From positions 496,001-560,000 of the forward strand of contig NZ_CP058910.1 in the NCBI RefSeq assembly GCF_013415885.1: a stretch of 64,000 bases of DNA. The letters are read 5' to 3'. This DNA comes from Halosimplex rubrum (lineage in GTDB: Archaea; Halobacteriota; Halobacteria; Halobacteriales; Haloarculaceae). The first letter of the stretch is position 1. The number at the start of each line of letters is the position of its first letter. A program made the translations under genes and the position numbers. Below, piece by piece: positions 1 through 64,000 of the stretch. The notes beneath the pieces are model-generated. The model saw nothing but the letters and a program-made list of their open reading frames with translations. It ran no database searches and was not told the origin of the DNA.

Positions 1-598
1 GACCCGCGTCGAGGCCCGCAAGGACCGCGAGGTCACCCGGCTGGAGCGCGAGAACCGCCGCCTGACGGGCGAGGTCGACGAGCGCGAGGAGCGCATCGAC
101 GACCTGGAGGGCAAACTCGAGCGGCTGAAGGCGCTCTGGAAGCTCGATCACTCGAACTTCGCGGACATCTCGGAGAAAAAGAAGGGGCTCGTCCCGGTCA
201 AGGTGGTCGAGCAGTTCACCAGCGACGCCATCGACGACGCCGACGAGCGGTTCGGGCTCGCCGAGGACGACGTCGTCATGTTCCGCGACGCCTCCGGCGC
301 CGGCGCCTCGACCGCCGACAAGATCGTCGACGTCGATCCGCAGATCGTCCTCCGCGACGGCGGTCTCTCGGATATCGCCGACGAGATCCTGTTCAAACAC
401 GACATCCCCGTCGCGCCGGTCGAGATGGTGACCGTCCAGGAGGTCGACGAACTCGCCGTCGCCCGCGAGCGCGAGGTCGAGGCCGCCATCGAGGACTGGG
501 AGGACCGCGCCGAGGAGCGCGAACGGGAGCAAAACGCCCGGATGGTCGACCGGCTCATCAGCGAACACCGCGCCGGCGACCGCGGCGAGAGCGACTGA
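1..598 (+). CDS. DUF460 family protein, C-terminal part (5' truncated)
   Basis: The reading frame is open from the window edge (first full codon at base 2) to a TGA, so only the C-terminal 198 residues are present. It starts with a charged heptad-like stretch (TRVEARKDREVTRLERE onward, about 40 residues), typical of a coiled coil, and continues into a globular domain beginning near KALWKLDHSNFADI. This is the C-terminal arrangement of archaeal DUF460 proteins, whose unseen N-terminal part is usually an RNase H-like fold. It ends in a second charged helix. The biochemical role of DUF460 is not established. Family assignment is from recalled sequence similarity. Confidence 0.85.
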   Translation, partial: TRVEARKDREVTRLERENRRLTGEVDEREERIDDLEGKLERLKALWKLDHSNFADISEKKKGLVPVKVVEQFTSDAIDDADERFGLAEDDVVMFRDASGAGASTADKIVDVDPQIVLRDGGLSDIADEILFKHDIPVAPVEMVTVQEVDELAVAREREVEAAIEDWEDRAEEREREQNARMVDRLISEHRAGDRGESD

Positions 599-679
599 CG
601 CGGCGGCCGACGCGTCGTTCCGGCGCACTGCCGTCCCCCCACCGCCGTCTGTACGCGCGGCTCTTTCACGACGACTGTC

Positions 680-874
680 GTGTCAAGTTTTTTTCCGGTG
701 GGGCTCGTCCAGACGCTGCTGTTCGAGTTGCTCGGGCCGTCGTTCGACCCGCGGGTCGGCCTCCTGCTCGCGCCGCTGCCGGTAGTGCTGTACTTCCTCG
801 GGTTCGTCCTCGCCTTCTACCTCTACTCCGAGACCGACATCGCCGACGGCCGAGGCGGCGAGACGACCGCGTAG
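680..874 (+). CDS. small hydrophobic membrane protein
   Basis: This 64-residue protein starts at a GTG that lies 82 nt after the DUF460 stop. It has one long hydrophobic stretch (about residues 18-49, LLLAPLPVVLYFLGFVLAFYLYS) and a short acidic tail, so it is probably a single-pass or hairpin membrane protein. The codon usage (C/G third positions) matches its neighbours. The family is not recognised, and nothing in the sequence indicates a catalytic role. The in-frame GTG is the only good start that keeps the N-terminus hydrophobic. Confidence 0.6.
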   Translation: MSSFFPVGLVQTLLFELLGPSFDPRVGLLLAPLPVVLYFLGFVLAFYLYSETDIADGRGGETTA

Positions 875-927
875 GAGAGAGGAGCGGACGGCCGCGTTGG
901 ACGGTCGCGTGGGTTCGATACCCTCGT

Positions 928-1116
928 TCAGACCATGCCGCCCATGCCGAACGAGGCGAGGACGTTCGTGACGACGCCGTAGAGTATCAGGCCGACGCCG
1001 GCGACGACGAGGCCGATCCCGGCGGCGATCAGCGGTTCGACCGACGCGATGAGTCCGATACCGCCCAGGATCACGAGGATGCCGACGATCCCGGCGGCGC
1101 CGAGTTTGTCTATCAC
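928..1116 (-). CDS. small two-helix membrane protein (DUF7470-like)
   Basis: This 62-residue protein is almost entirely hydrophobic. Two predicted transmembrane helices (residues about 8-27 and 30-55) contain G-x3-G type spacing (GIVGILVILGGIGLIA), and the C-terminus is FGMGGMV. Small proteins of this type are widespread in haloarchaea with unknown function. The DUF7470 label is from memory and should be treated as tentative. It is transcribed convergently with the small gene to its left. Confidence 0.65.
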   Translation of the reverse strand: MIDKLGAAGIVGILVILGGIGLIASVEPLIAAGIGLVVAGVGLILYGVVTNVLASFGMGGMV

Positions 1117-1188
1117 GTCTCCGCCTCCACTCGGCCGGGCCTTAACCGTTTCAGTCTCCGCGCTCGGCGGCGTCGTCGGCTTTCGCCG

Positions 1189-1602
1189 TCAGTACTCGAA
1201 GTCGGCCTCGACGGTCTGGGCCGCTCGCACGAGTTCCGTGACGGCCTCGCGGTTGCTCAGTAGTTCCATCTCCGAGCCCTCGAACTCCAGGGAGTCGCCC
1301 ATGACGGCCTCGGTGATGTCGAGGTCGTCCTTCAGGAGGTCGACCCACACCGCGTAGGGACCGGCCAGCCCGAAGTCGTAGTCGGCGTCGGGGTCGTGTC
1401 CGCGGGCGGCCACGCAGGCGCCGTCGGCGACGACGACGGTGAGGACGACGGGGTCGCCGTCGTAGCGGTCGTCTGGGAGGATGGCGAACCGGAAGGTGGC
1501 GTCGAAGCCCGCCGCGGCCTCCGCGAAGGCGTCGCGGTCGTTGAGTCGCGCCTGGAGTCGGTCGGCCCACTCGTCGGCCTCGCCCGGCAGCGTCGGTGTC
1601 AT
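1189..1602 (-). CDS. SCP2-like sterol/lipid-carrier fold protein
   Basis: This is an acidic 137-residue protein. The start ATG at 1602 was chosen because the frame upstream turns Arg/Pro-rich and no longer looks like coding sequence. The order of a helical N-terminus (ADEWADRLQARLND), beta strands (FRFAILPDDRYDGDPVVLTVVVADG), an Asp-rich loop and a C-terminal helix resembles SCP2 sterol-transfer domain proteins of haloarchaea. The likely role is binding a hydrophobic ligand, but no ligand can be read from the sequence. Its start faces the 3' end of the phosphodiesterase gene upstream, so the two may be co-transcribed. Confidence 0.6.
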   Translation of the reverse strand: MTPTLPGEADEWADRLQARLNDRDAFAEAAAGFDATFRFAILPDDRYDGDPVVLTVVVADGACVAARGHDPDADYDFGLAGPYAVWVDLLKDDLDITEAVMGDSLEFEGSEMELLSNREAVTELVRAAQTVEADFEY

Positions 1603-1691
1603 CGTGTGTGGTGTGGACCCCTCCGCGGCTTTGACCTTTCGGGTTTCCCGGGGCGTCTCGGCGTCCCCAGGGCTGGGCCACCCGCGCAGCC

Positions 1692-2474
1692 TCACACGTC
1701 GCCGTTCTCGAACTCGAGGACGACGGGGCGGTGGTCGGAGACCTGCACGTCGATCACGTCGCAGCGGGTGGGCTCGATGTCGGGGGAGGCGAGGAAGAAG
1801 TCGAGTGTGCGGGTCTCGGAGACAAGCGAGTCGAGCGGCCGCGGCGGGACCGTCTCCCCGGGGTTGTGGAGGACCAGGCCCGTCTCTTCGAGCGCCGACT
1901 CGACCTCCTCGAGGCCGTCGTAGGCGTTGAAGTCGCCGGCGACGACGACGCGGTCGCGCTCGGCGACGATGGCGGCGATCTCGTCGAGCTGTTTGCGGCG
2001 ACCGCGGCCGCTCATCGCGAGGTGGACCGCGAAGATGGACAGATCGCCGATGCGGACCTCCGTGACGAGACGCTTGGGACCGGTCTCCAGATAGTGCGCT
2101 TCGATGACGGCGTCGATGTCGTCGCGGACGAGCAGCCCGTTCGAGAGGTGCGAGAGCACGGGGAGCCGTCCGAGGACGTTGCCGTCGCCGTACTTGGCGT
2201 CGGCGCGGGCGTGGTAGGCCAGCCCGCGGTCGGTGAGCGCCTCCGCGAGTCGGGTGACCTGGCCCTCGGTCATGGTGCGGGCCGACCCCTGGTCGACTTC
2301 GAGCAGGCACACCACGTCGGGGCGCTCGTCGGCGATCACGTCGACGAGGCGCTCGGTGGCGCGCTCCTCGGCGGCGTCGTCGCCGAGTAGTCCCCGGTGG
2401 GGCTTCAGCGCGTAGTCGCGAAGCGATCCGTCGTAGTCGAGCAGGTAACCGGCGTTACACGAGAGTATCTTCAC
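1692..2474 (-). CDS. endonuclease/exonuclease/phosphatase (EEP) family protein
   Basis: This 260-residue protein has the EEP metal-dependent phosphodiesterase fold: MKILSCNAGY at the start (catalytic Asn), VVCLLEVDQGS (metal-binding Glu), VVVAGDFNAYDG (Asp/Asn pair) and VSDHRPVV at the C-terminus (Asp-His). It lacks a signal peptide and is therefore cytoplasmic. The family cleaves phosphodiester or phosphomonoester bonds in nucleic acids, lipids or small molecules, and the substrate cannot be inferred here. A second, exported EEP protein lies near 15-16.6 kb. It is oriented with the SCP2-like gene downstream. Confidence 0.85.
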   Translation of the reverse strand: MKILSCNAGYLLDYDGSLRDYALKPHRGLLGDDAAEERATERLVDVIADERPDVVCLLEVDQGSARTMTEGQVTRLAEALTDRGLAYHARADAKYGDGNVLGRLPVLSHLSNGLLVRDDIDAVIEAHYLETGPKRLVTEVRIGDLSIFAVHLAMSGRGRRKQLDEIAAIVAERDRVVVAGDFNAYDGLEEVESALEETGLVLHNPGETVPPRPLDSLVSETRTLDFFLASPDIEPTRCDVIDVQVSDHRPVVLEFENGDV

Positions 2475-2708
2475 ACGTTCTCCGTCGCCGTAGGTGGCGA
2501 CCGACCGTCCGTTGGGGGGACAGAGCCGGTATGGGCTTATAAATGCGACGGTGACCTGTCGGCGGGCGAGACTGACGCCGGCGCCACCGGCGCGAGGGCG
2601 CGGCTGGCGAGAAGCGAAACGCGAGTCGGGCGGCGCGCCCGCCGCGGGCGGCGGGACCGCGGCGAGCGACAGACCCGAAACGATCGCGGCCGACGCGGTG
2701 TCGGACCG
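2475..2708. other. intergenic spacer with GC-rich inverted repeats
   Basis: This spacer separates the EEP gene start (left) from the glnA stop (right). It has an AT-poor, repeat-rich composition around 2580-2665, with several short self-complementary runs such as GGGCG/CGCCC with 3-nt loops near 2625-2640. An AT-rich patch at about 2530-2545 (GGGCTTATAAATGC) is a plausible TATA element for the leftward EEP gene. No coding region or RNA gene is evident. Confidence 0.4.
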
Positions 2709-4079
2709 TTAGAAGGTTTCGAGGTAGCGGTCGAGTTCCCAGTCGGAGACGTCGACGCGGTAGTCGTCGAACTCCTGGGTCTTCGCTTCGACGAAGTTCT
2801 CGTAGACGTGCTCGCCGAGGGCGTCCTGGACGACCTCGTCGGTCTCGAGGGCGTCGAGGGCCTCGCCGAGGTTCGTCGGCAGCGTGGTGATGCCGTACTC
2901 CTCGCGTTTGGCCTCGTCGAACTCGTAGATGTTCTCGCGGACCGGGTCGTCGCAGTCGAGGCCGCGCTCGATGCCGTCGAGACCGGCGTGGATGAGCGCG
3001 GCGAAGGCGAGATAGGGGTTACACGACGGGTCCGGGAACCGGGCCTCGATGCGGGAGGCGGTCGGGACGCGCGCGGCGGGCTTGCGGATGAGCGCCGAGC
3101 GGTTCCGGTCGGACCAGGCGACGTAGACCGGCGCCTCGTAGCCCGGGACGAGTCGCTTGTAGGAGTTGACCGTCGGGTTGGAGACGGCGGCGATGGCCGG
3201 CGCGTGGTCGAGGATGCCGGCGATGAACTGCTTTGCCGTCTCGCTCAGGTCGAACTCGTCGTCGCCGTCGTGGAAGGCGTTCTCGCCGTCCTCGAACAGC
3301 GAGAAGTGCGTGTGCATGCCAGAGCCGTTGATCCGCGGGATGGGCTTGGGCATGAAGGTGGCGTGGAGGTCGTGTTCGGCCGCGATGGCGCGGACGACCG
3401 AGCGGAAGGTTGCGACGTTGTCGGCCGTCGACAGCGCGTCGTCGTACGTGAAGTTGATCTCGTGTTGACCCTGGGCGACCTCGTGGTGGGAGGCCTCGAT
3501 GTCGAAGCCCATGTCCTCGAGCCCGAAGATGATGTCGCGACGCACGTCCTGGGCGAGGTCCTTCGGCGCGAGGTCGAAGTAGCCGCCGGCGTCGTTGGTC
3601 TTCGTCGTCGCGCGACCCTCTTCGTCCTCCTCGAAGAGGAAGAACTCCGGCTCGGGCGCCGCGTTGACGGTGTAGCCCATCTCCTCGGCGCGTTCGATGG
3701 CGCGCTTGAGCACCCCGCGCGGGTCGCCCGAGAAGGGCTGGCCGCTGGAGGTGTCGATGACGTCACAGATGAGGCGACCGGCCGCGCTGTCGTCGTTGTT
3801 ACGCCACGGCAGCACGGCGAACGTCGAGGGGTCCGGATCCAGACGCATGTCGGACTCCTGGATGCGGACGAAGCCGTTGATCGACGACCCGTCGAAGTAG
3901 ATGCCCTCTGTGAACGCCTTCTCGGCCTGGTCGGCCGGTACCGAGACGTTTTTCACTGTCCCCAGAATGTCCGTGAACTGCAGGCGCAGGAAGTCGACGT
4001 TCTTCTCCTCGATCTCGTCGAGCACGTCCTGTGCCTCGGCGGAGAGACCCCCGTCCGGTTTCGCGTTTTCGCTTGTCAT
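2709..4079 (-). CDS. glnA: glutamine synthetase type I
   Basis: GlnA catalyses ATP-dependent amidation of glutamate to glutamine, the main ammonia-assimilation step, as a cytoplasmic dodecamer. The 456-residue product has the family order: N-terminal beta-grasp ([15 protein letters not shown]), [10 protein letters not shown] latch, catalytic [21 protein letters not shown] metal ligands, [14 protein letters not shown]/glutamate site, and [16 protein letters not shown] near the C-terminus. ATG at 4079 was chosen over an in-frame GTG 12 nt upstream because AGGTG lies 9 nt before it. Divergent to lrp, which is known in haloarchaea as a regulator of glnA. Confidence 0.97.
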
Positions 4080-4110
4080 GATTATCGACACCTGAAGGGA
4101 ATACCCATAG

Positions 4111-4118
4111 TATTAAAA
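4111..4118 (-). promoter_or_regulatory. TATA box of glnA
   Basis: On the minus strand the sequence reads TTTTAATA about 32 nt upstream of the glnA ATG, in a locally AT-rich stretch. This is the position expected for an archaeal TATA box with a very short leader that carries the AGGTG ribosome binding site. The lrp promoter lies about 60 nt away on the other strand, so both share one intergenic control region. Confidence 0.6.
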
Positions 4119-4170
4119 TCCTATCCATCTGCGCAAATCTTCCCCTTCGAGAGACGGAATTGCATATTCG

Positions 4171-4181
4171 TAAAATTCTAA
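4171..4181 (+). promoter_or_regulatory. TATA-like element of lrp
   Basis: TAAAATTCTAA is centred about 31 nt upstream of the lrp ATG. That spacing places transcription initiation at or next to the start codon, giving a leaderless mRNA as is usual in haloarchaea. Confidence 0.5.
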
Positions 4182-4206
4182 TGCCCCGGTGTCGTGTGTG
4201 GACGTA

Positions 4207-4662
4207 ATGACGTACGAAAATCTGGACCGCAAGTTGGTGAATGCGCTGCTGGGCGACGGGCGGGCGAGCCTGCGCAGCCTGGGTGAGGACCTCGACGTGT
4301 CGGTGACCACGGTGTCGAACCACCTCTCGGACCTGGAGGAAGACGGCATTATCGAGGGGTACACCCCGAAGGTCGACTACGACAAGCTCGGCTACGACGT
4401 GACCGCCATCCTCCAGCTGAAGATCGAGGGGAGCTCCCTCCCGGAGGTCACCGACTCCCTGCGCGAGCACGACCAGATGATCTCCGTCTACGAGGTGACC
4501 GGCGACTACGACATCATCGCCATCGGCAAGTTCACCGACACGGACGGCATGAACGAGCACATCAAAGAGCTGCTCGTCGACCCCGAGATCAAAGAGTCCA
4601 ACACGAGCGTCGTGCTCAACGCCGCCTCCGAGCACGAACAGTTCGAACTCGAGACCGAGTGA
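4207..4662 (+). CDS. lrp: Lrp/AsnC family transcriptional regulator
   Basis: This 151-residue regulator has an N-terminal winged helix ([44 protein letters not shown]) followed by the RAM/AsnC ligand-binding ferredoxin-like domain (about residues 65-145, with the [15 protein letters not shown] core). It should form dimers or octamers and sense an amino acid. ATG at 4207 was preferred over an upstream start at 4189 because of the TATA spacing. It is divergent from glnA; haloarchaeal Lrp at this position is known to control glnA and amino-acid metabolism. Regulation of glnA here is inferred from synteny. Confidence 0.9.
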
Positions 4663-4679
4663 GTCGGCGCCGAGCGACC

Positions 4680-4695
4680 CCGCCCGTTCGGGCGG
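4680..4695 (+). terminator. hairpin downstream of lrp
   Basis: CCGCCC-GTTC-GGGCGG forms a perfect 6-bp stem 18 nt after the lrp stop. There is no T-run, so it is at most a pause or RNA-stability element rather than a classical terminator. Confidence 0.3.
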
Positions 4696-4824
4696 CGTGA
4701 CACCCACCGGGTGTGGGTGCGCGGGAAACCACCGCGTATTTTCCGCTTTCGAAACGGCCGTCAGCGGCCCGTCTGACGACGGTCTGACGGGTATTCTTGT
4801 GGGGTGAGTGGCCTTCTCACGGGT

Positions 4825-6543
4825 ATGGACAGCCGGGGATCGAGCCGGCCGCCGGTCGCGGTCGAAAGCGACGGCGACGCGGCCGACCGGGACATCCGGG
4901 ACGTGCTCGCGGGGCTGGTCGTCGGCGACGGCGCCGGCACCGACGAGTCGATCCGGGCGGTCGCCCGCGCCGCGGGCGGGAGCGACCGCCTCGTCCCGGA
5001 ACTGCTCGACGCCCTCGGCGACGACGCGACCGCCGTCCGGATCGGCGCCGCGTGGACGCTCTGTGCGCTGGCCGACGACCAGCCCGCCGCCGTCGGCTAT
5101 CTCGCCGAACGGCTCGCCGCCTGGAGCGACCGCGAGGGCGGCGCGGAGCCGTTCGAGGTCGGACAGGTGCTCGCGTACCTGCGCGGGAAGTATCCGGGTC
5201 GCGTCGCCGACGCCGTCGACTCCGCCGCGGCGCTGGGCGCGCTCGACGCCGAAGGCGGGCGACCGGGCGACGGACGGTCCCGGGGCGGCGGGCGGTCGGC
5301 AACCGACCGATCCGGCGGGAGATCGGCCGGGGGCGGCGCGCCGGCGGGTTCACCGTCGTCGGTCGACGGCGCCGCGGACGCCCCTGGACGAGTCGAGACA
5401 GACGGCGGCCTCGGCGGGACGGCGGTCGCCGACCTGGGCGACGGACGGCAGATCGTCAGGTCCTCGGGCCGGCGCGGCGGCGTCCACCAGCGGCCCGTCG
5501 GCCCCGGATCCGGACCCGAGCGGACGCCCCGACCCGAGCGAGCGGCGGACACCGGGGCGGTTCCGGAGACGCATCCGACTCATCCGGATTTCGAAGGGGG
5601 CGACGCCGAATCGATCCCCACCGAACACGCCGCACCGGCCGAGTCCGAGGACGCGACCGGCGCCGCCGAACGGGCGCCGACGATCGGCGGACAGGAACCG
5701 GGGACGCCGGAGACGTTCGCGGCCATCGGCGCCCTGAGTTCGTTCGACCGGCTCTCGGCGGTCGCGGAGGGCTGCGAGGCGCGGTTCGCGACGGGGTACC
5801 GGTGTCGCGCCGTCGACGAGGACGAGGAGCGCGGCGTCGCGACGCGGCTGTTCGAGCGTCCCGACGAGCCCGACCGGCTGGACTTCGCGGCCGATCTCAC
5901 GAAGCGGCTGAGCCGCTGGCGGGCGCTGGCCGACGGCGAGCGCGTCGTCGACGTCGTCGAGTGGGGCGACCGGCCGCGGCCGTGGGTCGCCACCCAGCCC
6001 GTCGACGAATCGCTGGCCGAGCGCGACCGCCCGCCGGTCGACGAGGCGCTCCACCAGGCCGAGCAACTCGCCGACGCGGTCGCTCACTGCCACCGCCACG
6101 GCACCGTCCACGCCGGCATCGACCCGAAGAGCGTCGTCTTCCGCGGGGACGCCCTCTCGGGGCTCGAACGGCCGATGCTCGACAACGTCGGCCTGATGCA
6201 CGCCTTCCGCGAGTACTTCCAGCCCGCGAACTACCTCGACCCGCGTTTCGCCCCGCCGGAGTACTTCGACACCGACTTCGGCCGCGTCGACGCCGCGACC
6301 GACGTGTACGGCCTCGGCGCGACCTGTTACTACCTCTTCACCGGCCGGCCGCCCTACACCGGCACCTACTGCGAGGTCCGCGAGGGCGTCCTCGACGGCC
6401 GCCCGCCGGCGCCGAGCGCGGTCAACGAAGCCGTTCCCGAGGAACTCGACCGCGTCCTCGGCAAGGCGATGGGCAAGGAGAAGATGAAACGCTACGACGC
6501 CGTCGAGGGGTTCACGTCGGACCTGGAAGCGGTCGGCGGCTGA
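4825..6543 (+). CDS. HEAT-like repeat / protein pseudokinase fusion
   Basis: This 572-residue protein has three parts. Residues about 20-145 are helical with HEAT-like motifs (LVPELLDALGDDATAVRIGAAWTLCALA). Residues 145-310 are a disordered, Gly/Asp/Pro-rich linker. The C-terminal ~260 residues have a Ser/Thr-kinase layout: helix E (LADAVAHCHRHGTVH), APPE, the F-helix DVYGLG and FTGRPPY. Catalytic positions are altered: the VAIK Lys is Arg (VATR, about 341), HRD is HAG, the following Asn is Ser, and DFG reads DNV. It is therefore probably a pseudokinase scaffold or nucleotide sensor. ATG at 4825 was chosen over a GTG at 4804; either is possible. Confidence 0.75.
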   Translation: MDSRGSSRPPVAVESDGDAADRDIRDVLAGLVVGDGAGTDESIRAVARAAGGSDRLVPELLDALGDDATAVRIGAAWTLCALADDQPAAVGYLAERLAAWSDREGGAEPFEVGQVLAYLRGKYPGRVADAVDSAAALGALDAEGGRPGDGRSRGGGRSATDRSGGRSAGGGAPAGSPSSVDGAADAPGRVETDGGLGGTAVADLGDGRQIVRSSGRRGGVHQRPVGPGSGPERTPRPERAADTGAVPETHPTHPDFEGGDAESIPTEHAAPAESEDATGAAERAPTIGGQEPGTPETFAAIGALSSFDRLSAVAEGCEARFATGYRCRAVDEDEERGVATRLFERPDEPDRLDFAADLTKRLSRWRALADGERVVDVVEWGDRPRPWVATQPVDESLAERDRPPVDEALHQAEQLADAVAHCHRHGTVHAGIDPKSVVFRGDALSGLERPMLDNVGLMHAFREYFQPANYLDPRFAPPEYFDTDFGRVDAATDVYGLGATCYYLFTGRPPYTGTYCEVREGVLDGRPPAPSAVNEAVPEELDRVLGKAMGKEKMKRYDAVEGFTSDLEAVGG

Positions 6544-6993
6544 GACCCGCGGCCTACGGCCGACCGGACGATCCCGACGGAGCCGCCGCTCACCGGTCGA
6601 AGACGGAAGAATCGCGAACTGCGGACGCCCGGTTCGGGAGGGGTCGCAGTGGTCGGACGCGGTGCGGCAGTCGACGGGTAAGCATCCGGCGCCGAAGGCG
6701 CCGGTTCCCCGTCAGAGCGGTGCTCTGACGAGCCTCGCGTCGTTGTACTCCGCGAGACACCGGACGCGAGCGAACGGAGTGAGCGAAGCGTCCGGCTTTT
6801 TCCCCACGTTTTTTCTGGAGAGGTTCCCCGCAGCGAGGCCGAAGGCCGAGCGAGGAAACCCCTTCAGGAAAAGTGGGCTTGCCTCGCGGGTCACTGCGTG
6901 CGAGGCGGCGGAGCCGCCTCGACTTCGCGGCGCTTCGCGCCGCGCGTTCCCCGCTCGGCTTTCAGCGGTCTCTCACTTCGTTCGAGCCCGCTC
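6544..6993. repeat. 450-nt spacer with an array of short perfect hairpins
   Basis: No gene is supported here. The stretch contains four perfect 8-bp stems with 3-nt loops: 6686-6704 (CCGGCGCC/gaa), 6711-6729 (GTCAGAGC/ggt), 6902-6920 (GAGGCGGC/gga) and 6926-6944 (CGCGGCGC/ttc). It also has a GGACGC...GCGTCC pair around 6761-6801 whose interior contains GAGCGAA motifs, and T-rich runs near 6798-6815. The same hairpin type recurs elsewhere in the window, including inside genes. It lies between the 3' ends of the pseudokinase and thermosome genes. Confidence 0.7.
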
Positions 6994-8658
6994 TTACATC
7001 ATGCCGCCCATGCCGCCGCCCATGCCGCCCATGCCGCCGGGCGCGCCGCCGGGGCCGCCTTCCTCGTCGCCGCCCTCGGTCGAGAGGTCGCCGGCGGCGA
7101 TGATGTCGTCGATCTTCATGACGAGGTTCGCGGCCTCGGAGGCCGAGGAGACGGCCTGCTCCTTGGCGTGGGCCGGCTCGACGACGCCGGCTTCGAAGGT
7201 GTCGACCACGTCGCCCGAGTGGACGTCGAGACCGGCGTGCTCGTCGCCGTCCTCGTGGGCGGCGCGCAGGTCGACCAGCGTGTCGATGGAGTCGAGGCCG
7301 GCGTTCTCGGCGAGCACGCGCGGGACGAGCTCCAGCGAGTCGGCGAACGCCTCGACGGCGAGCTGCTCGCGGCCGCCGACGGAGTCGGCGTAGTCGCGGA
7401 CGCGACCGGCGAGTTCGACTTCCGTGGCGCCGCCGCCCGCGAGGACGCGGCCGTCGGCGACGGTGGAGGCGACGACGTCGAGCGCGTCGTTGATGCCGCG
7501 CTCGAGTTCGTCGACGACGTGGTCGGTCGAGCCGCGCAGCAGCAGCGTCGCGCCGTGGCCGCTGCCCTCGACGTAGAACAGCTCGTCGTCCTCGTCGCGG
7601 GTGACCTTCCCCTCGGCGACGTCGTCGGCGGTGACGGAGTCGATGTCCGAGACGATCCGCGATTCGAGGATCTCGGAGACGAACTCGATGTCCGACTTCT
7701 TGACGCGGCGGACGGCGAGGATGCCCTCCTTGGCGAGGTAGTGCTGGGCCATGTCGTCGATGCCCTTCTGGCAGAAGACGACGTTGGCGCCCGAATCTTT
7801 GATCGTCTGGACCATCTCCTGCAGGCGCTGTTCCTCCTGCTCGATGAAGTCCTGGAGCTGGTCGGGGCTGTCGAGGTTGAGCTGGGCGTCCGTCTCGGTC
7901 TCCTCGACCTCGATGGGCGTATCGAGGAGGAGGACGTTGGCGTCCTCGACGGTGCTGGGCATGTCGCTGTGGACGGCGTCCTTGTCGATGATGCCGCCGG
8001 TCAGGAGGTCAGAGTCGGAGACGGCGCGGCCCGTCTGGGTCTGGAGCTTGAGGAACTGCAGGTCCGGGACGTGGCTGCCGTCGTCGGCCTCGACGGTGAC
8101 CGCCTGGATGGCCTCGACGACCAGGTCGACGAGCACGTCCTTGTTGAGCTCGGCGCCCTTGCCGGTCATGGAGGTCTCGGCGACGCTCTCGAGGATCTCC
8201 TCGTCGCTCGGGTCGACGGCGGTGGCGATCTCGCCGATCTCCTTTTTGGCCTCCTTGCTGGCCATGTTGAACCCGCGGATGATCGAGGTCGGGTGGATGT
8301 CCTGCTCCAGCAGGTCCTCGGCGTTCTTCAGAAGCTCGCCCGCGATGGCGACCGCGGTCGTCGTACCGTCGCCGGCCTCGTCCTCCTGGGCCTCGGCGAC
8401 CTCGACGATCATCTCGGCCGTCGGGTTGTCGATGTCCATCTCGGTGAGGATGGTCACGCCGTCGTTGGTGACCGTTACATCGCCCAGGGAGTCGACGAGC
8501 ATCTTGTCCATCCCCTTCGGCCCGAGTGTGGAGCGGACCGACTCGGCGACGGCTCGCGCCGCCGAGATGTTGTGACTCTGCGCGTCCTTGTCCTTCATCC
8601 GCTGGGAGTCCTCGCCCAGAATGATCATGGGCTGACCCTGCATTCGCTGCTGACTCAT
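6994..8658 (-). CDS. thsA: thermosome subunit (group II chaperonin)
   Basis: This 554-residue chaperonin subunit forms a double-ring ATP-dependent protein-folding complex in the cytoplasm. The N-terminus (MSQQRMQGQPMIILGEDSQR) is followed by RSTLGPKGMDKMLVDS and the ATP-binding GDGTTTAVAIAGELL. The apical domain lies in the middle, and the C-terminus is the Gly-Met tail (GGMGGMGGGMGGMM) typical of CCT/thermosome proteins. ATG at 8658 fits family N-termini and lies 28 nt downstream of a strong TATA box. Haloarchaea encode two or three paralogues; which one this is cannot be decided here. Confidence 0.97.
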   Translation of the reverse strand: MSQQRMQGQPMIILGEDSQRMKDKDAQSHNISAARAVAESVRSTLGPKGMDKMLVDSLGDVTVTNDGVTILTEMDIDNPTAEMIVEVAEAQEDEAGDGTTTAVAIAGELLKNAEDLLEQDIHPTSIIRGFNMASKEAKKEIGEIATAVDPSDEEILESVAETSMTGKGAELNKDVLVDLVVEAIQAVTVEADDGSHVPDLQFLKLQTQTGRAVSDSDLLTGGIIDKDAVHSDMPSTVEDANVLLLDTPIEVEETETDAQLNLDSPDQLQDFIEQEEQRLQEMVQTIKDSGANVVFCQKGIDDMAQHYLAKEGILAVRRVKKSDIEFVSEILESRIVSDIDSVTADDVAEGKVTRDEDDELFYVEGSGHGATLLLRGSTDHVVDELERGINDALDVVASTVADGRVLAGGGATEVELAGRVRDYADSVGGREQLAVEAFADSLELVPRVLAENAGLDSIDTLVDLRAAHEDGDEHAGLDVHSGDVVDTFEAGVVEPAHAKEQAVSSASEAANLVMKIDDIIAAGDLSTEGGDEEGGPGGAPGGMGGMGGGMGGMM

Positions 8659-8685
8659 GTTCACCCGAGAGTATGAATGTGCTTC

Positions 8686-8694
8686 TATATAAAT
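8686..8694 (-). promoter_or_regulatory. TATA box of thermosome gene
   Basis: The minus strand reads ATTTATATA about 30 nt before the start codon, a near-consensus haloarchaeal TATA box. Thermosome genes are heat-induced in haloarchaea; any upstream heat-shock element would lie in 8695-8760. A second TTTATAT at 8826-8832 has no obvious gene on the plus strand and reads as ATATAAA toward the thermosome gene. Confidence 0.65.
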
Positions 8695-8926
8695 GTGGGT
8701 GTTCGAGGCCGCTCGTCCACCCCCAAGTAGCAACGCTGTATCACCGGATTCCCGGCATATCGGGTCCGCTACCTCGTTTGCGTGTGTGGGGTGTTACCAA
8801 CGTATCCGAACCCGTGATGCTGGGGTTTATATGTCGGCGACGAAAGGCGAGCGGTCGGCGCGGAGCGGGTCGTCGGGCGCGGTCGATCTGCGTCGCGTTC
8901 GACGCGCGCGGGTCGGTCGGGACGGG

Positions 8927-9316
8927 TCAGACCGGTTCCTTCCAGTGGACGACGACGACGCCGACGACGAACGCGTCCGTGGTGCCGGTGTCGCGTTCGA
9001 ATTTGATGGTGTTCTCGCCCTCGGCGAGGTCGATGCCGGAGAGGGTGTCCATCCACTGCTGCCAGCCGTCGCGGGGCGGGATGTCGAACCCGGAGAGCGC
9101 GACGTCGTTGACGCGGATCTCGTGGCCGTACTCCTCGACGTCGTAGGCCTGGAGTTCGAGGTAGGCGTCGGTGGCGTCGTCGGTCGGGACCTCGAAAGTC
9201 AGCTCGTCGGTCTCGTCGCCGACGAACTCGGCCCACGGCACCGCGAGGCTCTCCTCGTTCTGTCCGAGGTGTTGCTGGAACGGGACGAGCGCGTAGTTGG
9301 AGCGGCGGTCTCCCAT
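8927..9316 (-). CDS. conserved haloarchaeal protein, probable beta-sandwich (DUF7383-like)
   Basis: This 129-residue acidic protein has alternating beta-strand patterns (DELTFEVPTDDATDAYLELQAYDV, HEIRVNDVALSGFDIPP, NTIKFERD, DAFVVGVVVVHWKE). They resemble a carbohydrate-binding-module-like jelly roll that binds or positions ligands rather than an enzyme. There is no signal peptide. A TATA-like AAATATAAAT lies on the minus strand at 9339-9348, about 25-30 nt upstream of ATG. The DUF7383 label is tentative and the function is unknown. Confidence 0.7.
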   Translation of the reverse strand: MGDRRSNYALVPFQQHLGQNEESLAVPWAEFVGDETDELTFEVPTDDATDAYLELQAYDVEEYGHEIRVNDVALSGFDIPPRDGWQQWMDTLSGIDLAEGENTIKFERDTGTTDAFVVGVVVVHWKEPV

Positions 9317-9467
9317 ACCGGACAGTGGGCGTCAGCCGATTTATATTTCGGGTCGCCGGACGGTCGATCCGGCCGCCCGGTCCCGACCGCGACCGGCGGC
9401 GTCCGCGGCCCGGTGGCCGAACGTGTTCGGCCACAGGCCGACGAGTTCGGCGGTCGTACGGTCGGGT

Positions 9468-10847
9468 ATGAGCGCGATCCCGGGCGAGGTCGACACCGAC
9501 CGCCAGCCCCCGATGACGGTGCCGCTCCGGCACTTTCTCGTGGGGCTGGCGCTGCTCGTCGCCGGCGGCGCCGCGGGGGTTCTCGACGCCGTCGGGCTGC
9601 TGTCGGGGTTTTCGGCGCTGGCGCACGTCCACCTGCTGCTGGCTGGGTGGGTCTGCGTGACGATCATGGGCGCGATGGTGCAGTTCGTCCCCGTCTGGTC
9701 GAACGTCCCGTTGCACTCCCGTCGGCTGGCGACCGCCCAGCTGTGGCTCGTCGCCGCCGGCGTCGGCGGCATAGCGGCTTCGTTCGCGACCGGCGCGCTC
9801 GGCTGGGTCCACGCCTTCGGCGGCCTCGCCCTGATGGGGTTCTGGACGTTCGTCTACAACGTCGGCCGGACCCTCCTCGACGCCCGTCCCTGGGACGTGA
9901 CCGAACGCCACTTCGCGCTCGCGCTCGCCTGTTTCGCCGTCGTCCCCGCGATGGGGTTCGCCCTCGCGATGGACTACTCGATCCCCTTCCTCGCCGACTC
10001 GCCCGTCGGCCGCGTCCGGTTGACGGCCGCTCACGCCACCCTCGCCGTCTTCGGCGCCGTCCTGACGACGGTGCTGGGCGCGCTCTACCAGCTCGCGACC
10101 ATGTTCACCCAGACCGAGTTGCACGGCGTCGACAGCCACCTCCGTCGCGTCGAGGAGGTCGGCTACCCCGCGGGCGTCCTCGCGCTCGCGACCGGGCGTC
10201 TGGTCGGGTCGGCGCCGCTGGCCCGCGTCGGCGGGCTCCTCGTCGCGCTCGCGATCGGGGGGTTCGCGGTCGTCCTCGGGCGCAGGCTCGTCGAGACGAC
10301 CGTCCAGCGGACGCCGATGCTCTCGCGGTACGCCGTCGCCGCCGTCGCGATGGCCGCCTGGGCCGTCCTCGCCGGCCGCGCCTGGCTCGCCGACCCGCTC
10401 GCGCCGTCGGCGCTGTTCGGCGGCGGCCCGCCCCACCTGCTCGTCTTCGGCGTCGTCGGCTTCGTCGTCCTCGGGACCCTCTACCACGTCGTCCCGTTCA
10501 TCGTCTGGGTCCACCGCTACAGCGACCGCCTGGGCTACGAGGCCGTCCCGATGATCGACGACCTCTACGACGACCGCGTCGCCGCCGTCGACTTCGCCTG
10601 CGTCACGCTCGGCGCGACCGGGCTCGTCCTTGCGAGCGCTCTCGGTCTCCCCGCCGTCACGGCCGTCTCGGGCGCGCTCGCGACCGTCGGCTTCGCGCTG
10701 TTCGCGACGAACATGCTGCTGGTCGTCCGCGAGCACAGCCCCCGCCCGCTCCGTGCCGTCCTCGTCTCCCGGCTGGGCGACGGTGGTGACCCGCCCGGCG
10801 AGTCCGCCAGCGATGGGCCGAGCACCGCCGAGGACACCGCCCGCTGA
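9468..10847 (+). CDS. heme-copper oxidase subunit I-like polytopic membrane protein
   Basis: This 459-residue protein has about 12 predicted transmembrane helices. His residues lie inside helices at spacings reminiscent of heme-copper oxidase or NnrS-type proteins: AHVHLLLAGW, VHAFGG, TAAHATLAVFG and PHLLVFGVVGFVVLGTLYHVVPFIVW. It probably binds heme in the membrane. No CuA-type subunit II or cytochrome c gene is adjacent, so a full terminal oxidase is not encoded here. ATG at 9468 was chosen because the sequence upstream is Arg/Pro-rich and non-membrane-like. The C-terminal 25 residues are a polar tail. Confidence 0.65.
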   Translation: MSAIPGEVDTDRQPPMTVPLRHFLVGLALLVAGGAAGVLDAVGLLSGFSALAHVHLLLAGWVCVTIMGAMVQFVPVWSNVPLHSRRLATAQLWLVAAGVGGIAASFATGALGWVHAFGGLALMGFWTFVYNVGRTLLDARPWDVTERHFALALACFAVVPAMGFALAMDYSIPFLADSPVGRVRLTAAHATLAVFGAVLTTVLGALYQLATMFTQTELHGVDSHLRRVEEVGYPAGVLALATGRLVGSAPLARVGGLLVALAIGGFAVVLGRRLVETTVQRTPMLSRYAVAAVAMAAWAVLAGRAWLADPLAPSALFGGGPPHLLVFGVVGFVVLGTLYHVVPFIVWVHRYSDRLGYEAVPMIDDLYDDRVAAVDFACVTLGATGLVLASALGLPAVTAVSGALATVGFALFATNMLLVVREHSPRPLRAVLVSRLGDGGDPPGESASDGPSTAEDTAR

Positions 10848-10851
10848 GGCC

Positions 10852-11883
10852 CTACCCTCCGTACTCCTCGCGCGCACTGGCGACGAGTTCGGTCACGTCG
10901 ACGGTCGTGCCGGACTCGCGGGCGCGGTAGGCCGCTTCGGTGAGCGCGGTGACTCGCAGCCCGAACTCCGGGGGGACGGGGTTCTCGCGGCGCCCCTCGA
11001 CGGCGTCGAGGAAGGCGACGACCTTCTCCGTCGTCTGCTCGGCGTAGGTGCCGGCGTCGAACTCGCGGTGGTCGGGCTCGCCGCCGGAGCCGTCGAAGAC
11101 GGTGAGCCCGTCGTGACCGAACTGGAGGTGGCCGTCGGTGCCCCAGAGGACGAGCGACTCCTCGAAGCCGGTGCCGTCGCCGCTGACGCCGACGCTCGCG
11201 GTGATCGGACCGTCCGGGCCGTCGAGCGTCGCCGACAGGGCGGTGTTGACGTCGACGGCGTGGTCGCGGTCGTCCATCACGGCGGCGACCTCCCGGGCCC
11301 GGGAGTCGGTCGTCCACAGCAGCGCGTCGAGCAGGTGCGACCCGGAGTCGCTGAGCTGGCCGCCGCCCGACAGTTCGGGGTCGACGCGCCAGGTGCCCTG
11401 CGTGTTCGCGATCCAGTCCTGTGCGAGGTGGCAGGCGGCCATGTGTACGTCGCCGATCTCGCCGCTCAGGACGGTCTCGCGGACGGCCCGGTAGCCGGGG
11501 TGGAGGTGTCGCTGATAGCCGATCTGGAGGAGGGCATCGCTCTCGCGGGCGCGACGGACGAGGTCGACCGCGTGGCCGGTGTCGGTGACCATCGGCTTCT
11601 CCAGGAGCACGTCCAGCCCGCGCTCCAGGCAGGCGACGGTCTGCTCGTAGTGGAGGGTGTGGGGCGTGACGACGGTGACGGCGTCGATCGCCTCGGAATC
11701 GAGCATCGCCTCGTAGTCGGCGTAGGCGGGGGCGTCGTACTCGGCGGCGAAGGCCTCCCGGGCGTCGGCGGCCACGTCGGAGCCGGCGACGACCGCCACG
11801 TCGGCGTCGGGGTGGGCCGTCACGCCGTCGAGCTGCATCCGTCCGAGGTCGCCGAGGCCGATCGCCGCGAGTCGCGTGGTCAT
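10852..11883 (-). CDS. Gfo/Idh/MocA family NAD(P)-dependent oxidoreductase
   Basis: This 343-residue dehydrogenase has an N-terminal Rossmann fold ([19 protein letters not shown]), the family EKPM motif ([14 protein letters not shown], about residue 95) and a C-terminal alpha/beta substrate domain with [12 protein letters not shown]. Members oxidise or reduce sugars, inositols or related polyols with NAD(P). The substrate is not identifiable. It is convergent with the membrane protein gene on the left (4-nt gap) and divergent from hemL. ATG at 11883 is the first start that gives a complete Rossmann strand. Confidence 0.9.
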
Positions 11884-12056
11884 GGGGTGTGCCACCGCGT
11901 GTCGGGTCAAGAAGCTACCGAACGCGGAAGCGCGGCTCGGCCGCGGCGGGATACCCGGCCCTCGGAACGAACGAGTTCGGTCGCGGCGCGGAGCCGAAAC
12001 CGGAAGCGTGTGCGCACCTCGGTACGCCTTTGGACGACGAGCGAGAAGCGGGGGGT

Positions 12057-13397
12057 ATGAACCACGACCGGTCACGGGACCTCTACGATCGCGCGCTGTC
12101 GGTCATGCCCGGCGGCGTCAACTCTTCGGTGCGGGCCGCAATCGAGCCCTACCCCTTCTTCGTCGAACGCGGCGACGGCGGCCACGTCGTCGACGCCGAC
12201 GGCAACCGCTATATCGACTGGGTGATGGGTCTGGGCCCGCTGCTGTACGGCCACGACCTGCCCCAGCCCGTCGAGTCCGCTGTCCAGTCGCGGGTCAGCG
12301 AGGGCCCGATGTTCGGCGCGCCCACCGAGATCGAGGTCGAACACGCCGAGTTCGTCACGCGACACGTCCCCAGCGTCGAGTCGATCCGGTTCGTCAACTC
12401 CGGCACCGAGGCGACCGTCTCGGCCTGCCGGCTCGCCCGCGCGGCGACCGGCCGCGACAAGATCGTCGTCATGCAGGGCGGCTACCACGGCGCCCAGGAG
12501 ACCACCCTCGTCGAGGGGGAGTACGACGACGTGAAGCCATCCAGCCCGGGCATCCCCGACGAGTTCGCCGAGCACACGCTCGCGGTGCCGTTCAACGACG
12601 AGGAAGCCGCCCAGCGCGTCTTCGAGGACCACGGCGAGGACATCGCGGCCGTCCTCGTCGAGCCCATCCTCGCCAACATGGGCGTCGTCCACCCGGTCAA
12701 GGGCTACCACGAGACCCTGCGCGATCTGACCGAGGACAACGGTGCCCTGCTGATCTTCGACGAGGTGATCACGGGCTTTCGCGTCGGCGGTCTCCAGTGC
12801 GCCCAGGGCAAGTTCGGCATCGACCCGGACATCACGACCTTCGGCAAGCTCATCGGCGGCGGCTTCCCGGTCGGCGCGATCGGCGGCCGCTCGGAGCTGA
12901 TCGAGCAGTTCACTCCCTCCGGCGAGGTGTTCCAGGCCGGCACCTTCTCGGGCCACCCCGTCACGATGGCCGCCGGGCTCGAATCGCTGCGGTACGCCGC
13001 CGAACACGACGTGTACGAGCATATCAACGGACTGGGCGAACAGTTGCGTACCGGCCTCCAGGAGATCGTCGAGGACCAGGCGCCGGAGTACACCGTCGCG
13101 GGGACCGAGGGGATCTTCAAGGTGCTGTTCACCCGCGACGCCCCCGAGACCTTCGAGAACCACTGCGAGGGCGGCTGTTCCCAGCGTCCCGACTGTCCGC
13201 GCTTCGAACACTGTCCGAAGAACGCCGCCGACGTGGCGGCCGGCCAGACCGACCGCTGGCGGCGCGTCTTCTGGGGCGAGATGAAAGACCAGGGCGTGTT
13301 CCTCTCGCAGAACCAGTTCGAGGCGCAGTTCGTCACCTACGCTCACACCGACGACGACGTCGAGGAGACGCTCGAAGCGTACAAACGAGCGCTGTAG
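12057..13397 (+). CDS. hemL: glutamate-1-semialdehyde 2,1-aminomutase
   Basis: HemL converts glutamate-1-semialdehyde to 5-aminolevulinate for heme and cobamide synthesis, using PLP. The 446-residue protein has [13 protein letters not shown] at the start, [17 protein letters not shown] for phosphate binding, [11 protein letters not shown], and the PLP lysine in [13 protein letters not shown] (about K264). Near residues 369-385 there is a Cys-rich insertion, C-x3-C-x5-C-x5-C ([11 protein letters not shown] then PRFEHC), which I do not associate with bacterial HemL and which could bind metal. It starts 173 nt from the divergent oxidoreductase. Confidence 0.96.
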
Positions 13398-13496
13398 CGG
13401 CGTCGGTGACCGGTCGCGCTTCGTGACGGTGGTTTGATCGTAACTGGTCGCGAGACAGCGATCCGCTCGGGCGTCGAGATGTCAGTGGTTGAAATG

Positions 13497-13525
13497 GCTC
13501 GGAACGGTTTATAGTGGTTCCGAGC
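13497..13525 (+). promoter_or_regulatory. 9-bp inverted repeat flanking the TATA box of the double winged-helix gene
   Basis: GCTCGGAAC (13497-13505) and GTTCCGAGC (13517-13525) are perfect inverted repeats separated by 11 nt that contain the TATA-like TTTATAG. The start codon follows 15 nt later. A repressor bound here would block TBP, so autoregulation by the encoded winged-helix protein is a reasonable inference. Confidence 0.65.
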
Positions 13526-13540
13526 GGGAAGGGACACACG

Positions 13541-14209
13541 ATGGAGATCCCCACGGCGTCGCCGGCCGTACTGGACGCGCTGGCCGACGCGACGCGGCGG
13601 GCGGCGCTCGCCGAGCTGGTCGCCAGCGGCGCGACCGCGACCGTGGAGGAGCTGACTGCGGCGCTCGCGGCGGGCCCGGCGGGGGACGGTTCCGACGCCG
13701 CGGCCCCCGACACGACGGCCGACCGGGCGGATCTGCGGACCGCGCTCCACCACGTCCACCTCCCGGCGCTCGCCGCGGCCGGTGGGATCACCTTCGACCC
13801 CGAGACCGGACTGGTCGCGGCCCCCTCGGCCACCCCCTTCGACCGCGAGTGGGCCGCTCGCCTGGTCGCCGACCACCCCGACGCGGCCTACGACGCGACG
13901 CTCGCCGCGCTGGCGAGCGCGCGCCGTCAGGTCGTCCTCCACGAACTGCTCGCCGAGAGCCCCGCGACCGACCGCGATATCGCCGTCGCCGTGGCCGCCC
14001 ACGAGCGCGGCGTCGAACCGGGCGCCGTGCCCGCCTCCGTCGCGGAGGTCGTCGAACTCTCGCTGACGCACACGCACCTGCCGACGCTCGTCGACGCGGG
14101 CTTCGTCACCCGCGAGCCCGACGGGACCCTCGTCGCCGCGTCGATGCCCTGGCGGTCGGACCGCTGGGTCGCCGCGAGCCCCATCGGCCCGTGGGCGGCC
14201 GTGGAGTGA
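13541..14209 (+). CDS. tandem winged-helix (DUF7344-type) transcriptional regulator
   Basis: This 222-residue protein consists of two repeats of one domain. The first (LADATRRAALAELVASG ... LHHVHLPALAAAGGITFDPETGLVAA) and the second (LASARRQVVLHELLAE ... LTHTHLPTLVDAGFVTREPDGTLVAA) both show the ArsR-like helix-turn-helix followed by the HxHLPxLxxAG wing motif of haloarchaeal DUF7344. The two domains could bind the two arms of the inverted repeat around its own TATA box. No effector domain is visible. The ATG follows the TATA box by about 30 nt. Confidence 0.8.
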   Translation: MEIPTASPAVLDALADATRRAALAELVASGATATVEELTAALAAGPAGDGSDAAAPDTTADRADLRTALHHVHLPALAAAGGITFDPETGLVAAPSATPFDREWAARLVADHPDAAYDATLAALASARRQVVLHELLAESPATDRDIAVAVAAHERGVEPGAVPASVAEVVELSLTHTHLPTLVDAGFVTREPDGTLVAASMPWRSDRWVAASPIGPWAAVE

Positions 14210-14271
14210 ACGGGGGGCGCTCCGAACCGGTGGGGCGGCAGGTTTTCACGGCCGGGCCGCCCACTTCCCGT

Positions 14272-15078
14272 ATGAGCGCCATCGAGGAGAAACGGATGTA
14301 CGGCGACCGCCGCGAGGAGACGGTCGCCTACCTCGCGACGGCCCGGGGCGTGGCGACCGTACGAATCTCGGGTGACCAGGTGGGCCGCTTCGGACTCGCC
14401 AACCGGACGGACGCCCGCGACGTGGCGACGGTCGACGGCGCGGTCGTCGTCGCCACCGACGAGGACGCCGTCGTCGGTCCCGAGACGTTCGAGCCGCTGG
14501 GGTTCGGCCCGGCGGTCGCCGTGGGGACCGACCGCGGCGACGACGTGCTCGCGGCCGACGAGTCGGGCCGGGTCGCCCGCTACCGCGACGGCCAGTGGAC
14601 CGACCTGGGGACGGTCGACGACGTGCGCGCCATCGCCGACGGGTTCGTCGCCGCCGCCGACGGAGTCTACCGCGTCGACGGCGACGCCCTCGCGACCGCC
14701 GGGCTGGAGGCCGTCCGCGACGTGGCGGTCGCCGACGGCGTCCCGCTGGCGGCGACCGACGACGGGCTCTACCGGCTGGGCAACGGCTGGCTGTGCGAAC
14801 GCGAAGGGGCCTTCCGCGCGGTCGCCGCGGGCGGGGGCCACGCTCACGCCGCGACGGCCGACGAGTTCGTCGAACGCGACGGCGAGGCGTGGGCGCCCGT
14901 CGACCTGCCGGTCGAGGAGTCGGTCGTCGACGCCGGCTACGGCGAGTGCGTCTACGCCGTCACCGCCGACGGGACCTTCCTCGTCGAGGCCGACCCGGAG
15001 ACGACCGCCGACGGCGCCGGCGGCTGGCGCTCGCGCTCCCTCGGCCTCCCCGGCGTGGCCGCGCTCGCGGTGGTCTGA
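14272..15078 (+). CDS. beta-propeller-like protein (HVO_0234 family type)
   Basis: This is a 268-residue cytoplasmic protein built of repeated blades of the form DGVYRVDGD, DDGLYRLGNGW and ADGTFLVEAD, with regular GV/AV-AxxDG spacing. This agrees with a haloarchaeal beta-propeller family related to HVO_0234. Such propellers usually provide a binding platform; no catalytic residues stand out. It follows the winged-helix gene by 62 nt in the same direction and may be part of its transcript. Confidence 0.7.
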   Translation: MSAIEEKRMYGDRREETVAYLATARGVATVRISGDQVGRFGLANRTDARDVATVDGAVVVATDEDAVVGPETFEPLGFGPAVAVGTDRGDDVLAADESGRVARYRDGQWTDLGTVDDVRAIADGFVAAADGVYRVDGDALATAGLEAVRDVAVADGVPLAATDDGLYRLGNGWLCEREGAFRAVAAGGGHAHAATADEFVERDGEAWAPVDLPVEESVVDAGYGECVYAVTADGTFLVEADPETTADGAGGWRSRSLGLPGVAALAVV

Positions 15079-15140
15079 GCGCTCGCCGTTCGACGGGAGG
15101 CGGCGCGGAGAACCGACGGCCGGCGGAGGTCGACGACCGG

Positions 15141-16631
15141 TCAGTTCCCGTCGTCGTCCCGACCGCGCGCGAGTATCCCACCGACGAGCGCCGCGGCCGC
15201 CGCCAGGAGGCCGAACCCGGCGCCCGCCCCGCCTGTCGTCCCGGAAGGCCGCGTCGGTGACTCCGCCGGCGCGTTCGTCGCCGAACCGGTCGGGGAAGCG
15301 TTCGGTGGGGGCGTCGGCGTTCGACTCCCCGTTCGCGTCCGCGTGGACGCCGGGTCCCGCGCCGGGATCGGACTCCGCGTCGGGGTCGGCGTCCGCGTCT
15401 GGGTCGGGGTCGACGACCGCACCGGCGTCGCCGCCGCGATCGGGTACGTCGCGGCGACCCCGGCGTGGTCCGAGGGCCAGACGGTGACCGTCTCGCCGTC
15501 GACCGTCGCCTCGACGCGGTCGGCGGGGTCGGCGCCGAGCCGTTCGACGGCGGTCGGGTCGGGGCCGCGCGCGAGCACGTGGTCGACGCGACTGCCGAGG
15601 CGCGGGCGCTCGTTTCGCAGGTCCGACGGTTGACAGCAGGTGTCGCGCGGTTCGGGCGGCGCGAGGCTGGCCGCCGCATCGGTCAGCGGCGCGGTCACCG
15701 TCCCGTAGGCGTCGCCGCCGGCCGCCGGCCCGCTGTTGAGGTCCGCGCCGACGACAACGGTGCCCGCAGCGGGGAGCAGGTCGACGAGTTCCCCGGCCTG
15801 TCGCCGTCGGACCGCGGCCTTCGACGATTCGAGGTGGGTCGAACAGGCCGTCAGGACCGCTCCGTCGACGGCGAGGTCGGCCAGGCAGTACCCCCGCCGG
15901 AGCGTCACCGTCAGGTCGTCGCCGAGCACCGGGTACCGCGCCCGCGCGTCGTAGCGACCCGAACGCGTGTCGCGAACGTCCACCCCCTCGCGGACGAGCA
16001 GCGCGACGCGGTCGGTCAACTGCACGTCCAGCCACTCGTCGTCCGCCTCGGCGGGCACGGACACGTCGGTCGTGACGGTGGCGGCCGCCACGTCGTAGGC
16101 GGCGCCTCGGTCGGCGAGCGCCGCGGTCACGAGGTCGAGCAGGTCGACGACCGTCTCCGCGTCGCCGTCGGCGAACAGCGGCCGCGTCCGCACGAGCGCG
16201 GCCTCCTGGAGCGCGACCACGTCGGCGTCGGCGGCGAGCAACCGCTCGGCGATCGCGTCCGCCCGGGCCGCGTACGGGTGGCGCCGCGCCTCGGCGACGA
16301 GGTCTCCGGCGATCGACCGCGCCTCGGCCAGCGAGTCGGCATCAAACAGGTCGAACAGGTCGACGCCGAGATAGCAGTTCCAGGTGGCGACGGTCGCCCC
16401 CGCGGCGTCGTCCGCGTCGGTCGCGGCGCCCGTCTCGCCGGACGTGTCGCCCGTCCGCTCGCCGGACGCGGCCGCCGACCGACCGACGGCGGTGGCCGCG
16501 GCCCCCGCCGCACCGGCGAGAACCGCCCGACGCGTCGGTGAGCGGGGCGACGAGTCGTCCCCTCCGTCCCCGTCGCTGTCGTCACCGTCGCCGCCGCCAC
16601 CGCCCTCGATCGCATCGGTCGTCGCGGGCAT
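15141..16631 (-). CDS. Tat-exported, membrane-anchored EEP-family hydrolase
   Basis: This is a 496-residue secreted phosphodiesterase or phosphatase. Residues about 30-50 hold a Tat signal (SPTRRAVLAGAAGAAATAVG). The EEP domain follows: TWNCYLG (Asn), VVALQEAAL (Glu), VVGADLNSG (Asp/Asn), RVDHVLA and WPSDHAGV (Asp-His). A 60-residue Ser/Thr/Pro linker (TPTQTRTPTPTRSP onward) and one C-terminal hydrophobic helix (GFGLLAAAAALVGGILARG) anchor it in the cell envelope. The Thr-rich linker is probably O-glycosylated. Substrates may be extracellular DNA or lipids. Confidence 0.88.
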   Translation of the reverse strand: MPATTDAIEGGGGGDGDDSDGDGGDDSSPRSPTRRAVLAGAAGAAATAVGRSAAASGERTGDTSGETGAATDADDAAGATVATWNCYLGVDLFDLFDADSLAEARSIAGDLVAEARRHPYAARADAIAERLLAADADVVALQEAALVRTRPLFADGDAETVVDLLDLVTAALADRGAAYDVAAATVTTDVSVPAEADDEWLDVQLTDRVALLVREGVDVRDTRSGRYDARARYPVLGDDLTVTLRRGYCLADLAVDGAVLTACSTHLESSKAAVRRRQAGELVDLLPAAGTVVVGADLNSGPAAGGDAYGTVTAPLTDAAASLAPPEPRDTCCQPSDLRNERPRLGSRVDHVLARGPDPTAVERLGADPADRVEATVDGETVTVWPSDHAGVAATYPIAAATPVRSSTPTQTRTPTPTRSPIPARDPASTRTRTGSRTPTPPPNASPTGSATNAPAESPTRPSGTTGGAGAGFGLLAAAAALVGGILARGRDDDGN

Positions 16632-16791
16632 CGTCGGCCCGTATCCGGCTGTCCCCCTTGACGATGTCGAACCAGTTCTCAGCGTCGATTCTGGCGACGC
16701 TCCGCTCCGGTCGCCGCCCCGGTCGCCCGGCCGCGAGCGACCGGCCGGTGCAACCGAAACGGTGTTTACCGGCGAACGCGACGGCCCGCAC

Positions 16792-17643
16792 ATGATCGTC
16801 AGCGGGTCCACGTCACAGGGGTTCGCGGCTGCACTGGCCGACGCGACCGGCCGGGACCTGGCCGCCGTCGAGTACGACCGCTTCCCCGACGGCGAACTCC
16901 AGGCCACGCTCGCCGAGTTCGCGGCCGAGGAGGCCGTCGTCGTCGGGTCGACCGTCTCCAGCGACGCCCACGTCGAACTGCTCCAGCTCCAGGACGCCGT
17001 CCGCGAGGCCGGCGCTCACGAGGTGACCACCGTCCTCCCGTACATGGGCTACGCCCGCCAGGACCGCGCGTTCTCCGGGGGCGAACCCGTCTCGGCGCGC
17101 GCCGTCGCCCGCGCCGTCTCGACGGGGACCGACCGCGTGCTCACGGTCAACCCCCACGAGACCGCTGTCTGCGACTTCTTCACCGTCCCCGCCGAGCCCG
17201 TCGACGCCGCCGGCCTGCTGGCCGACCCGCTACCCGACGAGCTGGCCGACCCCCTGTTCCTCTCGCCCGACGAGGGGGCCATCGACCTGGCGGCGACGAC
17301 CCGCGACGCCTACGGTCGCGGCGACACCGACTACTTCGAGAAGGACCGGGACTACGACACCGGCGACGTGACGGTCGAACCGAGCGACGCGGCGGTCGCC
17401 GGCCGCGACGTGGTGCTGGTCGACGACATCGTCGCGACGGGGTCGACGATGAGCGAGGCCATCGCCGTCCTCGCCGACCGCGGCGCCGCCAGCGTGTTCG
17501 TCACCTGCGTCCACCCGATGCTGGCCGCCGACGCCCGGACGAAGCTCGAACGCGCCGGGACGACCGCCATCTTCGGCACCGACACGATCGAACGCCCGGT
17601 CAGCGCCGTCAGCGCCGCCCCCGCCGTCGCCGACCGCCTCTGA
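16792..17643 (+). CDS. prs: ribose-phosphate diphosphokinase (PRPP synthetase)
   Basis: Prs makes PRPP from ribose 5-phosphate and ATP for nucleotide, His and Trp synthesis. The 283-residue protein has YDRFPDGELQ, the catalytic flexible-loop region PYMGYARQDRAFSGGEPVSA, VNPHETAVCDFF and the PRPP-binding loop VVLVDDIVATGSTM. The length is that of archaeal (class III-like) enzymes, which lack the long C-terminal part of bacterial Prs. It is divergent from the exported hydrolase. ATG at 16792 matches the family N-terminus (MIVSGSTSQGFA). Confidence 0.95.
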   Translation: MIVSGSTSQGFAAALADATGRDLAAVEYDRFPDGELQATLAEFAAEEAVVVGSTVSSDAHVELLQLQDAVREAGAHEVTTVLPYMGYARQDRAFSGGEPVSARAVARAVSTGTDRVLTVNPHETAVCDFFTVPAEPVDAAGLLADPLPDELADPLFLSPDEGAIDLAATTRDAYGRGDTDYFEKDRDYDTGDVTVEPSDAAVAGRDVVLVDDIVATGSTMSEAIAVLADRGAASVFVTCVHPMLAADARTKLERAGTTAIFGTDTIERPVSAVSAAPAVADRL

Positions 17644-17693
17644 GCCCGTCGCCGCGCCGAACTGTTCCTCGAAGCACGTGTCAATACCAAAAC

Positions 17694-17702
17694 CTATAAA
17701 TT
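17694..17702 (+). promoter_or_regulatory. TATA box of small protein gene
   Basis: CTATAAATT lies about 38 nt upstream of the ATG at 17736, in a short AT-rich patch after the prs stop. It implies a separate promoter and a leader of roughly 10-15 nt. Confidence 0.5.
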
Positions 17703-17735
17703 GGGTGTACGTGAGGTAGCAGATAACACGGAGCA

Positions 17736-17918
17736 ATGACGGGACACACGCAAGGCACTTCGGGGACGACGGAGGGGCCGCCACTGGGGACGCTCGATCC
17801 GGAGTCGGTCGAGCGGATAGACGTGCATCTCGAGCGGGCGCTCGACGCCGAGGACTCCGATCGGAAGGACTTCCACGTGCGCCACGCCAGGCAGTTGCTC
17901 GAAGCCTGTCGGGAGTAA
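17736..17918 (+). CDS. small acidic haloarchaeal protein
   Basis: This 60-residue protein has a Gly/Thr-rich N-terminus and one amphipathic helical segment (ESVERIDVHLERALDAEDSDRKDFHVRHARQLLEAC). It has its own TATA box and ends with one Cys. The family is not recognised. It ends two bases before the stop of the convergent HalOD1 gene, so the two transcripts will overlap. Confidence 0.6.
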   Translation: MTGHTQGTSGTTEGPPLGTLDPESVERIDVHLERALDAEDSDRKDFHVRHARQLLEACRE

Positions 17919-17919
17919 C

Positions 17920-18231
17920 TCACTCCGAGCGGGTTCTGACTCGGATCCGACCGTCGCCCGTGACGGTCACGTCCGTCCCCGCGTAGTCGATCGTGACTCT
18001 GACCGATAGCGGGTCGCCCGAGCGGACGAGCATGTCTAGCGCGTCCGCGTCGGCGACCTCCTGGACCGGCGGGAGCGCCGTCACGCTCCGGTTCGTAACC
18101 GCCGCGACGGCCTCCGCGACCGCGATACTCGGGGAGTCCTCCCCGTCCCAGTCGTAGTGGTCGAACGTGACGGCGTTGGACCCGTCGCTGTGCGCGTCGC
18201 CGCTGTCGTCCCCCTGCTTTTCGTCTCTCAT
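17920..18231 (-). CDS. HalOD1 output-domain protein
   Basis: This 103-residue protein matches the HalOD1 domain: SIAVAEAVAAVTNRSVTALPPVQEVADADALDMLV followed by a beta strand SVRVTIDYAGTDVTVTGDGRIRVR. HalOD1 is a haloarchaea-specific output domain found alone or attached to receiver domains; its mechanism is undetermined. ATG at 18231 gives the standard N-terminal acidic tail. A minus-strand TATA-like GTATATTGC lies near 18277-18285, and a longer N-terminus from 18309 would run across it, which argues against that start. Confidence 0.8.
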   Translation of the reverse strand: MRDEKQGDDSGDAHSDGSNAVTFDHYDWDGEDSPSIAVAEAVAAVTNRSVTALPPVQEVADADALDMLVRSGDPLSVRVTIDYAGTDVTVTGDGRIRVRTRSE

Positions 18232-18309
18232 GTGTCGGTACCCGATTGACGATGCCGGCCGCCCGAATATGTGACCAGCAATATACGTCACTACGTTCCC
18301 CTGTCGCAT

Positions 18310-18511
18310 ATGCCTTGTGTCGCCAGATCTCAGTAGTGAAATTAACTCTCGACGGCTCAGAACCCGTCAAACGGCTGCAAATTGGCGCCCCAGTATAAAT
18401 TGTTGATGTAATAGTAATTGGATTTCGAGGTGAAAGAAGCCGGCCAGACGAACTGGGGTCGCCCCCTCGCGTCGGCCACCGAAGGTCAGGTCCGCGGCCC
18501 CGCGGCCCCCG
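18310..18511. other. AT-rich intergenic region with orphan promoter-like element
   Basis: The region between HalOD1 and the ilvD stop contains an unusually AT-rich patch (18390-18425) with the TATA-like AGTATAAATTG on the plus strand. No convincing gene follows it on that strand before the ilvD 3' end. It could drive a non-coding or antisense transcript, or be the residue of a lost gene. Confidence 0.35.
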
Positions 18512-20263
18512 CTAGTCCCACTTGGCGCCGGGGTTCGTGACCGCGCCGTTTGCCGCAGACCCGAAGTCGCGGTGGTACTTGGCGAGGACGCCCGACTCGT
18601 AGGTCGGGTCGGGGTCGTGGTCCTCGAGGCGCTCCTCGAGTTCCTCGTCGGTCAGGTCGACGGAGAGTTCGAGGTCGTCGATGTCGATGGTGACAGTGTC
18701 GCCGTCCTCCAGCGCGGCGATGGGGCCGCCGACGTACGCCTCGGGGGCGACGTGGCCGATGGAGAACCCGCGGGTCGCGCCGGAGAAACGGCCGTCGGTG
18801 AACAGCGCCACGTCCTCGGCGTGGCCCTGACCGGCCACCGCGCTGGTGACGCCGAGCATCTCGCGCATGCCGGGGCCGCCGCGCGGTCCCTCGTTGCGGA
18901 TGCCGATCACGTCGCCGGACTCGACCTCCCCCTCCTGGACGTAGCGCATCGCCTCGCTCTCCTCGTCGAAGATGCGGACCGGTCCCTCGTGGTGGAGGTG
19001 GTCCTCGCCGGTGATCTTGATGACCGCGCCGTCGGGCGCGAGGTTCCCGGTCAGGATGCGGATGGCGCCCTGCTCGTTTTTCGGTTCGTCGACCGTGTAG
19101 AGGTAGTCGGCGTCGAGGTCCTCGATGGCGGGCGGGTCCACTCGTTCGAGCTCCTCGGCGATGGTGTTGCCCGTCACCGTCAGGGCGTCGCCGTGGAGCA
19201 GGTCGCTGTCGTGCAGCTCCTTCAGGACGACCGGGACGCCCCCGACCTCGTGGAGGTCGTTCATGAAGCGCTCGCCGCCGGGCTGCAGGTCGGCGATCTT
19301 CGGCGTGCGCCGGCTGATATCGTTGAAGTCCTGGATGTCGAGGTCGACGCCGGCCTCGGCGGCCATCGCGAGCAGGTGGAGGACGGCGTTCGTGGAGCCG
19401 CCCACGGCGACCTGCATGGCGATGGCGTTCTCGAAGGACTCCCGGGTGAGGAAGTCGGAGGGGCGGCGGCGCGCCTCGACGACCTCCGTCGCGAGTTCGC
19501 CGGCGCGGCGGGCCACCTCGTAGCGCTCCTCGTCTTCGGCGGGCGGCGAGGCCGACCCCAGCGGCGCGAAGCCGATCGTCTCCGAGACGGAGGCCATCGT
19601 GTTGGCGGTGAACATGCCGCCGCAGGAGCCCGCACCGGGACAGGCCTGGCGCTCCATCTCGTCGAGTTCGTCCTCGGTCATGTCGCCCTCGGCGACGGCG
19701 CCGACGCCCTCGAACATGTTCTGGATGGTGATCTCCCGGCCGTCGTGCTCGCCGGGCATGATCGACCCGCCGTAGAGGAACACGGAGGGGAGGTCCGTCC
19801 GGATCGCGGCCATCATCATCCCGGGCATGTTCTTGTCGCAGCCGCCGACGGTGACGAGGCCGTCCATGCGCTCGCCGAAGCTCACGAGCTCGACGGAGTC
19901 GGCGATGATCTCCCGGGAGATCAGCGAGGCCTTCATCCCCTCGGTGCCCATCGAGATGGCGTCGGAGATGGTGATCGTGCCGAACTCGATCGGCATGCCG
20001 CCGGCGTCGTCGATGCCCTCGTAGGCGGCGTCGGCCACGTCGTCGAGGTGGACGTTACACGGTGTGATGTCCGCCGCCGGGTTGGCGACGCCGACCATCG
20101 GCGACGAGAGGTCCTCGTCGTCGTAGCCCATCGCGCGGAACATCGCGCGGTGGGGCGCCTTCTCGACGCCCTCGGTCACTTCCGTGCTCGGGAAGTCCTC
20201 CGGTTTCCCGCCGTCGTCTCCGTCCGCACCGTCGTCACGCGGTTCCGGCTCCTGTTGGCTCAT
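18512..20263 (-). CDS. ilvD: dihydroxy-acid dehydratase
   Basis: IlvD dehydrates 2,3-dihydroxy-isovalerate and -methylvalerate in Val, Leu and Ile synthesis and carries an Fe-S cluster. The 583-residue protein shows the family Cys sites ([50 protein letters not shown]), the GGSTNAVLH motif, [20 protein letters not shown] and a C-terminal [12 protein letters not shown]. The acidic N-terminal extension of about 30 residues is typical of haloarchaeal orthologues. Related dehydratases act on sugar acids, but the motifs fit IlvD well. A minus-strand TATA-like GGTTTAGGG lies near 20288. Confidence 0.94.
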
Positions 20264-20489
20264 ATCCCTGAGTCGTCGCCAGCGCCCTAAACCGTTTTCT
20301 ACCGCGTGGTGACCCCTCGCACTCGGCGGCCGAACCGGTTCGGACCGGGTGGTAGCCGCGGGCGGAGGCGGGCGGCCGCACCGTCGTCCCCTCCGGATCC
20401 CCGTGCGGGTCGGTAGCGTGCTCGCCCGCGGGCGCCGTCATGCGCGCGTCTGACGGGTAGTTTTGTAGGACGGCCGACGAGGATCGGCT

Positions 20490-21101
20490 ATGCCCAGTCT
20501 CTCGGAGGCCTACGACCGCGGGGAGTGGACCGGGCGCGACCCGCGGCGCGTGTCGGCGGGCGGGGGTCTGTTCGCCGTCGGCGCGCTCGCCGTCGTGAGC
20601 GCCATCCTCGTGTTGACGACGGACTTGGCCGCCGTCTTCGACGCGACGAGCACGACCGACGCCCGACGCGTCGCCGGCGCCCTCGCCGGCCTGGGGATCC
20701 CGGCGATGTTCGTCGGCGTCGTCGCCGTCCTGCCCGCCAGCCGCCGCGAGCGACTCGGCGCGCTCGCCGGCGCCGCCGTCACCGTCGCCGGCGTCGTCAT
20801 GTACTGGCGCGTCTACCCCCAGCAGTGGGTCGAGGCCAGCGACTCGATGGCTTTCCCGACCGCCATGCTGTACTTCGTCGGCGGGAGCGTCGCGCTGTGG
20901 TTCGTCCTCTCGGCGGTCGCCTCGTTCAAGCTCCGCAACAACCCTCAGGGCACCGTCCGCCTGGAGGTCACCCGCCAGGGCGAGACCGAAGAGATCCACG
21001 TCACCCGAAGCGAGTACCAGCGCTACAAGCGGGCCGTCCAGGGCGACGCGGACAACAGCGAGGCCGTCGCCGAGGAACTGCGCGCGCTCCACCGGGACTG
21101 A
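20490..21101 (+). CDS. four-helix membrane protein (DUF7139-like)
   Basis: This 203-residue protein has a short cytoplasmic N-terminus, four predicted transmembrane helices (about residues 27-45, 61-80, 88-104 and 124-146) and a C-terminal soluble tail with regular strands (GTVRLEVTRQGETEEIHVTRSEYQRYKRAV) and an acidic end. The architecture is conserved in haloarchaea and the function is unknown; the DUF number is from memory. It is divergent from ilvD. Confidence 0.7.
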   Translation: MPSLSEAYDRGEWTGRDPRRVSAGGGLFAVGALAVVSAILVLTTDLAAVFDATSTTDARRVAGALAGLGIPAMFVGVVAVLPASRRERLGALAGAAVTVAGVVMYWRVYPQQWVEASDSMAFPTAMLYFVGGSVALWFVLSAVASFKLRNNPQGTVRLEVTRQGETEEIHVTRSEYQRYKRAVQGDADNSEAVAEELRALHRD

Positions 21102-21226
21102 CGCCCGCCGATTCGACCGACCGCCGGTTCTGCCGCCCTCGCCACCGCCGACAGCGACGCGAGCGGCGCCGCCACCGGACTAGATTATCAACTTTTATGA
21201 TAGACACGATGTAACACGACCGTGTG

Positions 21227-21379
21227 ATGAGTCTCAGGGATCGACCGTCGAGAGGGTCGAGTACGGAACGGACCGCGAGGACGACGCTGTCGCGCGCGCT
21301 GGCGCGGGTACAGGACCACTTGCGAACGTGGCCGGAGCGATTCGTGGAGATGCGGACGGCGGCCGTCCGCGAGCGGTAG
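21227..21379 (+). CDS. possible 50-residue basic protein
   Basis: A TATA-like element within TATCA-ACTTTTA-TGATA (21186-21202) lies about 30 nt before an ATG that opens a 50-codon frame ending in TAG. The product is Arg-rich with a likely amphipathic helix (TLSRALARVQDHLRTWPERFVEMRTA). The basic composition is unusual for this acidic proteome, and third-position GC is somewhat lower than in neighbours. It may be a DNA- or RNA-binding micro-protein or a spurious frame. The rest of 21102-21474 contains nothing recognisable. Confidence 0.35.
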   Translation: MSLRDRPSRGSSTERTARTTLSRALARVQDHLRTWPERFVEMRTAAVRER

Positions 21380-21474
21380 CCGACCGATTGTCCCCCGAGT
21401 TCGAGCGCCGCACAGCCGCGGCGTCGGGTCGCTGACCGTCGGCTTTATTCGACGGTAGAAACAACGAGCGCTCG

Positions 21475-22686
21475 ATGCGAATCGAGCCCATCCACGCCCG
21501 GTACCCCTGGCGGGAGGAGTCGCGACAGGCCGTCGGCGAGGCCGGCGTCGACCTGTCGGCCGTGGTCGCCGAGGACGACGCCGTCGTCTCCCGCGGGGTC
21601 GAGCGCGTGGTCTGGGCGCTGGAAGACGGCACCGTCGGCGACCCCCACGACGTCGACCGGATCGAACTGCTCTCCTACCCGGTCGCGCGCGTGCTCGTCT
21701 CGCTCGTCGACGAGCACGTGCTGACGCGCAAGTACGCCCAGGCCGAAGCTACCGCCGCCCGCGAGCGGTTCACCGCCGACTTCGCAGACACCACGGAGTT
21801 CAAATCCGCGAGCACCCCCCGGCTCACGCTCCCGGAACTGCTCTCGGAGTTCGATCTGTCCGGTCCCGTCCGGGCGGTCGACGGGGCGGTCGGCGACGGC
21901 TCGGCCGTCGTCAGCGACGGCCAGTCCAGGGAGTTCCGCGTCGAGGTGGGGACCTACCTCGACCTCGCCTCGGACCGGCGCGGCGACGAGTGGCGGCTGG
22001 TCAACCGGGCACTGTCCGACGGCGAGGTGCTGATCGACGGCGAGGAGCTGGTCGCGCTGTTGCGCCAGGCCGTCCGCCACCGCGTCGACGACGGACTGCC
22101 CCTCTCGGTCCCCGACGCCATCGCCGACGAACTCGCCGCGGAGGCGGAGGAACTGCGCGAGCGACTCTCCGAGCTGGACCTCACCCGCGACATCGACACC
22201 GTCGTCCCCGAACTGTTCCCGCCCTGCATGAAACACCTCCTCGACCGGGTCCAGCAGGGCGAACACCTCGAACACCACTCGCGGTTCGCCATCGCCTCGT
22301 TCCTGACCAGCATCGGGATGACGACCGACGAGATCGTCGATATCTTCCAGGTCAACCCGGGCTTCGGGGAGGAGGCGACCCGCTATCAGGTCGACCACAT
22401 CCGCGGGGCGACCAGCCCCACCGACTACTCGCCGCCCGCCTGTGCGACGATGCAGTCCTACGGCGACTGTATCGGCAAGGACGATATCTGTACCGAGGAG
22501 ATCAACGAGTCCCATCCGCTGAACTACTACGAACACCGCCTCGACGAAGAGGACGAGGACGACCTGACCGACTGGCGCGAGGGGTGCGAAGACGGCGACG
22601 CGGAGGGCGCCGAGGCCGAGGACGCCGAAGCCGAGAACGAAGACGCCGAGACCGAGGACGCCGAAGCCGGAGACGCGGAAGCCTGA
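21475..22686 (+). CDS. priL: DNA primase large subunit
   Basis: PriL pairs with PriS to make RNA primers in replication. The 403-residue protein has the helical N-terminal domain (LLSYPVARVLVSLVDEHVLTRKYA) and the C-terminal 4Fe-4S domain with four conserved cysteines: C251 (FPPCMKHLL), C323, C332 and C339 (CATMQSYGDCIGKDDIC). After the Fe-S domain, a roughly 25-residue acidic tail is a degenerate EDAEAE-type repeat (about residues 375-403). PriS is not in the window. ATG at 21475 gives the normal MRIEPIHARYPW start. Confidence 0.95.
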   Translation: MRIEPIHARYPWREESRQAVGEAGVDLSAVVAEDDAVVSRGVERVVWALEDGTVGDPHDVDRIELLSYPVARVLVSLVDEHVLTRKYAQAEATAARERFTADFADTTEFKSASTPRLTLPELLSEFDLSGPVRAVDGAVGDGSAVVSDGQSREFRVEVGTYLDLASDRRGDEWRLVNRALSDGEVLIDGEELVALLRQAVRHRVDDGLPLSVPDAIADELAAEAEELRERLSELDLTRDIDTVVPELFPPCMKHLLDRVQQGEHLEHHSRFAIASFLTSIGMTTDEIVDIFQVNPGFGEEATRYQVDHIRGATSPTDYSPPACATMQSYGDCIGKDDICTEEINESHPLNYYEHRLDEEDEDDLTDWREGCEDGDAEGAEAEDAEAENEDAETEDAEAGDAEA

Positions 22687-22727
22687 GCGGCCGGGGAGCG
22701 GGGTCGGACCGGCCAGCGGGAACTGCG

Positions 22728-22976
22728 CTACTCCTCGTCGAAGTTCGCGCGGTACAGGATCAGTCCGGCGAGCGCCATGATGAGGACGAACAGGCCGACG
22801 ACGCCGACCATGACGAGCCCGCCGTCGGGCTGGAGCACGGGCGCGGCCGAGCCGTTGCCGGTCGCGTTGCCAGGGGCGGCGTAGTTAGCGCTGACGACGT
22901 AGGCCGCACCGACGAACAAGACGACCGAGGCCGCCGAGATCCCGAGTTCGACGGCGAACTTCCGGTCGATTTCCAT
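22728..22976 (-). CDS. two-helix membrane protein (DUF7472-like)
   Basis: This 82-residue protein starts MEIDRKFAVELGISAASVVLFVGAAYV, has a Gly/Asn-rich extracellular loop (NYAAPGNATGNGSAAP) containing N-glycosylation sequons (NAT, NGS), and a second helix (GLVMVGVVGLFVLIMALAGLILY). Both termini are likely cytoplasmic. Function is unknown and the DUF label is tentative. ATG at 22976 was chosen because the region upstream is basic and lacks features of this family. Confidence 0.7.
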   Translation of the reverse strand: MEIDRKFAVELGISAASVVLFVGAAYVVSANYAAPGNATGNGSAAPVLQPDGGLVMVGVVGLFVLIMALAGLILYRANFDEE

Positions 22977-23168
22977 GGCCGTGGCTTTCCCCGGCCCGGG
23001 CAAAAGCGCTTCGAAGCGCGCGCTCACCGGTCGCCGACCGGAGGCGGACGCGGCCGAGTCGCTCGTCGATAGTCTTTCGCGCGCGCACACCCGCGACGGA
23101 CTTAGGTACGCTCGTCACCTACGTTTCCAGTGGACGCAGTCGCGAGAATCACCAGCGTCCGAACGCCT

Positions 23169-23831
23169 ATGTCCGAAACACGTCCCCCTACCCAGGTCCG
23201 GAGAACTGCACTCGCACCGGACGTTCGACGGCTCGACGAGCGGGCCGCGCGCGCCTGGACCGAGCGCATGGCCGTCCGCCCGCTGGGCGGCGGCCGCTAC
23301 GCCGTCGACAGCGCGAGCGGCGCGACCTACGTCGTCGACCTGCCCGCGGGTACATGTACCTGCCCAGACCACCAGATCCGCGGCGAGCGGTGCAAGCACC
23401 TCCGCCGCGTCGGTATCGAGATCACTACTCGCCGCGTGCCCGCCCCCGGCAAGCGCGCGGCCGTCTGCGACGCCTGCGGGATCGACACCTTCGTCCCCGA
23501 AGACGAGGGCCCGCCCGACCTCTGTCCCGCCTGCCGGCTCGAACCCGGCGACGTGGTCAGCGACCGCGAGACCGACGACCGCCTCGTCGTCGCCCGCGTC
23601 ACGCCCGAGCGCGCCTACGACGCCGTCATCGAGGGCGTCGGCGAGACCGTCGCCGACTACGCCACCAACGAGGGCTACCCCGCCGACGATCCCGTGGTCG
23701 AAGCGGTGTATCTGGGCGACCTCGCCCGCCGGGAGTCGCCGCGCCGGTACTCGTTCCCCCTGTCGCGGCTCGAACGGGTCGACGACGCCGCGGTCGTCGA
23801 CCGGAAGCTGCGCGAGCGCGTGACGGCCTGA
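23169..23831 (+). CDS. SWIM zinc-finger protein with zinc ribbon
   Basis: This 220-residue protein has a SWIM finger (CTCPDHQIRGERCKH, pattern C-x-C-xn-C-x-H, about residues 59-73) followed by a four-Cys ribbon (CDACGIDTF ... LCPAC, about residues 100-125). The C-terminal alpha/beta segment (VVSDRETDDRLVVARVTPERAYDAVIEGVGETVADYA) is without recognised motifs. SWIM domains bind DNA or proteins. It is convergent with hjc, a resolvase, which weakly suggests a DNA-repair context. ATG at 23169 precedes the first conserved segment. Confidence 0.85.
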   Translation: MSETRPPTQVRRTALAPDVRRLDERAARAWTERMAVRPLGGGRYAVDSASGATYVVDLPAGTCTCPDHQIRGERCKHLRRVGIEITTRRVPAPGKRAAVCDACGIDTFVPEDEGPPDLCPACRLEPGDVVSDRETDDRLVVARVTPERAYDAVIEGVGETVADYATNEGYPADDPVVEAVYLGDLARRESPRRYSFPLSRLERVDDAAVVDRKLRERVTA

Positions 23832-23873
23832 CGGCGACGACACCCCTGCGGGAACACGTCGATTTCGTCGTTC

Positions 23874-24395
23874 CTACAGCATCTCGGCGGCCTCTTCCTT
23901 CGAGAGGTCGCCGCGTTCGAACGCCGAGAGCACGTCCAGCGTGCCCTGGTCGGGGCCGTCGTCGGCCACCTCCTCGAGGGTGACCTTCTCGGAGTGGCCG
24001 ACGAGTTCGTCGAAGTCGGTGCCGTGGGCCAGCGCGGTCTCCTTCTTGACGCGGTAGTTGCCGCCGTCGGTGACGTGGACGGCCTCGTCGCCGGGGTGGA
24101 AGAAGTACCAGTCCTCGCGGTCGAAGCGGACGCCGATGCGGGGTTTGGCGCCGAAGTTCCGCGAGAAGAAGAGCAACGCCTCGACCTCCTCGCCGTCGAG
24201 GTAGATGGGGTCGCCGGCGGAGGATTTGGCCTCGACGGCGTAGAAGTCCGTCCCGTCGCCGGCCAGCACGTCGGGGAGTTCCCGCTCGGTGGCGCTCCCG
24301 CTGGCGGGCGCGCGCATCACCGCGAAGCCCGCCGCGTCGAGTTCGTTGACGAGTTCGCGCTCGCGGCGGTCGCCCTTCGCGTTCGAGTTCGCCAT
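23874..24395 (-). CDS. hjc: Holliday junction resolvase Hjc
   Basis: Hjc cuts four-way DNA junctions in recombinational repair. The 173-residue protein has the archaeal Hjc core: [28 protein letters not shown] (catalytic Glu), the ELPDVLAG Asp and the E-x-K site in [15 protein letters not shown]. The C-terminal 50 residues extend beyond the minimal enzyme with an acidic helix ([22 protein letters not shown]). It acts as a homodimer on chromosomal DNA. It is convergent with the SWIM protein gene. Confidence 0.94.
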
Positions 24396-24493
24396 CTGCC
24401 CGAAAATCGCCGCTCGCCGGCTAAAGGCTGTCGGCACCGGAGCGGAAGTGCTCACCCGACCGCGCGGGACCGACTCGCCGCCTGCGACCGCGG

Positions 24494-26347
24494 TCACTCC
24501 TCGTCGAGACCGGAGACGACGAACTTCGCGCCGGCCTCGTACCCCTCGTCGACGGCGATCCGCCAGCCGTGGGCCTCGACGATCGTCTCGACGATGGCCA
24601 GCCCGAGCCCGGTGCCGTCTTCGGCCGTCGTGTGGCCGTACTCGAAGACGGCGTCGGCGTCCTCGGGCGGGATGCCGGGGCCGCCGTCGGCGACGTAGAA
24701 GCCCGTCTCCGCGAGCCCCACCTCGACCGAGAGCGCCGAGTCGCCGGCCCGCGACGCCGGGTCCGCGGAGCCGTGCTCCACGGAATTGCGGAAGAGGTTC
24801 TCGAAGACCTGCCGGAGGCGGTCGGGGTCGGCCGCGACGGTCCGGGACCCGACGACCGACAGCGACGCTCCCCCGTCGTCGACCGTCGCCCACGCGTCGC
24901 GCGCGACGGTTTCGAGGTCGACCGGCTGGGTCTCGTCGATGGCCTCGCCCTGCCGGGAGAGTGCGAGCACGTCCTCGATGAGCGACTCCATGCGGACGTG
25001 CGCGTCGTCGATCGTCTCGACGTGGGAGGCCAGCGACTCGGTCGCCTCCGCGCCGAGATCGTCGAGTTTCCGCTCTAGCAGTTCGAGGTGCCCGCTGGCG
25101 ACGTTCAGGGGGTTGCGCAGGTCGTGGCTCACCGTGCCGGCGAACTGGTCGAGCCGTTCGTTCTGGCGCGCGAGGTCTCGCCGGGACCGCTCGGCGCGCT
25201 CGCGGGCGGTCTCGGCCTCGCGTATCTGTGTCCCGAGCGCTCGGCGCATGCCGTCGAACGCGGCGAACAGCCGCCCGATCTCGTCCTCGCGAGCCGTCGA
25301 CAGGTCCACGTCGAGGTCGCCGGCCTCCATCGCCTCCGCGCGGCGCCGGAGACGCCGGAGCGACCGCACCGTGCCCGAGCCGAGGACGACCCCGACGGCG
25401 GTGAGCGCGAGCACCGACGAGACGACGAGGACGATCACGTTCCGGCCGACGGTCCGGCTGGCCTCGTAGAGGTCGGCCTTCGCGGCCACCGTCATCACGA
25501 CCCAGTCGACGCCGTCGACGGGCGCGAACGCCGTCACGTTCGCGGGGTCCTCGTACACCCCCTCGACGCCGTCGACGGCCCGAGAGAACGCCGTGGACTC
25601 CGTCGAGTGCGGTCGGCCAGTGTCGTTCGGAGCGAAGACGTTGTCGCCCGCCGGGGTCAGGACCTCGGTGGCGACGACCGACCGCGTCCCGTCGATCCGC
25701 TCGTGTTCCTGCGGGATTTCGGCGGTCACGACGAGCGCACCGTCGTAGACGGGCACGACGAACGCGAGCAGGCGCCGTCCGTCGCGCTCGTAGGCGGTGT
25801 CGGCGACCGAGACGCCCCACTCCTCGGCGGTCGTCGCCGCCTGGATCGGCGCCCCCCAGGACTCGCTCATCGATTGCACCGATCGCCCCTCGTAGTCCCG
25901 GGTGGTGCTCACGACGACCGCGTCTTCGTCGGTCTCGACGTAGTGGAACCCGGTCACGTACGGGCTGGCCCGCTGGAGCGACCGCGTCAGGTGCCCCCGT
26001 ATCTGAGAGCGGTCCCGGCCGCGGAAGACGTTGGAGGTGGCGCCGCCCCGGGCGTCCGCGGACACGCCGGCGGCCCAGTCGCCGACCGAGTCGGCCTGCA
26101 ACTCCGCGGTCGACTGGAGCGTCCGCTCGGCGTCCGCGCGGGTGAGGTCCTGTATCTGGACGTAACTCAGGGCGCCGACGCCGGTGATGAGCAGGGTTAT
26201 CAGGAGAAAGGCGACGGCGAACTGCAGCGCGTAGTTGCGCCGGACGACCCCCGGGACGAGGGCTCGCCCCGCCCGGGCCAGCGGGCCGGAACGCGACCGC
26301 TCGTCGCCCGCCCCCGACGCCTCCTCGGCCGAACGGTCGTCCGTCAC
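24494..26347 (-). CDS. membrane-bound sensor histidine kinase
   Basis: This is a 617-residue kinase. Transmembrane helix 1 (about residues 40-62) is followed by an extracellular Cache-type sensor ([22 protein letters not shown] ... [16 protein letters not shown]), helix 2 (about 310-332) and a HAMP linker ([31 protein letters not shown]). The HisKA H-box is [12 protein letters not shown], and the HATPase has [17 protein letters not shown] and [11 protein letters not shown] at 26347 was chosen because an upstream ATG at 26434 would lie inside the operator of the divergent TetR gene. No response regulator is adjacent. Confidence 0.9.
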
Positions 26348-26410
26348 AGTTCCCTGTAGCTCTCGGGTCAGCCCTCTTGACTGTTGTCCAACCGCGACCG
26401 ACGAGCGACG

Positions 26411-26440
26411 GGTATTTATATATCGACTGGCCATTCAGTC
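26411..26440 (+). promoter_or_regulatory. TATA box and inverted repeat before tetR-MATE operon
   Basis: GGTATTTATATAT (26411-26423) is a strong TATA box. Directly after it lie GACTG (26425-26429) and CAGTC (26436-26440), 5-bp inverted repeats separated by 6 nt, where transcription should start just before the ATG at 26445. The position suits a TetR-type operator and autorepression. Confidence 0.55.
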
Positions 26441-26444
26441 AGAT

Positions 26445-27185
26445 ATGTCCGGCGACGAGTCGACGCGCGCGGCGATCATGGACGCCACCTTCCGCGCGCT
26501 CGCGAAACACGGCTACGCCGACTTGACGGTCCAGGCCATCGCCGACGAGTTCGAGAAGAGCAAGTCGCTCATCCACTACCACTACGACTCGAAGGCCGAC
26601 CTGTTGGTCGCGTTCCTCTCGCACCTGCTCGACGAGTTCATCGGCGAAGTCGAGGACGGCGGTCCGGACGACCCCCGCGAGCGACTCGTCCGGATGGCCG
26701 AGATCGTCGTGGTCGGCCTGGGCGACCGCGAGGACGCCCGCGACTTCCACACCGCCCTGCTCGGGATGCGCGCTCAGGCCCCCTTCGAGCCGGACCTGCA
26801 GGAGCAACTCGTCGAGAACGACCGGCTCATCCGCGGCGTCGTCGCCGACATCGTCCGCGAGGGGATCGAGACCGGCCAGTTCCGCGACGTCGACCCCGAG
26901 CGCTACGCCGCGCTGTTCCGCTCGACCATCGAGGGCGCCCAATCGCACGACGTGATCCTCGGCGACGCGGCCCCGACCGACGAGGCCTTCGCCGGGATCG
27001 AACAGTACCTGATCGACGACCTGCTGATGGCGAGCGAGGGCGAGCGAAGCGAGCCCTCGAACGCGAGCGGGGAGAGCGAGGCGCAAAGCGCCTCGAAAGC
27101 GAGCGGCGGAGCCGCGAGCGAGGAACGACCCGCGAGCAGCCGACCGTCGGACGCGACCGACGGCGCCGAGGACGGGGAGGCGTGA
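26445..27185 (+). CDS. TetR/AcrR family regulator
   Basis: This 246-residue repressor has an N-terminal TetR helix-turn-helix (RAAIMDATFRALAKHGYADLTVQAIADEFEKSKSLIHYHYDSKADLL) and a ligand-binding helical domain to about residue 195. The last 50 residues (from SEGERSEPSNASGESEAQ onward) are low-complexity and encoded by DNA made of short hairpins, so they look like an added tail rather than family sequence. Start is 5 nt after an inverted repeat that is probably its own operator. It sits 4 nt before a MATE transporter that it presumably controls. Confidence 0.9.
   Translation: MSGDESTRAAIMDATFRALAKHGYADLTVQAIADEFEKSKSLIHYHYDSKADLLVAFLSHLLDEFIGEVEDGGPDDPRERLVRMAEIVVVGLGDREDARDFHTALLGMRAQAPFEPDLQEQLVENDRLIRGVVADIVREGIETGQFRDVDPERYAALFRSTIEGAQSHDVILGDAAPTDEAFAGIEQYLIDDLLMASEGERSEPSNASGESEAQSASKASGGAASEERPASSRPSDATDGAEDGEA
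27035..27115 (+). repeat. hairpin cluster forming the 3' tail of the tetR gene
   Basis: Three stems lie in frame in the tetR coding tail: CGAGGGC/GCCCTCG (27035-27059) with the 11-nt loop GAGCGAAGCGA; CGAGGCGC/GCGCCTCG (27077-27095) with loop aaa; and GCGGC/GCCGC (27103-27115) with loop gga. The 11-nt loop is identical to one at 35830-35840 in a spacer. Confidence 0.7.
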
Positions 27186-27189
27186 CCGC

Positions 27190-28752
27190 GTGACGGACAC
27201 GGCGGACGAGTCGTCGGACGGCGAGCCGGACGCCTCGTCCGAGGATGCGCCTGACGACCGCCCGGCGGAGGACACGCCGGGCGACCCGGGCCGCGACAGC
27301 GACTACGACCTCACGGAGGGGTCGCTGTTGCGCCCGCTCGTAGCGCTGTCGGCGCCGATCGTCTTCACGCAGCTGCTGCAGGTCGTCTACAACCTCGTCG
27401 ACACCTTCTGGGTCGGGCGGCTCGGCGGCGACGCCGTCAGCGCCCTCTCCTTTTCCTGGCCACCCGTGTTCGTGCTCATCTCGCTGGGCGGCGGGCTCAC
27501 GCTGGCGGGGAGCGTCCTCGTCGCCCAGCACAAGGGCGCCGGCAACCTCGAACGGGTCAACGAGGTCGCCGGCCAGACGCTGGCGTTCGTCACCCTGTTC
27601 TCGCTGGCGCTCGGTGCCGTCGGCTACCTGCTCGCGCCCGCGTTCCTCCGGCTCATCGGCGCCGAGCCCGGAACCACGGTGTTCGCCTACTCGCTCGAGT
27701 ACATGCGGGTGATCTTCCTCGGCGTCTGGTTCATGTTCGGCTTCTTCGTCTTCCAGTCGCTCCTGCGCGGGTGGGGCGACACCCGCACGCCGATGTACCT
27801 GATGGCCGTCAGCGTCGCCGTCAACGTCGTTCTCGACCCCGTGTTCATCTTCGGGTTCGCCGACAACCCCCTGTTCGGCATCCTCGGCGCTCGCGGGCTC
27901 GAAGCGGATCTGCTCGCCGCGACGGGCTTCCGTGGCCACGGCGTCGAAGGCGCGGCGATGGCGACCATCCTCTCGCGGGCGCTCGCGACGGTACCCGGGG
28001 TCGCGCTCCTCTTTTCGGGGCGACTCGGCCTCTCCCTGTCGCTCGCGGACCTGCGCCTGGAGCGGGCGACCGTCCGGAAGATCATCGAGATCGGCTATCC
28101 CGCGAGCATCGAGCAGAGTTCGGGCGCGCTCTCCTACACCGCGATGACGGCCATCGTCGCGGTCATCGGCTCGACGGCCGTCGCCGCCTTCGGCATCACC
28201 GCCCGACTGACTTCGTTCGTGTTTCTGCCCGCCGTGGGACTGGGGATGGGCGTCGAGACCGCGGTCGGGCAGAACCTCGGCGCGCGGCGGGCCGACCGGG
28301 CGCGCAAGGCCGTCTACCTCGCCGTCGGCATGCTCGTCGCCGCCTACGTCGTCGTCAGCGCCGTCGGGATCTACTGGGCCCGCGACATCGTCGGCGTGTT
28401 CATCTCCGGCGAGGAGGCCGGCCGGATCGTCGACATCGGCGAGACGTACATGCTGATCGTCGCGCCCACCTTCGCGTTCATGGGCACCTTCCACGTCATC
28501 AAGGGCTGTTTCAACGGCGCCGGCAACACCCGCGCCGCGATGGTCATGTCGGTCACCGCCGTCTGGGGCATGCAGGTCGTCCCCGCGTGGATCCTCGTGA
28601 CGAACTTCGACATGGGCACCACCGGCGCCTGGTGGGCCATCGCCATCATGCACGTCGGGAGCGCGCTGATCGTCGGCGCCTGGTTCCTCCGTGGCACCTG
28701 GACCGACACCGTCGTCGAGGAGGACGAACCCGCGGCCGCACCCGCGGACTGA
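27190..28752 (+). CDS. MATE family multidrug/Na+ efflux transporter
   Basis: This 520-residue protein has an acidic N-terminal tail of 40 residues and then twelve predicted transmembrane helices in two homologous halves (first half from LVALSAPIVFTQLLQVVYNLVDTFWVG; second from IIEIGYPASIEQSSGALSYTAM), with GLGMGVETAVGQNLGA. MATE proteins export organic cations or drugs by H+ or Na+ antiport. GTG at 27190 follows the tetR stop by 4 nt, so the pair is an operon; ligand release of the repressor would induce the pump. Confidence 0.92.
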   Translation: MTDTADESSDGEPDASSEDAPDDRPAEDTPGDPGRDSDYDLTEGSLLRPLVALSAPIVFTQLLQVVYNLVDTFWVGRLGGDAVSALSFSWPPVFVLISLGGGLTLAGSVLVAQHKGAGNLERVNEVAGQTLAFVTLFSLALGAVGYLLAPAFLRLIGAEPGTTVFAYSLEYMRVIFLGVWFMFGFFVFQSLLRGWGDTRTPMYLMAVSVAVNVVLDPVFIFGFADNPLFGILGARGLEADLLAATGFRGHGVEGAAMATILSRALATVPGVALLFSGRLGLSLSLADLRLERATVRKIIEIGYPASIEQSSGALSYTAMTAIVAVIGSTAVAAFGITARLTSFVFLPAVGLGMGVETAVGQNLGARRADRARKAVYLAVGMLVAAYVVVSAVGIYWARDIVGVFISGEEAGRIVDIGETYMLIVAPTFAFMGTFHVIKGCFNGAGNTRAAMVMSVTAVWGMQVVPAWILVTNFDMGTTGAWWAIAIMHVGSALIVGAWFLRGTWTDTVVEEDEPAAAPAD

Positions 28753-28805
28753 CTCCCCGACGCGGGGGCCGGCAGTAGGGGTCGCCGCTTCCGCGACCGC
28801 CAGCC

Positions 28806-28831
28806 ATTTATTTGATTGAGTACTCAATCAA
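28806..28831 (+). promoter_or_regulatory. TATA box overlapping a 20-bp perfect palindrome
   Basis: TTGATTGAGTACTCAATCAA (28812-28831) is a perfect palindrome. It begins within the AT-rich TATA element ATTTATTTG (28806-28814) and ends 4 nt before the ATG of the second TetR gene. The size and position fit a dimeric TetR-type operator that blocks transcription initiation. Confidence 0.8.
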
Positions 28832-28835
28832 GAGC

Positions 28836-29570
28836 ATGACGGACGACGCCGCGGACGCGAGCGCGACGACAGAGGCGGATCCGCCGGACGACGGCGGTAA
28901 CCGATCCGACGACGGATCGGCCGACGCGACGACGGGCGGCGGTGACGCGCCGGCGGGCGGGGGCGAGGACGAGGAGCCCTCGACGGCCGACGAGATCCGC
29001 TGGGCGGCGTTCGACGTGCTGGTCGAGCGCGGCTTCGACGAGTTCACGACGCAGGCCGTCGCCGACGCGGCGGGCGTGAGCCAGTCGCTCGTCCACTACT
29101 ACTACGACACGAAAGAGGACCTCGTCTTCTCGATGTTCACGAACGGGCTGGACCACCTGACCGACGAGGTCCGCGAGCGGGCCGACAGCGACGACCCCCG
29201 CGAGCGGCTGCTGGAACTCGCCCGGTACATGCTCAGGACGCCGGAGGGCGAGGAGTTCGAGGAGGCCGTCGAGTTCTCGCGGATGCTCCTGGAGATCGAG
29301 GCCCAGGCGCCCTACGACGACCGGCTGCGCGAGGCCGTCGAGTACGATTCGGAGTTCCTGGAGAGGTTCGTCGCCGACGCCGTCGAAGAGGGGATCGAGT
29401 CCGGGCAGTTCCGCGCCGTCGACCCAGAACCGTTCGCGGTCACCTTCGTCGCGGCCGTCCGCTCGGGCCAGAACCGCCACGCCATCTTCGCCGACGACGA
29501 GCGCGTCCGGCCGGTTCTCGACGGCCTGGAGGCGATGGTCGACGACTACCTCGCGGAGGATAGCGCGTGA
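28836..29570 (+). CDS. TetR/AcrR family regulator
   Basis: This 244-residue protein has a 50-residue acidic, disordered N-terminal extension, then the TetR DNA-binding domain (ADEIRWAAFDVLVERGFDEFTTQAVADAAGVSQSLVHYYYDTKEDLV) and a helical effector domain. It is paralogous to the TetR at 26445 (shared SLVHYYYDTKEDL / SLIHYHYDSKADL and RDVDPE / RAVDPE positions). ATG at 28836 was chosen because an upstream in-frame TTG lies in the operator palindrome. It probably controls the ABC exporter genes downstream. Confidence 0.9.
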   Translation: MTDDAADASATTEADPPDDGGNRSDDGSADATTGGGDAPAGGGEDEEPSTADEIRWAAFDVLVERGFDEFTTQAVADAAGVSQSLVHYYYDTKEDLVFSMFTNGLDHLTDEVRERADSDDPRERLLELARYMLRTPEGEEFEEAVEFSRMLLEIEAQAPYDDRLREAVEYDSEFLERFVADAVEEGIESGQFRAVDPEPFAVTFVAAVRSGQNRHAIFADDERVRPVLDGLEAMVDDYLAEDSA

Positions 29571-29700
29571 GCCGGCCGACCCGCTCGCCGACGAGCGGTT
29601 CCGTCGCGTGCGCTAACGACACTCACACCACCGGTAGCGATATGGGTCGCCCGTCGGGAGCGGATCGTACCCCGCGCCACCGCCCCCGAGGTGATCCACC

Positions 29701-31626
29701 GTGAGTGACACGCCCGAGTACGAGGCCCCCGACCACGTCGGCAACCCGCTGGTCCACCTCGTCCGCCGGTACGCCCGCCCCTACGGCGCCCGCTACGCCG
29801 TCGCCATCGTCGGCACGGCGCTGGCGCAGGTCCCCCAGCGCGTGCCCGCCCTGGTCGTCGGCGTGGCGCTCGACGCTATCCTCCTGTCGAGCGCCTCGTA
29901 CTCGCTCCCGCTGGTTCCCGACGGCGTGATCCCGACGACGACGGAGGGGCAGGTCACCTTCACCGTCGGGCTGCTCGTCGCCGCCTTCGCGCTGGACGGC
30001 GCGCTGAGCTGGCTCTCGGGACGGGTCGCCGGCACCGCCCGCCTGCGGACGCTCCACGACGTCCGGGTCGACACCTTCGACGCGCTGGTCGGCCGGGAGA
30101 TGGACTTCTTCGACCGCCGCCAGACCGGCGACGTGATGAGCGTCCTCAACAACGACGTGAGCAACCTGAACGGCTTCGGCAACAACGCCGTCCAGGGGCT
30201 GCGCTTCGTCACTCAGATCGCCGTCGCCTTCGCGTTCATGGCGACGCTGCACGTCCGGCTGGCGGCGCTGTTGCTCGTCCTCCCGGTCGGGCTGGCGCTG
30301 CTCGGCCGCTGGTACACCACCCGCGTCGAACCCGTCTACGAGGACGTGCGCGAGAGCGTCGGCCGGATCAACGCGCGCCTGGAGGACAGCATCGACGGGA
30401 TCGCGACGGTCAAGAGCTTCGCCCGCGAGGACCGCGAGCGCGACGCCGTCGCCGGCGCCTCCCGGGAGTACCGCGACCGCAACTGGTCGGTCATCCGCCT
30501 GCGGCTCATCTTCAACTACAGCAGCTGGTCGGTGTCGTCGTTCTCGTTCGTCGGCCTGTTCGCGATCGGCGCCTACATCAACCTCAACGGGGCGCCGCCG
30601 GTCTTGGGCCACTCGCTGACCGCCGGGACGCTCCTGACCTTCCTGCTGTACAGCAAGTCCTTCTACGGCCCGATCCGCCAGCTCATGCTCGACGTGCTCG
30701 ACAGCTACGAGAACGCGCTGGCGTCGAGCAAACGCATCGTCGCCGTCCTCGAGACCGACCGGCAGGCGAACGAGACCGGCGCGGACCTCGACGTTCGCGA
30801 GGGCCGCATCGAGTACGACGACGTGAGTTTCTCCTACGAGAGCAGCGACGAACAGCAACTCACGGACGTGAGCTTCACCGCCGAACCGGGCTCGCTCGTC
30901 GGCATCGTCGGCCCCACCGGCGCCGGCAAGTCGACGATCACGAAGCTCCTCTTTCGCTTCTACGAGGCCGACGCGGGCAGCGTCGCCGTCGACGGCCGGG
31001 ACGTGACCGACGTGTCACCCCGCAGCCTGCGCGATCACCTCGGCTACGTCAGCCAGGACCCGTTCCTGTTCTACGGGACGATCCGACAGAACATCGGTTA
31101 CGCGGTGGACGACCCCGACGACGAGGAGATCGAACACGCCGCGAGACTCGCGGGCGCCCACGAGTTCGTCACCGGCCTCGACGACGGCTACGACACGCAG
31201 GTCGGCGAGCGGGGCGAGAGCCTCTCGGGCGGCCAGCGCCAGCGGGTCGCCATCGCCCGCGCCCTGTTGCGCGAACCGGAGATCCTCGTCCTCGACGAGG
31301 CGACCAGCCACGTCGACAACGAGACCGAACGACAGATCCAGGAGAGCATCGACGCGCTCGCGGGCGAACGGACGACGCTGGCCATCGCCCACCGGCTGTC
31401 GACCGTGCGCAACGCCGACCGGATAGTCGTCGTCGACGACGGCCGGGTCGTCGAGCAGGGGAGCCACGAGGAACTACTCGAGCGCGACGGGCTCTACGCC
31501 GACCTGTGGCGGGTGCAGGTGGGCGACACCGACGCCGTCTCGGAGGCGTTCCTGCAGCGGGCGCGCGCCGAGGACCGCCCCTCAGAGCGCATCGAGTCGG
31601 CGGTCGACGGGGAGGTGTCGCGATGA
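29701..31626 (+). CDS. ABC exporter half-transporter (permease-ATPase)
   Basis: This 641-residue half-transporter has six transmembrane helices (about residues 30-325, type I exporter fold) and a C-terminal ATPase: Walker A GPTGAGKST, Q-loop SQDPFLF, signature LSGGQRQRVAIARALL, Walker B ILVLDEATSH and H-loop IAHRLST. All catalytic residues are canonical. It begins at a GTG, and its stop overlaps the start of the next ABC gene (ATGA), so the two probably form a heterodimeric exporter. The substrate is unknown; a TetR gene upstream suggests drugs or toxic lipids. Confidence 0.93.
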   Translation: MSDTPEYEAPDHVGNPLVHLVRRYARPYGARYAVAIVGTALAQVPQRVPALVVGVALDAILLSSASYSLPLVPDGVIPTTTEGQVTFTVGLLVAAFALDGALSWLSGRVAGTARLRTLHDVRVDTFDALVGREMDFFDRRQTGDVMSVLNNDVSNLNGFGNNAVQGLRFVTQIAVAFAFMATLHVRLAALLLVLPVGLALLGRWYTTRVEPVYEDVRESVGRINARLEDSIDGIATVKSFAREDRERDAVAGASREYRDRNWSVIRLRLIFNYSSWSVSSFSFVGLFAIGAYINLNGAPPVLGHSLTAGTLLTFLLYSKSFYGPIRQLMLDVLDSYENALASSKRIVAVLETDRQANETGADLDVREGRIEYDDVSFSYESSDEQQLTDVSFTAEPGSLVGIVGPTGAGKSTITKLLFRFYEADAGSVAVDGRDVTDVSPRSLRDHLGYVSQDPFLFYGTIRQNIGYAVDDPDDEEIEHAARLAGAHEFVTGLDDGYDTQVGERGESLSGGQRQRVAIARALLREPEILVLDEATSHVDNETERQIQESIDALAGERTTLAIAHRLSTVRNADRIVVVDDGRVVEQGSHEELLERDGLYADLWRVQVGDTDAVSEAFLQRARAEDRPSERIESAVDGEVSR

Positions 31627-33656
31627 GTGACAGCGAGGACGACCGAAGGGAGTCCTCGGACACCGCGAGCGGGGAGGGCGAGGCCGACTCCGAGGCGGCC
31701 GCGGACGGCCCCGAACGCGGGCGCATCGCGGCGGCCGCGGAGGACGTGCGCCGGCCGCTCCCGTCGCTGCTGCGCGACGGCGGCCGGGGGAACCTGCGGT
31801 GGCTCGGCGCCGGCGCCGCGTCGTCGGTGGCCGCGCAGTTCCTCTCGAACCTCGACATGTTCATCGTCGGGCTGGCCTTCGACGCGATGTTCAACGGCAT
31901 GAGCTACGACCTGCCGCTCGTTCCGGCGGGGTGGATCCCGGCCGACCCGACCGGGATGCTCGCGTTCACCGTCGCGCTGCTGGTCGGCCTGAAGCTCGTC
32001 GACATGACCTTCGGCATCTTCGCCGAGTACGCCCTCTTCCTGTTCGCCCAGCGCACCCTCCACCGCATCAGGGTCGACGCCTTCGACCGCGTCCAGCGGC
32101 TGGACATGGGCTTTTTCGACACTCAGCAGACCGGCGAGGTGATGAGCGTCCTCAACAACGACGTCAACTCCCTGGAGCAGTTCCTCGAGGTCGGACCGAA
32201 CCTCGGGGTCGTCGCCGTCGCGATGTTCGCCAGCTCGGTCGTCTACATGGCCCTGCTGAACTGGCAGCTGGCGCTCATCTCCGTCGCCGTCGCACCGGTG
32301 TTGCTGGCCGCCAACGTCTGGTTCGGCGCCCGCCACGAGGCGCGCAACGACGACGTGCGCGAGGAGACCGGGATCCTGAACGCCTTGCTGGAGACGAACA
32401 TCAGCGGTATCCAGACCGTGAAGGCCTTCGGCGGCGAGCGCCACGAGACCGAGCGGGTCACCGACCGGTCGGCGACCCACCGGACCGCCAGCTGGCGCGC
32501 CCACATGGTCGGCGTCGGCCACCAGCCCGCGCTGCGGATGCTCGCCGGTGTCGCCTTCGTCGCGACGCTGTTCGTCGGCACCGAGTGGGCCATCGACAGC
32601 CGCTTCTGGCTGTTCCCGGGCACCATCACCGCCGGCGAACTCGTCCCGTTCATGTACTACACCCAGCAGCTCGTCATGCCCGTCCGTTTCCTCGCCTGGG
32701 TGACCGGCCTCTACAAGGGCGCCACCTCCTCCGCCAAGCGCATCCTCGGCGTCCAGCGCATGGAACCGCCCCGCGAGGAGGGCCGCACGGAACTGGTCGA
32801 CCCCGAGGGCCGCGTCGAGTACGAGGACGTGTCCTTCGCCTACCCCGGCACCGACGAGCGCGTCCTCAGCGACATCGACCTCGACGTCGAACCGGGTGAG
32901 ACCGTCGGCCTCGTCGGCGAGACCGGTGCGGGCAAGTCCACCCTGCTCAAGCTCCTGCAGGCGTACTACGACCCCGGCGAGGGGAGCGTCCGCGTCGACG
33001 GCACCGACGTGCGCGAGATCACTCGCGACAGCCTCCGCACCTCGATCGGCTACGTCGCCCAGGACCCGTTCCTGTTCACCGGGACGATCCGGGAGAACAT
33101 CGCGTACGCGGTGAGCGAGGCCGACCGCCGGGAGGCCTCGGAAGACGCGAGCAGCGCGGAGCAAGACTCCGCGGGCCGTTCGAGCGGGCGGAGCCCGCGA
33201 GAAGACGGCGATAGCCGCGAGCGCGGCGATCCGACCGACGAGGACATCGAGGCCGCCGCTCGCGAGGCCGGCGCCCACGAGTTCATCGGCGACCTCGAGA
33301 AGGGCTACGACGCCGAGGTCGGCGAGCGCGGCGTCATGCTCTCGGGCGGCCAGCGCCAGCGGATCGCCCTCGCTCGGGTCCTGCTGGCCGACCCGCCGAT
33401 GTTCATCTTCGACGAGGCGACCAGCCACGTCGACAACCGCACCGAGGTGCTGATCCAGCGCTCGCTCGACGCGGTGACCGAGGACCGCACCACCTTCGTC
33501 GTCGCCCACCGCCTCTCGACGGTCCGGGACGCCGACCGCATCGTCGTCATGGACGACGGCCGGATCGTCGAACAGGGCACTCACGACGAGCTGCTCGATC
33601 TGGACGGGAAGTACGCCGACCTCTGGAAGGTGCAGGTGGGCGCCGTCGGGACCTGA
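31623..33656 (+). CDS. ABC exporter half-transporter (permease-ATPase) with extra low-complexity insert
   Basis: This is the 677-residue partner of the preceding ABC protein: acidic N-terminal tail, six transmembrane helices and ATPase (GETGAGKST, VAQDPFLF, LSGGQRQRIALARVLL, MFIFDEATSH, VAHRLST). Compared with its neighbour, which reads NIGYAVDDPDDEEIEHAARLAGAHEF, this protein has about 40 extra residues after NIAYAVSEAD (roughly 497-537, Ser/Arg/Asp-rich) located between the Q-loop and signature motif. The insert DNA contains short hairpins. Both ATP sites look intact. Confidence 0.92.
   Translation: MSDSEDDRRESSDTASGEGEADSEAAADGPERGRIAAAAEDVRRPLPSLLRDGGRGNLRWLGAGAASSVAAQFLSNLDMFIVGLAFDAMFNGMSYDLPLVPAGWIPADPTGMLAFTVALLVGLKLVDMTFGIFAEYALFLFAQRTLHRIRVDAFDRVQRLDMGFFDTQQTGEVMSVLNNDVNSLEQFLEVGPNLGVVAVAMFASSVVYMALLNWQLALISVAVAPVLLAANVWFGARHEARNDDVREETGILNALLETNISGIQTVKAFGGERHETERVTDRSATHRTASWRAHMVGVGHQPALRMLAGVAFVATLFVGTEWAIDSRFWLFPGTITAGELVPFMYYTQQLVMPVRFLAWVTGLYKGATSSAKRILGVQRMEPPREEGRTELVDPEGRVEYEDVSFAYPGTDERVLSDIDLDVEPGETVGLVGETGAGKSTLLKLLQAYYDPGEGSVRVDGTDVREITRDSLRTSIGYVAQDPFLFTGTIRENIAYAVSEADRREASEDASSAEQDSAGRSSGRSPREDGDSRERGDPTDEDIEAAAREAGAHEFIGDLEKGYDAEVGERGVMLSGGQRQRIALARVLLADPPMFIFDEATSHVDNRTEVLIQRSLDAVTEDRTTFVVAHRLSTVRDADRIVVMDDGRIVEQGTHDELLDLDGKYADLWKVQVGAVGT
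33155..33198 (+). repeat. hairpins within the ABC transporter insert
   Basis: CGCGGAG-caaga-CTCCGCG (33155-33173) and GCGGGC-gga-GCCCGC (33184-33198) lie in frame within the segment that encodes the extra residues of the ABC protein. A weaker CGGC/GCCG pair follows. Confidence 0.65.
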
Positions 33657-33670
33657 AGACGGTCCCGACC

Positions 33671-33685
33671 GCCCCCGTCGGGGGC
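33671..33685 (+). terminator. hairpin after the ABC operon
   Basis: GCCCCC-gtc-GGGGGC forms a perfect 6-bp stem 14 nt after the ABC stop codon. It lacks a following T-run; it may be an mRNA 3'-end element or another member of the short-hairpin class. Confidence 0.3.
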
Positions 33686-33733
33686 TGCCGGGGGCGAAGC
33701 GCTTACCCGGCTGTTGGCCCTACCTCCGGCCAG

Positions 33734-34003
33734 ATGAGCGACCCAGCCATCACGCTCTACCGGCTGCAGGCCTGCCCGTTCTGCGAGCGGGTCGTCCGCC
33801 GGCTGGAAGCGTACGACCTCGACTACCGCTCGCGGTTCGTCGAGCCGATGCACAGCGACCGCGACGCCGTCCAGCGACTGACCGGCAAGCGCTCCGTGCC
33901 GGCCATCGTCGACGAGTCGACCGGCGTCACGATGTCCGAGAGCGGGAACATCGTCGAGTACCTCGAGGCCACCTACGGCGAGCGCTCGAAGGGGGGCGCC
34001 TGA
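33734..34003 (+). CDS. glutaredoxin / GST N-terminal-like thioredoxin-fold protein
   Basis: This 89-residue thioredoxin-fold protein has a CPFC active site (LYRLQACPFCERVVRRLEAY) and the cis-Pro region RSVPAIVDE followed by SGNIVEYLEATYG, as in glutaredoxins and GST N-terminal domains. It likely reduces disulfides or handles gamma-glutamylcysteine, the haloarchaeal low-molecular-weight thiol. Its stop is directly followed by the ATG of a redoxin-fold gene, indicating co-translation and a shared thiol-redox task. Confidence 0.88.
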   Translation: MSDPAITLYRLQACPFCERVVRRLEAYDLDYRSRFVEPMHSDRDAVQRLTGKRSVPAIVDESTGVTMSESGNIVEYLEATYGERSKGGA

Positions 34004-34519
34004 ATGGACCTGCCCTTCGAGGTGGTCGACCTGCCCGAGACCGACCACCCCGAGGAAGGCGACCGCGTCCCCGACTTCGAGCGCCCGCTCGTCGGCTCCG
34101 AGTTCTGGGAGGACGTGTCGCTCTCGACGCTGACCGACGAGGCGCCCGTCGTCCTCCTGTTCCACTCGATGGACGGCGCGTTCCCCGCCACCTACGTCTG
34201 GAACGAGGTCCGCGACCGCGGGTGGCTCGACCGCGACGACTGCCAGGTGGTCGGGCTGTCGATCTCCTCGCCGTACGAGCACGCCGACCTGATCGAGGAC
34301 CGCGGCGTCGACGCCCGGCTGTACTCCGACCCGAGCAACGAGGTCTCAGAGGCGTTCGACATCGTCAACGACCTGGACGGGATGGCCGGAATCTCCGAAC
34401 CGCGCCCGGCCGTCTTCGTTCTCGACGAGGAGCGCGTCGTTCAGTACGCCTGGGTCGCCGGCGAATGGCCCGAGTTCCCCGACTACGACGAAGTCGAAGC
34501 GGCGATGGACGAGCTGTAG
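34004..34519 (+). CDS. peroxiredoxin-fold (AhpC/TSA-like) protein lacking the peroxidatic Cys
   Basis: This 171-residue protein has the AhpC/TSA layout: DRVPDFERPLVG, a strand APVVLLFHSMDGAFPATYVWNEVRDR, VVGLSISSPYEHADLI, and RPAVFVLDEERVVQYAWVA. Where active peroxiredoxins carry the catalytic T-x-x-C, this reads FPATY, so no peroxidatic Cys is present; the only Cys lies before the next strand (DDCQVV, about residue 81). It may be a reductase partner or binding protein for the CPFC protein encoded immediately upstream. Confidence 0.82.
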   Translation: MDLPFEVVDLPETDHPEEGDRVPDFERPLVGSEFWEDVSLSTLTDEAPVVLLFHSMDGAFPATYVWNEVRDRGWLDRDDCQVVGLSISSPYEHADLIEDRGVDARLYSDPSNEVSEAFDIVNDLDGMAGISEPRPAVFVLDEERVVQYAWVAGEWPEFPDYDEVEAAMDEL

Positions 34520-34569
34520 ACCGGGGGGAGACCGACGCCGCGCGCGGTACGGACACCGGCGGGACCCGG

Positions 34570-34583
34570 TGACATCGATGTCA
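34570..34583 (+). promoter_or_regulatory. 14-bp palindrome upstream of dioxygenase promoter
   Basis: TGACATCGATGTCA is a perfect 14-bp palindrome. It sits just upstream of the AT-richer CTATTGAAGTATCG stretch (34588-34601) that is a candidate core promoter for the gene starting at 34621, a position usual for an activator site or an upstream operator. Confidence 0.45.
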
Positions 34584-34620
34584 GCGCCTATTGAAGTATC
34601 GCGAGTCCCTACCGGGAGCA

Positions 34621-35610
34621 ATGGCAGATCCGAACCCGACACCGGGCATCCACCACGTGACGTGTATCGCGGGCGACCCCCAGCGCAACATGGACTTCTG
34701 GGTCGAGACTCTGGGCTTGCGGCTCGTCAAACGGTCGATCAATCAGGACGACCCCGAAACGTACCACTTCTTCTTCGCCGACGCGGAGGGGACCCCCGGC
34801 ACGAGCATGACCTTCTTCCCCTGGGAGGGGATGTCCCGCGGCAAGGTCGGCTCCGGCCAGGTCTCCCGGACGGCGTTCCGCGTGCCCGAGGGCAGTCTCG
34901 GCTACTGGGAGGACCGCTTCGACGACCACGGCGTCGACTACGACGACCGCGTCGAGCGCTTCGGTGAGACGGTCCTCCCCTTCGAGGACCCCGACGGCCT
35001 CCCCGTCGAACTGGTCGAGACCGAGATCGGCGACGACGACCCGACCGTCCCCTGGACGGAGTTCGTCCCCGAGGAGGCCGCCATCCGCGGGTTCCACTCG
35101 GTGACGCTGTGGCTCGCCGACCCCCAGCCCACCGAGGAGTTGCTGGAGGCCATGGGCCTCGAACGCGTCGGCACCGAGGAAGCCGAGGGCGACACGCCCG
35201 GCGACGAGCGCACCCGCTTCGAAGCGACCGGTACCGTCGGGCAGTACGTCGACGTGCTCCCCACGATCCAGGGCGGCCGGCAGGGCCACGGCACGGTCCA
35301 TCACGTCGCCTTCCAGACGCCCACCGACGACGACCAGGAAGCCATGCGCTCGGCCGTCCGATCGCGCGGGCTCAGCCCGACCCAGCAGATCGACCGCCAC
35401 TGGTTCCGCTCGGTGTACTTCCGCGAGCACGGTGGCGTCCTCTTCGAACTCGCCACCAGCGAGCCGGGCTACACCAGCGACGAACCGCTCGACGACCTGG
35501 GCGGCCGGCTCGTCCTCCCCGGGAAGTTCGAGGACCGCCGCGAGGAGATCGAAGCCAACCTCACCGACGTGACCGTTCCCCGCGCCGAACAGGCCGAAGC
35601 CGACGACTGA
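34621..35610 (+). CDS. VOC-family ring-cleaving dioxygenase-like protein
   Basis: This 329-residue protein has two glyoxalase/bleomycin-resistance modules: GIHHVTCIAGDPQRNMDFWVETLGLRLVKRS (first His) and, from about residue 158, GFHSVTLWLADPQPTEELLEAMGL, with HGTVHHVAFQT and the C-terminal metal ligand in HGGVLFELATSEPGY. It resembles MhqO/MhqA-type extradiol dioxygenases of the quinone-stress response, which use Fe(II) to cleave hydroquinones. Substrate is unknown. A palindrome upstream suggests specific regulation. Confidence 0.88.
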   Translation: MADPNPTPGIHHVTCIAGDPQRNMDFWVETLGLRLVKRSINQDDPETYHFFFADAEGTPGTSMTFFPWEGMSRGKVGSGQVSRTAFRVPEGSLGYWEDRFDDHGVDYDDRVERFGETVLPFEDPDGLPVELVETEIGDDDPTVPWTEFVPEEAAIRGFHSVTLWLADPQPTEELLEAMGLERVGTEEAEGDTPGDERTRFEATGTVGQYVDVLPTIQGGRQGHGTVHHVAFQTPTDDDQEAMRSAVRSRGLSPTQQIDRHWFRSVYFREHGGVLFELATSEPGYTSDEPLDDLGGRLVLPGKFEDRREEIEANLTDVTVPRAEQAEADD

Positions 35611-36135
35611 GAACGAGTTCGCGACTGGCGAATCGGACCGGGAGATACCCGCTGTGGCGCGCGCTGTCGAGCGTGCCCGCCGCTTGGCGGGCCGCTCGAA
35701 ACAGTCGTGCGAGGGATGACTGAGCGAGCACCGCGAGCGAAGGAATCGGTTGGGGAGGCTCGTGGCCGTCTGCGGTGCTGCGCGGGGTGGTCTGCTGTTG
35801 CGGTGCCGTGCGGTCCCTGGCGTCCTCGTGAGCGAAGCGAACGAGGGCTCAGGAGAGCTTGCTCTCCTGGTGGACTGAAAGGGCGAGGCGCGCTCGCGTC
35901 CATTTTAGTCGTCTGAGCGACCCCTATCCGCGCGGGCGATGCGGAGAGCGCGGATATGTCGCCCAGCGACCGCGAGCGGGTCGAGGGCTTTCATCGCTTC
36001 CCGTCAAGTGCGGTCCCGACTCCAGCTTAGCGAGCGGGTCGAGGGCTTTCAACGCCTACTGGAATCTACGGCAGAGGTCGCTCCGACCGATCGAGTCGCG
36101 TCACGCTTATCCCGTCGACCCACAGAAATCCGACA
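35611..36135. repeat. 525-nt spacer with long hairpins and a two-copy direct repeat
   Basis: No gene is supported. A 7+7 bp stem with one bulged base and a 4-nt loop lies at 35667-35699 (TCGAGCG-t-GCCCGCC-gctt). A 6-bp stem CCTCGT/ACGAGG at 35824-35846 encloses the GAGCGAAGCGA loop. A 9-bp stem CAGGAGAGC-tt-GCTCTCCTG lies at 35850-35869, and a 9-bp stem TATCCGCGC/GCGCGGATA at 35925-35956. A 26-nt near-identical direct repeat (one mismatch) occupies 35972-35997 and 36030-36055, 58 nt apart. Possible structured RNA or decayed repeats. Confidence 0.6.
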
Positions 36136-36732
36136 ATGAGCGACGTGGTGCGGGCCGCACGAGCGATCGAGGCGGGCGACCTCGTGGTCTATCCCACCGA
36201 AACCGTCTACGGGATGGGGGCGAACGCCGTCGACGCCGACGCGGTCGAGCGGGTCTTCGACGCGAAGGGTCGCGACCGCGACAAACCGGTCTCGCTGGGC
36301 GTACCGAGCGTCGAACGGGCCACCGAGTACGTCGACCCGACCGACCGGGAACTGGCGTTCATGCGCGAGTTCCTGCCCGGTCCCGTGACCGTGGTCGTCC
36401 AGCGCCGCGAAGTCGTCCCCGACGTGCTGACCGCCGGCCGCGAGAAAGTCGGCGTCCGCGTGCCCGACCACGACCTCGCGCTCGACCTGTTCGAGGCGGC
36501 GGAGACGCCCGTGACCGCCACGAGCGCGAATCTCTCGGGGACCGGGAGCGTCCGCGAACTCTCCGAGCTGAGCGACGAGGTCCGCGAACGGGTGAGCGCG
36601 GTCCTCGACGGCGGCCGCACCGAGGGGATGGAGAGCACCGTCGTCGACGCCGAATCGGGCGAGATCCACCGCCGCGGCGCGATGGCCGACGAGATCGGAG
36701 CGTGGCTCTCCGAGCACGCCGACGCCGAGTAG
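36136..36732 (+). CDS. Sua5/YciO/YrdC family L-threonylcarbamoyladenylate synthase
   Basis: This 198-residue protein has the family start (AIEAGDLVVYPTETVYGMGANAVD), the K-x-R-type site RDRDKPVSLGV, HHxx-less LPGPVTVVV, VGVRVPDHDLA and the ATSANLSGTG motif. These enzymes make threonylcarbamoyl-AMP from Thr, bicarbonate and ATP for tRNA t6A37 formation. It lacks the C-terminal Sua5 domain, so it is of the shorter YrdC type. Other t6A genes (Kae1/Bud32) are not in the window. ATG at 36136 matches family length. Confidence 0.92.
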   Translation: MSDVVRAARAIEAGDLVVYPTETVYGMGANAVDADAVERVFDAKGRDRDKPVSLGVPSVERATEYVDPTDRELAFMREFLPGPVTVVVQRREVVPDVLTAGREKVGVRVPDHDLALDLFEAAETPVTATSANLSGTGSVRELSELSDEVRERVSAVLDGGRTEGMESTVVDAESGEIHRRGAMADEIGAWLSEHADAE

Positions 36733-36807
36733 TTCGACCCGAAACCGGGGGGTCGAACCGGCCCGGCGAGTCGCCGGTGATCCGAGCGCGACCGACCGCG
36801 CGGCCGC

Positions 36808-37461
36808 TCACAGCATCGATTTCAGCGACCGCGTCGTCACGCCGCACTGGCCCTGATAGTCGCACGGTGAGCACTTCTCGCGGTTGGCGGTCCGGGAGGG
36901 CGGACCGTCGATGGCGTCGGCGGTGCGGACGGCCGAGCGGTAGGTCGCCTTCCGACGCGTCGTGAGCGGGACCTCGCGGACGACGCCGAAGGCGGGGTAC
37001 TCTGCGAAGGCGCTCTCGACGGTCGTCTCCCGTTCCCAGGCCAGCGCCTTGGCGGCGGCGACCAGCCGGACGGTCTGGGGTTCCCAGACCCCCTGTTCGG
37101 GCGGAGCGCCCGCGAACACCAGCGACGGCCGCGGCGGCCCGTCCAGCACCTTGTGGGCGATTCCGCGACACTCCCGACCCTCCAGCAGCACTTCCCGGCC
37201 CGCCGGGTCGACCAGGCCGTCCCAGGCGTCGAGGCTCGCCCGCATGCGGCCGAGTCGCGAGCGGTACTGCGTGGGCGTCACCTCGATCGGCGCGGCCTGG
37301 ATCTCGGGGTCCGACTCGAGCAGTTCCGGGTAGCGGAAGGCCAGGTCCCGGCGAGCGCGAACCTCCTGGGGGATCTCCTCGTCGGCCGCGGGGTCGCGGT
37401 GGCGGTAGTAGAGCTTCCGCGGGCAGTACGCCGCCGTCGCCACGTCGCGAAACGTGTGCAT
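36808..37461 (-). CDS. Cas4/RecB-like Fe-S protein with degenerate nuclease motif
   Basis: This 217-residue protein has the Cas4 frame: an N-terminal ATAAYCPRKLYYR (first cluster Cys, about C13) and three C-terminal cysteines KCSPCDYQGQC (about C197, C200, C206), as for a 4Fe-4S cluster. The nuclease core is altered: where Cas4 proteins have D and then E-x-K-(T/S)-G before PP, this reads GIAHKVLDGPPRPSLVFAGAPPEQGVWEPQ, with Leu and Phe at the Glu and Lys positions. It is not next to cas genes. It is probably a non-catalytic DNA-binding relative. Confidence 0.75.
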   Translation of the reverse strand: MHTFRDVATAAYCPRKLYYRHRDPAADEEIPQEVRARRDLAFRYPELLESDPEIQAAPIEVTPTQYRSRLGRMRASLDAWDGLVDPAGREVLLEGRECRGIAHKVLDGPPRPSLVFAGAPPEQGVWEPQTVRLVAAAKALAWERETTVESAFAEYPAFGVVREVPLTTRRKATYRSAVRTADAIDGPPSRTANREKCSPCDYQGQCGVTTRSLKSML

Positions 37462-37771
37462 AGCCGGCGGTGGTCCCGCTTTCGGTCTTAAACTCTCGCG
37501 CCGCCATCTTTCTCCCCGTTTTTGCGGTAGCGAGGGACCGGCGGTCCCCCGGACCATGCGCACAGCGTGGGAGCGAAGCTCCCACGGGCCGTGCGAGCGG
37601 GCCAAAGGCGCGAGCAGACGGCGCGTGGCGCCGTGAGCAGACGGCGGATTCCCGCAACGCGCCCGCGAGCGCGAGGACCCCTCCGCCGCAGAAGTGGGTT
37701 CGCAACACGGACCGAACGGGTGCGAACGCCCGGACCCAAATTCCGAAGTAGCTGTACTCGCTGTACTACCC
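37462..37771. repeat. 310-nt spacer with short perfect hairpins
   Basis: No gene is supported. Perfect stems with 3-nt loops lie at 37534-37548 (GGGACC/ggc), 37566-37586 (CGTGGGAGC/gaa, 9 bp) and 37618-37634 (ACGGCGC/gtg, 7 bp). They resemble the hairpins at 6686-6944 and those inside genes. The promoter of the histidine kinase probably lies at 37740-37755. Confidence 0.65.
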
Positions 37772-39460
37772 ATGGTACTCTCGCCGTGGCCGGTGGTGGC
37801 GTCGTTCGCGGCCGCGGGCGGGACGGTGCTGTTGATCCGCCATCTCTGGCGCTATCGCGGCAAGCCCGGCGCGGACTGGTTCCTGGCGAGTCTGGGCGCA
37901 CAGGCGACCTGGAGCCTGGCGTACGGCGTCGCACTGGTGACGTTCGCCGAACCGATGCGGTGGGCGCTGGAGGTACTCTCGTGGGCGACGATGGCGGGGA
38001 CGGGCGTCTACTTCCTGGCGTTCGCGCTGGCGTACACCGGGCGCGGGGGCGTCGTCGACCGAGCGTGGTGGGGGTTCGCCGCGTTCCCGATACTCGTCGG
38101 GCTGATCGGGGCGACGAACCCGGTCCACGGGCTCGCCTGGGGCGACTTCGAGGTGGTTCGGGTGCTAGGCGTCGCGGGCGCGGCCTACGACATGCAGTTG
38201 TGGGCGCTGCTGGCGGCGACGGCGGGGGTCCTGCTGATCACGGTGGGGAGCCTGTTGCTGTTCGACACGGTCGTCAGCTACGGGCCGCTGTACCGGCGGG
38301 AGGCCGTGGCGGTGGGGCTGTCGACGTTCCCGCCGGTCGCGGCGGTGCTGGCCTGGCTCTACGGCGTCGGGCCGGTGCCGGCGGTGAGTTTCGTGACCGT
38401 CGCCTTCCTCCCGCACGTCGCGCTCGACGCCTACGCGTTCGTGGGGAGCGACATGTTCGAGTTCCACCCGGCGACGCGGCGGGTGGGCGAGCGGGCGGCC
38501 ATCGACGACCTGGGCGCGCCGGTGGTGATCGTCGACGAGCAGCGGCGAGTGGTGACGCTTAACGGCGCGGCCGAACGGGCCTTCGGCGTCGGGAAGTCGG
38601 CCGCGCTCACGCGACCGCTCGCGGCGTTGCTCGGCGAGGACGGGACCGACCCGACCGAGACGGACGCCGTGACGGTGCAGTCCGGTGGGCGGCGGCAGAT
38701 TTTCACGGTGACGACGACGCCGCTGTCCGACGCGGGAGGTACCCACGTCGGCTACACCGTCGTCTTCCAGGACGTGACCGCCGAGCGCCGGCGCGAGCAA
38801 CGGCTCGGCGTGCTCAACCGCGTCCTCAGGCACAACCTCCGCAACGACATGACCGTCGTCCAGGGGTTCACCGAGGCCGCCGCGAAGGAGGTCGACGACC
38901 CCGCCGTCCGGGACATGCTCGACCGCGCCGAGTCGAAGGCGGCGGAGCTGGTCGCGCTCGGGGAGAAGGCCCGGACCGTCGAGCGCGTCCTCGACAGCGA
39001 CCCGCGCTCCGAGCGAGTCGACCTGGCGGCCCTGCTGGAGACGGTCCGCGCCGAGCACGCGAGTGACGGCGACGGCACGGGGACGGTGACGGTCGAGGCC
39101 GACGCGGTCGCGGTCACGGCCGATCCGGCGGTCCTGCAGGTCGTCGTCGGGACGCTGCTGGAGAACGCGCTCGAACACGCCGGCGAGGCGCCGACGGTGA
39201 CGCTGTCGGCCGAGCGCCGGGGCGGGGCGGTGGCGGTCACCGTCGCCGACGACGGGCCGGGCGTGCCCGACCACGAACTCGACGTGCTGAGCGCGGGGGC
39301 GGAGTCGGCGCTCGAACACGGGTCGGGGCTGGGCCTCTGGCTGGCCAACTGGGGCGCGACGGCGCTGGGCGGCGACCTCTCCTTCGACACCCGCGAGGGG
39401 ACGCGGGCGACGCTGACCGTGCCGGACGGCGAGAAACGGGGGCCGGCGGGAGGATCGTAG
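37772..39460 (+). CDS. 7TM-PAS histidine kinase
   Basis: This 562-residue kinase begins with seven predicted transmembrane helices (about residues 1-225, histidine-kinase N-terminal 7TM sensor type). A PAS domain follows (DDLGAPVVIVDEQRRVVTLNGAAERAFGV ... VFQDVTAERRREQ). The H-box is VLRHNLRNDMTVVQGF and the HATPase has TLLENALEHA, DDGPGVP and HGSGLGLWL. It probably senses a membrane-soluble or membrane-state signal. No receiver gene is adjacent. ATG at 37772 puts the first helix at the N-terminus; upstream codons are polar and hairpin-rich. Confidence 0.9.
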   Translation: MVLSPWPVVASFAAAGGTVLLIRHLWRYRGKPGADWFLASLGAQATWSLAYGVALVTFAEPMRWALEVLSWATMAGTGVYFLAFALAYTGRGGVVDRAWWGFAAFPILVGLIGATNPVHGLAWGDFEVVRVLGVAGAAYDMQLWALLAATAGVLLITVGSLLLFDTVVSYGPLYRREAVAVGLSTFPPVAAVLAWLYGVGPVPAVSFVTVAFLPHVALDAYAFVGSDMFEFHPATRRVGERAAIDDLGAPVVIVDEQRRVVTLNGAAERAFGVGKSAALTRPLAALLGEDGTDPTETDAVTVQSGGRRQIFTVTTTPLSDAGGTHVGYTVVFQDVTAERRREQRLGVLNRVLRHNLRNDMTVVQGFTEAAAKEVDDPAVRDMLDRAESKAAELVALGEKARTVERVLDSDPRSERVDLAALLETVRAEHASDGDGTGTVTVEADAVAVTADPAVLQVVVGTLLENALEHAGEAPTVTLSAERRGGAVAVTVADDGPGVPDHELDVLSAGAESALEHGSGLGLWLANWGATALGGDLSFDTREGTRATLTVPDGEKRGPAGGS

Positions 39461-39471
39461 GTCCGCGGCGT

Positions 39472-39864
39472 TCAGGCGCTCGCGTAGCCCGACACCTCGC
39501 GCTCGTCGAGCTTCCGTTCGGCCTCCGCGACCGAATCGGCGGTCTCGCCGCTGTATCCCACGTCCTGGGAACGCCGTTCGAAGGCGTTGACGACGACCTG
39601 ACTCGTCTCCTCGTCGGTGACGCGGACGACGCGGTCGACGCCCATCTCCTTCAGTTCGGCCTGGGCGCGCTTGATCGGCTTGGCCGCCTCGGGCGACGGC
39701 GGCGTGAACCCCGAGAGGTCGTTGACGATGTCGAACCCGTCGCGCAGGCGCTCGGCCGCCGCGACCGTCTCGTCGGCCGCCGTCTCCATCTCCTCGCGCT
39801 CCATCCGGCCGGTGAAGCTCAGGTGGAGTCGGTTCGTCCGCTGGTCGGCCTCTATCTCGTACAT
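39472..39864 (-). CDS. STAS/SpoIIAA-like domain protein
   Basis: This 130-residue single-domain protein alternates strands and helices (RLHLSFTGRMEREEMETAADETVAAAERLRDGFDIVNDLSGFTPPSPEAAKPIKRAQAEL and DRVVRVTDEETSQVVVNAFERRSQDVGYS), similar to the SpoIIAA/STAS-like fold. Such proteins often act in regulatory partner switching or bind lipids. No phosphorylatable Ser in the canonical loop was identified. It is convergent with the histidine kinase gene (11-nt gap), so a functional link is possible but unproven. Confidence 0.65.
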   Translation of the reverse strand: MYEIEADQRTNRLHLSFTGRMEREEMETAADETVAAAERLRDGFDIVNDLSGFTPPSPEAAKPIKRAQAELKEMGVDRVVRVTDEETSQVVVNAFERRSQDVGYSGETADSVAEAERKLDEREVSGYASA

Positions 39865-39972
39865 ACCTGTAGGAACGTGGCCAGTATCAATGATGGATAC
39901 ACCTTACTAGTTAGGCACGCCGGCACCGCCACCGAACACCCCGATACAGCCACCGAACGGCCCGATATCCCC

Positions 39973-40482
39973 TCAGAGCCGGTCTTCGAGGACGGCACCG
40001 AACCCAGCGGCACCGATACAGAACGCGATAATGCCGCCGACGCCGGTGAGGACGAGGCCGCCGTTCATCGCGGCGGCGACGACGAGCGCCGTCGTCCAGT
40101 CGTCGCCCTCGCGGTCGACGACGCGGTCGGCGATGGCGAGGAAGGCGACGGCCGCGCCGACCGCCCAGACGACGTACGCGAGCAGGGCGAGCGGGAGCGC
40201 GACGACGACACCGATGATCGTGACGAACAGGACGAGGATGGCCAGCGCCAGGAATATCAGGACGAGGACGCCGTAGACGAACGAGCCGACGGGGTCGTCG
40301 AGTACCGCGGCCATCCGGTCTTCGAGGAACGCGGGCGCGATAGCGACGAGGATGGCACCGACGATCAGCGTCGTCAGGAACGTGCCGACAGCGCTCCCCA
40401 CGACGTTGGCGACCGGGTTGAAATCGACGTTCACGTCGACCTGGAACAACGGATCCGCGACGGCCGCCAGCGCTGGGAACAT
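39973..40482 (-). CDS. polytopic membrane protein of unknown function
   Basis: This 169-residue protein has a short amphipathic start (PLFQVDVNVDFNPVANVVGSAVG) and four hydrophobic segments (TFLTTLIVGAILVAIAP, FVYGVLVLIFLALAILVLFVTIIGVVVALPLALLAYVVWAVGAAVAFLAI, NGGLVLTGVGGIIAFCIGAAGFG). Conserved in haloarchaea as far as I recall, without known role. ATG at 40482 was chosen because residues further upstream are Ser/Pro/Arg-rich and out of character. Separate from hisH by 64 nt in the same direction. Confidence 0.7.
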   Translation of the reverse strand: MFPALAAVADPLFQVDVNVDFNPVANVVGSAVGTFLTTLIVGAILVAIAPAFLEDRMAAVLDDPVGSFVYGVLVLIFLALAILVLFVTIIGVVVALPLALLAYVVWAVGAAVAFLAIADRVVDREGDDWTTALVVAAAMNGGLVLTGVGGIIAFCIGAAGFGAVLEDRL

Positions 40483-40546
40483 AGTGAGCGGAGACGACAG
40501 CGAGCGGTAAGTAGCCACCGGCGCGAGCGGCCGCGTCTCGTGCGGC

Positions 40547-41248
40547 TCAGACCCCGTCGACGCAGATGTCGACGAAGTTCCGCAGGATACGCAGGCCGGT
40601 CTCGCCGGACTTCTCGGGGTGGAACTGCGTGCCGAAGACGTTGCCGCGTTCGTTCGCGACGACGGAGGCGAAGTCGGTGCCGTAGTCGGTGGTGGCGACA
40701 ACCGCCGCTTCGTCGTCGGGTTCGGCGTAGTAGGAGTGGACGAAGTAGGCGTGCTCGCCGTCGACGGAGCCGCCGGCTCCGTCTGCCCGTGGCGCCTCCG
40801 ACGCCACGCTGTCGACGCCGTCGACGATCGGGTGCTCGCGGGTGGCGTCGAGTTCGTTCCAGCCCATGTGGGGCACCTTCAGGTCGCCCCGGAAGCGGAC
40901 GTTGCGGCCCGGAATCAGGTCCAGCCCCTCCACGTCGCCCTGCCCCTCGCGCTCGGCCTCCTCGCTGGTGGTGAGCAGCATCTGCATGCCGAGACAGATG
41001 CCGAACAGCGGCGTGCCGGCGTCGGCCTGCTCGACCAGCGCGTCGCGGAAGGGGCCGGCGTTGTCCATCCCCTCGGAGAAGGCGCCGACGCCCGGGAGGA
41101 CGACCCCGTCGGCGCCGTCGAAGTCGGCGGGGTCGTCGCTGAGTTCGACCGCGGCGCCCGCGCGTTCGAGCCCGCGCGTGACGCTACGGAGGTTTCCCAG
41201 CCCGTAGTCGACCACGACGACCTCGGCCGCGGTCTGTCGCGTGTTCAT
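40547..41248 (-). CDS. hisH: imidazole glycerol phosphate synthase glutaminase subunit
   Basis: HisH supplies ammonia from glutamine to HisF in histidine synthesis. The 233-residue protein has VVVVDYGLGNLRSV, PGVGAF, the nucleophile C85 in GICLGMQML, MGWNEL, YFVHSYY, and H210/E212 in GTQFHPEKSGETG. Residues about 147-164 (SVASEAPRADGAGGSVDG) are extra relative to the usual HisH, where the strand before YFVHSYY follows directly; they are encoded by two short hairpins. The catalytic triad is intact. HisF is not in the window. ATG at 41248 fits the family. Confidence 0.93.
   Translation of the reverse strand: MNTRQTAAEVVVVDYGLGNLRSVTRGLERAGAAVELSDDPADFDGADGVVLPGVGAFSEGMDNAGPFRDALVEQADAGTPLFGICLGMQMLLTTSEEAEREGQGDVEGLDLIPGRNVRFRGDLKVPHMGWNELDATREHPIVDGVDSVASEAPRADGAGGSVDGEHAYFVHSYYAEPDDEAAVVATTDYGTDFASVVANERGNVFGTQFHPEKSGETGLRILRNFVDICVDGV
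40763..40808 (+). repeat. hairpin pair forming an in-frame insert in hisH
   Basis: GACGGAGCC-gcc-GGCTCCGTC (40763-40783) is a perfect 9-bp stem with a 3-nt loop, followed by CGTGGCG/CGCCACG (40788-40808) with a 7-nt loop. Together they encode most of the extra HisH residues and keep the reading frame. Confidence 0.7.
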
Positions 41249-41321
41249 ACCCGCCGATACGGCGACCCCGGTAAAGTCGCTTTCCGTCCGGGCGAGGACT
41301 GCGAGTGCGGCCGCGGACCGT

Positions 41322-41942
41322 TCAGAACTCGCCGAGACGGGACTGACCGCTGGACTCGTCGGTGAACTCCGCCGCTCGCTCGAGCGTCGACGAAAAGGTG
41401 TCGCGCTGGGAGGGGTCGTACAGCGTGGCCGCGGGGTGGACGCAGACCAGCACGCGCCGGCGCTCGCCGGCGATCTCGGCCTCCACGACGTCGCCGGCCT
41501 CGCTGGTGACGGCCACGTCCCGTTCCAGCAGGTGCTCGGCGGGGACTTTCCCGAGCGTGACGACGACCTCGGGGTCGACGCGGTCGATCTCGGTCTCCAG
41601 GTAGCCCCGACAGTTAGAGAGTTCGTCGTCGGTCGGGTCGCGGTTGTCGGGCGGGCGACAGCGGACGCAGTTGGTGATGCGCACGTCGCCACGGTCGAGT
41701 CCGGCGTCGCGGAGGGCGTCGTCGAGCACGTCGCCGGAGCGCCCGACGAACGGCTCGCCCCCCTCGTCCTCGTGCTGGCCGGGCGCCTCGCCGACGAACA
41801 ACAGATCCGCGTCGGCCGGGCCGACGCCGTTGACGATGCGGCTGCGGCAGTCGACCAGGTCGGGACAGCGCTCGCAGGCGACCACGTCGAGTCCGTCCAT
41901 CTCGGCCTCGCTCATGAGACGGGAGTCGCCCGGCACGACCAT
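41322..41942 (-). CDS. udg: family 4 Fe-S uracil-DNA glycosylase
   Basis: This 206-residue enzyme removes uracil from DNA. Motifs: Cys cluster ACERCPDLVDCRSRIV, the active site LLFVGEAPGQHEDEGGEPFVGRSG (GEAPG motif), TNCVRCRPPDNRDP, a further cluster Cys, and the C-terminal VCVHPAATLY (HPA). It is thermostable-type UDG family 4. ATG at 41942 was chosen as the first start after the stop of the upstream DUF99 gene that keeps a plausible N-terminus; ATG at 41915 is an alternative. Confidence 0.92.
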   Translation of the reverse strand: MVVPGDSRLMSEAEMDGLDVVACERCPDLVDCRSRIVNGVGPADADLLFVGEAPGQHEDEGGEPFVGRSGDVLDDALRDAGLDRGDVRITNCVRCRPPDNRDPTDDELSNCRGYLETEIDRVDPEVVVTLGKVPAEHLLERDVAVTSEAGDVVEAEIAGERRRVLVCVHPAATLYDPSQRDTFSSTLERAAEFTDESSGQSRLGEF

Positions 41943-41991
41943 AATCGGGTCGGTCTCGGCGACCGACTCGCCGTACCGCGCGGCCGACGAC

Positions 41992-42612
41992 TCAGGCGTC
42001 GCCGCCACCGTCCGCGCCGTCCGCGCCGTCCGCACCGTCTACGCCGTCCGATTCCCTGCCGCCGACGAACCGCTCGTCGGCCGCGCGGGCGGCCAGCCGG
42101 GCGACCCGCAACGGCTCGGGCCGACCGCCCTCGGGGGTGAACGCCCGAACCACCTCGGCCGCCTCGTCGGGGTCGAGGCCGGCGGCGCGGACGTAGACGG
42201 TGTCGTCGTCGAGGGCGACGGCGTGGCGCTCGGGCTGGCGGCGATAGACGGCCAGCCGCTCGTCGAGCGCCTCGCCGTCGAAGGCCTCCCGGAGCGGCCC
42301 CTCCAGCCCCTCGCTGTCCTCGAAGGCCACCGAGACGACGGGGCGGTCGACGCGCTCGCGGATCTCGGGGAGGTCGAAGAAATTGAACCACGCGGGCGCG
42401 ACGCCCGCCAGCAAGAGGTACCGCGCGTCCCCGCGGTCGAGTCGGTCGACCAGCGAGACCGCCGTCTCGGTGGCGTCCGTGCCGCCGACCGCGCAGGTGT
42501 CGAAGGCGAGCCCGTCCGCGACGCGGCTCGCGCGGACGACGGCGGCCGCCAGCGTGCTGTGCTCCGTGCGATAGGATTCGGCCACCCCGATGGCGCGAAC
42601 CCCGCGTTTCAC
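41992..42612 (-). CDS. DUF99 family protein
   Basis: This 206-residue protein begins VKRGVRAIGVAESYR and has AFDTCAVGGTDATETAVSLVDRLDRGDARYLLLAGVAPAWFNFFDL and PVVSVAFEDSEGLE, the characteristic DUF99 order. The family has an endonuclease V-like RNase H fold. Function is undefined. The GTG start at 42612 overlaps the stop of the DUF5786 gene by 4 nt (GTGA), which indicates translational coupling. The last 15 residues are a Gly/Asp-repeat tail. Confidence 0.9.
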   Translation of the reverse strand: MKRGVRAIGVAESYRTEHSTLAAAVVRASRVADGLAFDTCAVGGTDATETAVSLVDRLDRGDARYLLLAGVAPAWFNFFDLPEIRERVDRPVVSVAFEDSEGLEGPLREAFDGEALDERLAVYRRQPERHAVALDDDTVYVRAAGLDPDEAAEVVRAFTPEGGRPEPLRVARLAARAADERFVGGRESDGVDGADGADGADGGGDA

Positions 42613-42788
42613 GTGTTCTCTTTGATGTCCTGTAGCCTGTCGAGCAGTTCGTCGTTCGACGCGTCGAACTCGTACTCGACATCGCCGTCGTGTGTGTTCT
42701 CCGCTGTGTTGACGCCGTCGTCGTCCTCGAGGTCGGCGTTTAGCTCCTGGTTCTCCTGTTCCGATTCGTCGTAGCTCCCGAACCCCAT
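42609..42788 (-). CDS. DUF5786 family small acidic protein
   Basis: This 59-residue, strongly acidic protein starts MGFGSYDESEQENQELNAD and ends with a helix (SNDELLDRLQDIKENT). The MGFGSYDESEQ start is the hallmark of the haloarchaeal DUF5786 family, of unknown function. ATG at 42788 was selected on that basis. It is coupled to the DUF99 gene downstream and shares the upstream AT-rich region with the divergent enolase-superfamily gene. Confidence 0.85.
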   Translation of the reverse strand: MGFGSYDESEQENQELNADLEDDDGVNTAENTHDGDVEYEFDASNDELLDRLQDIKENT

Positions 42789-43295
42789 ACGAGTGATCGT
42801 TATACACTGATCGTGAAAAATCATACGCCCCATCGGGAGTAACCGGCAATTAACTGATCGAACATCGAGTAACGTCGATCAAACGGGACGGATCCGTGAC
42901 TGTTCCGGCCGTCACGAACGTTAGTCAAGATCCGGCCGCGATAACTGGACGGCCGTGCGTCGGGTTATCGTGGCACTGTGGGTGGGGGACGGTCACGTGG
43001 ATCGTCGCCAGTGGCGCCACTCGGTGGCGCTCGCGCCGTTTCGTCGTTCGACTACGACGGGTTCGACCGGTGTTGTATCTCGAGAGACAGGTCGACGCGG
43101 CGGCGGCGAGGGCGAGCGACGAGCGCGGTGGGCGCGGGCGAGCGCGGGGCGGGGGGTCGGCGGGCGGCCAGCGAGGGGAACGACGCGGGCCGTTCGCCGG
43201 GCGGCGGAAGGACTCTCCGGGAGTGGGCGGGAGACGCGACAGGTGGCTGATGGGACGCCCCGACGTTGATTACGGAGGCCTCGAAAGGGGGCGCT
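42789..43295. promoter_or_regulatory. 507-nt divergent intergenic region with inverted repeats
   Basis: No gene is supported. Three TGATCG motifs occur at 42791-42860. TGATCGA (42855-42861) and TCGATCA (42875-42881) form a 7-bp inverted repeat with a 13-nt spacer, and AGTGGCGCCACT (43010-43021) is a perfect 12-bp palindrome. An AT-richer GTTGATTACG at 43265-43274 is about 27 nt before the enolase-superfamily ATG and may serve as its core promoter. Confidence 0.5.
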
Positions 43296-44483
43296 ATGAC
43301 CGACGTGGAGATCACGGACGTACAGGCGACACAGGTCGACGCGGACTGGACGTGGACGTTCGTCCGCATCTATACGGACGCGGGCGTGACGGGCACCGGC
43401 GAGTGTTACTGGGGCCCGGGCGTCGGCGATATCGTCGAGGACTCCGCCGAGTGGCTGGAGGGCGAGGACCCCCGCGATATCGAGCCGCTGGTCCACAGTC
43501 TCTACGAGATCCACTCGGCGACGGGGTCGCTGGCGGGCGCGACCGTCAGCGCCATCTCGGGCATCGACATCGCCCTGCACGACCTGGCCGGCAAGCTGGA
43601 GGAACAGCCGGCTTACCGACTCCTGGGCGGAGCCTACCGCGACGAGGCGCGGATCTACGTGGACTGTCACGCCGGCGCGCACCTCGGCGGCGCCTTCGAG
43701 GGCGCGAAACAGGACGAACACGACCGGGACATCTACGCGCCCGAGAGCTACGCCGAGGCCGCCGAGCTGGTCGTCGAGGAGGGCCACGACGCCATCAAGT
43801 TCGACCTCGACGCGAGCAAGCGCTACGAGAAAGACAGACACAACCGCCACCTCAACGCCGAGGCCATCGACTACAAGGCCAGCGTCGTCGAGGCGGTCAC
43901 CGAGCGGGTCGGCCACGACGCCGACGTGGCCTTCGACTGCCACTGGAACTACGCGGGCGACAGCGCCCGGCGGCTGGCCGCCGCCGTCGAGGACTACGAC
44001 GTGTGGTGGCTCGAAGACGTCGTCCCGCCCGAGAACCTGAAGGTACAACGGGAGGTCACGCAGGCCACCGACACCACCATCTGCGCCGGCGAGAACGTCT
44101 TCCGCACCCACGGCGTGCGCGACATGGTCGAGCGACAGGGCATCGACGTGCTCCAGCCGGACATGCCGAAGTTCGGCGGCATGCGCGAGACGGTCAAGGC
44201 CGCGAACCTCGCCGACGACTACTACATCCCGCTCGCGCTGCACAACGTCTCCTCGCCGCTGGGGACGATGGCCGGCGCCCACGTCGGCGTCTCCGTCTCG
44301 AACTTCCTCGCGCTGGAGTGGCACGGCCGCGACGACCCCGACTGGGACACCTTCGTCGAGGAGGACGTGATCGAAGGCGGTTCGATCCCCGTCTCTGACG
44401 AACCGGGTCTGGGCGTCACGCTCGATCTCGACGCCGTCGAGGAGCACATGAAAGACGGCGAGACGCTCCTGGACCCCGCGTGA
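43296..44483 (+). CDS. enolase-superfamily (mandelate racemase/MLE) sugar-acid dehydratase
   Basis: This 395-residue protein has an N-terminal capping domain (VRIYTDAGVTGTGECYWGPGVGD) and a barrel whose metal ligands appear in order: AFDCHWNY (Asp), WWLEDVVPPEN (Glu) and ICAGENV (Glu). The second-strand acid/base site reads IKFDLD (K-x-D), and the late-strand region is PLALHNVSSPLG. This resembles aldonate dehydratases more than enolase itself. It likely dehydrates a sugar acid to a 2-keto-3-deoxy acid. A mannonate-dehydratase-like gene lies 1.2 kb downstream. Confidence 0.85.
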   Translation: MTDVEITDVQATQVDADWTWTFVRIYTDAGVTGTGECYWGPGVGDIVEDSAEWLEGEDPRDIEPLVHSLYEIHSATGSLAGATVSAISGIDIALHDLAGKLEEQPAYRLLGGAYRDEARIYVDCHAGAHLGGAFEGAKQDEHDRDIYAPESYAEAAELVVEEGHDAIKFDLDASKRYEKDRHNRHLNAEAIDYKASVVEAVTERVGHDADVAFDCHWNYAGDSARRLAAAVEDYDVWWLEDVVPPENLKVQREVTQATDTTICAGENVFRTHGVRDMVERQGIDVLQPDMPKFGGMRETVKAANLADDYYIPLALHNVSSPLGTMAGAHVGVSVSNFLALEWHGRDDPDWDTFVEEDVIEGGSIPVSDEPGLGVTLDLDAVEEHMKDGETLLDPA

Positions 44484-44570
44484 GGACCCGCGCCGGCGCG
44501 GTCTGACGCCGCTCGCCGCACGTCCCGTTAGCCGCACGACTTTTTCCCTCGGCGGTCGTAGCGACCGCGT

Positions 44571-44987
44571 ATGAACCGACCGCTCCTGCACCGGCTGCTC
44601 TCGGTCGCGCTGGGCGTCGCGACGGGCGGCGGGCTGTGGTTGTTCGACGCGAATCCCGGTATCGCCGGGGCCGCCGGCGCCAGCGTGCTCGTCCTCGGAC
44701 TCGTGACGGGCCGGATCGTTCGCACCCACCCGGAGTTCACGAGTTCGAGCGGCCGCTGGCAGGACAGCAAGTGGACCGCGGCCGGACAGTTCTTCGTGAT
44801 CGTCGTCGCCTTCCAGGCCGTCTTCTCCGCGGCCGTCGACCTCCCCGACCAGATCGGACTCCACGTCGTCGTCCTCGCCACGTACATGGTCGGCTACTTC
44901 GTCGGTGGCCTCGACGCGCTGGAACGGGGCGGTCGGGACGCCGCCCGCGAGGGGTCGGCGGGCGCCGTCGACCCCGCGGACGACTGA
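44571..44987 (+). CDS. four-helix membrane protein, unknown
   Basis: This 138-residue protein has four predicted helices (LLSVALGVATGGGLWLF, IAGAAGASVLVLGLVTGRIV, FFVIVVAFQAVFSAAV, GLHVVVLATYMVGYFVGGL) and polar termini. No recognised family. It separates the enolase-superfamily gene from the VapBC module and is convergent with vapC (4-nt gap). A spaced AT-poor upstream region contains CGACTTTTTCC near 44535 that could be its promoter. Confidence 0.6.
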   Translation: MNRPLLHRLLSVALGVATGGGLWLFDANPGIAGAAGASVLVLGLVTGRIVRTHPEFTSSSGRWQDSKWTAAGQFFVIVVAFQAVFSAAVDLPDQIGLHVVVLATYMVGYFVGGLDALERGGRDAAREGSAGAVDPADD

Positions 44988-44991
44988 GCGG

Positions 44992-45384
44992 TTAGTACGT
45001 CTCGACGTCGACGCCCGGTAGTCGTTCGAAGTCGGCGGCGTTGCGAGTGAGGACTGGCTCGTCGACGACGACCGCCGTCGCGCCGATGATCACGTCGCCG
45101 TCGGCCACAGTGTTCCCGTCGGCGGCCAACTCGCCGGCCAAGCGTCCGGCTTTCCGCATCACTGCGGTGTCGGCGGGATGGATCGGCTTCGATTCGAGGA
45201 CCGTTTCGATCTCCTCGCGTTCGGCTTCGGATTGATCCGCTCGGCCGATGCCGTAGTAGAGTTCGAACAGCGTCATCGACGAGATCCGCTGCTGGACGAG
45301 GTTCGTTTCCAGTGTTCGCGCCCGCTCGACCGCCCCGTCGTCTCCGTTCAGCAGGTCGATGAGAAACGCGGTGTCGAGCAACAC
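44992..45384 (-). CDS. vapC: VapC-type PIN-domain ribonuclease toxin
   Basis: This 130-residue PIN-domain protein has the acidic residues of the active site: LLDTAFLIDLLNG (first Asp), TLFELYYGI (Glu, about residue 41), VADGDVIIGATA (Asp) and LTRNAADFERLPGV (last Asp). VapC toxins cleave tRNA or rRNA. GTG at 45384 immediately follows the antitoxin stop, so the two genes are one operon with the antitoxin first, as usual for VapBC. Confidence 0.92.
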   Translation of the reverse strand: MLLDTAFLIDLLNGDDGAVERARTLETNLVQQRISSMTLFELYYGIGRADQSEAEREEIETVLESKPIHPADTAVMRKAGRLAGELAADGNTVADGDVIIGATAVVVDEPVLTRNAADFERLPGVDVETY

Positions 45385-45621
45385 TCACGACTCACCTAAC
45401 TTGTCGGCAACGGCGTCGAGGTCCCGACTGCGGCGCTCGCGCCGCTCGGCGACGGCCTCCCGAAGCACGTCGGCCTCCTCGTCGGAGAGGACGCCTGCGA
45501 TGTCCAGCAGCGAGCGCTCGCCGGCCAGTCGGAGCACCACATCGGAGAACGTCTCGTCCTCGCGCTTGTGCGCGGCGAGACGCGCGTAGGCGTCTTCCGA
45601 GAGTCGGATACTCTTGGACAT
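45385..45621 (-). CDS. vapB: VapB-type antitoxin
   Basis: This is a 78-residue antitoxin. The N-terminus SKSIRLSEDAYARLAAHKREDETFSDVVLRL is of ribbon-helix-helix type (DUF217-like VapB), which binds the operator as a dimer, and the C-terminal helices (SDEEADVLREAVAERRERRSRDLDAV) should occupy the toxin cleft. ATG at 45621 is just downstream of a near-perfect palindrome; an alternative ATG two codons upstream lies inside it. Cotranscribed with vapC. Confidence 0.88.
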   Translation of the reverse strand: MSKSIRLSEDAYARLAAHKREDETFSDVVLRLAGERSLLDIAGVLSDEEADVLREAVAERRERRSRDLDAVADKLGES

Positions 45622-45622
45622 G

Positions 45623-45640
45623 TGCATACGGTCGTATGCA
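45623..45640 (-). promoter_or_regulatory. vapB operator palindrome
   Basis: TGCATACG-GT-CGTATGCA is an 18-nt inverted repeat with perfect 8-bp arms next to the vapB start. On the minus strand a T-rich CTTTTGC lies about 10 nt upstream of it, a weak TATA candidate. A ribbon-helix-helix antitoxin bound here would repress its own leaderless transcript. Confidence 0.8.
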
Positions 45641-45670
45641 GCGAGCAAAAGCCCTTCGCTGCCCCGACTG

Positions 45671-46627
45671 CTACTCCCCGCCCATCGACCGATACTGGTC
45701 GCGCAGCCCCTTCAGATACCCCACGGCGAACAGCCGGCCCTTGTCGTGATACCCCGGCGAGGCGTTGTCCTCGCCGGCCATCGTCGGGCAGTGGTCCGGC
45801 CGCAGCGGCCCGTCGAAACCGATCTCCTCGTAGGCCCGGATCGCCGCGGCCATGTCGGTCGGTCCCTCGTCGTGCCACACCTCGGTGAACGACTCGGCGG
45901 TCCCCGCCACGTCCCGGAAGTGCGCGAAGTGGATCCGCTCGTCGAACTCCCGAATGGGCGCCGGTACGTCCGCGCCCATCGCCGCGAAGTTGCCCTGACA
46001 GAGCGTGACCCCGTTGTACGCCGAGTCGTACAGGTCCATCGCGCGCCGGTAGGCCGCCGGGCTCGTGACGACGCGCTCGACGCCGCGAATCGGCGAGTGG
46101 GGCGGGTCGTCAGGGTGGAGCGCGAGTTTGACGCCGGCCTCCTCGGCGACGGGGACGACCTCCTCGAGGAAGTGTTCGAGATTGGCCCACAACTCGGCCT
46201 CGCTGGCGCCACGGAGTTCGGGGCCGCGGTCCATCTGGTCGTGGTCGTAGCGGGTGACGAGCGACCCGCCGCGACCGCGCACCGACCGCGACGTGCGGAG
46301 CACCTTCAGCGGCGCCATCCAGACGTAACACCACACGTCGATGCCGACCCGCCCCATGTTCCGCAGCAGCGTCTTGACGGTCTCGATCTGCTCGTCGCGG
46401 CCCTCCCGGCCGAGGATGGCGTCGTCCAGCGGTGGCCGGTCCTCGATCACGGCCAGGTCGAGCCCGGCGTCGGCGAACCGATTTTTCAGTTCGAGCAGCG
46501 GTTCGAACGCCCAGGGGTCGCCGTCGGCGCCGCGCGGCAGTCCCGAGACGGCCCGCGAGAGTCCCATCTGTTTCGCGAGGTCCCACCGTTCGGTGGGCTC
46601 GGTCGACATGAAGACGGTGTAGTCCAC
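45671..46627 (-). CDS. uxuA: mannonate dehydratase-like protein
   Basis: This 318-residue TIM-barrel has the UxuA motifs: KLALHPDDPPHSPIRGVERVV, VTLCQGNFAAMGAD, RIHFAHFRDVAG (metal His ligands) and PLRPDHCPTMAGE. UxuA dehydrates D-mannonate to 2-keto-3-deoxygluconate with Mn2+ or Fe2+. Start is a GTG (46627) that supplies the first barrel strand (DYTVFMSTEP); the ATG at 46609 would remove it. The protein is shorter than the E. coli enzyme, like archaeal and Gram-positive forms. Exact substrate is inferred. Confidence 0.88.
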   Translation of the reverse strand: MDYTVFMSTEPTERWDLAKQMGLSRAVSGLPRGADGDPWAFEPLLELKNRFADAGLDLAVIEDRPPLDDAILGREGRDEQIETVKTLLRNMGRVGIDVWCYVWMAPLKVLRTSRSVRGRGGSLVTRYDHDQMDRGPELRGASEAELWANLEHFLEEVVPVAEEAGVKLALHPDDPPHSPIRGVERVVTSPAAYRRAMDLYDSAYNGVTLCQGNFAAMGADVPAPIREFDERIHFAHFRDVAGTAESFTEVWHDEGPTDMAAAIRAYEEIGFDGPLRPDHCPTMAGEDNASPGYHDKGRLFAVGYLKGLRDQYRSMGGE

Positions 46628-46736
46628 GTTCCCGCCTGCGACCGGCGGGGCAAAACCGTTCGGTTGGTCGCGGTCGCTCCGGTTTCAGCGGACGCGAGCG
46701 GGGGTCGTTCGGCACGCCCCCGGCGTTGACGGGTCG

Positions 46737-47318
46737 CTACGCGGTGTCCTCGGAGACGCGCTCGGCGAGGTAGACGTCGGCGTCGGGGTTCTGGTCGGCG
46801 TCCTGGACGATGTCGCCGCGGTCGCCGGCGGCGGTCAGCGCCTCCCGCGCGGTCGGGCGGTCGACGCCGCCCACGAGCTGGAGCGCCTGCAGGACGGCCG
46901 GTTTCGGCACGCCCTGACCGGGACCGCCCAGCGCCAGGTCGTCGAGGTACTCGGGCTCCTCGTCCTGGATGAAGGCGACGTACTCGGTGACATCGGTCGA
47001 CCCGCCGAGCTCCTCGTGCCACAGCTTCGGGAAGAGACTGATCCGGTGGTCGTCGACGTCGTCGCCGATCTCGTAGTAGCCGCCGCCCGCCCAGCGGTCG
47101 GCGTCGGTGGTGTGCTCGTCCACGTCGGCGAGGAACGCCTCGGCGTCGAAGGCGTAGTCGTCGCGCGCTTCGAGTTCCGCCGCGTAGGCCTCGATAGTCT
47201 CGGGCTCGACGCCCACCCCGTCGTGGTGGCGCTCGATCAGCTCGACCAGGTCGCGCCCGCCCATCGACTCCCCCTCGCGGACCGCCTCCTCGACGGCCGC
47301 CCGGTTCGGTTCGGTCAC
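46737..47318 (-). CDS. conserved acidic protein of unknown function
   Basis: This 193-residue protein starts at GTG 47318 with a minus-strand TATA-like CTTATTCG about 27 nt upstream. No transmembrane segment. It has a helical N-terminus (AAVEEAVREGESMGGRDLVELIERHHD), an aromatic segment (GGGYYEIGDDVDDHRISLFPKLWHEEL), and a C-terminal helix-turn-helix-like part (PKPAVLQALQLVGGVDRPTAREALTAAGDRGDIVQDAD). I do not recognise the family. It is divergent from the sugar-acid kinase gene and might be a regulator or accessory of that operon. Confidence 0.7.
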   Translation of the reverse strand: MTEPNRAAVEEAVREGESMGGRDLVELIERHHDGVGVEPETIEAYAAELEARDDYAFDAEAFLADVDEHTTDADRWAGGGYYEIGDDVDDHRISLFPKLWHEELGGSTDVTEYVAFIQDEEPEYLDDLALGGPGQGVPKPAVLQALQLVGGVDRPTAREALTAAGDRGDIVQDADQNPDADVYLAERVSEDTA

Positions 47319-47409
47319 GTCACCGGTTCGGTCTTCGGGCGAATAAGTCGCCGGCCGGCGAGCGAAGGTCGACGGACCGGTTAAGTGCGAGCGAGCGGAA
47401 GCCACGCCA

Positions 47410-48675
47410 ATGCCGAACGCGCTGGTCGTCGCCGACGACCTGACGGGAGCGATGGACACCGGCCACGGCTTCGCCGCCCGCGGGCGGGAGGTTCGGGTCC
47501 GCCGGTCGGCCGACGCCGGTCGCGCCGACACCGACGCCGGATCCGACGTGCTCGTCGTCGACACGGACACCCGCGACGCCGACCCCGAGACGGCCGCCGC
47601 GGCGGTGACCCGCGCGGTCGAGAGCCACCCCGCCGACCTCGTCTACGAGAAGGTCGACTCGACGCTGCGGGGGAACGTCGTCGCCGGGGTCGACGGGGCC
47701 GTCGCCGCCGCGGGCACCGACCTCGCCGTCGTCGCGCCGGCGTTCCCGGCGACCGGCCGCACCACCGAAGGCGGGCGCCACTTCGTCGACGGGACGCCGC
47801 TGGCCGAGGCGGGCTACGGCGTCGCCGACTCCGACCTCCGCGAGTACTTCGCCGCCTCGGAGTACCGCGTCACGCGCCTCGACATCGACACCGTTTCGAC
47901 CGGCGCGGCGGCCGTCGCGGAGCGTCTCGCCGACCGCGCCGCGGGCGACCGGCCGGCGCTCGTCGTCTGCGACGCCCGGACCGACGACCACCTCGAAGCG
48001 ATCGCGGCGGGCGCGGCGTCGCTGGACGAACCGGCGCTGTACGTCGGCAGCGGCGGGCTCGCGGCTCACGTCGGCGTGCCGGGCGACCCGCCCGAGGGGG
48101 CGGCGGGAAGCGCGGACCCGGCGGCCGATCCGAGGAGCGCGGGCGTCCTCGGCGTCGTCGGGAGCGTCAACGAGCGAACGCTCGATCAGTTGGGGACGGT
48201 CGACGACGACGCGCTCGTCCGGTTGGACCCCGCGGCGGCCGTCCGCGAGCCCGAGCGCGCGGGCCGCGCGGCCGCCGAATCGCTCTCCGCGCTGCTCGAT
48301 TGGCGGGGGCGGGCGGTCGTGACCGCCGCGACGGATGCCGAGGACGTGCGTGCGGCCGAGCGGGCGGCCGGCGAGATGGGCGGGGACGCGACGGCCGCCG
48401 ACCGGGTCGCGACCGCGCTGGCCGCCGCCGCGCGGGCGACCGTCGAGGCGTCCCCGCCGGCGGGACTCGTCCTCACGGGCGGCGACACCGCGGGGGCGGT
48501 CCTCGACGCGCTCGACGCCGAGGCCATCGATCTCGCGGGTGAGGCGGTCGCGGCGGGCGTGCCGATCGGAACGGTCGCGACCGGGCCGGCGACGGGGACG
48601 CGGGTGGCCACGAAGGCCGGCGGCTTCGGAACGGAAAGGGCCATCCTCAACTGTCTGGACGCGGTGGGTCGGTAG
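47410..48675 (+). CDS. four-carbon acid sugar kinase (DUF1537 family)
   Basis: This 421-residue kinase has the two DUF1537 domains: N-terminal NALVVADDLTGAMDTGHGFAARG with YEKVDSTLRGN (substrate site), and C-terminal GVLGVVGSVNERTLDQL and GLVLTGGDTAGAVLDALDAEAIDLAGEA (nucleotide site). Characterised members (OtnK, DtnK) phosphorylate D-erythronate, L-threonate or D-threonate at C4. Followed by a pdxA gene after 1 nt. First gene of a four-plus-gene run; CCGGTTAAGTG at about 47378-47388 may be its TATA region. Confidence 0.92.
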   Translation: MPNALVVADDLTGAMDTGHGFAARGREVRVRRSADAGRADTDAGSDVLVVDTDTRDADPETAAAAVTRAVESHPADLVYEKVDSTLRGNVVAGVDGAVAAAGTDLAVVAPAFPATGRTTEGGRHFVDGTPLAEAGYGVADSDLREYFAASEYRVTRLDIDTVSTGAAAVAERLADRAAGDRPALVVCDARTDDHLEAIAAGAASLDEPALYVGSGGLAAHVGVPGDPPEGAAGSADPAADPRSAGVLGVVGSVNERTLDQLGTVDDDALVRLDPAAAVREPERAGRAAAESLSALLDWRGRAVVTAATDAEDVRAAERAAGEMGGDATAADRVATALAAAARATVEASPPAGLVLTGGDTAGAVLDALDAEAIDLAGEAVAAGVPIGTVATGPATGTRVATKAGGFGTERAILNCLDAVGR

Positions 48676-48676
48676 C

Positions 48677-49768
48677 ATGGAGCGACCGACCGTCGCCGTG
48701 ACGATGGGCGACCCCGCCGGCGTCGGCGCCGAGGTAGTCGTCGAAGCGTACCCGGCCCTGTGCGACGCCGCGACGCCGCTCGTCGTCGGCGACGCCGACG
48801 TGATGCGTGCGGCCGTCGAGATCTGCGAGGCCGACCTGGCCGTCGAGGCCGTCGACTCGCCGACTGCGGCGAGCGCCGACCCCACGACCGTCCCGGTGAT
48901 AGACCTGGACAACGTCGACGCCGCAGCGCTCGAATATGGGGAGGTCCGCGAGGACTACGGCGCGGCGAGCCTCGAATACGTCGAGCGCGCCATCGAGCTG
49001 GCGACCGACGGGGCCGTCGACGCCATCGCGACCGCGCCGATCAACAAGCAGGCGACTCGCTGTGCCGGCAGCACCTACGCCGGCCACACGGGGATGCTCG
49101 CCGACTACACCGACACCGACGAGTACGCGATGATGCTCGTCGAGGGGCTGGGCGAGGCCGCCGACGGGAGCGTCGACGCGGACCTGATCGTCACCCACGT
49201 CAGCACCCACGTCCCGCTGACCGAGGCGTGCAACAAGGTGTGTCGCGGGCGCGTGCGGACGACGATCGACGTGACCCACGAGGGGCTGCGCGACCTGGGG
49301 ATCGAGGAGCCGACCATCGCCGTCGCGGGGCTGAACCCCCACGCCAGCGACGGCGGCATCCTCGGCATCGCCGAGGGCAGCGAGATCGAACCCGCGGTCG
49401 ACGACGCCCGCGCCGACGAGCTGGACGTGTACGGGCCCGAATCCCCGGACACCGTCTTCGCGCAGGCGGCCGGCGGCGCCTACGACTGCGTCGTCGCGAT
49501 GTACCACGACCAGGGCCACATCCCGATCAAGATGCTCGGATTCGCCAGCGACGACGCCGTCTCCGGCGTCAACGTCACCGTCGGCCTGCCGATCGTCCGC
49601 ACGAGCGTCGACCACGGCACCGCCTTCGACATCGCCGGCGAGGGCGTCGCCAGCGAGAAGAGCATGGTCGACGCCGTCGAAGTCGCCGCACGCATCGCCC
49701 GCAACCGCGCCGGACGCGACGCGCGCGCCCCCGACGAGTCCCCCGCCCCGGACGCCGGGAGCGACTGA
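48677..49768 (+). CDS. pdxA: PdxA family dehydrogenase (likely 4-phospho-threonate/erythronate type)
   Basis: This 363-residue protein has TVAVTMGDPAGVGAEV, APINKQATRCAGSTYAGHTGMLA, VTHVSTHVPLTEA, AGLNPHASDGG, MYHDQGHIPIKMLGF and VRTSVDHGTAFDIAG, all PdxA signature segments including the metal-binding histidines. In bacteria, PdxA2 proteins paired with DUF1537 kinases oxidise and decarboxylate 4-phospho-D-threonate or -erythronate to DHAP. The pairing here favours that over pyridoxal synthesis. Its stop overlaps the next ATG by one base (TGATG). Confidence 0.92.
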   Translation: MERPTVAVTMGDPAGVGAEVVVEAYPALCDAATPLVVGDADVMRAAVEICEADLAVEAVDSPTAASADPTTVPVIDLDNVDAAALEYGEVREDYGAASLEYVERAIELATDGAVDAIATAPINKQATRCAGSTYAGHTGMLADYTDTDEYAMMLVEGLGEAADGSVDADLIVTHVSTHVPLTEACNKVCRGRVRTTIDVTHEGLRDLGIEEPTIAVAGLNPHASDGGILGIAEGSEIEPAVDDARADELDVYGPESPDTVFAQAAGGAYDCVVAMYHDQGHIPIKMLGFASDDAVSGVNVTVGLPIVRTSVDHGTAFDIAGEGVASEKSMVDAVEVAARIARNRAGRDARAPDESPAPDAGSD

Positions 49769-51078
49769 TGGACGTCGAGTTCCCCGACGGGGACGCGTTG
49801 GCCGACTGCAACGACCACACCGTCGACGACCTGCCCGAGTTCGCCGTCGCACACCGCGAGCGCGACCCCGAATCCGTCGACGACGTGGCGGCGGCCGCTC
49901 GCGAGGCTGTCGACGCGATCGCGGCGTTCGACGGGCTGGACGAGGGATCCGAAGTCGCGATAACGGCCGGGAGCCGCGGGATCGAGGACGTGCCGGCGGT
50001 CCTCGCGGCGGCGGTCGACCGGCTGTCCGAGCGGGGGTTCGAGCCGTTCGTGATCCCGGCGATGGGGAGCCACGGCGGCGCGACCGCCGACGGCCAGCGC
50101 GAGACGCTCGCGGCGCTGGGGATCACCGAGGAGACGCTCGGCTGTCCGATCCGCTCGTCGATGGCCGTCGAGGCGGTCGGCGAGGACGACCTGGGCCGGC
50201 CGGTCTACGCCGCCGTCGACGCCCTCGACGCGGACGCCGTCCTGCTCGCAAACCGCGTCAAACCGCACACCGACTTCCGCGGGGACGTGGAGAGCGGCCT
50301 CGCGAAGATGGCCGTGATCGGCCTCGGCAAACACCGCGGGGCCGAATCGCTGCACAACGCCGCCATCGCGACGGAGTTCGCCGACGTGATCGCCGATCGA
50401 TACGAGGTGTTGCGCCGGGAGACGCCGGTCGTCGGCGGGATCGCGCTCGTCGAGAACGCCCACCACCGCGCCGCGCGGATCGAAGGGATCGACGCGGCGG
50501 CCGTGCTCGACCGCGAGCCCGAACTGCTCGCGCTCGCTCGCGACCACCTCGCGACGCTCCCGGTCGACGACCTGGATCTCCTCGTCGTCGACGAGATGGG
50601 CAAGGACAAGTCCGGCACCGGGATGGACACGAACGTCCTCGGGCGCTACGACTTCCACGGCGAGGCCGAGCCCGACAGTCCCTCGATCACCCGCGTCTAC
50701 GCCCGCTCGCTGACGGAGGCCTCCCACGGCAACGCCGTCGGGATGGGCCTCGCGGACTTCGTCCACCGGGATCTGGTCGCCGCCGTCGACTTCGCGGACA
50801 CCTACGTCAACATCGTCACCAGCGGCGAGCCCCGGCGGGCGAAGCTCCCGTTCGTGGTGCCGGACGACGCGACCGCCCTCCTGCTCGCCGCCTCGACGAC
50901 GGGCGTCGCCGACCCCGCCGAGTTGCGCGTCGCGCGTATTCCGAGCACGATGGACCCCGACTCGCTGGTCGTCTCCGAACCGGTCGCCGCCGAGTTGCGC
51001 GACCGGCCGGACGTGACCGTCGGTCCGCCGGCCCCGCTCGAACTGTCGGACGGAACGCTCGAAGCGGACCCGTACTGA
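49768..51078 (+). CDS. LarA-like (DUF2088) hydroxyacid racemase/epimerase family protein
   Basis: This 436-residue protein has LarA-superfamily features: SRGIEDVPAVLAAAVDRL, a His-containing VIPAMGSHGGATADGQRETL, LLANRVKPHTDFRGDVESGLAKMAVIGLGKHRGAESLH (Lys/His-rich cofactor region) and LLVVDEMGKDKSGTGMDTNVLG. LarA enzymes use a nickel-pincer nucleotide for 2-hydroxy-acid racemisation or epimerisation. The cofactor-making LarB/C/E are not in the window. It is translationally coupled to pdxA, so a role in converting a sugar-acid epimer is likely but unproven. Confidence 0.82.
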   Translation: MDVEFPDGDALADCNDHTVDDLPEFAVAHRERDPESVDDVAAAAREAVDAIAAFDGLDEGSEVAITAGSRGIEDVPAVLAAAVDRLSERGFEPFVIPAMGSHGGATADGQRETLAALGITEETLGCPIRSSMAVEAVGEDDLGRPVYAAVDALDADAVLLANRVKPHTDFRGDVESGLAKMAVIGLGKHRGAESLHNAAIATEFADVIADRYEVLRRETPVVGGIALVENAHHRAARIEGIDAAAVLDREPELLALARDHLATLPVDDLDLLVVDEMGKDKSGTGMDTNVLGRYDFHGEAEPDSPSITRVYARSLTEASHGNAVGMGLADFVHRDLVAAVDFADTYVNIVTSGEPRRAKLPFVVPDDATALLLAASTTGVADPAELRVARIPSTMDPDSLVVSEPVAAELRDRPDVTVGPPAPLELSDGTLEADPY

Positions 51079-51117
51079 GGACGCGACCGCTCGCCGGCCG
51101 AGTTCGGATCGCGGGCG

Positions 51118-51531
51118 TCAGTCCTCGCGCGTCGGAGTCTCGCCGGGCGGGAGGACCTCGCACTCGGGCATCTCGGCCAGTTCGGACTCCGGACCCGGCG
51201 GCGCGTAGACCGCGAGCAGTTTCAGCGTCTCCCAGCCGGTGTTCTGCGTCCCGTGCTCGACCCCTTCGGGGATGTAGACCATCTCGCCGGCGCCGACCTC
51301 GCGCGTGTCGCCGTCGACGGTCTGCTCGCCCTCGCCCGCGAGGAAGTAGAGGATCTCGTCGCTGTCGGGGTGTTCGTGGAGGTCGTGGCCCTCCCCAGGT
51401 TCGAGCTGGACGACGCCCGCGCTCAGCCGCTCGGAGCCGTTCACTTCGGGCGTCGCCATCCACTTGAGCGTCCCCCAGTCGAACTGCTGTGTCGATACGT
51501 CGCCGCCCTCGACGAAGTGCTCGTCTGCCAT
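51118..51531 (-). CDS. single-domain cupin protein
   Basis: This 137-residue protein has both cupin motifs: GVVQLEPGEGHDLHEHPDSDEILYFLAGEG (motif 1 metal ligands His, His, Glu) and GEMVYIPEGVEHGTQNTG (motif 2, His). It likely binds Mn2+ or Fe2+ and acts as a sugar isomerase, a dioxygenase or a ligand-binding regulator. It lies convergent to the LarA-like gene and divergent from the PEP-hydrolase-like gene, i.e. within the catabolic island. Confidence 0.9.
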   Translation of the reverse strand: MADEHFVEGGDVSTQQFDWGTLKWMATPEVNGSERLSAGVVQLEPGEGHDLHEHPDSDEILYFLAGEGEQTVDGDTREVGAGEMVYIPEGVEHGTQNTGWETLKLLAVYAPPGPESELAEMPECEVLPPGETPTRED

Positions 51532-51538
51532 TGTCGCG

Positions 51539-51553
51539 TGCGAACCGTTCGCA
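51539..51553 (-). promoter_or_regulatory. palindrome upstream of cupin gene
   Basis: TGCGAAC-C-GTTCGCA has perfect 7-bp arms around one base and ends 8 nt before the cupin start codon, just downstream of a minus-strand TATA-like GCATAAGCG (51562-51570). Probable operator in the cupin/PEP-hydrolase-like divergent region. Confidence 0.5.
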
Positions 51554-51726
51554 TCGTCGTCGCTTATGCGTTCGTACCTGTCAGGTTTCGCATCTGATTC
51601 GCGGACCGACGGATTCGGGAACCACCTCGAAGGTATCCGGATCCCGCCGTCTCGCCGGGGCTGGGGCCGGACTGGATACCTCCCCGACATCTTGATTAGG
51701 TCGTTGGTCGTCTGTCGAACCATACC

Positions 51727-52560
51727 ATGGAATTCAGCCGTGCGGACTCCCTGGCGCGACTCGAATCGGTCGTCGAGAGCGGCGAACCAGTCATCGGCGC
51801 GGGCGCCGGAACGGGGATCTCGGCGAAGTTCGCCGAGCGCGGGGGCGTCGACCTGCTGATCATCTACAACTCCGGGCGCTACCGGATGAACGGTCGCGGG
51901 TCGCTGGCGGGCCTGCTGCCCTACGGCGACGCCAACGAGATCGTCGTCGAGATGGGTCACGAGGTGCTGCCGGTCGTCGAGGACACGCCCGTCCTCGCCG
52001 GCGTCAACGGGACGGACCCCTTCCGCGACATGGGCGTGTTCATCGAGGACCTCAAACGTCGGGGGTTCTCCGGCGTCCAGAACTTCCCGACGGTGGGACT
52101 CATCGACGAGGACAGCGGCTTCCGCCAGAACCTCGAGGAGACGGGGATGGGCTACGACGAGGAGGTCGAGATGATCCGCGAGGCGAGCGACCAGGGGATG
52201 CTCACCTGTCCGTACGTCTTCAACGAGGACCAGGCCCGCGCGATGACCGAGGCCGGCGCCGACGTGGTCGTCTCGCACATGGGCCTGACCACGTCGGGCG
52301 ACATCGGCGCCGAGACCGCGCTCGACCTCGAGACGGCCGCCGAGCGCGTCCAGGCCCACTGCGACGCCGCCAAGGAAGTCAACGAGGACGTGATGGTCAT
52401 CTGCCACGGCGGCCCGATCGCCTGGCCGGACGACGCCGAGTACGTCCTGAACAACACCGAGGGCGTCGTCGGCTTCTTCGGCGCGTCGAGCATCGAGCGC
52501 CTGCCCACCGAGGGGGCCATCGAGAACCAGGCCCGCGAGTTCAAGGAGATCGACTTCTGA
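51727..52560 (+). CDS. phosphoenolpyruvate hydrolase-like TIM-barrel protein (Tm-1 C-terminal domain type)
   Basis: This 277-residue TIM-barrel has GEPVIGAGAGTGISAKFAERGGVDLLIIYNSGRYRMNGRGSLAGLLPYGDANEIV, VLAGVNGTDPF, FSGVQNFPTVGLID and VMVICHGGPIAWP. These are typical of the family annotated as phosphoenolpyruvate hydrolase, which is also the C-terminal half of tomato Tm-1. The catalytic activity is poorly defined. It is followed after 31 nt by a Tm-1 N-terminal-type (UPF0261) gene, so both halves of Tm-1 are encoded side by side. Confidence 0.88.
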   Translation: MEFSRADSLARLESVVESGEPVIGAGAGTGISAKFAERGGVDLLIIYNSGRYRMNGRGSLAGLLPYGDANEIVVEMGHEVLPVVEDTPVLAGVNGTDPFRDMGVFIEDLKRRGFSGVQNFPTVGLIDEDSGFRQNLEETGMGYDEEVEMIREASDQGMLTCPYVFNEDQARAMTEAGADVVVSHMGLTTSGDIGAETALDLETAAERVQAHCDAAKEVNEDVMVICHGGPIAWPDDAEYVLNNTEGVVGFFGASSIERLPTEGAIENQAREFKEIDF

Positions 52561-52578
52561 TGGCCCCCCACAGCTTCG

Positions 52579-52585
52579 GGAGGTG
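52579..52585 (+). promoter_or_regulatory. Shine-Dalgarno site of the Tm-1-like gene
   Basis: GGGAGGTGG lies 6-7 nt before the GTG at 52592. It decides that start over an in-frame GTG that is part of the site itself (52583). A strong Shine-Dalgarno is expected here because the gene is internal in an operon. Confidence 0.6.
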
Positions 52586-52591
52586 GCGACC

Positions 52592-53809
52592 GTGAGCGTC
52601 GTGATCGTCGGCACGCTCGACACGAAAGGCGAGGAGATCGCGTTCGCCCGCGACGTGATCGAAGCCCAGGGGCTCGATATCCACGTCGTCGACGTGGGCG
52701 TCGTGGGCGACCCGGCGTTCGACCCGGACACGGCCGCGAGCGAGGTCGCCGAGGCCGCCGGGACGACGCTCGCGGCGCTGCGCGAGGCGGGCGACCGCGG
52801 CGCGGCCATCGAGACGATGGGCGATGGCGCGGCCGCGGTCGCCACGCGGCTTCACGACGAAGGAGTCCTCGACGCGGTCCTCGGTCTCGGCGGGTCGGGG
52901 AACACGTCCATCGCGACCGCGGCGATGCGGGAGTTGCCCGTCGGGGTCCCGAAGGTGATGGTCTCGACGATGGCCTCGGGCGACACCGAACCGTACGTCG
53001 GCGCCCGCGACGTCATGATGCTGTACTCGGTCGCCGACATCGAGGGGTTGAACCAACTCTCGCGGCGAGTCATCTCGAACGCCGCGCTCGCGGTCGTCGG
53101 GATGGTCGAAAACGAACCGGACGTCGAGGTCGAGGACCGGCCGACGGTCGGCGTCACGATGTTCGGCGTCACAACGCCCTGCGTCCAGACCGCCCGCGAG
53201 TACCTCGAAGACGCGGGCTACGAGGTCATCGTCTTCCACGCCACCGGGACCGGCGGCCGCGCCATGGAGTCGCTGATCGAGGAGGGCGTCGTCGACGGCG
53301 TCCTCGACGTCACCACGACTGAGTGGGCGGACGAACTCGTCGGCGGCGTCCTGAGCGCGGGGCCCGAGCGCCTCGACGCCGCCGCCGAGGCGGGGATCCC
53401 GCAGGTCGTCTCCGTCGGCGCGCTGGACATGGTGAACTTCGGCCCCCGCGACTCGGTCCCCGCGGAGTTCGAGGGGCGGCGGTTCCACGTCCACAACCCG
53501 CAGGTGACGCTCATGCGGACGACGCCCGAGGAGAACGCGGACCTCGGTGAGATACTGGCGGAGAAGCTGAACGCGGCGACGGGGCCGACGGCGCTCGCGC
53601 TCCCGCTGGGCGGCGTCTCGATGCTCGACGTCGAGGGCGAGGAGTTCCACGATCCGGAGGCCGACGCGGCGCTGTTCGACGCGCTCCGGGCGGGGCTCGA
53701 CGACGGCGTCGAACTGGTCGAGGTCGACACGGCGATCAACGACGAGGCGTTCGCGCGGACGATCGCCGAGCGGCTGGACGAGTCCATGCGCGAGGCCGGC
53801 GTCGTCTGA
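52592..53809 (+). CDS. Tm-1-like ATP-binding protein (UPF0261)
   Basis: This 405-residue protein has SVVIVGTLDTKGEEIAFARDVIEAQGLDIHVVDVG at the start, AVLGLGGSGNTSIATAAMRELP, KVMVSTMASGDTEPYVGARDVMMLYSVADIEGLN, TMFGVTTPCVQTAREYLE and VIVFHATGTGGRAMESLIEEG, all family signatures. Tm-1 N-terminal domains bind ATP; the bacterial and archaeal function is unknown. Co-transcribed with the PEP-hydrolase-like gene, near LarA-like and acid-sugar genes. Confidence 0.9.
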   Translation: MSVVIVGTLDTKGEEIAFARDVIEAQGLDIHVVDVGVVGDPAFDPDTAASEVAEAAGTTLAALREAGDRGAAIETMGDGAAAVATRLHDEGVLDAVLGLGGSGNTSIATAAMRELPVGVPKVMVSTMASGDTEPYVGARDVMMLYSVADIEGLNQLSRRVISNAALAVVGMVENEPDVEVEDRPTVGVTMFGVTTPCVQTAREYLEDAGYEVIVFHATGTGGRAMESLIEEGVVDGVLDVTTTEWADELVGGVLSAGPERLDAAAEAGIPQVVSVGALDMVNFGPRDSVPAEFEGRRFHVHNPQVTLMRTTPEENADLGEILAEKLNAATGPTALALPLGGVSMLDVEGEEFHDPEADAALFDALRAGLDDGVELVEVDTAINDEAFARTIAERLDESMREAGVV

Positions 53810-54055
53810 CGGGGGACCGGCCCACTCGCCGTCGTCGGGCGACCACCGCAGTTCGAGGGTGACCGGGTCGGTGACGAACGGGAGCCGCGACTCGTCGGTC
53901 TCGACCTCGACCGTATCGGGCGGGGGGAGGTCGACCGACTCGCCGTCGACGGGCGGGGCAAAAGGCTCTCCGCCGCGGTCGACCCCGCTCGACCGCCCCG
54001 GGGTCGGCGATGTCGGCGCGAACGTTTATTCGCGCACCGACACAACGTGTCGTCC
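53810..54055. other. intergenic region before the phosphate transporter
   Basis: No complete gene is supported. The minus strand from about 53990 to 53815 translates into a protein-like stretch (e.g. VDLPPPDTVEVETDESRL) but has no start codon upstream and no stop at a sensible place, so it is at best a remnant. The right end carries the promoter of the phosphate transporter transcript. Confidence 0.35.
54016..54035 (+). promoter_or_regulatory. inverted repeat enclosing the TATA box of the phosphate transporter
   Basis: GCGCGAA-CGTTTA-TTCGCGC has perfect 7-bp arms; the spacer and inner arms form the TATA element GTTTATT. It is about 30 nt upstream of the 24-codon ORF at 54056. Binding of a regulator would directly block TBP. 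Confidence 0.65.
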
Positions 54056-54130
54056 ATGATCGGGTCGTCCGCCGACAGGGGGTCGTTCACCGCCGAGTGG
54101 GGACCGTTCGTCGCCGACAGGGGGTCGTGA
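54056..54130 (+). CDS. 24-codon upstream ORF coupled to the phosphate transporter
   Basis: An ATG placed about 30 nt after the TATA box opens a 24-codon frame whose TGA overlaps the transporter GTG (GTGA, 54127-54130). The peptide contains an internal repeat (ADRGSF ... VADRGS) that comes from a 16-bp direct repeat GCCGACAGGGGGTCGT at 54071-54086 and 54113-54128. With a leaderless start it is the first frame that ribosomes would read, and transporter translation would depend on termination-reinitiation. It could be a leader peptide. Confidence 0.5.
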   Translation: MIGSSADRGSFTAEWGPFVADRGS

Positions 54131-55338
54131 ACGTGGTCGCCGTCGGCTTCTGGGCGCTGGTCGTCCTCGCGACGGTCGTGAGCCTCGGCACCGCCTGGAC
54201 GCTGGGCGCCAACAGCAACTCCCCGCCGTTCGCCCCGGCCATCGGCGCCAACGCCATCTCGACGATGCGCGCCGCCTTCCTCATCGGCATCCTCGCCGCC
54301 GCCGGCGCGCTCACGCAGGGCGGATCCATCTCCGAGACCGTCGGCGCCGGCCTCATCGACGGCGTCGCGATCACGTCGCTGGCCGCCACGGCGGGCCTGC
54401 TCACCGCCACCGCGTTCATGGCCTTCGGCGTCTACAGCGGCTACCCCGTCCCCGCCGCCTTCGCGACGACGGGCGCGATGGTCGGCGTCGGCCTCTCGCT
54501 GGGCGGCGACCCCGCCGTCGGGACCTACCGCCAGATCGCGACCTTCTGGGTGCTCGTCCCGCCCGTCTCGGGCGGCCTCGCGTATCTCACCGCGACGATC
54601 CTCCGCCGCGACGACATCCCCGAGACCGTCGGCGTCCCGCTGCTGGCGGCCGTCGTCGGCGCCATCGTCGCCAACGTGCAGTTGAGTGTCATCCCGTCGG
54701 GCCCCGACGCCACGCAGAACTCGCTGGCCGGCCTCGGCGCGGATCTGGTTGGGCTGTCGCCGGTCGCGGGGGTCGAACCGACCGTCGCCGTCGTGACGGT
54801 CGCCTTCGCCGCGCTGAGCTTCCAGTTCATCCGCCGGCGGACCCAGGACTCGGTCGACAAGGGGATCCGGACGTTCCTCGTCGTCCTCGGGAGCGTCGTC
54901 GCCTTCTCCAGCGGCGGGAGCCAGGTCGGGCTGGCCACCGGCCCGCTCGAGAACCTCTACGGCGCCGAACTGGGGCTGCCGGGGATCGTCCTGCTGGCCA
55001 TCGGCGCCGTCGGCATCCTCGGCGGCGCCTGGATGGGCGCGCCGCGACTCCTCCAGGCGACCTCCCGGGAGTACGCCTCGCTGGGCATCCGCCGGTCGAT
55101 CGCCGCGCTGGTCCCGGGATTCGTCATCGCCCAGCTCGCCATCGCCCTGGGGATCCCCATCTCGTTCAACAACATCATCATCTCCGGCGTCATCGGCGGC
55201 GGCCTCGCGGGCGGGTCGGCCGGCGTCTCCCGCCGGAAGATCGGCGTGACGCTGGCGTTCTGGATCGTCACCCTCGTCTCCTCGATCGCCGTCGGGTTCG
55301 GCCTCTACCGGGTGTTCGAAGCGGTTCTAGGCGGCTGA
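54127..55338 (+). CDS. inorganic phosphate transporter, PiT family
   Basis: This 403-residue protein has about 10-11 transmembrane helices and two PiT-type repeats: the first in LGANSNSPPFAPAIGANAISTMRAAFLIGILAAAGA and the second in SFQFIRRRTQDSVDKGIRTFLVVLGSVVAFSSGGSQVGLATGPLENLYG. These match the phosphate permease signature G-A-N-x with Asn/Ser instead of the usual Asp-Val in the first copy. It symports phosphate with Na+ or H+. Start GTG is determined by overlap with the small ORF; no earlier start in frame gives a membrane N-terminus. Confidence 0.85.
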   Translation: MNVVAVGFWALVVLATVVSLGTAWTLGANSNSPPFAPAIGANAISTMRAAFLIGILAAAGALTQGGSISETVGAGLIDGVAITSLAATAGLLTATAFMAFGVYSGYPVPAAFATTGAMVGVGLSLGGDPAVGTYRQIATFWVLVPPVSGGLAYLTATILRRDDIPETVGVPLLAAVVGAIVANVQLSVIPSGPDATQNSLAGLGADLVGLSPVAGVEPTVAVVTVAFAALSFQFIRRRTQDSVDKGIRTFLVVLGSVVAFSSGGSQVGLATGPLENLYGAELGLPGIVLLAIGAVGILGGAWMGAPRLLQATSREYASLGIRRSIAALVPGFVIAQLAIALGIPISFNNIIISGVIGGGLAGGSAGVSRRKIGVTLAFWIVTLVSSIAVGFGLYRVFEAVLGG

Positions 55339-55426
55339 CGCAGGTCCGGCGGGAACGCGGCGCTCGCCGTCGAAGCGCGGACCGGAGTCCCGGGGTTCGA
55401 CACGAAACGGAGGGGGAAGCCGCAAG

Positions 55427-56803
55427 TTAGTCGACGCGGATCCCGGAGACGGCGTCGTGGAGCCGGTCGGCCAGATCCGCGGCGCGGTCGGCCGAGCGAG
55501 CCTCGGCGTACACGCGGACGACGGGCTCGGTCCCGGAGGGGCGGGCGAGCGTCCAGCCGTCGCCGTAGTTGAGGCGGTAGCCGTCGGTGGTGTCGAGTTC
55601 GGCGACGGACTCCTCGGCGGCGCGCTCGATGGCGTCGAGCATGGCCTCCCGTTGGCGCTCGCTGTCGTAGGCCACGTCGCGCCGGACGTTCACGTAGTCG
55701 TCGTAGCGGGCGACCACGTCGCTCGCGGGCTCGCCGCGGCGGGCCAGCAGTTCGCAAAAGCGCGCGGCGGTGTAGGCGCCGTCGCGGGCGATCCGGTAGC
55801 CGGGAAAGAGGATGCCGCCGTTGCCCTCGCCGGCGACCGGGACGGACTCCCCGGTCGCCAGGAGGTCGCGGATGCGCGAGACGATGTAGGTCGACCCGAT
55901 GGGCGTCAGGGAGAGCTCCGCGCCGGCCGCCTCGACCACGTCGACGAGGCGCTGGGAGGCGTTGACGGCGGAGACGACGGTGTCGCCCTCGCCGAGAGCG
56001 TCGGCGGCCAGCGCCGCGAGTGCGGCGCCGCCCTCGACGTGGTCGCCCCGCTCGTCGACGAAGATGGCGCGGTCGGCGTCGCCGTCGTGGGCGACCCCCA
56101 GGTCGGCGTCCGTGGCGCGGACGAATCGCCGGAGGTCGCCGAGGTTACTCTCGACGGGCTCGGGGTCGCGGCCGGGGAAGTGGCCGTCGGGCTGGGCGTG
56201 GATCGTCCTGACGCGACAGCCCAGCCGCCGGAAGAAGTCGGGGCTGGTGACCGCGCCGGCGCCGTGGCCGGGGTCGACGGCGACGGTCAGGTCGGCGTCG
56301 GCGACGGCGTCGCGGTCGACCGCGGCGAGGAGTTCGTCGACGTAGGCGCGGGCGGCGCCGTCGACCGAGCGGCTCCGCCCGGTCTCGTCCCAGGCGACGC
56401 GGCGGGGGGCCTCGTCGAGCAGCCGCGACTCGATGGCTTCGAGGCGTTCGCGCGGGAGCTCGACGCCGTCGGCGCCGACGAGCTTGATGCCGTTGTACTC
56501 GGGGGGGTTGTGCGAGGCGGTGACCATCAGGCCGGGGACGCCCTCCCGTTCGGCGTAGGCCTGGAGCCCGGGCGTGGGGACGACGCCGAGGCGGTCGACG
56601 GAGACGCCGACGCTGGCGAGGCCGCTGGCGACGGAGTCGACGAGCATCGGGCCGGTCCGACGGGTGTCGCGGGCGACGGCCACGCGGTCGACGCCCCCCG
56701 CGCGCCAGACGGTCCCCGCCGCCTGCGCCACGTCCGTGGCGTCGCCCGGCGTGAGGTCGTCGTTGACCACGCCGCGCACGCCGCTGGACCCGAAGACCCT
56801 CAT
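55427..56803 (-). CDS. glmM: phosphohexomutase (phosphoglucosamine/phosphomannomutase family)
   Basis: This 458-residue mutase has the four family regions: MRVFGSSGVRGVVND, the phosphoserine loop GLMVTASHNPPEYNGIKL, the metal site GVAHDGDADRAIF, the sugar-binding GEGNGGILFPGYRIARDGAYTA, and the phosphate-binding ARPSGTEPVVRVYAEA. It interconverts hexose 1- and 6-phosphates (glucosamine, mannose or glucose), supplying precursors for glycoproteins. The precise sugar cannot be read from the sequence, so glmM is a best guess. Confidence 0.9.
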   Translation of the reverse strand: MRVFGSSGVRGVVNDDLTPGDATDVAQAAGTVWRAGGVDRVAVARDTRRTGPMLVDSVASGLASVGVSVDRLGVVPTPGLQAYAEREGVPGLMVTASHNPPEYNGIKLVGADGVELPRERLEAIESRLLDEAPRRVAWDETGRSRSVDGAARAYVDELLAAVDRDAVADADLTVAVDPGHGAGAVTSPDFFRRLGCRVRTIHAQPDGHFPGRDPEPVESNLGDLRRFVRATDADLGVAHDGDADRAIFVDERGDHVEGGAALAALAADALGEGDTVVSAVNASQRLVDVVEAAGAELSLTPIGSTYIVSRIRDLLATGESVPVAGEGNGGILFPGYRIARDGAYTAARFCELLARRGEPASDVVARYDDYVNVRRDVAYDSERQREAMLDAIERAAEESVAELDTTDGYRLNYGDGWTLARPSGTEPVVRVYAEARSADRAADLADRLHDAVSGIRVD

Positions 56804-56986
56804 TGGGGACTAGTCAGCGGTCCGGCCGCATAGTGGTTCCGGAGCGCGACGGGCGGCTGCCGCGGCGCCGTCACAGGCTGTGGCTTGCCCTCGCAAGCGG
56901 CCTCGCGACCGGCTTCGACCCCGGCCGCGTCGTCACCGCCGACACGTATCGAATCGGCTAAACCGCCGGGTGCCGACACCGGAGGT

Positions 56987-57544
56987 ATGGACACCCAGGG
57001 ACTCATCGACGCGCTCCGGGCGGCCGACGCCGTGAAGTTCGGCGAGTTCGAGCTCTCCCACGGCGGTACCTCGAACTACTACGTCGACAAGTACCTCTTC
57101 GAGACCGACCCCGACTGCCTCGAAGCGATCGGCGAGGCGTTCGCCGACCACCTCGCGGCGACGACCGACGGCGAGACCAAACTCGCCGGCGTCGCGCTGG
57201 GCGCCGTCCCGCTGGTCGCGGTCACGAGCGTCGAGTCGGCCAGTCCCTACGTCATCGTCCGCAAGCAGCAGAAAGAGTACGGCACCGCCAACCTCGTCGA
57301 GGGCGAGCTCGCCGACGGCGAGGAGGTCGTGGTGCTGGAGGACATCGCGACGACCGGCCAGAGCGCCGTCGACGCCGCCGAGGCGCTCCGGGAGGCCGGC
57401 GCCGTCGTGAATCGGGTACTCGTCGTCGTCGACCGCGAGGAGGGCGCCGCCGAGAACCTCGCCGAGCACGACCTCGAACTGGAGTCGCTCGTGACCGCGT
57501 CGAACCTGCTCGACGACGCCCCCGAGGACGTCGACGCGGCCTGA
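56987..57544 (+). CDS. pyrE: orotate phosphoribosyltransferase
   Basis: PyrE joins orotate and PRPP to form OMP in pyrimidine synthesis. The 185-residue protein has [59 protein letters not shown] and the PRPP loop [28 protein letters not shown] at 56987 is preceded directly by GGAGGT, too close to act as a Shine-Dalgarno, so a leaderless mRNA from about 56955-56965 is more likely. It uses the product of prs, which is also in the window. Confidence 0.95.
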
Positions 57545-57669
57545 CGCCGACGAGTCGATCCGCAGCCTGTCGGTTGCCGCGAAATTCGCCGGCCGGCCGA
57601 CGGCGGTGTCCGGCCGCGACGCGCCTGGTAATGACTCGCACGGTCAGAACAGGTCGGCGCACGTCACAA

Positions 57670-57687
57670 CGCTTTTATCCGAAAGCG
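57670..57687 (+). promoter_or_regulatory. thrS promoter with inverted repeat
   Basis: CGCTTT-TATCCG-AAAGCG has perfect 6-bp arms, and the CTTTTATC within it serves as a TATA box. The expected transcription start, about 25-30 nt downstream, is near 57700, just before the ATG of a 13-codon ORF and a long stem-loop. The mRNA leader to thrS is therefore about 120 nt, unusual for haloarchaea. Confidence 0.55.
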
Positions 57688-57704
57688 CGTTAGCGGAGAG
57701 CAAG

Positions 57705-57746
57705 ATGGCAGGTGACTGCTTTACACGCGGGCCTCCCGCCCCATAA
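57705..57746 (+). CDS. 13-codon upstream ORF in the thrS leader
   Basis: ATG at 57705 lies at or within a few nt of the predicted transcription start and encodes MAGDCFTRGPPAP followed by TAA. The entire ORF lies inside a large stem-loop, with the start codon in the 5' strand of the stem and the stop inside the loop. It ends 74 nt before the thrS start. It could be a leader peptide that senses translation of this message. Confidence 0.5.
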   Translation: MAGDCFTRGPPAP

Positions 57747-57760
57747 CCAGTCACTGCCAT
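57705..57760 (+). promoter_or_regulatory. stem-loop in the thrS 5' leader
   Basis: ATGGCA-(g)-GTGACTG at 57705-57718 pairs with CAGTCAC-TGCCAT at 57748-57760: 13 base pairs with one bulged G. The loop contains a second stem GCGGG-cct-CCCGC (57727-57739). The outer stem sequesters the upstream ORF start codon. The structure is in the transcribed leader upstream of thrS, so it is a candidate cis-regulatory RNA. Confidence 0.7.
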
Positions 57761-57820
57761 GTTCTCGCGCTCGACGCTCGCTGCCCGACAGCGGTGCGTG
57801 GCGCGGTGGAGGCAGATGAC

Positions 57821-59812
57821 ATGTCACAGCAGGAATCCTCAGTCACGGTGGAACTGCCCGATGGAAGCACGCTCGACGTTCCGTCGGGCGCCACAGTCGA
57901 AGACGTGGCCTACGAGATCGGTCCGGGGCTCGGAAGCGACACCGTCGCCGGCAAGCTCGACGGCGAGCTCGTCGCCAAGGAGGCGCCGGTCTACGACGAC
58001 GCACGCGTGGAGATCGTCACCCCCTCGGCCGACGAGTACCTGCAGGTGATGCGCCACTCCGCCGCACACGTCCTCGCGCAGGCGATCCTCCGGGAGTACC
58101 CCGACGCCAAACTGGCCACCGGTCCGCCCACCGAGGAGGGGTTCTACTACGACTTCGACGGCATCGACGTCGACGAGGGCGACTTCGACGAGCTGGTCGC
58201 CGAGATGGAGGCCATCGTCGACGAGGACCTCGACATCGAGCGCGAGGAGGTCTCGCTCGACGAGGCCCGCGAGCGCGTCGCCGGCGACCCCTACAAGGAG
58301 GAGATCCTCGAGGATCTGGCCGCGGGCGACCGCGGCGCCGACGACGACATCGAGACCGTCTCCTTCTACAGCCAGGGCGACTTCTCGGACCTCTGTGCCG
58401 GGCCGCACGTCGCCTCCACCGGCGAGATCGGCGCTATCGACCTGCGAGAGATCGCCGCCACCAACTGGCGCGGCGACGAGGACCAGCCGCGACTCACCCG
58501 CGTCTACGGCACCGCCTTCGGCTCGGAGTCCGACCTGGAGGACTACTGGGAACGCAAGGAGGAGGCCGAGCGCCGGGACCACCGCCGCATCGGCCGCGAG
58601 ATGAACCTCTTCTCCATCCCGGAGCACTCCCCGGGCTGCGTCCACTTCCACCCCGACGGGATGGCGATCCGCCGGGAGCTGGAGGACTACATCCGCGGGA
58701 AGAACGACGATCTCGGCTACGAAGAGGTGTGGACGCCCGAACTCAACAAGGTCGACCTCTGGAAGACCTCGGGCCACTACGAGCACTTCTGCGAGGAGGA
58801 CGAGATGTTCCACTGGGACCAGGCCAGCGCCCGCACCGAGGGCGACGAGGCCGACGAGTACGGCCTCAAGCCCATGAACTGCGCCAACCACGTCCACCTC
58901 TACCAGCGCGAACGCCGCTCCTATCGCGAGCTCCCGAAACGCTACTGCGAGTTCGGCACCTGCTACCGCAACGAGCGCTCCGGCGAACTCTCCGGGATGC
59001 TCCGGGTGCGAGGGTTCACCCAGGACGACGGCCACGCGTTCGTGACTCGCGACCAGATCCAGGGCGAGGTCACCCGCACGCTCGAGGTCATCGACGAGGT
59101 GCTGGCCGACTTCGGCCTCGACGTGACGTTCAAGCTGGAGACCCAGCCCGACGACTCCTTCGGCGACGACCAGCTGTGGGAGCGCGCCGAGAGCGACCTG
59201 CGGAGTTCGCTCGACGCCCTGGGCGAGGGCTACGCGGTCGAGGCCGGCGAGGGCGCCTTCTACGGCCCGAAGATCGCCGCCGACGCCGAGGACGCCATCG
59301 GCCGCGAGTGGACCGTCGGCACCGTCCAGTTGGACTTCGTCCAGCCCGACCGGTTCGACCTCGTCTACGTCGGCGAGGACAACGAGGAACACACGCCGGT
59401 GATGATCCACCGCGCGCTGCTGGGGACGTTCGAGCGGTTCATGGCTGTCATGATCGAGCACTTCGCGGGCCGGTTCCCGCTGTGGCTCGCGCCCGAGCAG
59501 GTGCGCGTGCTCCCGCTGAACGAGGAGGTGCTGGGCTACGCCCACCGCCTGCGCAACGACTTCGAGGAGAGCGGCTTCCGCGCGACCGTCGCCGACGGCG
59601 ACGACACGCTCCAGCGCAAGATCCGCGCCGCCCACGACGAGAACGTCCCCTACATGTGCATCGTCGGCCCCGACGAGGAGGAGGCGGGCACCGTCTCGGT
59701 GCGCGACCGCGCCGAGCGCGAGGCCCGTGACGTGGACCCCGAGACCTTCCGCGAGCACCTCCGCGCGGAGCGCGAGGAGAAGCGGCTCGAACCGGACTTC
59801 CTCGACGACTAG
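57821..59812 (+). CDS. thrS: threonyl-tRNA synthetase
   Basis: This 663-residue class II synthetase charges tRNA-Thr. Domains in order: TGS (SVTVELPDGSTLDVPSGATVEDV), the N2 editing domain with HSAAHVLAQA and GPHVAS (bacterial-type, as in haloarchaea), the catalytic core with LKPMNCANHVHLY, RYCEFGTCYRNE, SGMLRVRGFTQDDGHAF and VMIHRALLGTFERFMA, and the C-terminal anticodon domain (RVLPLNEEVLGYA). ATG at 57821 is preceded by GGAGG 8 nt upstream, so translation is Shine-Dalgarno-led rather than leaderless. Confidence 0.96.
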   Translation: MSQQESSVTVELPDGSTLDVPSGATVEDVAYEIGPGLGSDTVAGKLDGELVAKEAPVYDDARVEIVTPSADEYLQVMRHSAAHVLAQAILREYPDAKLATGPPTEEGFYYDFDGIDVDEGDFDELVAEMEAIVDEDLDIEREEVSLDEARERVAGDPYKEEILEDLAAGDRGADDDIETVSFYSQGDFSDLCAGPHVASTGEIGAIDLREIAATNWRGDEDQPRLTRVYGTAFGSESDLEDYWERKEEAERRDHRRIGREMNLFSIPEHSPGCVHFHPDGMAIRRELEDYIRGKNDDLGYEEVWTPELNKVDLWKTSGHYEHFCEEDEMFHWDQASARTEGDEADEYGLKPMNCANHVHLYQRERRSYRELPKRYCEFGTCYRNERSGELSGMLRVRGFTQDDGHAFVTRDQIQGEVTRTLEVIDEVLADFGLDVTFKLETQPDDSFGDDQLWERAESDLRSSLDALGEGYAVEAGEGAFYGPKIAADAEDAIGREWTVGTVQLDFVQPDRFDLVYVGEDNEEHTPVMIHRALLGTFERFMAVMIEHFAGRFPLWLAPEQVRVLPLNEEVLGYAHRLRNDFEESGFRATVADGDDTLQRKIRAAHDENVPYMCIVGPDEEEAGTVSVRDRAEREARDVDPETFREHLRAEREEKRLEPDFLDD

Positions 59813-59995
59813 GTCGACACCGCACGCTCTTCTCCCGCCCAGTCCCGCGCAGCGAGCGCGACCGGACCGCGTCGAGGCGACGCGAGTCCACCGTGCTGGG
59901 ACGGAGGCCCGTCCGACGGGAGCGACCGTCGGCGGAGCGGCGTCGGGTCGTCACAGTCCGAACGGCTCAAATACCTGCCGAACCGACAGGGGACC

Positions 59996-62047
59996 GTGTC
60001 ACAGCAGGTCGGCGAGGTCGGGACGCTGTTCCTCCACGAGTACGGCGACGACGTGCGCGTCGCCGTGGTCAAAGAGGGCGAGCGGCGCCTGCACGCGATA
60101 CTGGAACTCAAGGAGACCGACGCCGGGCCGCGGCCGGCGCGACTCCGCGTGAAACAGGGCGCCAGCGAGGAGCCCCGCCCGCCCGACCTGTTCGTCGAAC
60201 TCGCCCGCTCGGCCTCGCGCATCCGCATCTCCGAGCAGACCTCCCCCGCCGTCCGCGGCCGGCTCCAGGAGCTGCTCGACGCCTACCAGCTGGAGGCCAA
60301 GGCCGTCCGCACCTGCCGCTACTGCGCCAGCGAGGGGCAGTACTCCCCCGTCACCTCCGAGACGGCCATCGAAGCCGACGGCGAGTACATCTGCCCCGAC
60401 TGCGCGAAGGCCGAACTCGACCGCGAACTCGCCTACAAGGGCGAGATCACCAGCGGCGCCCGCGACCGGCTCTACGATCTGCTCACCGAGGTCCAGGACC
60501 TCGAACGCGTCTCGAACCTCCTCAAAGGCGACCTGGACCCCGACCTCACGAAGTTCGACGAGATCTCGGCGACCGTCGACGAGGTCGACCCCGTCCCCGT
60601 GGACTCGCTGGATCTCCACCCGGGCATCCAGGACCACCTGGAGGGGCGGTTCGACACGCTCCTCCCCGTCCAGAGCCTCGCCGTCGAGAACGGCGCCACG
60701 GAGGGCCGAGACCAGCTGGTCGTGTCCGCGACGGCGACCGGGAAGACGCTCATCGGCGAGATGGCCGGGCTCGACCGGGTGCTCAACGGGAAAGGGAAGA
60801 TGCTCTTTCTCGTCCCGCTGGTGGCGCTGGCCAACCAGAAACACGAGTCCTTCGAGGAGCGCTACGGCGACATGGTCGACGTGTCGCTGCGGGTGGGCGC
60901 CAGCCGTATCAACGACGGCGGCGGCCGCTTCGACCCCGGCGCCGACGTGATCGTCGGGACCTACGAGGGGATCGACCACGCGCTCCGGACCGGCAAGGAC
61001 CTGGGCAACATCGGTACCGTGGTCATCGACGAGGTCCACACCCTCGGCGAGGACGAACGGGGCCACCGCCTCGACGGGCTCATCTCCCGGCTCAAGTACT
61101 ACTGCGGCGAGCGCGCGGACAACCACAGCACCGACGGCACCCAGTGGATCTACCTCTCGGCGACCGTCGGCAACCCCGGCGACCTCGCGGAGAAGCTGCG
61201 CGCCCAGCTCATCGAGTTCGAGGAGCGACCCGTCCCGATCGAACGCCACGTCACCTTCGCGGACGGCCGCGAGAAGATGCAGATAGAGAACAAGCTCGTC
61301 AGGCGGGCGTTCGACACGAAGTCGTCGAAGGGGTATCGCGGGCAGACCATCATCTTCACCAACTCCCGGCGGCGCTGTCACGAGGTCTCCCGGAAGCTGG
61401 AGTACGACTCGGCGCCGTACCACGCGGGACTAGACCACCGCCGGCGCAAGAAAGTCGAGGGGATGTTCGCCGACCAGGACCTGGCGGCCGTGGTCACCAC
61501 GGCGGCGCTGGCGGCGGGCGTCGACTTCCCCGCCTCGCAGGTCGTCTTCGACTCGCTGGCGATGGGCATCGAGTGGCTCACCGTCCAGGAGTTCCACCAG
61601 ATGCTCGGCCGCGCGGGCCGGCCGGACTACCACGACAAAGGGACCGTCTACGTCCTCGTCGAGCCCGACGGCGCGTATCACAACAGCCAGGAGATGAGCG
61701 AGGACGAGGTGGCGTTCAAGCTCCTCAAGGGGGAGATGGACCCCGTCGTCACCCGCTACGACGAGGGCGCGGCCGTCGAGGAGACGCTCGCCAACGTCAC
61801 CGTCGGCGGGAAACACGCCAAGCGGCTCAACGAGCGGATGATCGGCGAGGTGCCGACGACACACGCCGTCGGGAAGCTGCTGGAGTACGAGTTCATCGAC
61901 GGGCTGGAACCGACGCCGATGGGCCGGGCGGTCACCTCACACTTCCTCTCGCCCGACGACGCGTTCCTGCTGCTCGACGGCATCCGGAAGGGCGACGACC
62001 CCTACGACATCGTCGGGACGATGGAACTGCGCGACGACGAGCGGTGA
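59996..62047 (+). CDS. SF2 DEAD/DEAH-box helicase with N-terminal zinc ribbon
   Basis: This 683-residue protein has an N-terminal alpha/beta part with a four-Cys ribbon (TCRYCASEGQYSP ... YICPDCAKAEL, about residues 103-142), then a Ski2-like helicase core: SATATGKTLIG (Walker A), VGTYEGIDHALR, VVIDEVHTLGEDERGHRLDGL (DEVH), YLSATVGN, TIIFTNSRRRCHEV, VVTTAALAAGVDFPASQVV and MLGRAGRPDYHDKG. It matches the haloarchaeal DUF5814-containing helicase type. Its target (DNA or RNA) is not known. GTG start. Confidence 0.9.
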   Translation: MSQQVGEVGTLFLHEYGDDVRVAVVKEGERRLHAILELKETDAGPRPARLRVKQGASEEPRPPDLFVELARSASRIRISEQTSPAVRGRLQELLDAYQLEAKAVRTCRYCASEGQYSPVTSETAIEADGEYICPDCAKAELDRELAYKGEITSGARDRLYDLLTEVQDLERVSNLLKGDLDPDLTKFDEISATVDEVDPVPVDSLDLHPGIQDHLEGRFDTLLPVQSLAVENGATEGRDQLVVSATATGKTLIGEMAGLDRVLNGKGKMLFLVPLVALANQKHESFEERYGDMVDVSLRVGASRINDGGGRFDPGADVIVGTYEGIDHALRTGKDLGNIGTVVIDEVHTLGEDERGHRLDGLISRLKYYCGERADNHSTDGTQWIYLSATVGNPGDLAEKLRAQLIEFEERPVPIERHVTFADGREKMQIENKLVRRAFDTKSSKGYRGQTIIFTNSRRRCHEVSRKLEYDSAPYHAGLDHRRRKKVEGMFADQDLAAVVTTAALAAGVDFPASQVVFDSLAMGIEWLTVQEFHQMLGRAGRPDYHDKGTVYVLVEPDGAYHNSQEMSEDEVAFKLLKGEMDPVVTRYDEGAAVEETLANVTVGGKHAKRLNERMIGEVPTTHAVGKLLEYEFIDGLEPTPMGRAVTSHFLSPDDAFLLLDGIRKGDDPYDIVGTMELRDDER

Positions 62048-62157
62048 CGAACGCGGACGGAACGGTGACAGATCGCGGTAGGGCGAGCGTACTCCGTGGT
62101 AGCTCGCCGCACGCGAGCGCCCACAGACTTATCCTCGTGGACGGCCTGGAGTAGGCA

Positions 62158-63027
62158 ATGACTGCCGGAACCGGAACCGACCCGACCCGGACGATCACCC
62201 TGGACGCCCACGTCCACACCGACGCCTCCTACGACTGCTCGACGGCGCCCGAGCGCGTCGTCGACGCGGCGCTGTCGGCCGGCCTCGACGCCGTGGCGAT
62301 CACGGACCACGACGCCGTCGACGGCGCGCGCCGCGCGGTCACGGCTGCCGAGGGGACCGACCTGCTGGTCGTCCCGGGCGTCGAGGTGTCCACGGCCGAG
62401 GGGCACCTCCTCGCGCTCGGCGTCGACCGGGCGCCCGCGCCCGACCGGCCGTTCGCCGAGACGGTCGAGACCGTCCGGTCGGCCGGCGGCGTCGCGGTCG
62501 TCCCCCACCCCTTCCAGGTCAGCCGCCACGGCGCCCGCCGAGCGGCGATGGCCGACTGCGAACTCGACGGCGTGGAGACGCGCAACGCCGTCGCCGTCAC
62601 CGGCTACGGGAACCGGCGCGCCCGTGCCTTCGCGGCGAGCGAGGGCTACCCGACGGTCGGCGGCAGCGACGCCCACCGCCCGGGCCTGATCGGGCGGGCG
62701 TTCACGAGCGTCACGCTCCCCGCGGGCGTCGACTGGACGACCATGACGGCCGCGGACGTGCTGGCGGGGATCCGCGCGGGCGACGCCGCCGCACAGGGGA
62801 CCATCACGACGCCCGTCGAGTTCGCGACGACCTACGCGTGGCACGCTCGCGACACGGCCGCGACGGCGGTCGACTCCGCCCGGACGGCCACGGCGACCGG
62901 GCGCTCGGCGGCCGGCTCCCACCCCGCGGTCGGTGCCGGTGCGGTACTCGGCTCCGCGCTGTTGCTCGGCTCGCGCGCGGGGCGCTTCGGTCGCGTCCCG
63001 AGACGGATCGCCGGCCGCGTCCGGTAA
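62158..63027 (+). CDS. PHP-domain metal-dependent phosphoesterase
   Basis: This 289-residue protein has the PHP motifs LDAHVHTDASYDCS (H-x-H), GLDAVAITDHDAVDG (DH), VVPGVEVST (Glu), AVVPHPFQVSRHG (His) and the final GGSDAHRPGLIG (D-x-H). It probably hydrolyses a phosphate ester or, as with YciV-type PHP proteins, nucleotides. A C-terminal region of about 60 residues has a Thr/Ala-rich segment and one hydrophobic stretch (AVGAGAVLGSALLLGS) that might be a membrane anchor. Confidence 0.88.
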   Translation: MTAGTGTDPTRTITLDAHVHTDASYDCSTAPERVVDAALSAGLDAVAITDHDAVDGARRAVTAAEGTDLLVVPGVEVSTAEGHLLALGVDRAPAPDRPFAETVETVRSAGGVAVVPHPFQVSRHGARRAAMADCELDGVETRNAVAVTGYGNRRARAFAASEGYPTVGGSDAHRPGLIGRAFTSVTLPAGVDWTTMTAADVLAGIRAGDAAAQGTITTPVEFATTYAWHARDTAATAVDSARTATATGRSAAGSHPAVGAGAVLGSALLLGSRAGRFGRVPRRIAGRVR

Positions 63028-63110
63028 CCGGCCCGCTCCCGGCCGACCCCCGCGTCGCACCGCACGGGCGATGAGTGGCCTTTTTCCCGTCTCACCGCAA
63101 CAATTCGGAC

Positions 63111-64000
63111 GTGCCATTCGGGATCACCGCCGGCGCGACCTTCGTCTTCCTCGTCATCCTCGCCGCGCTGATCCTCTTCGCCACCGAACCCGTCCCCGTC
63201 GACATCACCGCTATCGGCGTCCTCGTCGCCCTACTGCTCGTCGAACCGCTGTCGGCGACCGCCGCCGACTGGGGCCTGCTCGCCGAGCCGCTGGTCGTGT
63301 TGAGCGACCCCGCCGAGGGCGTCTCGGCCACCGAGAACGGTCTCTCCGGGTTCGCCAGCTCGGCGACGCTGACCGTCCTCGCCATGTTCGTCCTCTCGGA
63401 GGGCGTCCAGCGCACGGGCGTCGTCCAGATCCTCGGGTCGAAGATCGCCGCCGTCACCCGCGACAGCGAGTCCCGCCAGCTCGGCGCCATCATCGGCGTC
63501 GTCAGCCCCATCTCGGGGTTCATCAACAACACCGCCGCCGTCGCCATCCTCCTGCCGATGGTCACCGACCTGGCCCACGAGGGGAAGACCTCCCCCTCGA
63601 AACTGCTCATCCCGCTGTCGTACGCCTCGATGTTCGGCGGGATGCTCACGCTGATCGGCACCTCGACGAACATCCTCGCCTCCGAGCTCTCCGGCCGGCT
63701 CATCGGCCGGACGTTCACCATGTTCGAGTTCACGCAGCTGGGAGTCGTCGTCTCGATCGTCGGCGCGGCGTACCTGCTGACGGTCGGCCGCTGGCTGACG
63801 CCCGAGCGCATCCCCGTCGCGCGTGACCTCACCGCCGAGTTCGAGATGGGCGAGTACCTCACCGAAGTCGTCGTCCGCGACGACTCGCCGCTCGTCGGAC
63901 GGACCGTCAGAGACGCGCTCCGCGAGACGGACTTCGACATCGACCTCGTCCAGTTGATCCGCGGCGACCGGGCGTTCACCGAACCGCTCGACCCGAAGAC
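63111..64000 (+). CDS. SLC13-family permease with TrkA-C domain (3' truncated)
   Basis: The frame starts at GTG 63111 (VPFGITAGATFVFLVILAALILFATEPVPVDITA) and remains open to the window end (296 residues visible). It has SLC13/DASS-type features: SATLTVLAMFVLSEGVQRTGVVQILG, SPISGFINNTAAVAILLPM (NNTAAV), and GGMLTLIGTSTNILASELSG (second signature). After about six helices the TrkA-C-like regulatory domain begins (LTEVVVRDDSPLVGRTVRDALRETDFDIDLVQLIRGDRAF). Such proteins carry Na+-coupled anions such as dicarboxylates, sulfate or citrate. Confidence 0.88.
   Translation, partial: MPFGITAGATFVFLVILAALILFATEPVPVDITAIGVLVALLLVEPLSATAADWGLLAEPLVVLSDPAEGVSATENGLSGFASSATLTVLAMFVLSEGVQRTGVVQILGSKIAAVTRDSESRQLGAIIGVVSPISGFINNTAAVAILLPMVTDLAHEGKTSPSKLLIPLSYASMFGGMLTLIGTSTNILASELSGRLIGRTFTMFEFTQLGVVVSIVGAAYLLTVGRWLTPERIPVARDLTAEFEMGEYLTEVVVRDDSPLVGRTVRDALRETDFDIDLVQLIRGDRAFTEPLDPK

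Follow-up and report, generated by a model that had tools for sequence, protein, structure and literature searches.

Leaderless small ORFs that are coupled to the following gene are known in mycobacteria, and reinitiation after termination is known in Haloferax (PMC4633059, PMC6728339). According to two studies of Haloferax volcanii (Huber et al. 2019, PMC6728339; 2023, PMC10666635), the translation of overlapping gene pairs is strictly coupled, and Shine-Dalgarno (SD) motifs act in reinitiation and not in de novo initiation. In the same reports, stop-start gaps of 13 or 14 nt reduce the coupling and gaps of 22 or 23 nt abolish it. In this species, 72% of the protein-coding transcripts are leaderless (PMC4983044), and that work also describes small ORFs ahead of larger genes, with 97 transcripts carrying 5'-UTRs of 150-250 nt that yielded 16 low-pI ORFs of 15-31 aa. 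The mycobacterial ORFs combine a leaderless start on mapped transcripts with a stop that meets the start of the next gene in an RTGA overlap, and leaderless initiation and linkage are kept while the peptide is not conserved (Shell et al. 2015, PMC4633059). Furthermore, the concept of a short ORF serving only ribosome delivery is stated in a 2025 review (PMC12548453).

The locus described here lies in a window of 64,000 nt, which is the whole stretch of DNA that was analysed and corresponds to positions 496001-560000 of the 4.48-Mb chromosome of Halosimplex rubrum. It contains a predicted PiT/PHO4 phosphate transporter gene (Table 1), the product of which matches PF01384 across the whole domain (E 4.5e-43, 148 bits against a cut-off of 33.7, profile positions 2-349 of 350). 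Among the best 80 of 112 confirmed loci, its nearest named relatives are Halosimplex species with 90-96% identity. Directly upstream, a PEP_hydrolase-family gene and a UPF0261 gene adjoin as a pair (window 51727-53809), and a convergent phosphoglucomutase/phosphomannomutase-type gene follows on the 3' side. GTG 54133, and not GTG 54127, is the most likely start of the transporter: in 87 of 116 orthologs the start that was chosen aligns to column 3, and an ATG or GTG two codon positions earlier is present in only 13/116 (it occurs in four of the seven Halosimplex species).

Table 1. Features of the transporter leader and gene (window coordinates)
Feature	Position	Strand	Remarks
Promoter core BRE/TATA (GAACGTTTAT) inside a 7-6-7 palindrome	54016..54035	+	Core kept in orthologs; palindrome judged incidental
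Coupling ORF, predicted leaderless, 24 codons + TGA	54056..54130	+	Translation; geometry kept in 78/81 promoter-bearing orthologs
17-bp direct repeat, first copy, inside the coupling ORF	54070..54086	+	Absent from the 10-codon ORFs of three congeners
17-bp direct repeat, second copy, 42 nt (14 codons) later	54112..54128	+	
Weak Shine-Dalgarno-like motif GGGGG, 3' end of the coupling ORF	54120..54124	+	8 nt before GTG 54133
PHO4/PiT-family phosphate transporter	54133..55338	+	PF01384; start column across orthologs; alternative start GTG 54127

Translation confirms the 24-codon ORF that had been proposed ahead of the transporter, running from ATG 54056 (MIGSSADRGSFTAEWGPFVADRGS, followed by the stop) to 54130. 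The first T of TTTAT precedes the ATG of this ORF by 31 nt, a spacing that matches the leaderless-like starts found genome-wide, and on this basis transcription is predicted to begin at the ATG or a few bases before it. With GTG 54133 as the start of the transporter, the stop lies 2 nt upstream and there is no overlap, therefore the GTGA junction over the transporter start that the sequence-only reading had described is probably not the one used. The same reading attributed a repeated ADRGS motif to a direct repeat of 16 bp; the repeat is indeed present, but its length is 17 bp, and the 42-nt spacing places the two copies in frame. The ADRGS repeat is a local feature, as three congeners possess a 10-codon ORF that lacks it. 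The window leader and that of one congener fold no better than shuffled sequences (z 0.23 and 0.03). In addition, a 15-nt inverted repeat with 93% complementarity connects 53867-53881, upstream of the promoter, with 54104-54118 at the end of the small ORF.

For the comparison of orthologous leaders, a transporter match was available in 145 of 146 family genomes, paralogs included. The matches with at least 72% identity numbered 84, of which 70 were taken and 14 of lower identity were left out, and a scan of named genomes contributed the best 80 of 112 confirmed loci; the 150 collected loci gave 116 distinct orthologous PiT (PHO4) loci. Named relatives within these best 80 of 112 include Halosimplex, Haloarcula, Halorientalis and Salinibaculum, together with Halorubrum, Halobellus, Haloplanus, Halobaculum and Salinigranum, the last five of which we take to belong to the Haloferacales side. 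A locus was considered promoter-bearing when TTWW occurred 28-32 nt before an ATG or GTG that was itself 6-160 nt upstream of the transporter. This spacing rule was set after the first leaders had been inspected and was then checked on other genes of the genome, where 318 called genes with an ATG start, from a sample of 464 kb, show a peak of the TTWW-to-start distance at 29-30 nt, the same as in the small ORFs. The 81 promoter-bearing loci are mutually related, and clustering of the leaders by identity lumped nearly all of them into five clusters (four of the five representatives coupled), because the leaders are short and GC-rich; sampling of one locus per genus was used instead.

A TATA element is found 28-32 nt before an upstream ATG or GTG in 81 of the 116 loci, a spacing typical of leaderless genes, and in 78 of these 81 the first in-frame stop falls within 8 nt of the transporter start. 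When the same leaders are read one or two bases later, the counts drop to 2/81 and 7/81, and dinucleotide shuffles of the leaders give a mean of 24.8/81 (sd 2.4, maximum 32 in 1000). With one locus per genus (22 genera), a mean of 21.0 are coupled versus 5.9 after shuffling (sd 1.7, maximum 12) and 0.5 and 1.4 of 22 in the other two frames. Across the sampled orthologs, the coupled ORF is thus present far beyond chance, and the check proposed with the sequence-only reading, namely a comparison of orthologous leaders, comes out in favour of this ORF. Three loci deviate: in L039 the stop lies at +46, no stop was found for the GTG of L093, and the ATG of L072 lies far upstream. Stop-start gaps in the 78 loci are most often +2 (25 loci), -4 (21), +1 (10), +7 (7) and +4 (6), and more rarely -7 (3), -8 (2), -1 (2) and +6 (2). 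All 78 lie between -8 and +7 nt, which places stops on both sides of the transporter start and not just upstream. This range falls within that of coupling Haloferax volcanii pairs (PMC10666635), and the short stop-start distance of haloarchaeal termination-reinitiation is seen in 78 of 78 coupled loci. A strict RTGA overlap is present in 21/78, and not at GTG 54133 in the window, and the +6/+7 gaps (nine loci) differ from the usual overlap.

The 38 loci outside this set of 78 were inspected individually. In nine of them (L018, L032, L036, L037, L040, L106, L115, L132, L152), a long upstream gene overlaps the transporter start by 4 nt, but by 7 nt in L115, and this gene encodes a universal stress protein by Pfam in 8 of 8 scanned cases (L032 was outside the scan). 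A tRNA endonuclease gene overlaps the transporter start by 4 nt in L141. In the Halorubrum-type genomes of L131, L133 and L150, the transporter also follows the tRNA intron endonuclease gene, which ends 28, 61 and 67 nt upstream, and a relay ORF of 11, 22 or 24 codons bridges the distance between the stop of the endonuclease and the start of the transporter, with an NTGA at either junction. In these operons the overlap of the upstream gene or the relay ORF occupies the place of the small ORF, judging from their arrangement. Five further loci (L021, L022, L031, L127, L154) also possess a coupled ORF, with a weaker AT box in front of it as assessed by eye, and in another four (L072, L077, L146, L157) a TATA-like element directly precedes the transporter, which looks directly leaderless. 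No class was assigned to 16 of the 116 loci (L039, L071, L074, L078, L093, L111, L114, L119, L130, L138, L142, L147, L151, L153, L155, L158). Coupled loci amount to 91/116 by the stricter criteria and to 96/116 when the weaker AT-box class is included.

What the ORFs encode varies widely. The coupled ORFs range from 5 to 44 codons, with exactly 10 in 30 loci, they have unrelated sequences, and the leaders are 14-136 nt long. Even within Halosimplex the lengths are 10, 10, 10, 24, 31, 37 and 38 codons; the two longest end with a TAG one base before the start in place of a TGA two bases before, and one of the 10-codon ORFs (L015) has a TAG two bases before the start. As length, frame and peptide vary, the positions of start and stop are what is kept. 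This variability weighs against the possibility that the small ORF is a leader peptide whose sequence senses something, by attenuation or arrest, and thereby regulates the transporter. Such a role would be in line with the Haloferacales-type 10-codon ORFs, the peptides of which are alike (MARTPVxGGR-like) and in which 218/733 codon differences are synonymous in frame compared to 97/645 and 66/619 in the other frames, suggesting a possible constraint on peptide or codons there. Excess synonymous change is absent, however, from the Haloarcula 21-codon ORFs, the Haloarcula 10-codon ORFs (stop at a distance of 7 nt) and the Halorientalis ORFs, and peptide conservation is not a general feature outside the Haloferacales-type genera, hence we regard a sensing peptide as unlikely. 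A different possibility is that the ORF is incidental, with de novo initiation at an SD on a leadered transcript and nearby stops selected only because they terminate accidental translation that enters at the 5' end. In its favour, the stretch ahead of the transporter start is enriched in SD-like elements, as a match of at least 5 bases to GGAGGTGA within ~20 nt of the start is found in 31/78 coupled leaders versus ~7.5 in shuffles, although the window leader has a weak SD only (Table 1). Against this stand the stops on both sides of the start and the relay ORFs, which maintain translation across intervals that could as well have been left untranslated. Moreover, the SD is reported to be non-functional for de novo initiation in Hfx. 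volcanii (PMC6728339), and an incidental ORF seems distinctly unlikely.

The remaining alternatives concern the promoter region. The inverted repeat that had been noticed around the TATA box is present (GCGCGAACGTTTATTCGCGC), and a regulator that binds it and blocks TBP/TFB had been postulated. The palindrome is shared in its exact form with one congener, and it has no second exact copy in the 4.48-Mb genome. Its arms pair at 7/7 positions in 2/81 promoters, both of Halosimplex, at 5-6 of 7 in the other five Halosimplex species and at 0-4 in most other loci. Palindromes of this kind are also unremarkable in the window, which holds 140 inverted repeats with 7-bp arms and spacers of 3-8 nt, or ~1 per 460 bp; a TTWW lies within two of these repeats. 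The element that stays constant across orthologs is a BRE/TATA core like GAACGTTTA, which resembles the motifs described for haloarchaea (PMC4983044), and the segment is best read as a promoter core and not as a conserved operator. Lack of conservation of the inverted repeat was the refutation named for it in advance; as the repeat is not kept outside the genus, the operator is rejected, and a TATA-blocking regulator appears highly improbable. A scan for sigma-70 promoters and terminators, which is not suited to archaea, returned no sites. Finally, the frame of the transporter is open from ATG 54010, and a 442-aa protein that begins there would turn the small ORF into an artefact of an overlapping frame. 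Such an extension would contain the TATA element, and the aligned start codon of the orthologs lies 123 nt further downstream, which makes this start barely credible. Gene callers may mis-annotate the start at this in-frame ATG (window 54010-55338).

The strict coupling in Haloferax, the prevalence of leaderless transcripts and the anatomy of the locus therefore leave a leaderless small ORF that supplies the transporter with ribosomes through termination-reinitiation as the best explanation, which we consider very probable. The transcript would begin at ATG 54056 or a few bases before it, and this ATG would act as a leaderless start that captures ribosomes. The ribosome would then translate a short ORF of largely arbitrary sequence, stop at 54130 and reinitiate at GTG 54133, two bases past the stop, so that the transporter is made; in many relatives, an SD inside the end of the small ORF may help reinitiation. 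In operons, an overlapping upstream gene or a relay ORF would take on this role. Selection would keep the start at promoter distance and the stop at the transporter start, and not the peptide. We infer the start of transcription, the translation of the small ORF, reinitiation and the dependence of the transporter on the small ORF from comparative data. The coupling by termination and reinitiation that had been suggested for this leader is strongly supported by the comparison over ~22 genera and fits the Haloferax work (PMC6728339, PMC10666635).

Compared to the known systems, the locus is closest to the mycobacterial ORFs (PMC4633059), with which it shares a stop at the downstream start and a conserved linkage without a conserved peptide, apart from the weak Haloferacales-type peptide signal; a leaderless start is predicted here as well. 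The mycobacterial cases are bacterial and rest on mapped transcripts and an RTGA overlap, whereas the present one is archaeal and purely comparative, with gaps of -8 to +7 nt, ~22 genera and operon or relay replacements. The Haloferax volcanii pairs belong to the same clade and likewise have adjacent or overlapping stops and starts with an SD at reinitiation, but both partners are ordinary genes there, whereas the upstream partner here is a short ORF without a conserved peptide (PMC6728339, PMC10666635). The uORFs of Hfx. volcanii also precede larger genes in a haloarchaeon (PMC4983044); in contrast to their long 5'-UTRs and low pI, the leaders here span 14-136 nt and few of the 78 peptides are acidic (12 negative, compared to 51 positive and 15 neutral). 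A literature search of limited coverage (titles and abstract openings) returned no description of an archaeal transporter leader of this kind. A single gene is preceded by dozens of short ORFs that are unrelated to each other and in which only the positions of start and stop seem to be under selection. They provide a natural test of archaeal termination-reinitiation, in which relay ORFs and operon overlaps are natural replacements, and they parallel the mycobacterial ORFs in another domain of life. They also suggest that a short ATG frame at a haloarchaeal promoter should be treated as belonging to the translation start and not be ignored. More tentatively, reinitiation could be an obligatory gate, with no de novo entry at the transporter start, in which each lineage would supply the ribosome through a dummy leaderless ORF, a relay ORF or the overlap with an operon gene, and transporter output would be set by changes in the efficiency of leaderless initiation or reinitiation. 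Dummy coupling ORFs may represent a mode of initiation that is general in haloarchaea and missed by annotation.

The coupled design is not general to the transporter family. A ~50% identical paralog of the transporter was examined in 20 relatives, and a TATA-type element lies 26-33 nt before the paralog's own conserved ATG in 9/20, including all seven sampled congeners (the other 11 fail the 26-33-nt rule of the script), whereas among the orthologs of the window transporter only 3/116 carry a TTWW at 28-32 nt from the start of the transporter itself. As a genome background, a simple gene caller was applied to 464 kb (the window plus 400 kb), which yielded 400 genes, 323 with a distance of 60 nt or more to an upstream gene. 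By the approximate starts of this caller, which placed the transporter at 54127, a TATA-linked ATG ORF ends within 8 nt of the predicted start in six of the 323 genes, the transporter included, all as 4-nt overlaps. At least one of the six is presumably an ordinary gene pair, L39e-L31e. Out-of-frame upstream ATGs have ORFs ending at the start in 6/9 cases with a TATA element versus 35/154 without (Fisher p 0.008). Beside the PiT paralog, a conserved gene with no Pfam match (L200, G000:C1:1491675-1492304) has a 24-codon TATA-linked ORF with a 4-nt overlap; in this gene and its relatives (L201-L229), a coupled ORF is found in 9/30 loci and direct leaderless-like starts in others. Similarly, a universal stress protein gene (L173:15984-16437, minus strand) is preceded by its own TATA-linked ORF of 29 codons, with ATGA over the start.

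Follow-up and report, generated by a model that had tools for sequence, protein, structure and literature searches.

A conserved leader open reading frame upstream of thrS in Halobacteria and its proposed role in ribosome-mediated control

Leader-peptide attenuation is a textbook bacterial mechanism, with the E. coli trpL and pheST leaders as familiar examples. In these ribosome-mediated attenuators, a short leader ORF with cognate codon(s) lies before the cognate gene and overlaps a hairpin, and the haloarchaeal thrS leader described here resembles them in each of these respects. It differs from them in its archaeal host, its apparently leaderless upstream ORF (uORF), its single rare Thr codon, and the lack of a conserved U-run terminator. 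The E. coli thrS translational operator likewise controls thrS through leader RNA hairpins. In contrast to that operator, the haloarchaeal leaders have no anticodon-mimic loop and carry instead a conserved uORF whose translation is inferred. T-box riboswitches also act through leader RNA, controlling aminoacyl-tRNA synthetase genes by tRNA charging, a response that is only inferred for the haloarchaeal leaders. Here the T-box specifier loop is replaced by a conserved short ORF with a cognate codon.

Babski et al. 2016 (PMC4983044, Table 2) listed H. volcanii ORFs of 15-31 aa, including uORFs of 26 aa before pheS and 23 aa before a tryptophan-tRNA ligase; thrS is not in that table. Those uORFs lie in long 5'-UTRs of mapped transcripts and were treated as small proteins or uORFs without an attenuation reading, and the terms "attenuat" and "leader peptide" are absent from the paper. 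They concern the same two synthetase types, pheS and trpS, as leaders reported below, and may be the same peptides. No report of an archaeal leader-peptide attenuator was found in the literature searched; most subscription journals were outside its coverage, and priority is not established. A preliminary description of this locus, made from sequence alone, knew of no described archaeal thrS leader of this type, and nothing contrary appeared in that literature.

Layout and conservation of the thrS leader ORF

The DNA analyzed (the window) is a 64,000-nt stretch of the Halosimplex rubrum genome. The thrS leader region in it contains the following features.
57671..57679, + strand: TATA box GCTTTTATC, promoter of the uORF-thrS transcript (conserved in alignment; matrix score)
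57705..57746, + strand: 13-codon leader ORF, peptide MAGDCFTRGPPAP, apparently leaderless (ATG 57705-57707, stop TAA 57744-57746)
57705..57718, + strand: 5' arm of stem P1, ATGGCAGGTGACTG, overlapping the uORF start (sequence, fold, swap test)
57723..57725, + strand: Thr codon ACA, codon 7, putative sensor (Thr in every leader; ACA rare)
57728..57740, + strand: inner hairpin GCGGG-CCT-CCCGC within the uORF (MFE fold; varies among clades, absent in Halovenus)
57748..57760, + strand: 3' arm of stem P1, CAGTCACTGCCAT, directly after the uORF stop (compensated across clades)
57761..57774, + strand: pyrimidine-rich segment GTTCTCGCGCTCGA 3' of P1 (alignment; per-leader duplexes)
57808..57812, + strand: Shine-Dalgarno (SD) GGAGG of thrS (sequence)
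57821..59812, + strand: thrS, threonyl-tRNA synthetase (ThrRS), 663 aa, ATG at 57821 (homology)

Read directly, the uORF (57705-57746) has the sequence ATGGCAGGTGACTGCTTTACACGCGGGCCTCCCGCCCCATAA. The preliminary description had placed a 13-codon ORF inside a stem-loop before thrS, and the ORF, its stop, and the stem were all confirmed by this reading. TTCTC-type segments resembling GTTCTCGCGCTCGA also lie 3' of P1 in several clades. A tRNA search of the whole window detected no tRNA genes.

ThrRS relatives were gathered from named genomes and from the family, and their upstream regions were compared. The same motif recurs 5' of thrS in Halosimplex, Haladaptatus, Halovenus, Haloferax, and others. 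A loose pattern was run on 391 Halobacteria genomes, matches were retrieved, and thrS was located by tblastn. Retrieved matches with an in-frame ATG and a ThrRS match lay 63-390 nt 5' of thrS on the same strand, and those away from thrS had no ATG, except at loci L117 and L118. The strict uORF pattern matched 121 of the 391 genomes, in 36 genera, with one match per genome. Not every one of the 121 was retrieved; the retrieved strict matches all lay just 5' of thrS except one chance match (genome G026, locus L117). The reversed pattern, used as a control, gave about five scattered matches. Additional families retrieved later conformed to the rule that matches with an ATG lie 5' of thrS. Many Halobacteria are without this uORF.

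All 106 unique leaders have an ATG and an in-frame stop, and the uORF spans 10-18 codons. The stop codon is TAA in 86 leaders, TGA in 18, and TAG in 2; its position and type vary, and it is always present. Indels within the uORF are multiples of three, and those 3' of the stop are of any length. The leader uORF is real and conserved among Halobacteria. According to the preliminary description, a stem or ORF unconserved among relatives would have refuted its reading; this was examined, and both are conserved.

An RNA-only element, riboswitch or T-box-like, could contain an ORF by chance. Its support comes from the stem, conserved with compensation, and from the rare codons TTT ACA, which suggest selection at the nucleotide level. 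This explanation is opposed by the contrast between indels in threes inside the ORF and any length after the stop, by a stop that varies yet is kept, and by the absence of any Rfam match with E below 1 in the leader region. Scanning 57000-58500 with cmscan gave no T-box match, even at E values up to 5; T-box riboswitches had been described earlier as bacterial. We consider an RNA-only element very unlikely.

The threonine codon and the promoter

The Thr codon is ACA in 106/106 unique leaders. TTTACA belonged to the search pattern for 104 of these, and constancy of Thr there is not independent evidence. Two leaders, L052 (MAGIQLTGLAV) and L059 (MAEVSVTGRAL), were obtained independently of the pattern by reading upstream regions without the motif, and both have Thr at codon 7. 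Six nanohaloarchaeal leaders were also found with no Thr requirement (MKGGRFT, MKGGYFT, MKGGCFT, MKGAHFT, MKRGHPT, and MKRGYPT), with Thr encoded by ACC or ACT. These were only the loci among the gathered ThrRS relatives, without a group-wide search. Across all leaders, including the divergent and nanohaloarchaeal ones, only Met and the Thr at codon 7 are common, with Thr at codon 8 in a few leaders carrying one extra residue. Codon 4 (V/D/G/I) and codon 5 (R/C/Y/H/Q/S) vary across the 106 leaders while Thr is invariant. Both codons are rare in these genomes, with ACA accounting for ~4% of all Thr codons and TTT for 6-7% of all Phe codons. The earlier suggestion that sensing need not rest on threonine codons alone is corrected by this comparison, in which the single Thr codon is the one codon besides ATG found in all leaders. 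The single Thr codon per leader counts against the attenuator reading; runs of such codons are found in many bacterial leaders.

A separate observation concerns five nanohaloarchaeal loci (L045, L057, L076, L078, and L079), which have a hairpin-like CYAG-nTTTAACn-CTRG just 5' of thrS, followed by a conserved TTCAAAACYTYYTCATAAAC-type stretch.

A uORF without a sensing role was also considered: thrS translation or reinitiation would run at a constant rate determined by the leaderless uORF and hairpin, or the ribosome would be arrested by the nascent peptide. The Phe codon TTT before ACA (104/106 leaders, TTT being part of the pattern) and Gly at codon 3 (105/106) could represent such a peptide or RNA motif. 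However, Thr is retained where Phe or Gly is lost (MAEVSVT, MAGIQLT, MKRGHPT), and the leader residues at other synthetase genes are the cognate ones, F and W. This alternative is unlikely.

The promoter in the Halosimplex rubrum window precedes the uORF, not thrS. For the genomes with these leaders, the median TATA-matrix score was 11.6 before the uORF ATG, whereas their thrS ATGs scored -7.4 and random positions -7.5. The matrix was derived from the same leaders, making these scores partly circular. In most genomes without the uORF, a TATA-like element lies ~28-31 nt before thrS. The TATA spacing implies a start ~0-5 nt from the uORF ATG, and therefore an essentially leaderless uORF; with a TATA box at the uORF and a background score at thrS, thrS itself is therefore leadered. 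This arrangement is likely, being inferred from TATA spacing with the transcript start unmapped. A palindrome around the TATA box (CGCTTT-TATCCG-AAAGCG), proposed in the preliminary description, was rejected as an element because it is not conserved; relatives keep the TATA box only.

Stem P1 and alternative pairing

The P1 arms ATGGCAGGTGACTG and CAGTCACTGCCAT form 13 bp with one bulged base and are paired in the MFE fold. The 13-bp stem described earlier was confirmed. The 146-nt leader folds at -64 kcal/mol, compared to -54.6 +/- 3.7 for shuffles (z = -2.5; 3/200 shuffles equal or better), and the arm-to-arm duplex strength was matched by ~1% of shuffled downstream segments. Folding the MAFFT alignment with RNAalifold yielded no useful structure, since the P1 3' arms of different clades do not line up, and per-leader duplexes and swap tests were used instead. 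Using one row per distinct 5' arm, with arms picked by best duplex, native P1 pairing averaged -16.05 kcal/mol versus -12.97 kcal/mol for mismatched pairing, and native was better than the mismatched mean for 24/24 distinct arms (permutation p 5e-5). The permutation tests leave some shared ancestry in. Codon 4, as GTC, GAC, or GGC (Val, Asp, or Gly), covaries with the facing base in the P1 3' arm, and the codons neighboring Thr change across the 106 leaders in ways that preserve the stem. P1 overlaps the uORF in all clades.

In Natrialbaceae, a second element, GCGGAC(A/G)CC, lies 33-99 nt before thrS and can pair with GGTGTCCGC. This distal element compensates codon-5 changes (TGC with GCAGAC, CGT with ACGGAC; permutation p 2e-4), although it mostly does not follow the TAC and CAC variants of codon 5. 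Support for the alternative distal pairing was limited to Natrialbaceae. Taken together, the comparison supports the uORF, its Thr codon, the stem, the promoter position, and the Natrialbaceae distal pairing.

Two further pairings were seen by eye. Between P1 and the distal element, Natrialbaceae leaders (e.g., L157, L170, and L195) contain a hairpin CCGCTCGCTG...CAGCnGAGCGG with GU and compensated pairs. The other would join the P1 3' arm to the SD region of Halosimplex (GTCACTGCC with GGCAG-A-TGAC); it was rejected as chance because neither L004 nor L005 keeps it.

The presence of a hairpin upstream of the same gene, with P1 maintained by compensation, would also be compatible with ThrRS autoregulation, in which, as for E. 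coli thrS, a leader hairpin mimicking tRNA-Thr is bound by the enzyme and thrS translation is blocked. However, a Thr-anticodon-like 7-nt loop on a stem of >=4 bp was found in 0/106 leaders. Autoregulation also leaves the in-frame ATG, the stop, and the Thr codon unexplained, as it does the Phe- and Trp-coding leaders of pheS and trpS. We regard this explanation as very unlikely.

Leaders of other synthetase genes and proposed control

Leaders of other synthetase genes were located gene by gene. Of 30 haloarchaeal pheS loci, 26 have an apparently leaderless uORF ending in a Phe cluster, typically GFGFFF followed by the stop, resembling the Phe-rich E. coli pheST leader. The pheS gene of the same genome, outside the window (L299, G000:C1:917120-918780), is preceded by MAPEPSTGRIARERPAVRSGFGFFSGA, an apparently leaderless uORF whose stop follows a Phe cluster. 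For trpS, WxW uORFs occur in 17/19 loci, and L290 adds one with a GTG start. The trpS gene of the same genome, also outside the window (L281, G000:C1:615565-616525), has the uORF MTRSALAWRWRSPAPRADGTASAVGRA, containing WRW and ending at a stop. Five valS loci (L346-L350) have short Val-containing uORFs (MSVGIAVVRV, MRVALSVVRG, MRVVAVVRE), some with an AVVR motif. The valS case is weaker, and membership of these leaders in the same class is only probable. No convincing cognate uORF was found for tyrS, ileS, or serS in the loci examined. The inferred leaderless nature of the thrS uORF and the comparable cognate-codon leaders of pheS, trpS, and some valS genes are additions to the preliminary description.

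Other features were observed in these regions. A strongly conserved box, AACCGyTAACTGACCG, lies ~35-45 nt 5' of the pheS ATG in leaders L203-L229 and may be a leader element or a second promoter. At other valS loci (L351, L352, and L354), the leader ends with VGAP.

Ribosome-mediated leader-peptide control is the best explanation for the thrS leader and is likely, with translation, stalling, the response to Thr-tRNA charging, and the direction of that response all inferred. Transcription would start no more than a few bases from the uORF ATG, leaving the nascent mRNA a bare 5' end on which a ribosome would load to translate the 10-18 codon uORF with its rare Thr codon ACA at codon 7. With charged Thr-tRNA, the ribosome would pass ACA and terminate at the stop, and P1 could form. 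With Thr-tRNA in short supply, it would stall with ACA in the A site, covering the 5' arm and holding P1 open. The open P1 is predicted to change thrS expression; an increase on starvation is suggested by bacterial precedent only. In Natrialbaceae, the 5' arm has an alternative potential partner in the distal element, closer to thrS, and the two structures would exclude each other. We hold the sensing step with high confidence, as an inference made without expression, start-site, or ribosome data for thrS.

The output may be either premature transcription termination or thrS translation, and we cannot decide between them. Between the uORF stop and thrS, no U-run terminator was enriched, the longest T run averaging 2.48 versus 2.38 in shuffles. 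The data give no support to an intrinsic U-run terminator as the means of transcription attenuation. With no conserved U-run, any termination would therefore have to be factor-dependent. An SD-like motif precedes thrS in only 28/106 leaders; the clear GGAGG noted earlier before thrS is present in the window. Attenuator-like control of thrS, as first proposed, is supported by the comparative evidence, while its U-run terminator version is not.

A bolder reading groups these leaders of haloarchaea and some Nanohaloarchaea into one class: leaderless leader peptides with cognate codons (Thr, Phe, Trp, Val), through which the ribosome would sense tRNA charging and synthetase genes would be regulated with no U-run terminator involved. 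This would be an archaeal form of ribosome-mediated attenuation with an output step unknown from bacteria, and we hold it to be modestly favored over its negation. If true, archaea couple leader translation to the expression of the downstream gene, and these leaders would make transcription-translation coupling, leaderless initiation, and amino-acid sensing directly accessible to genetics in haloarchaea.
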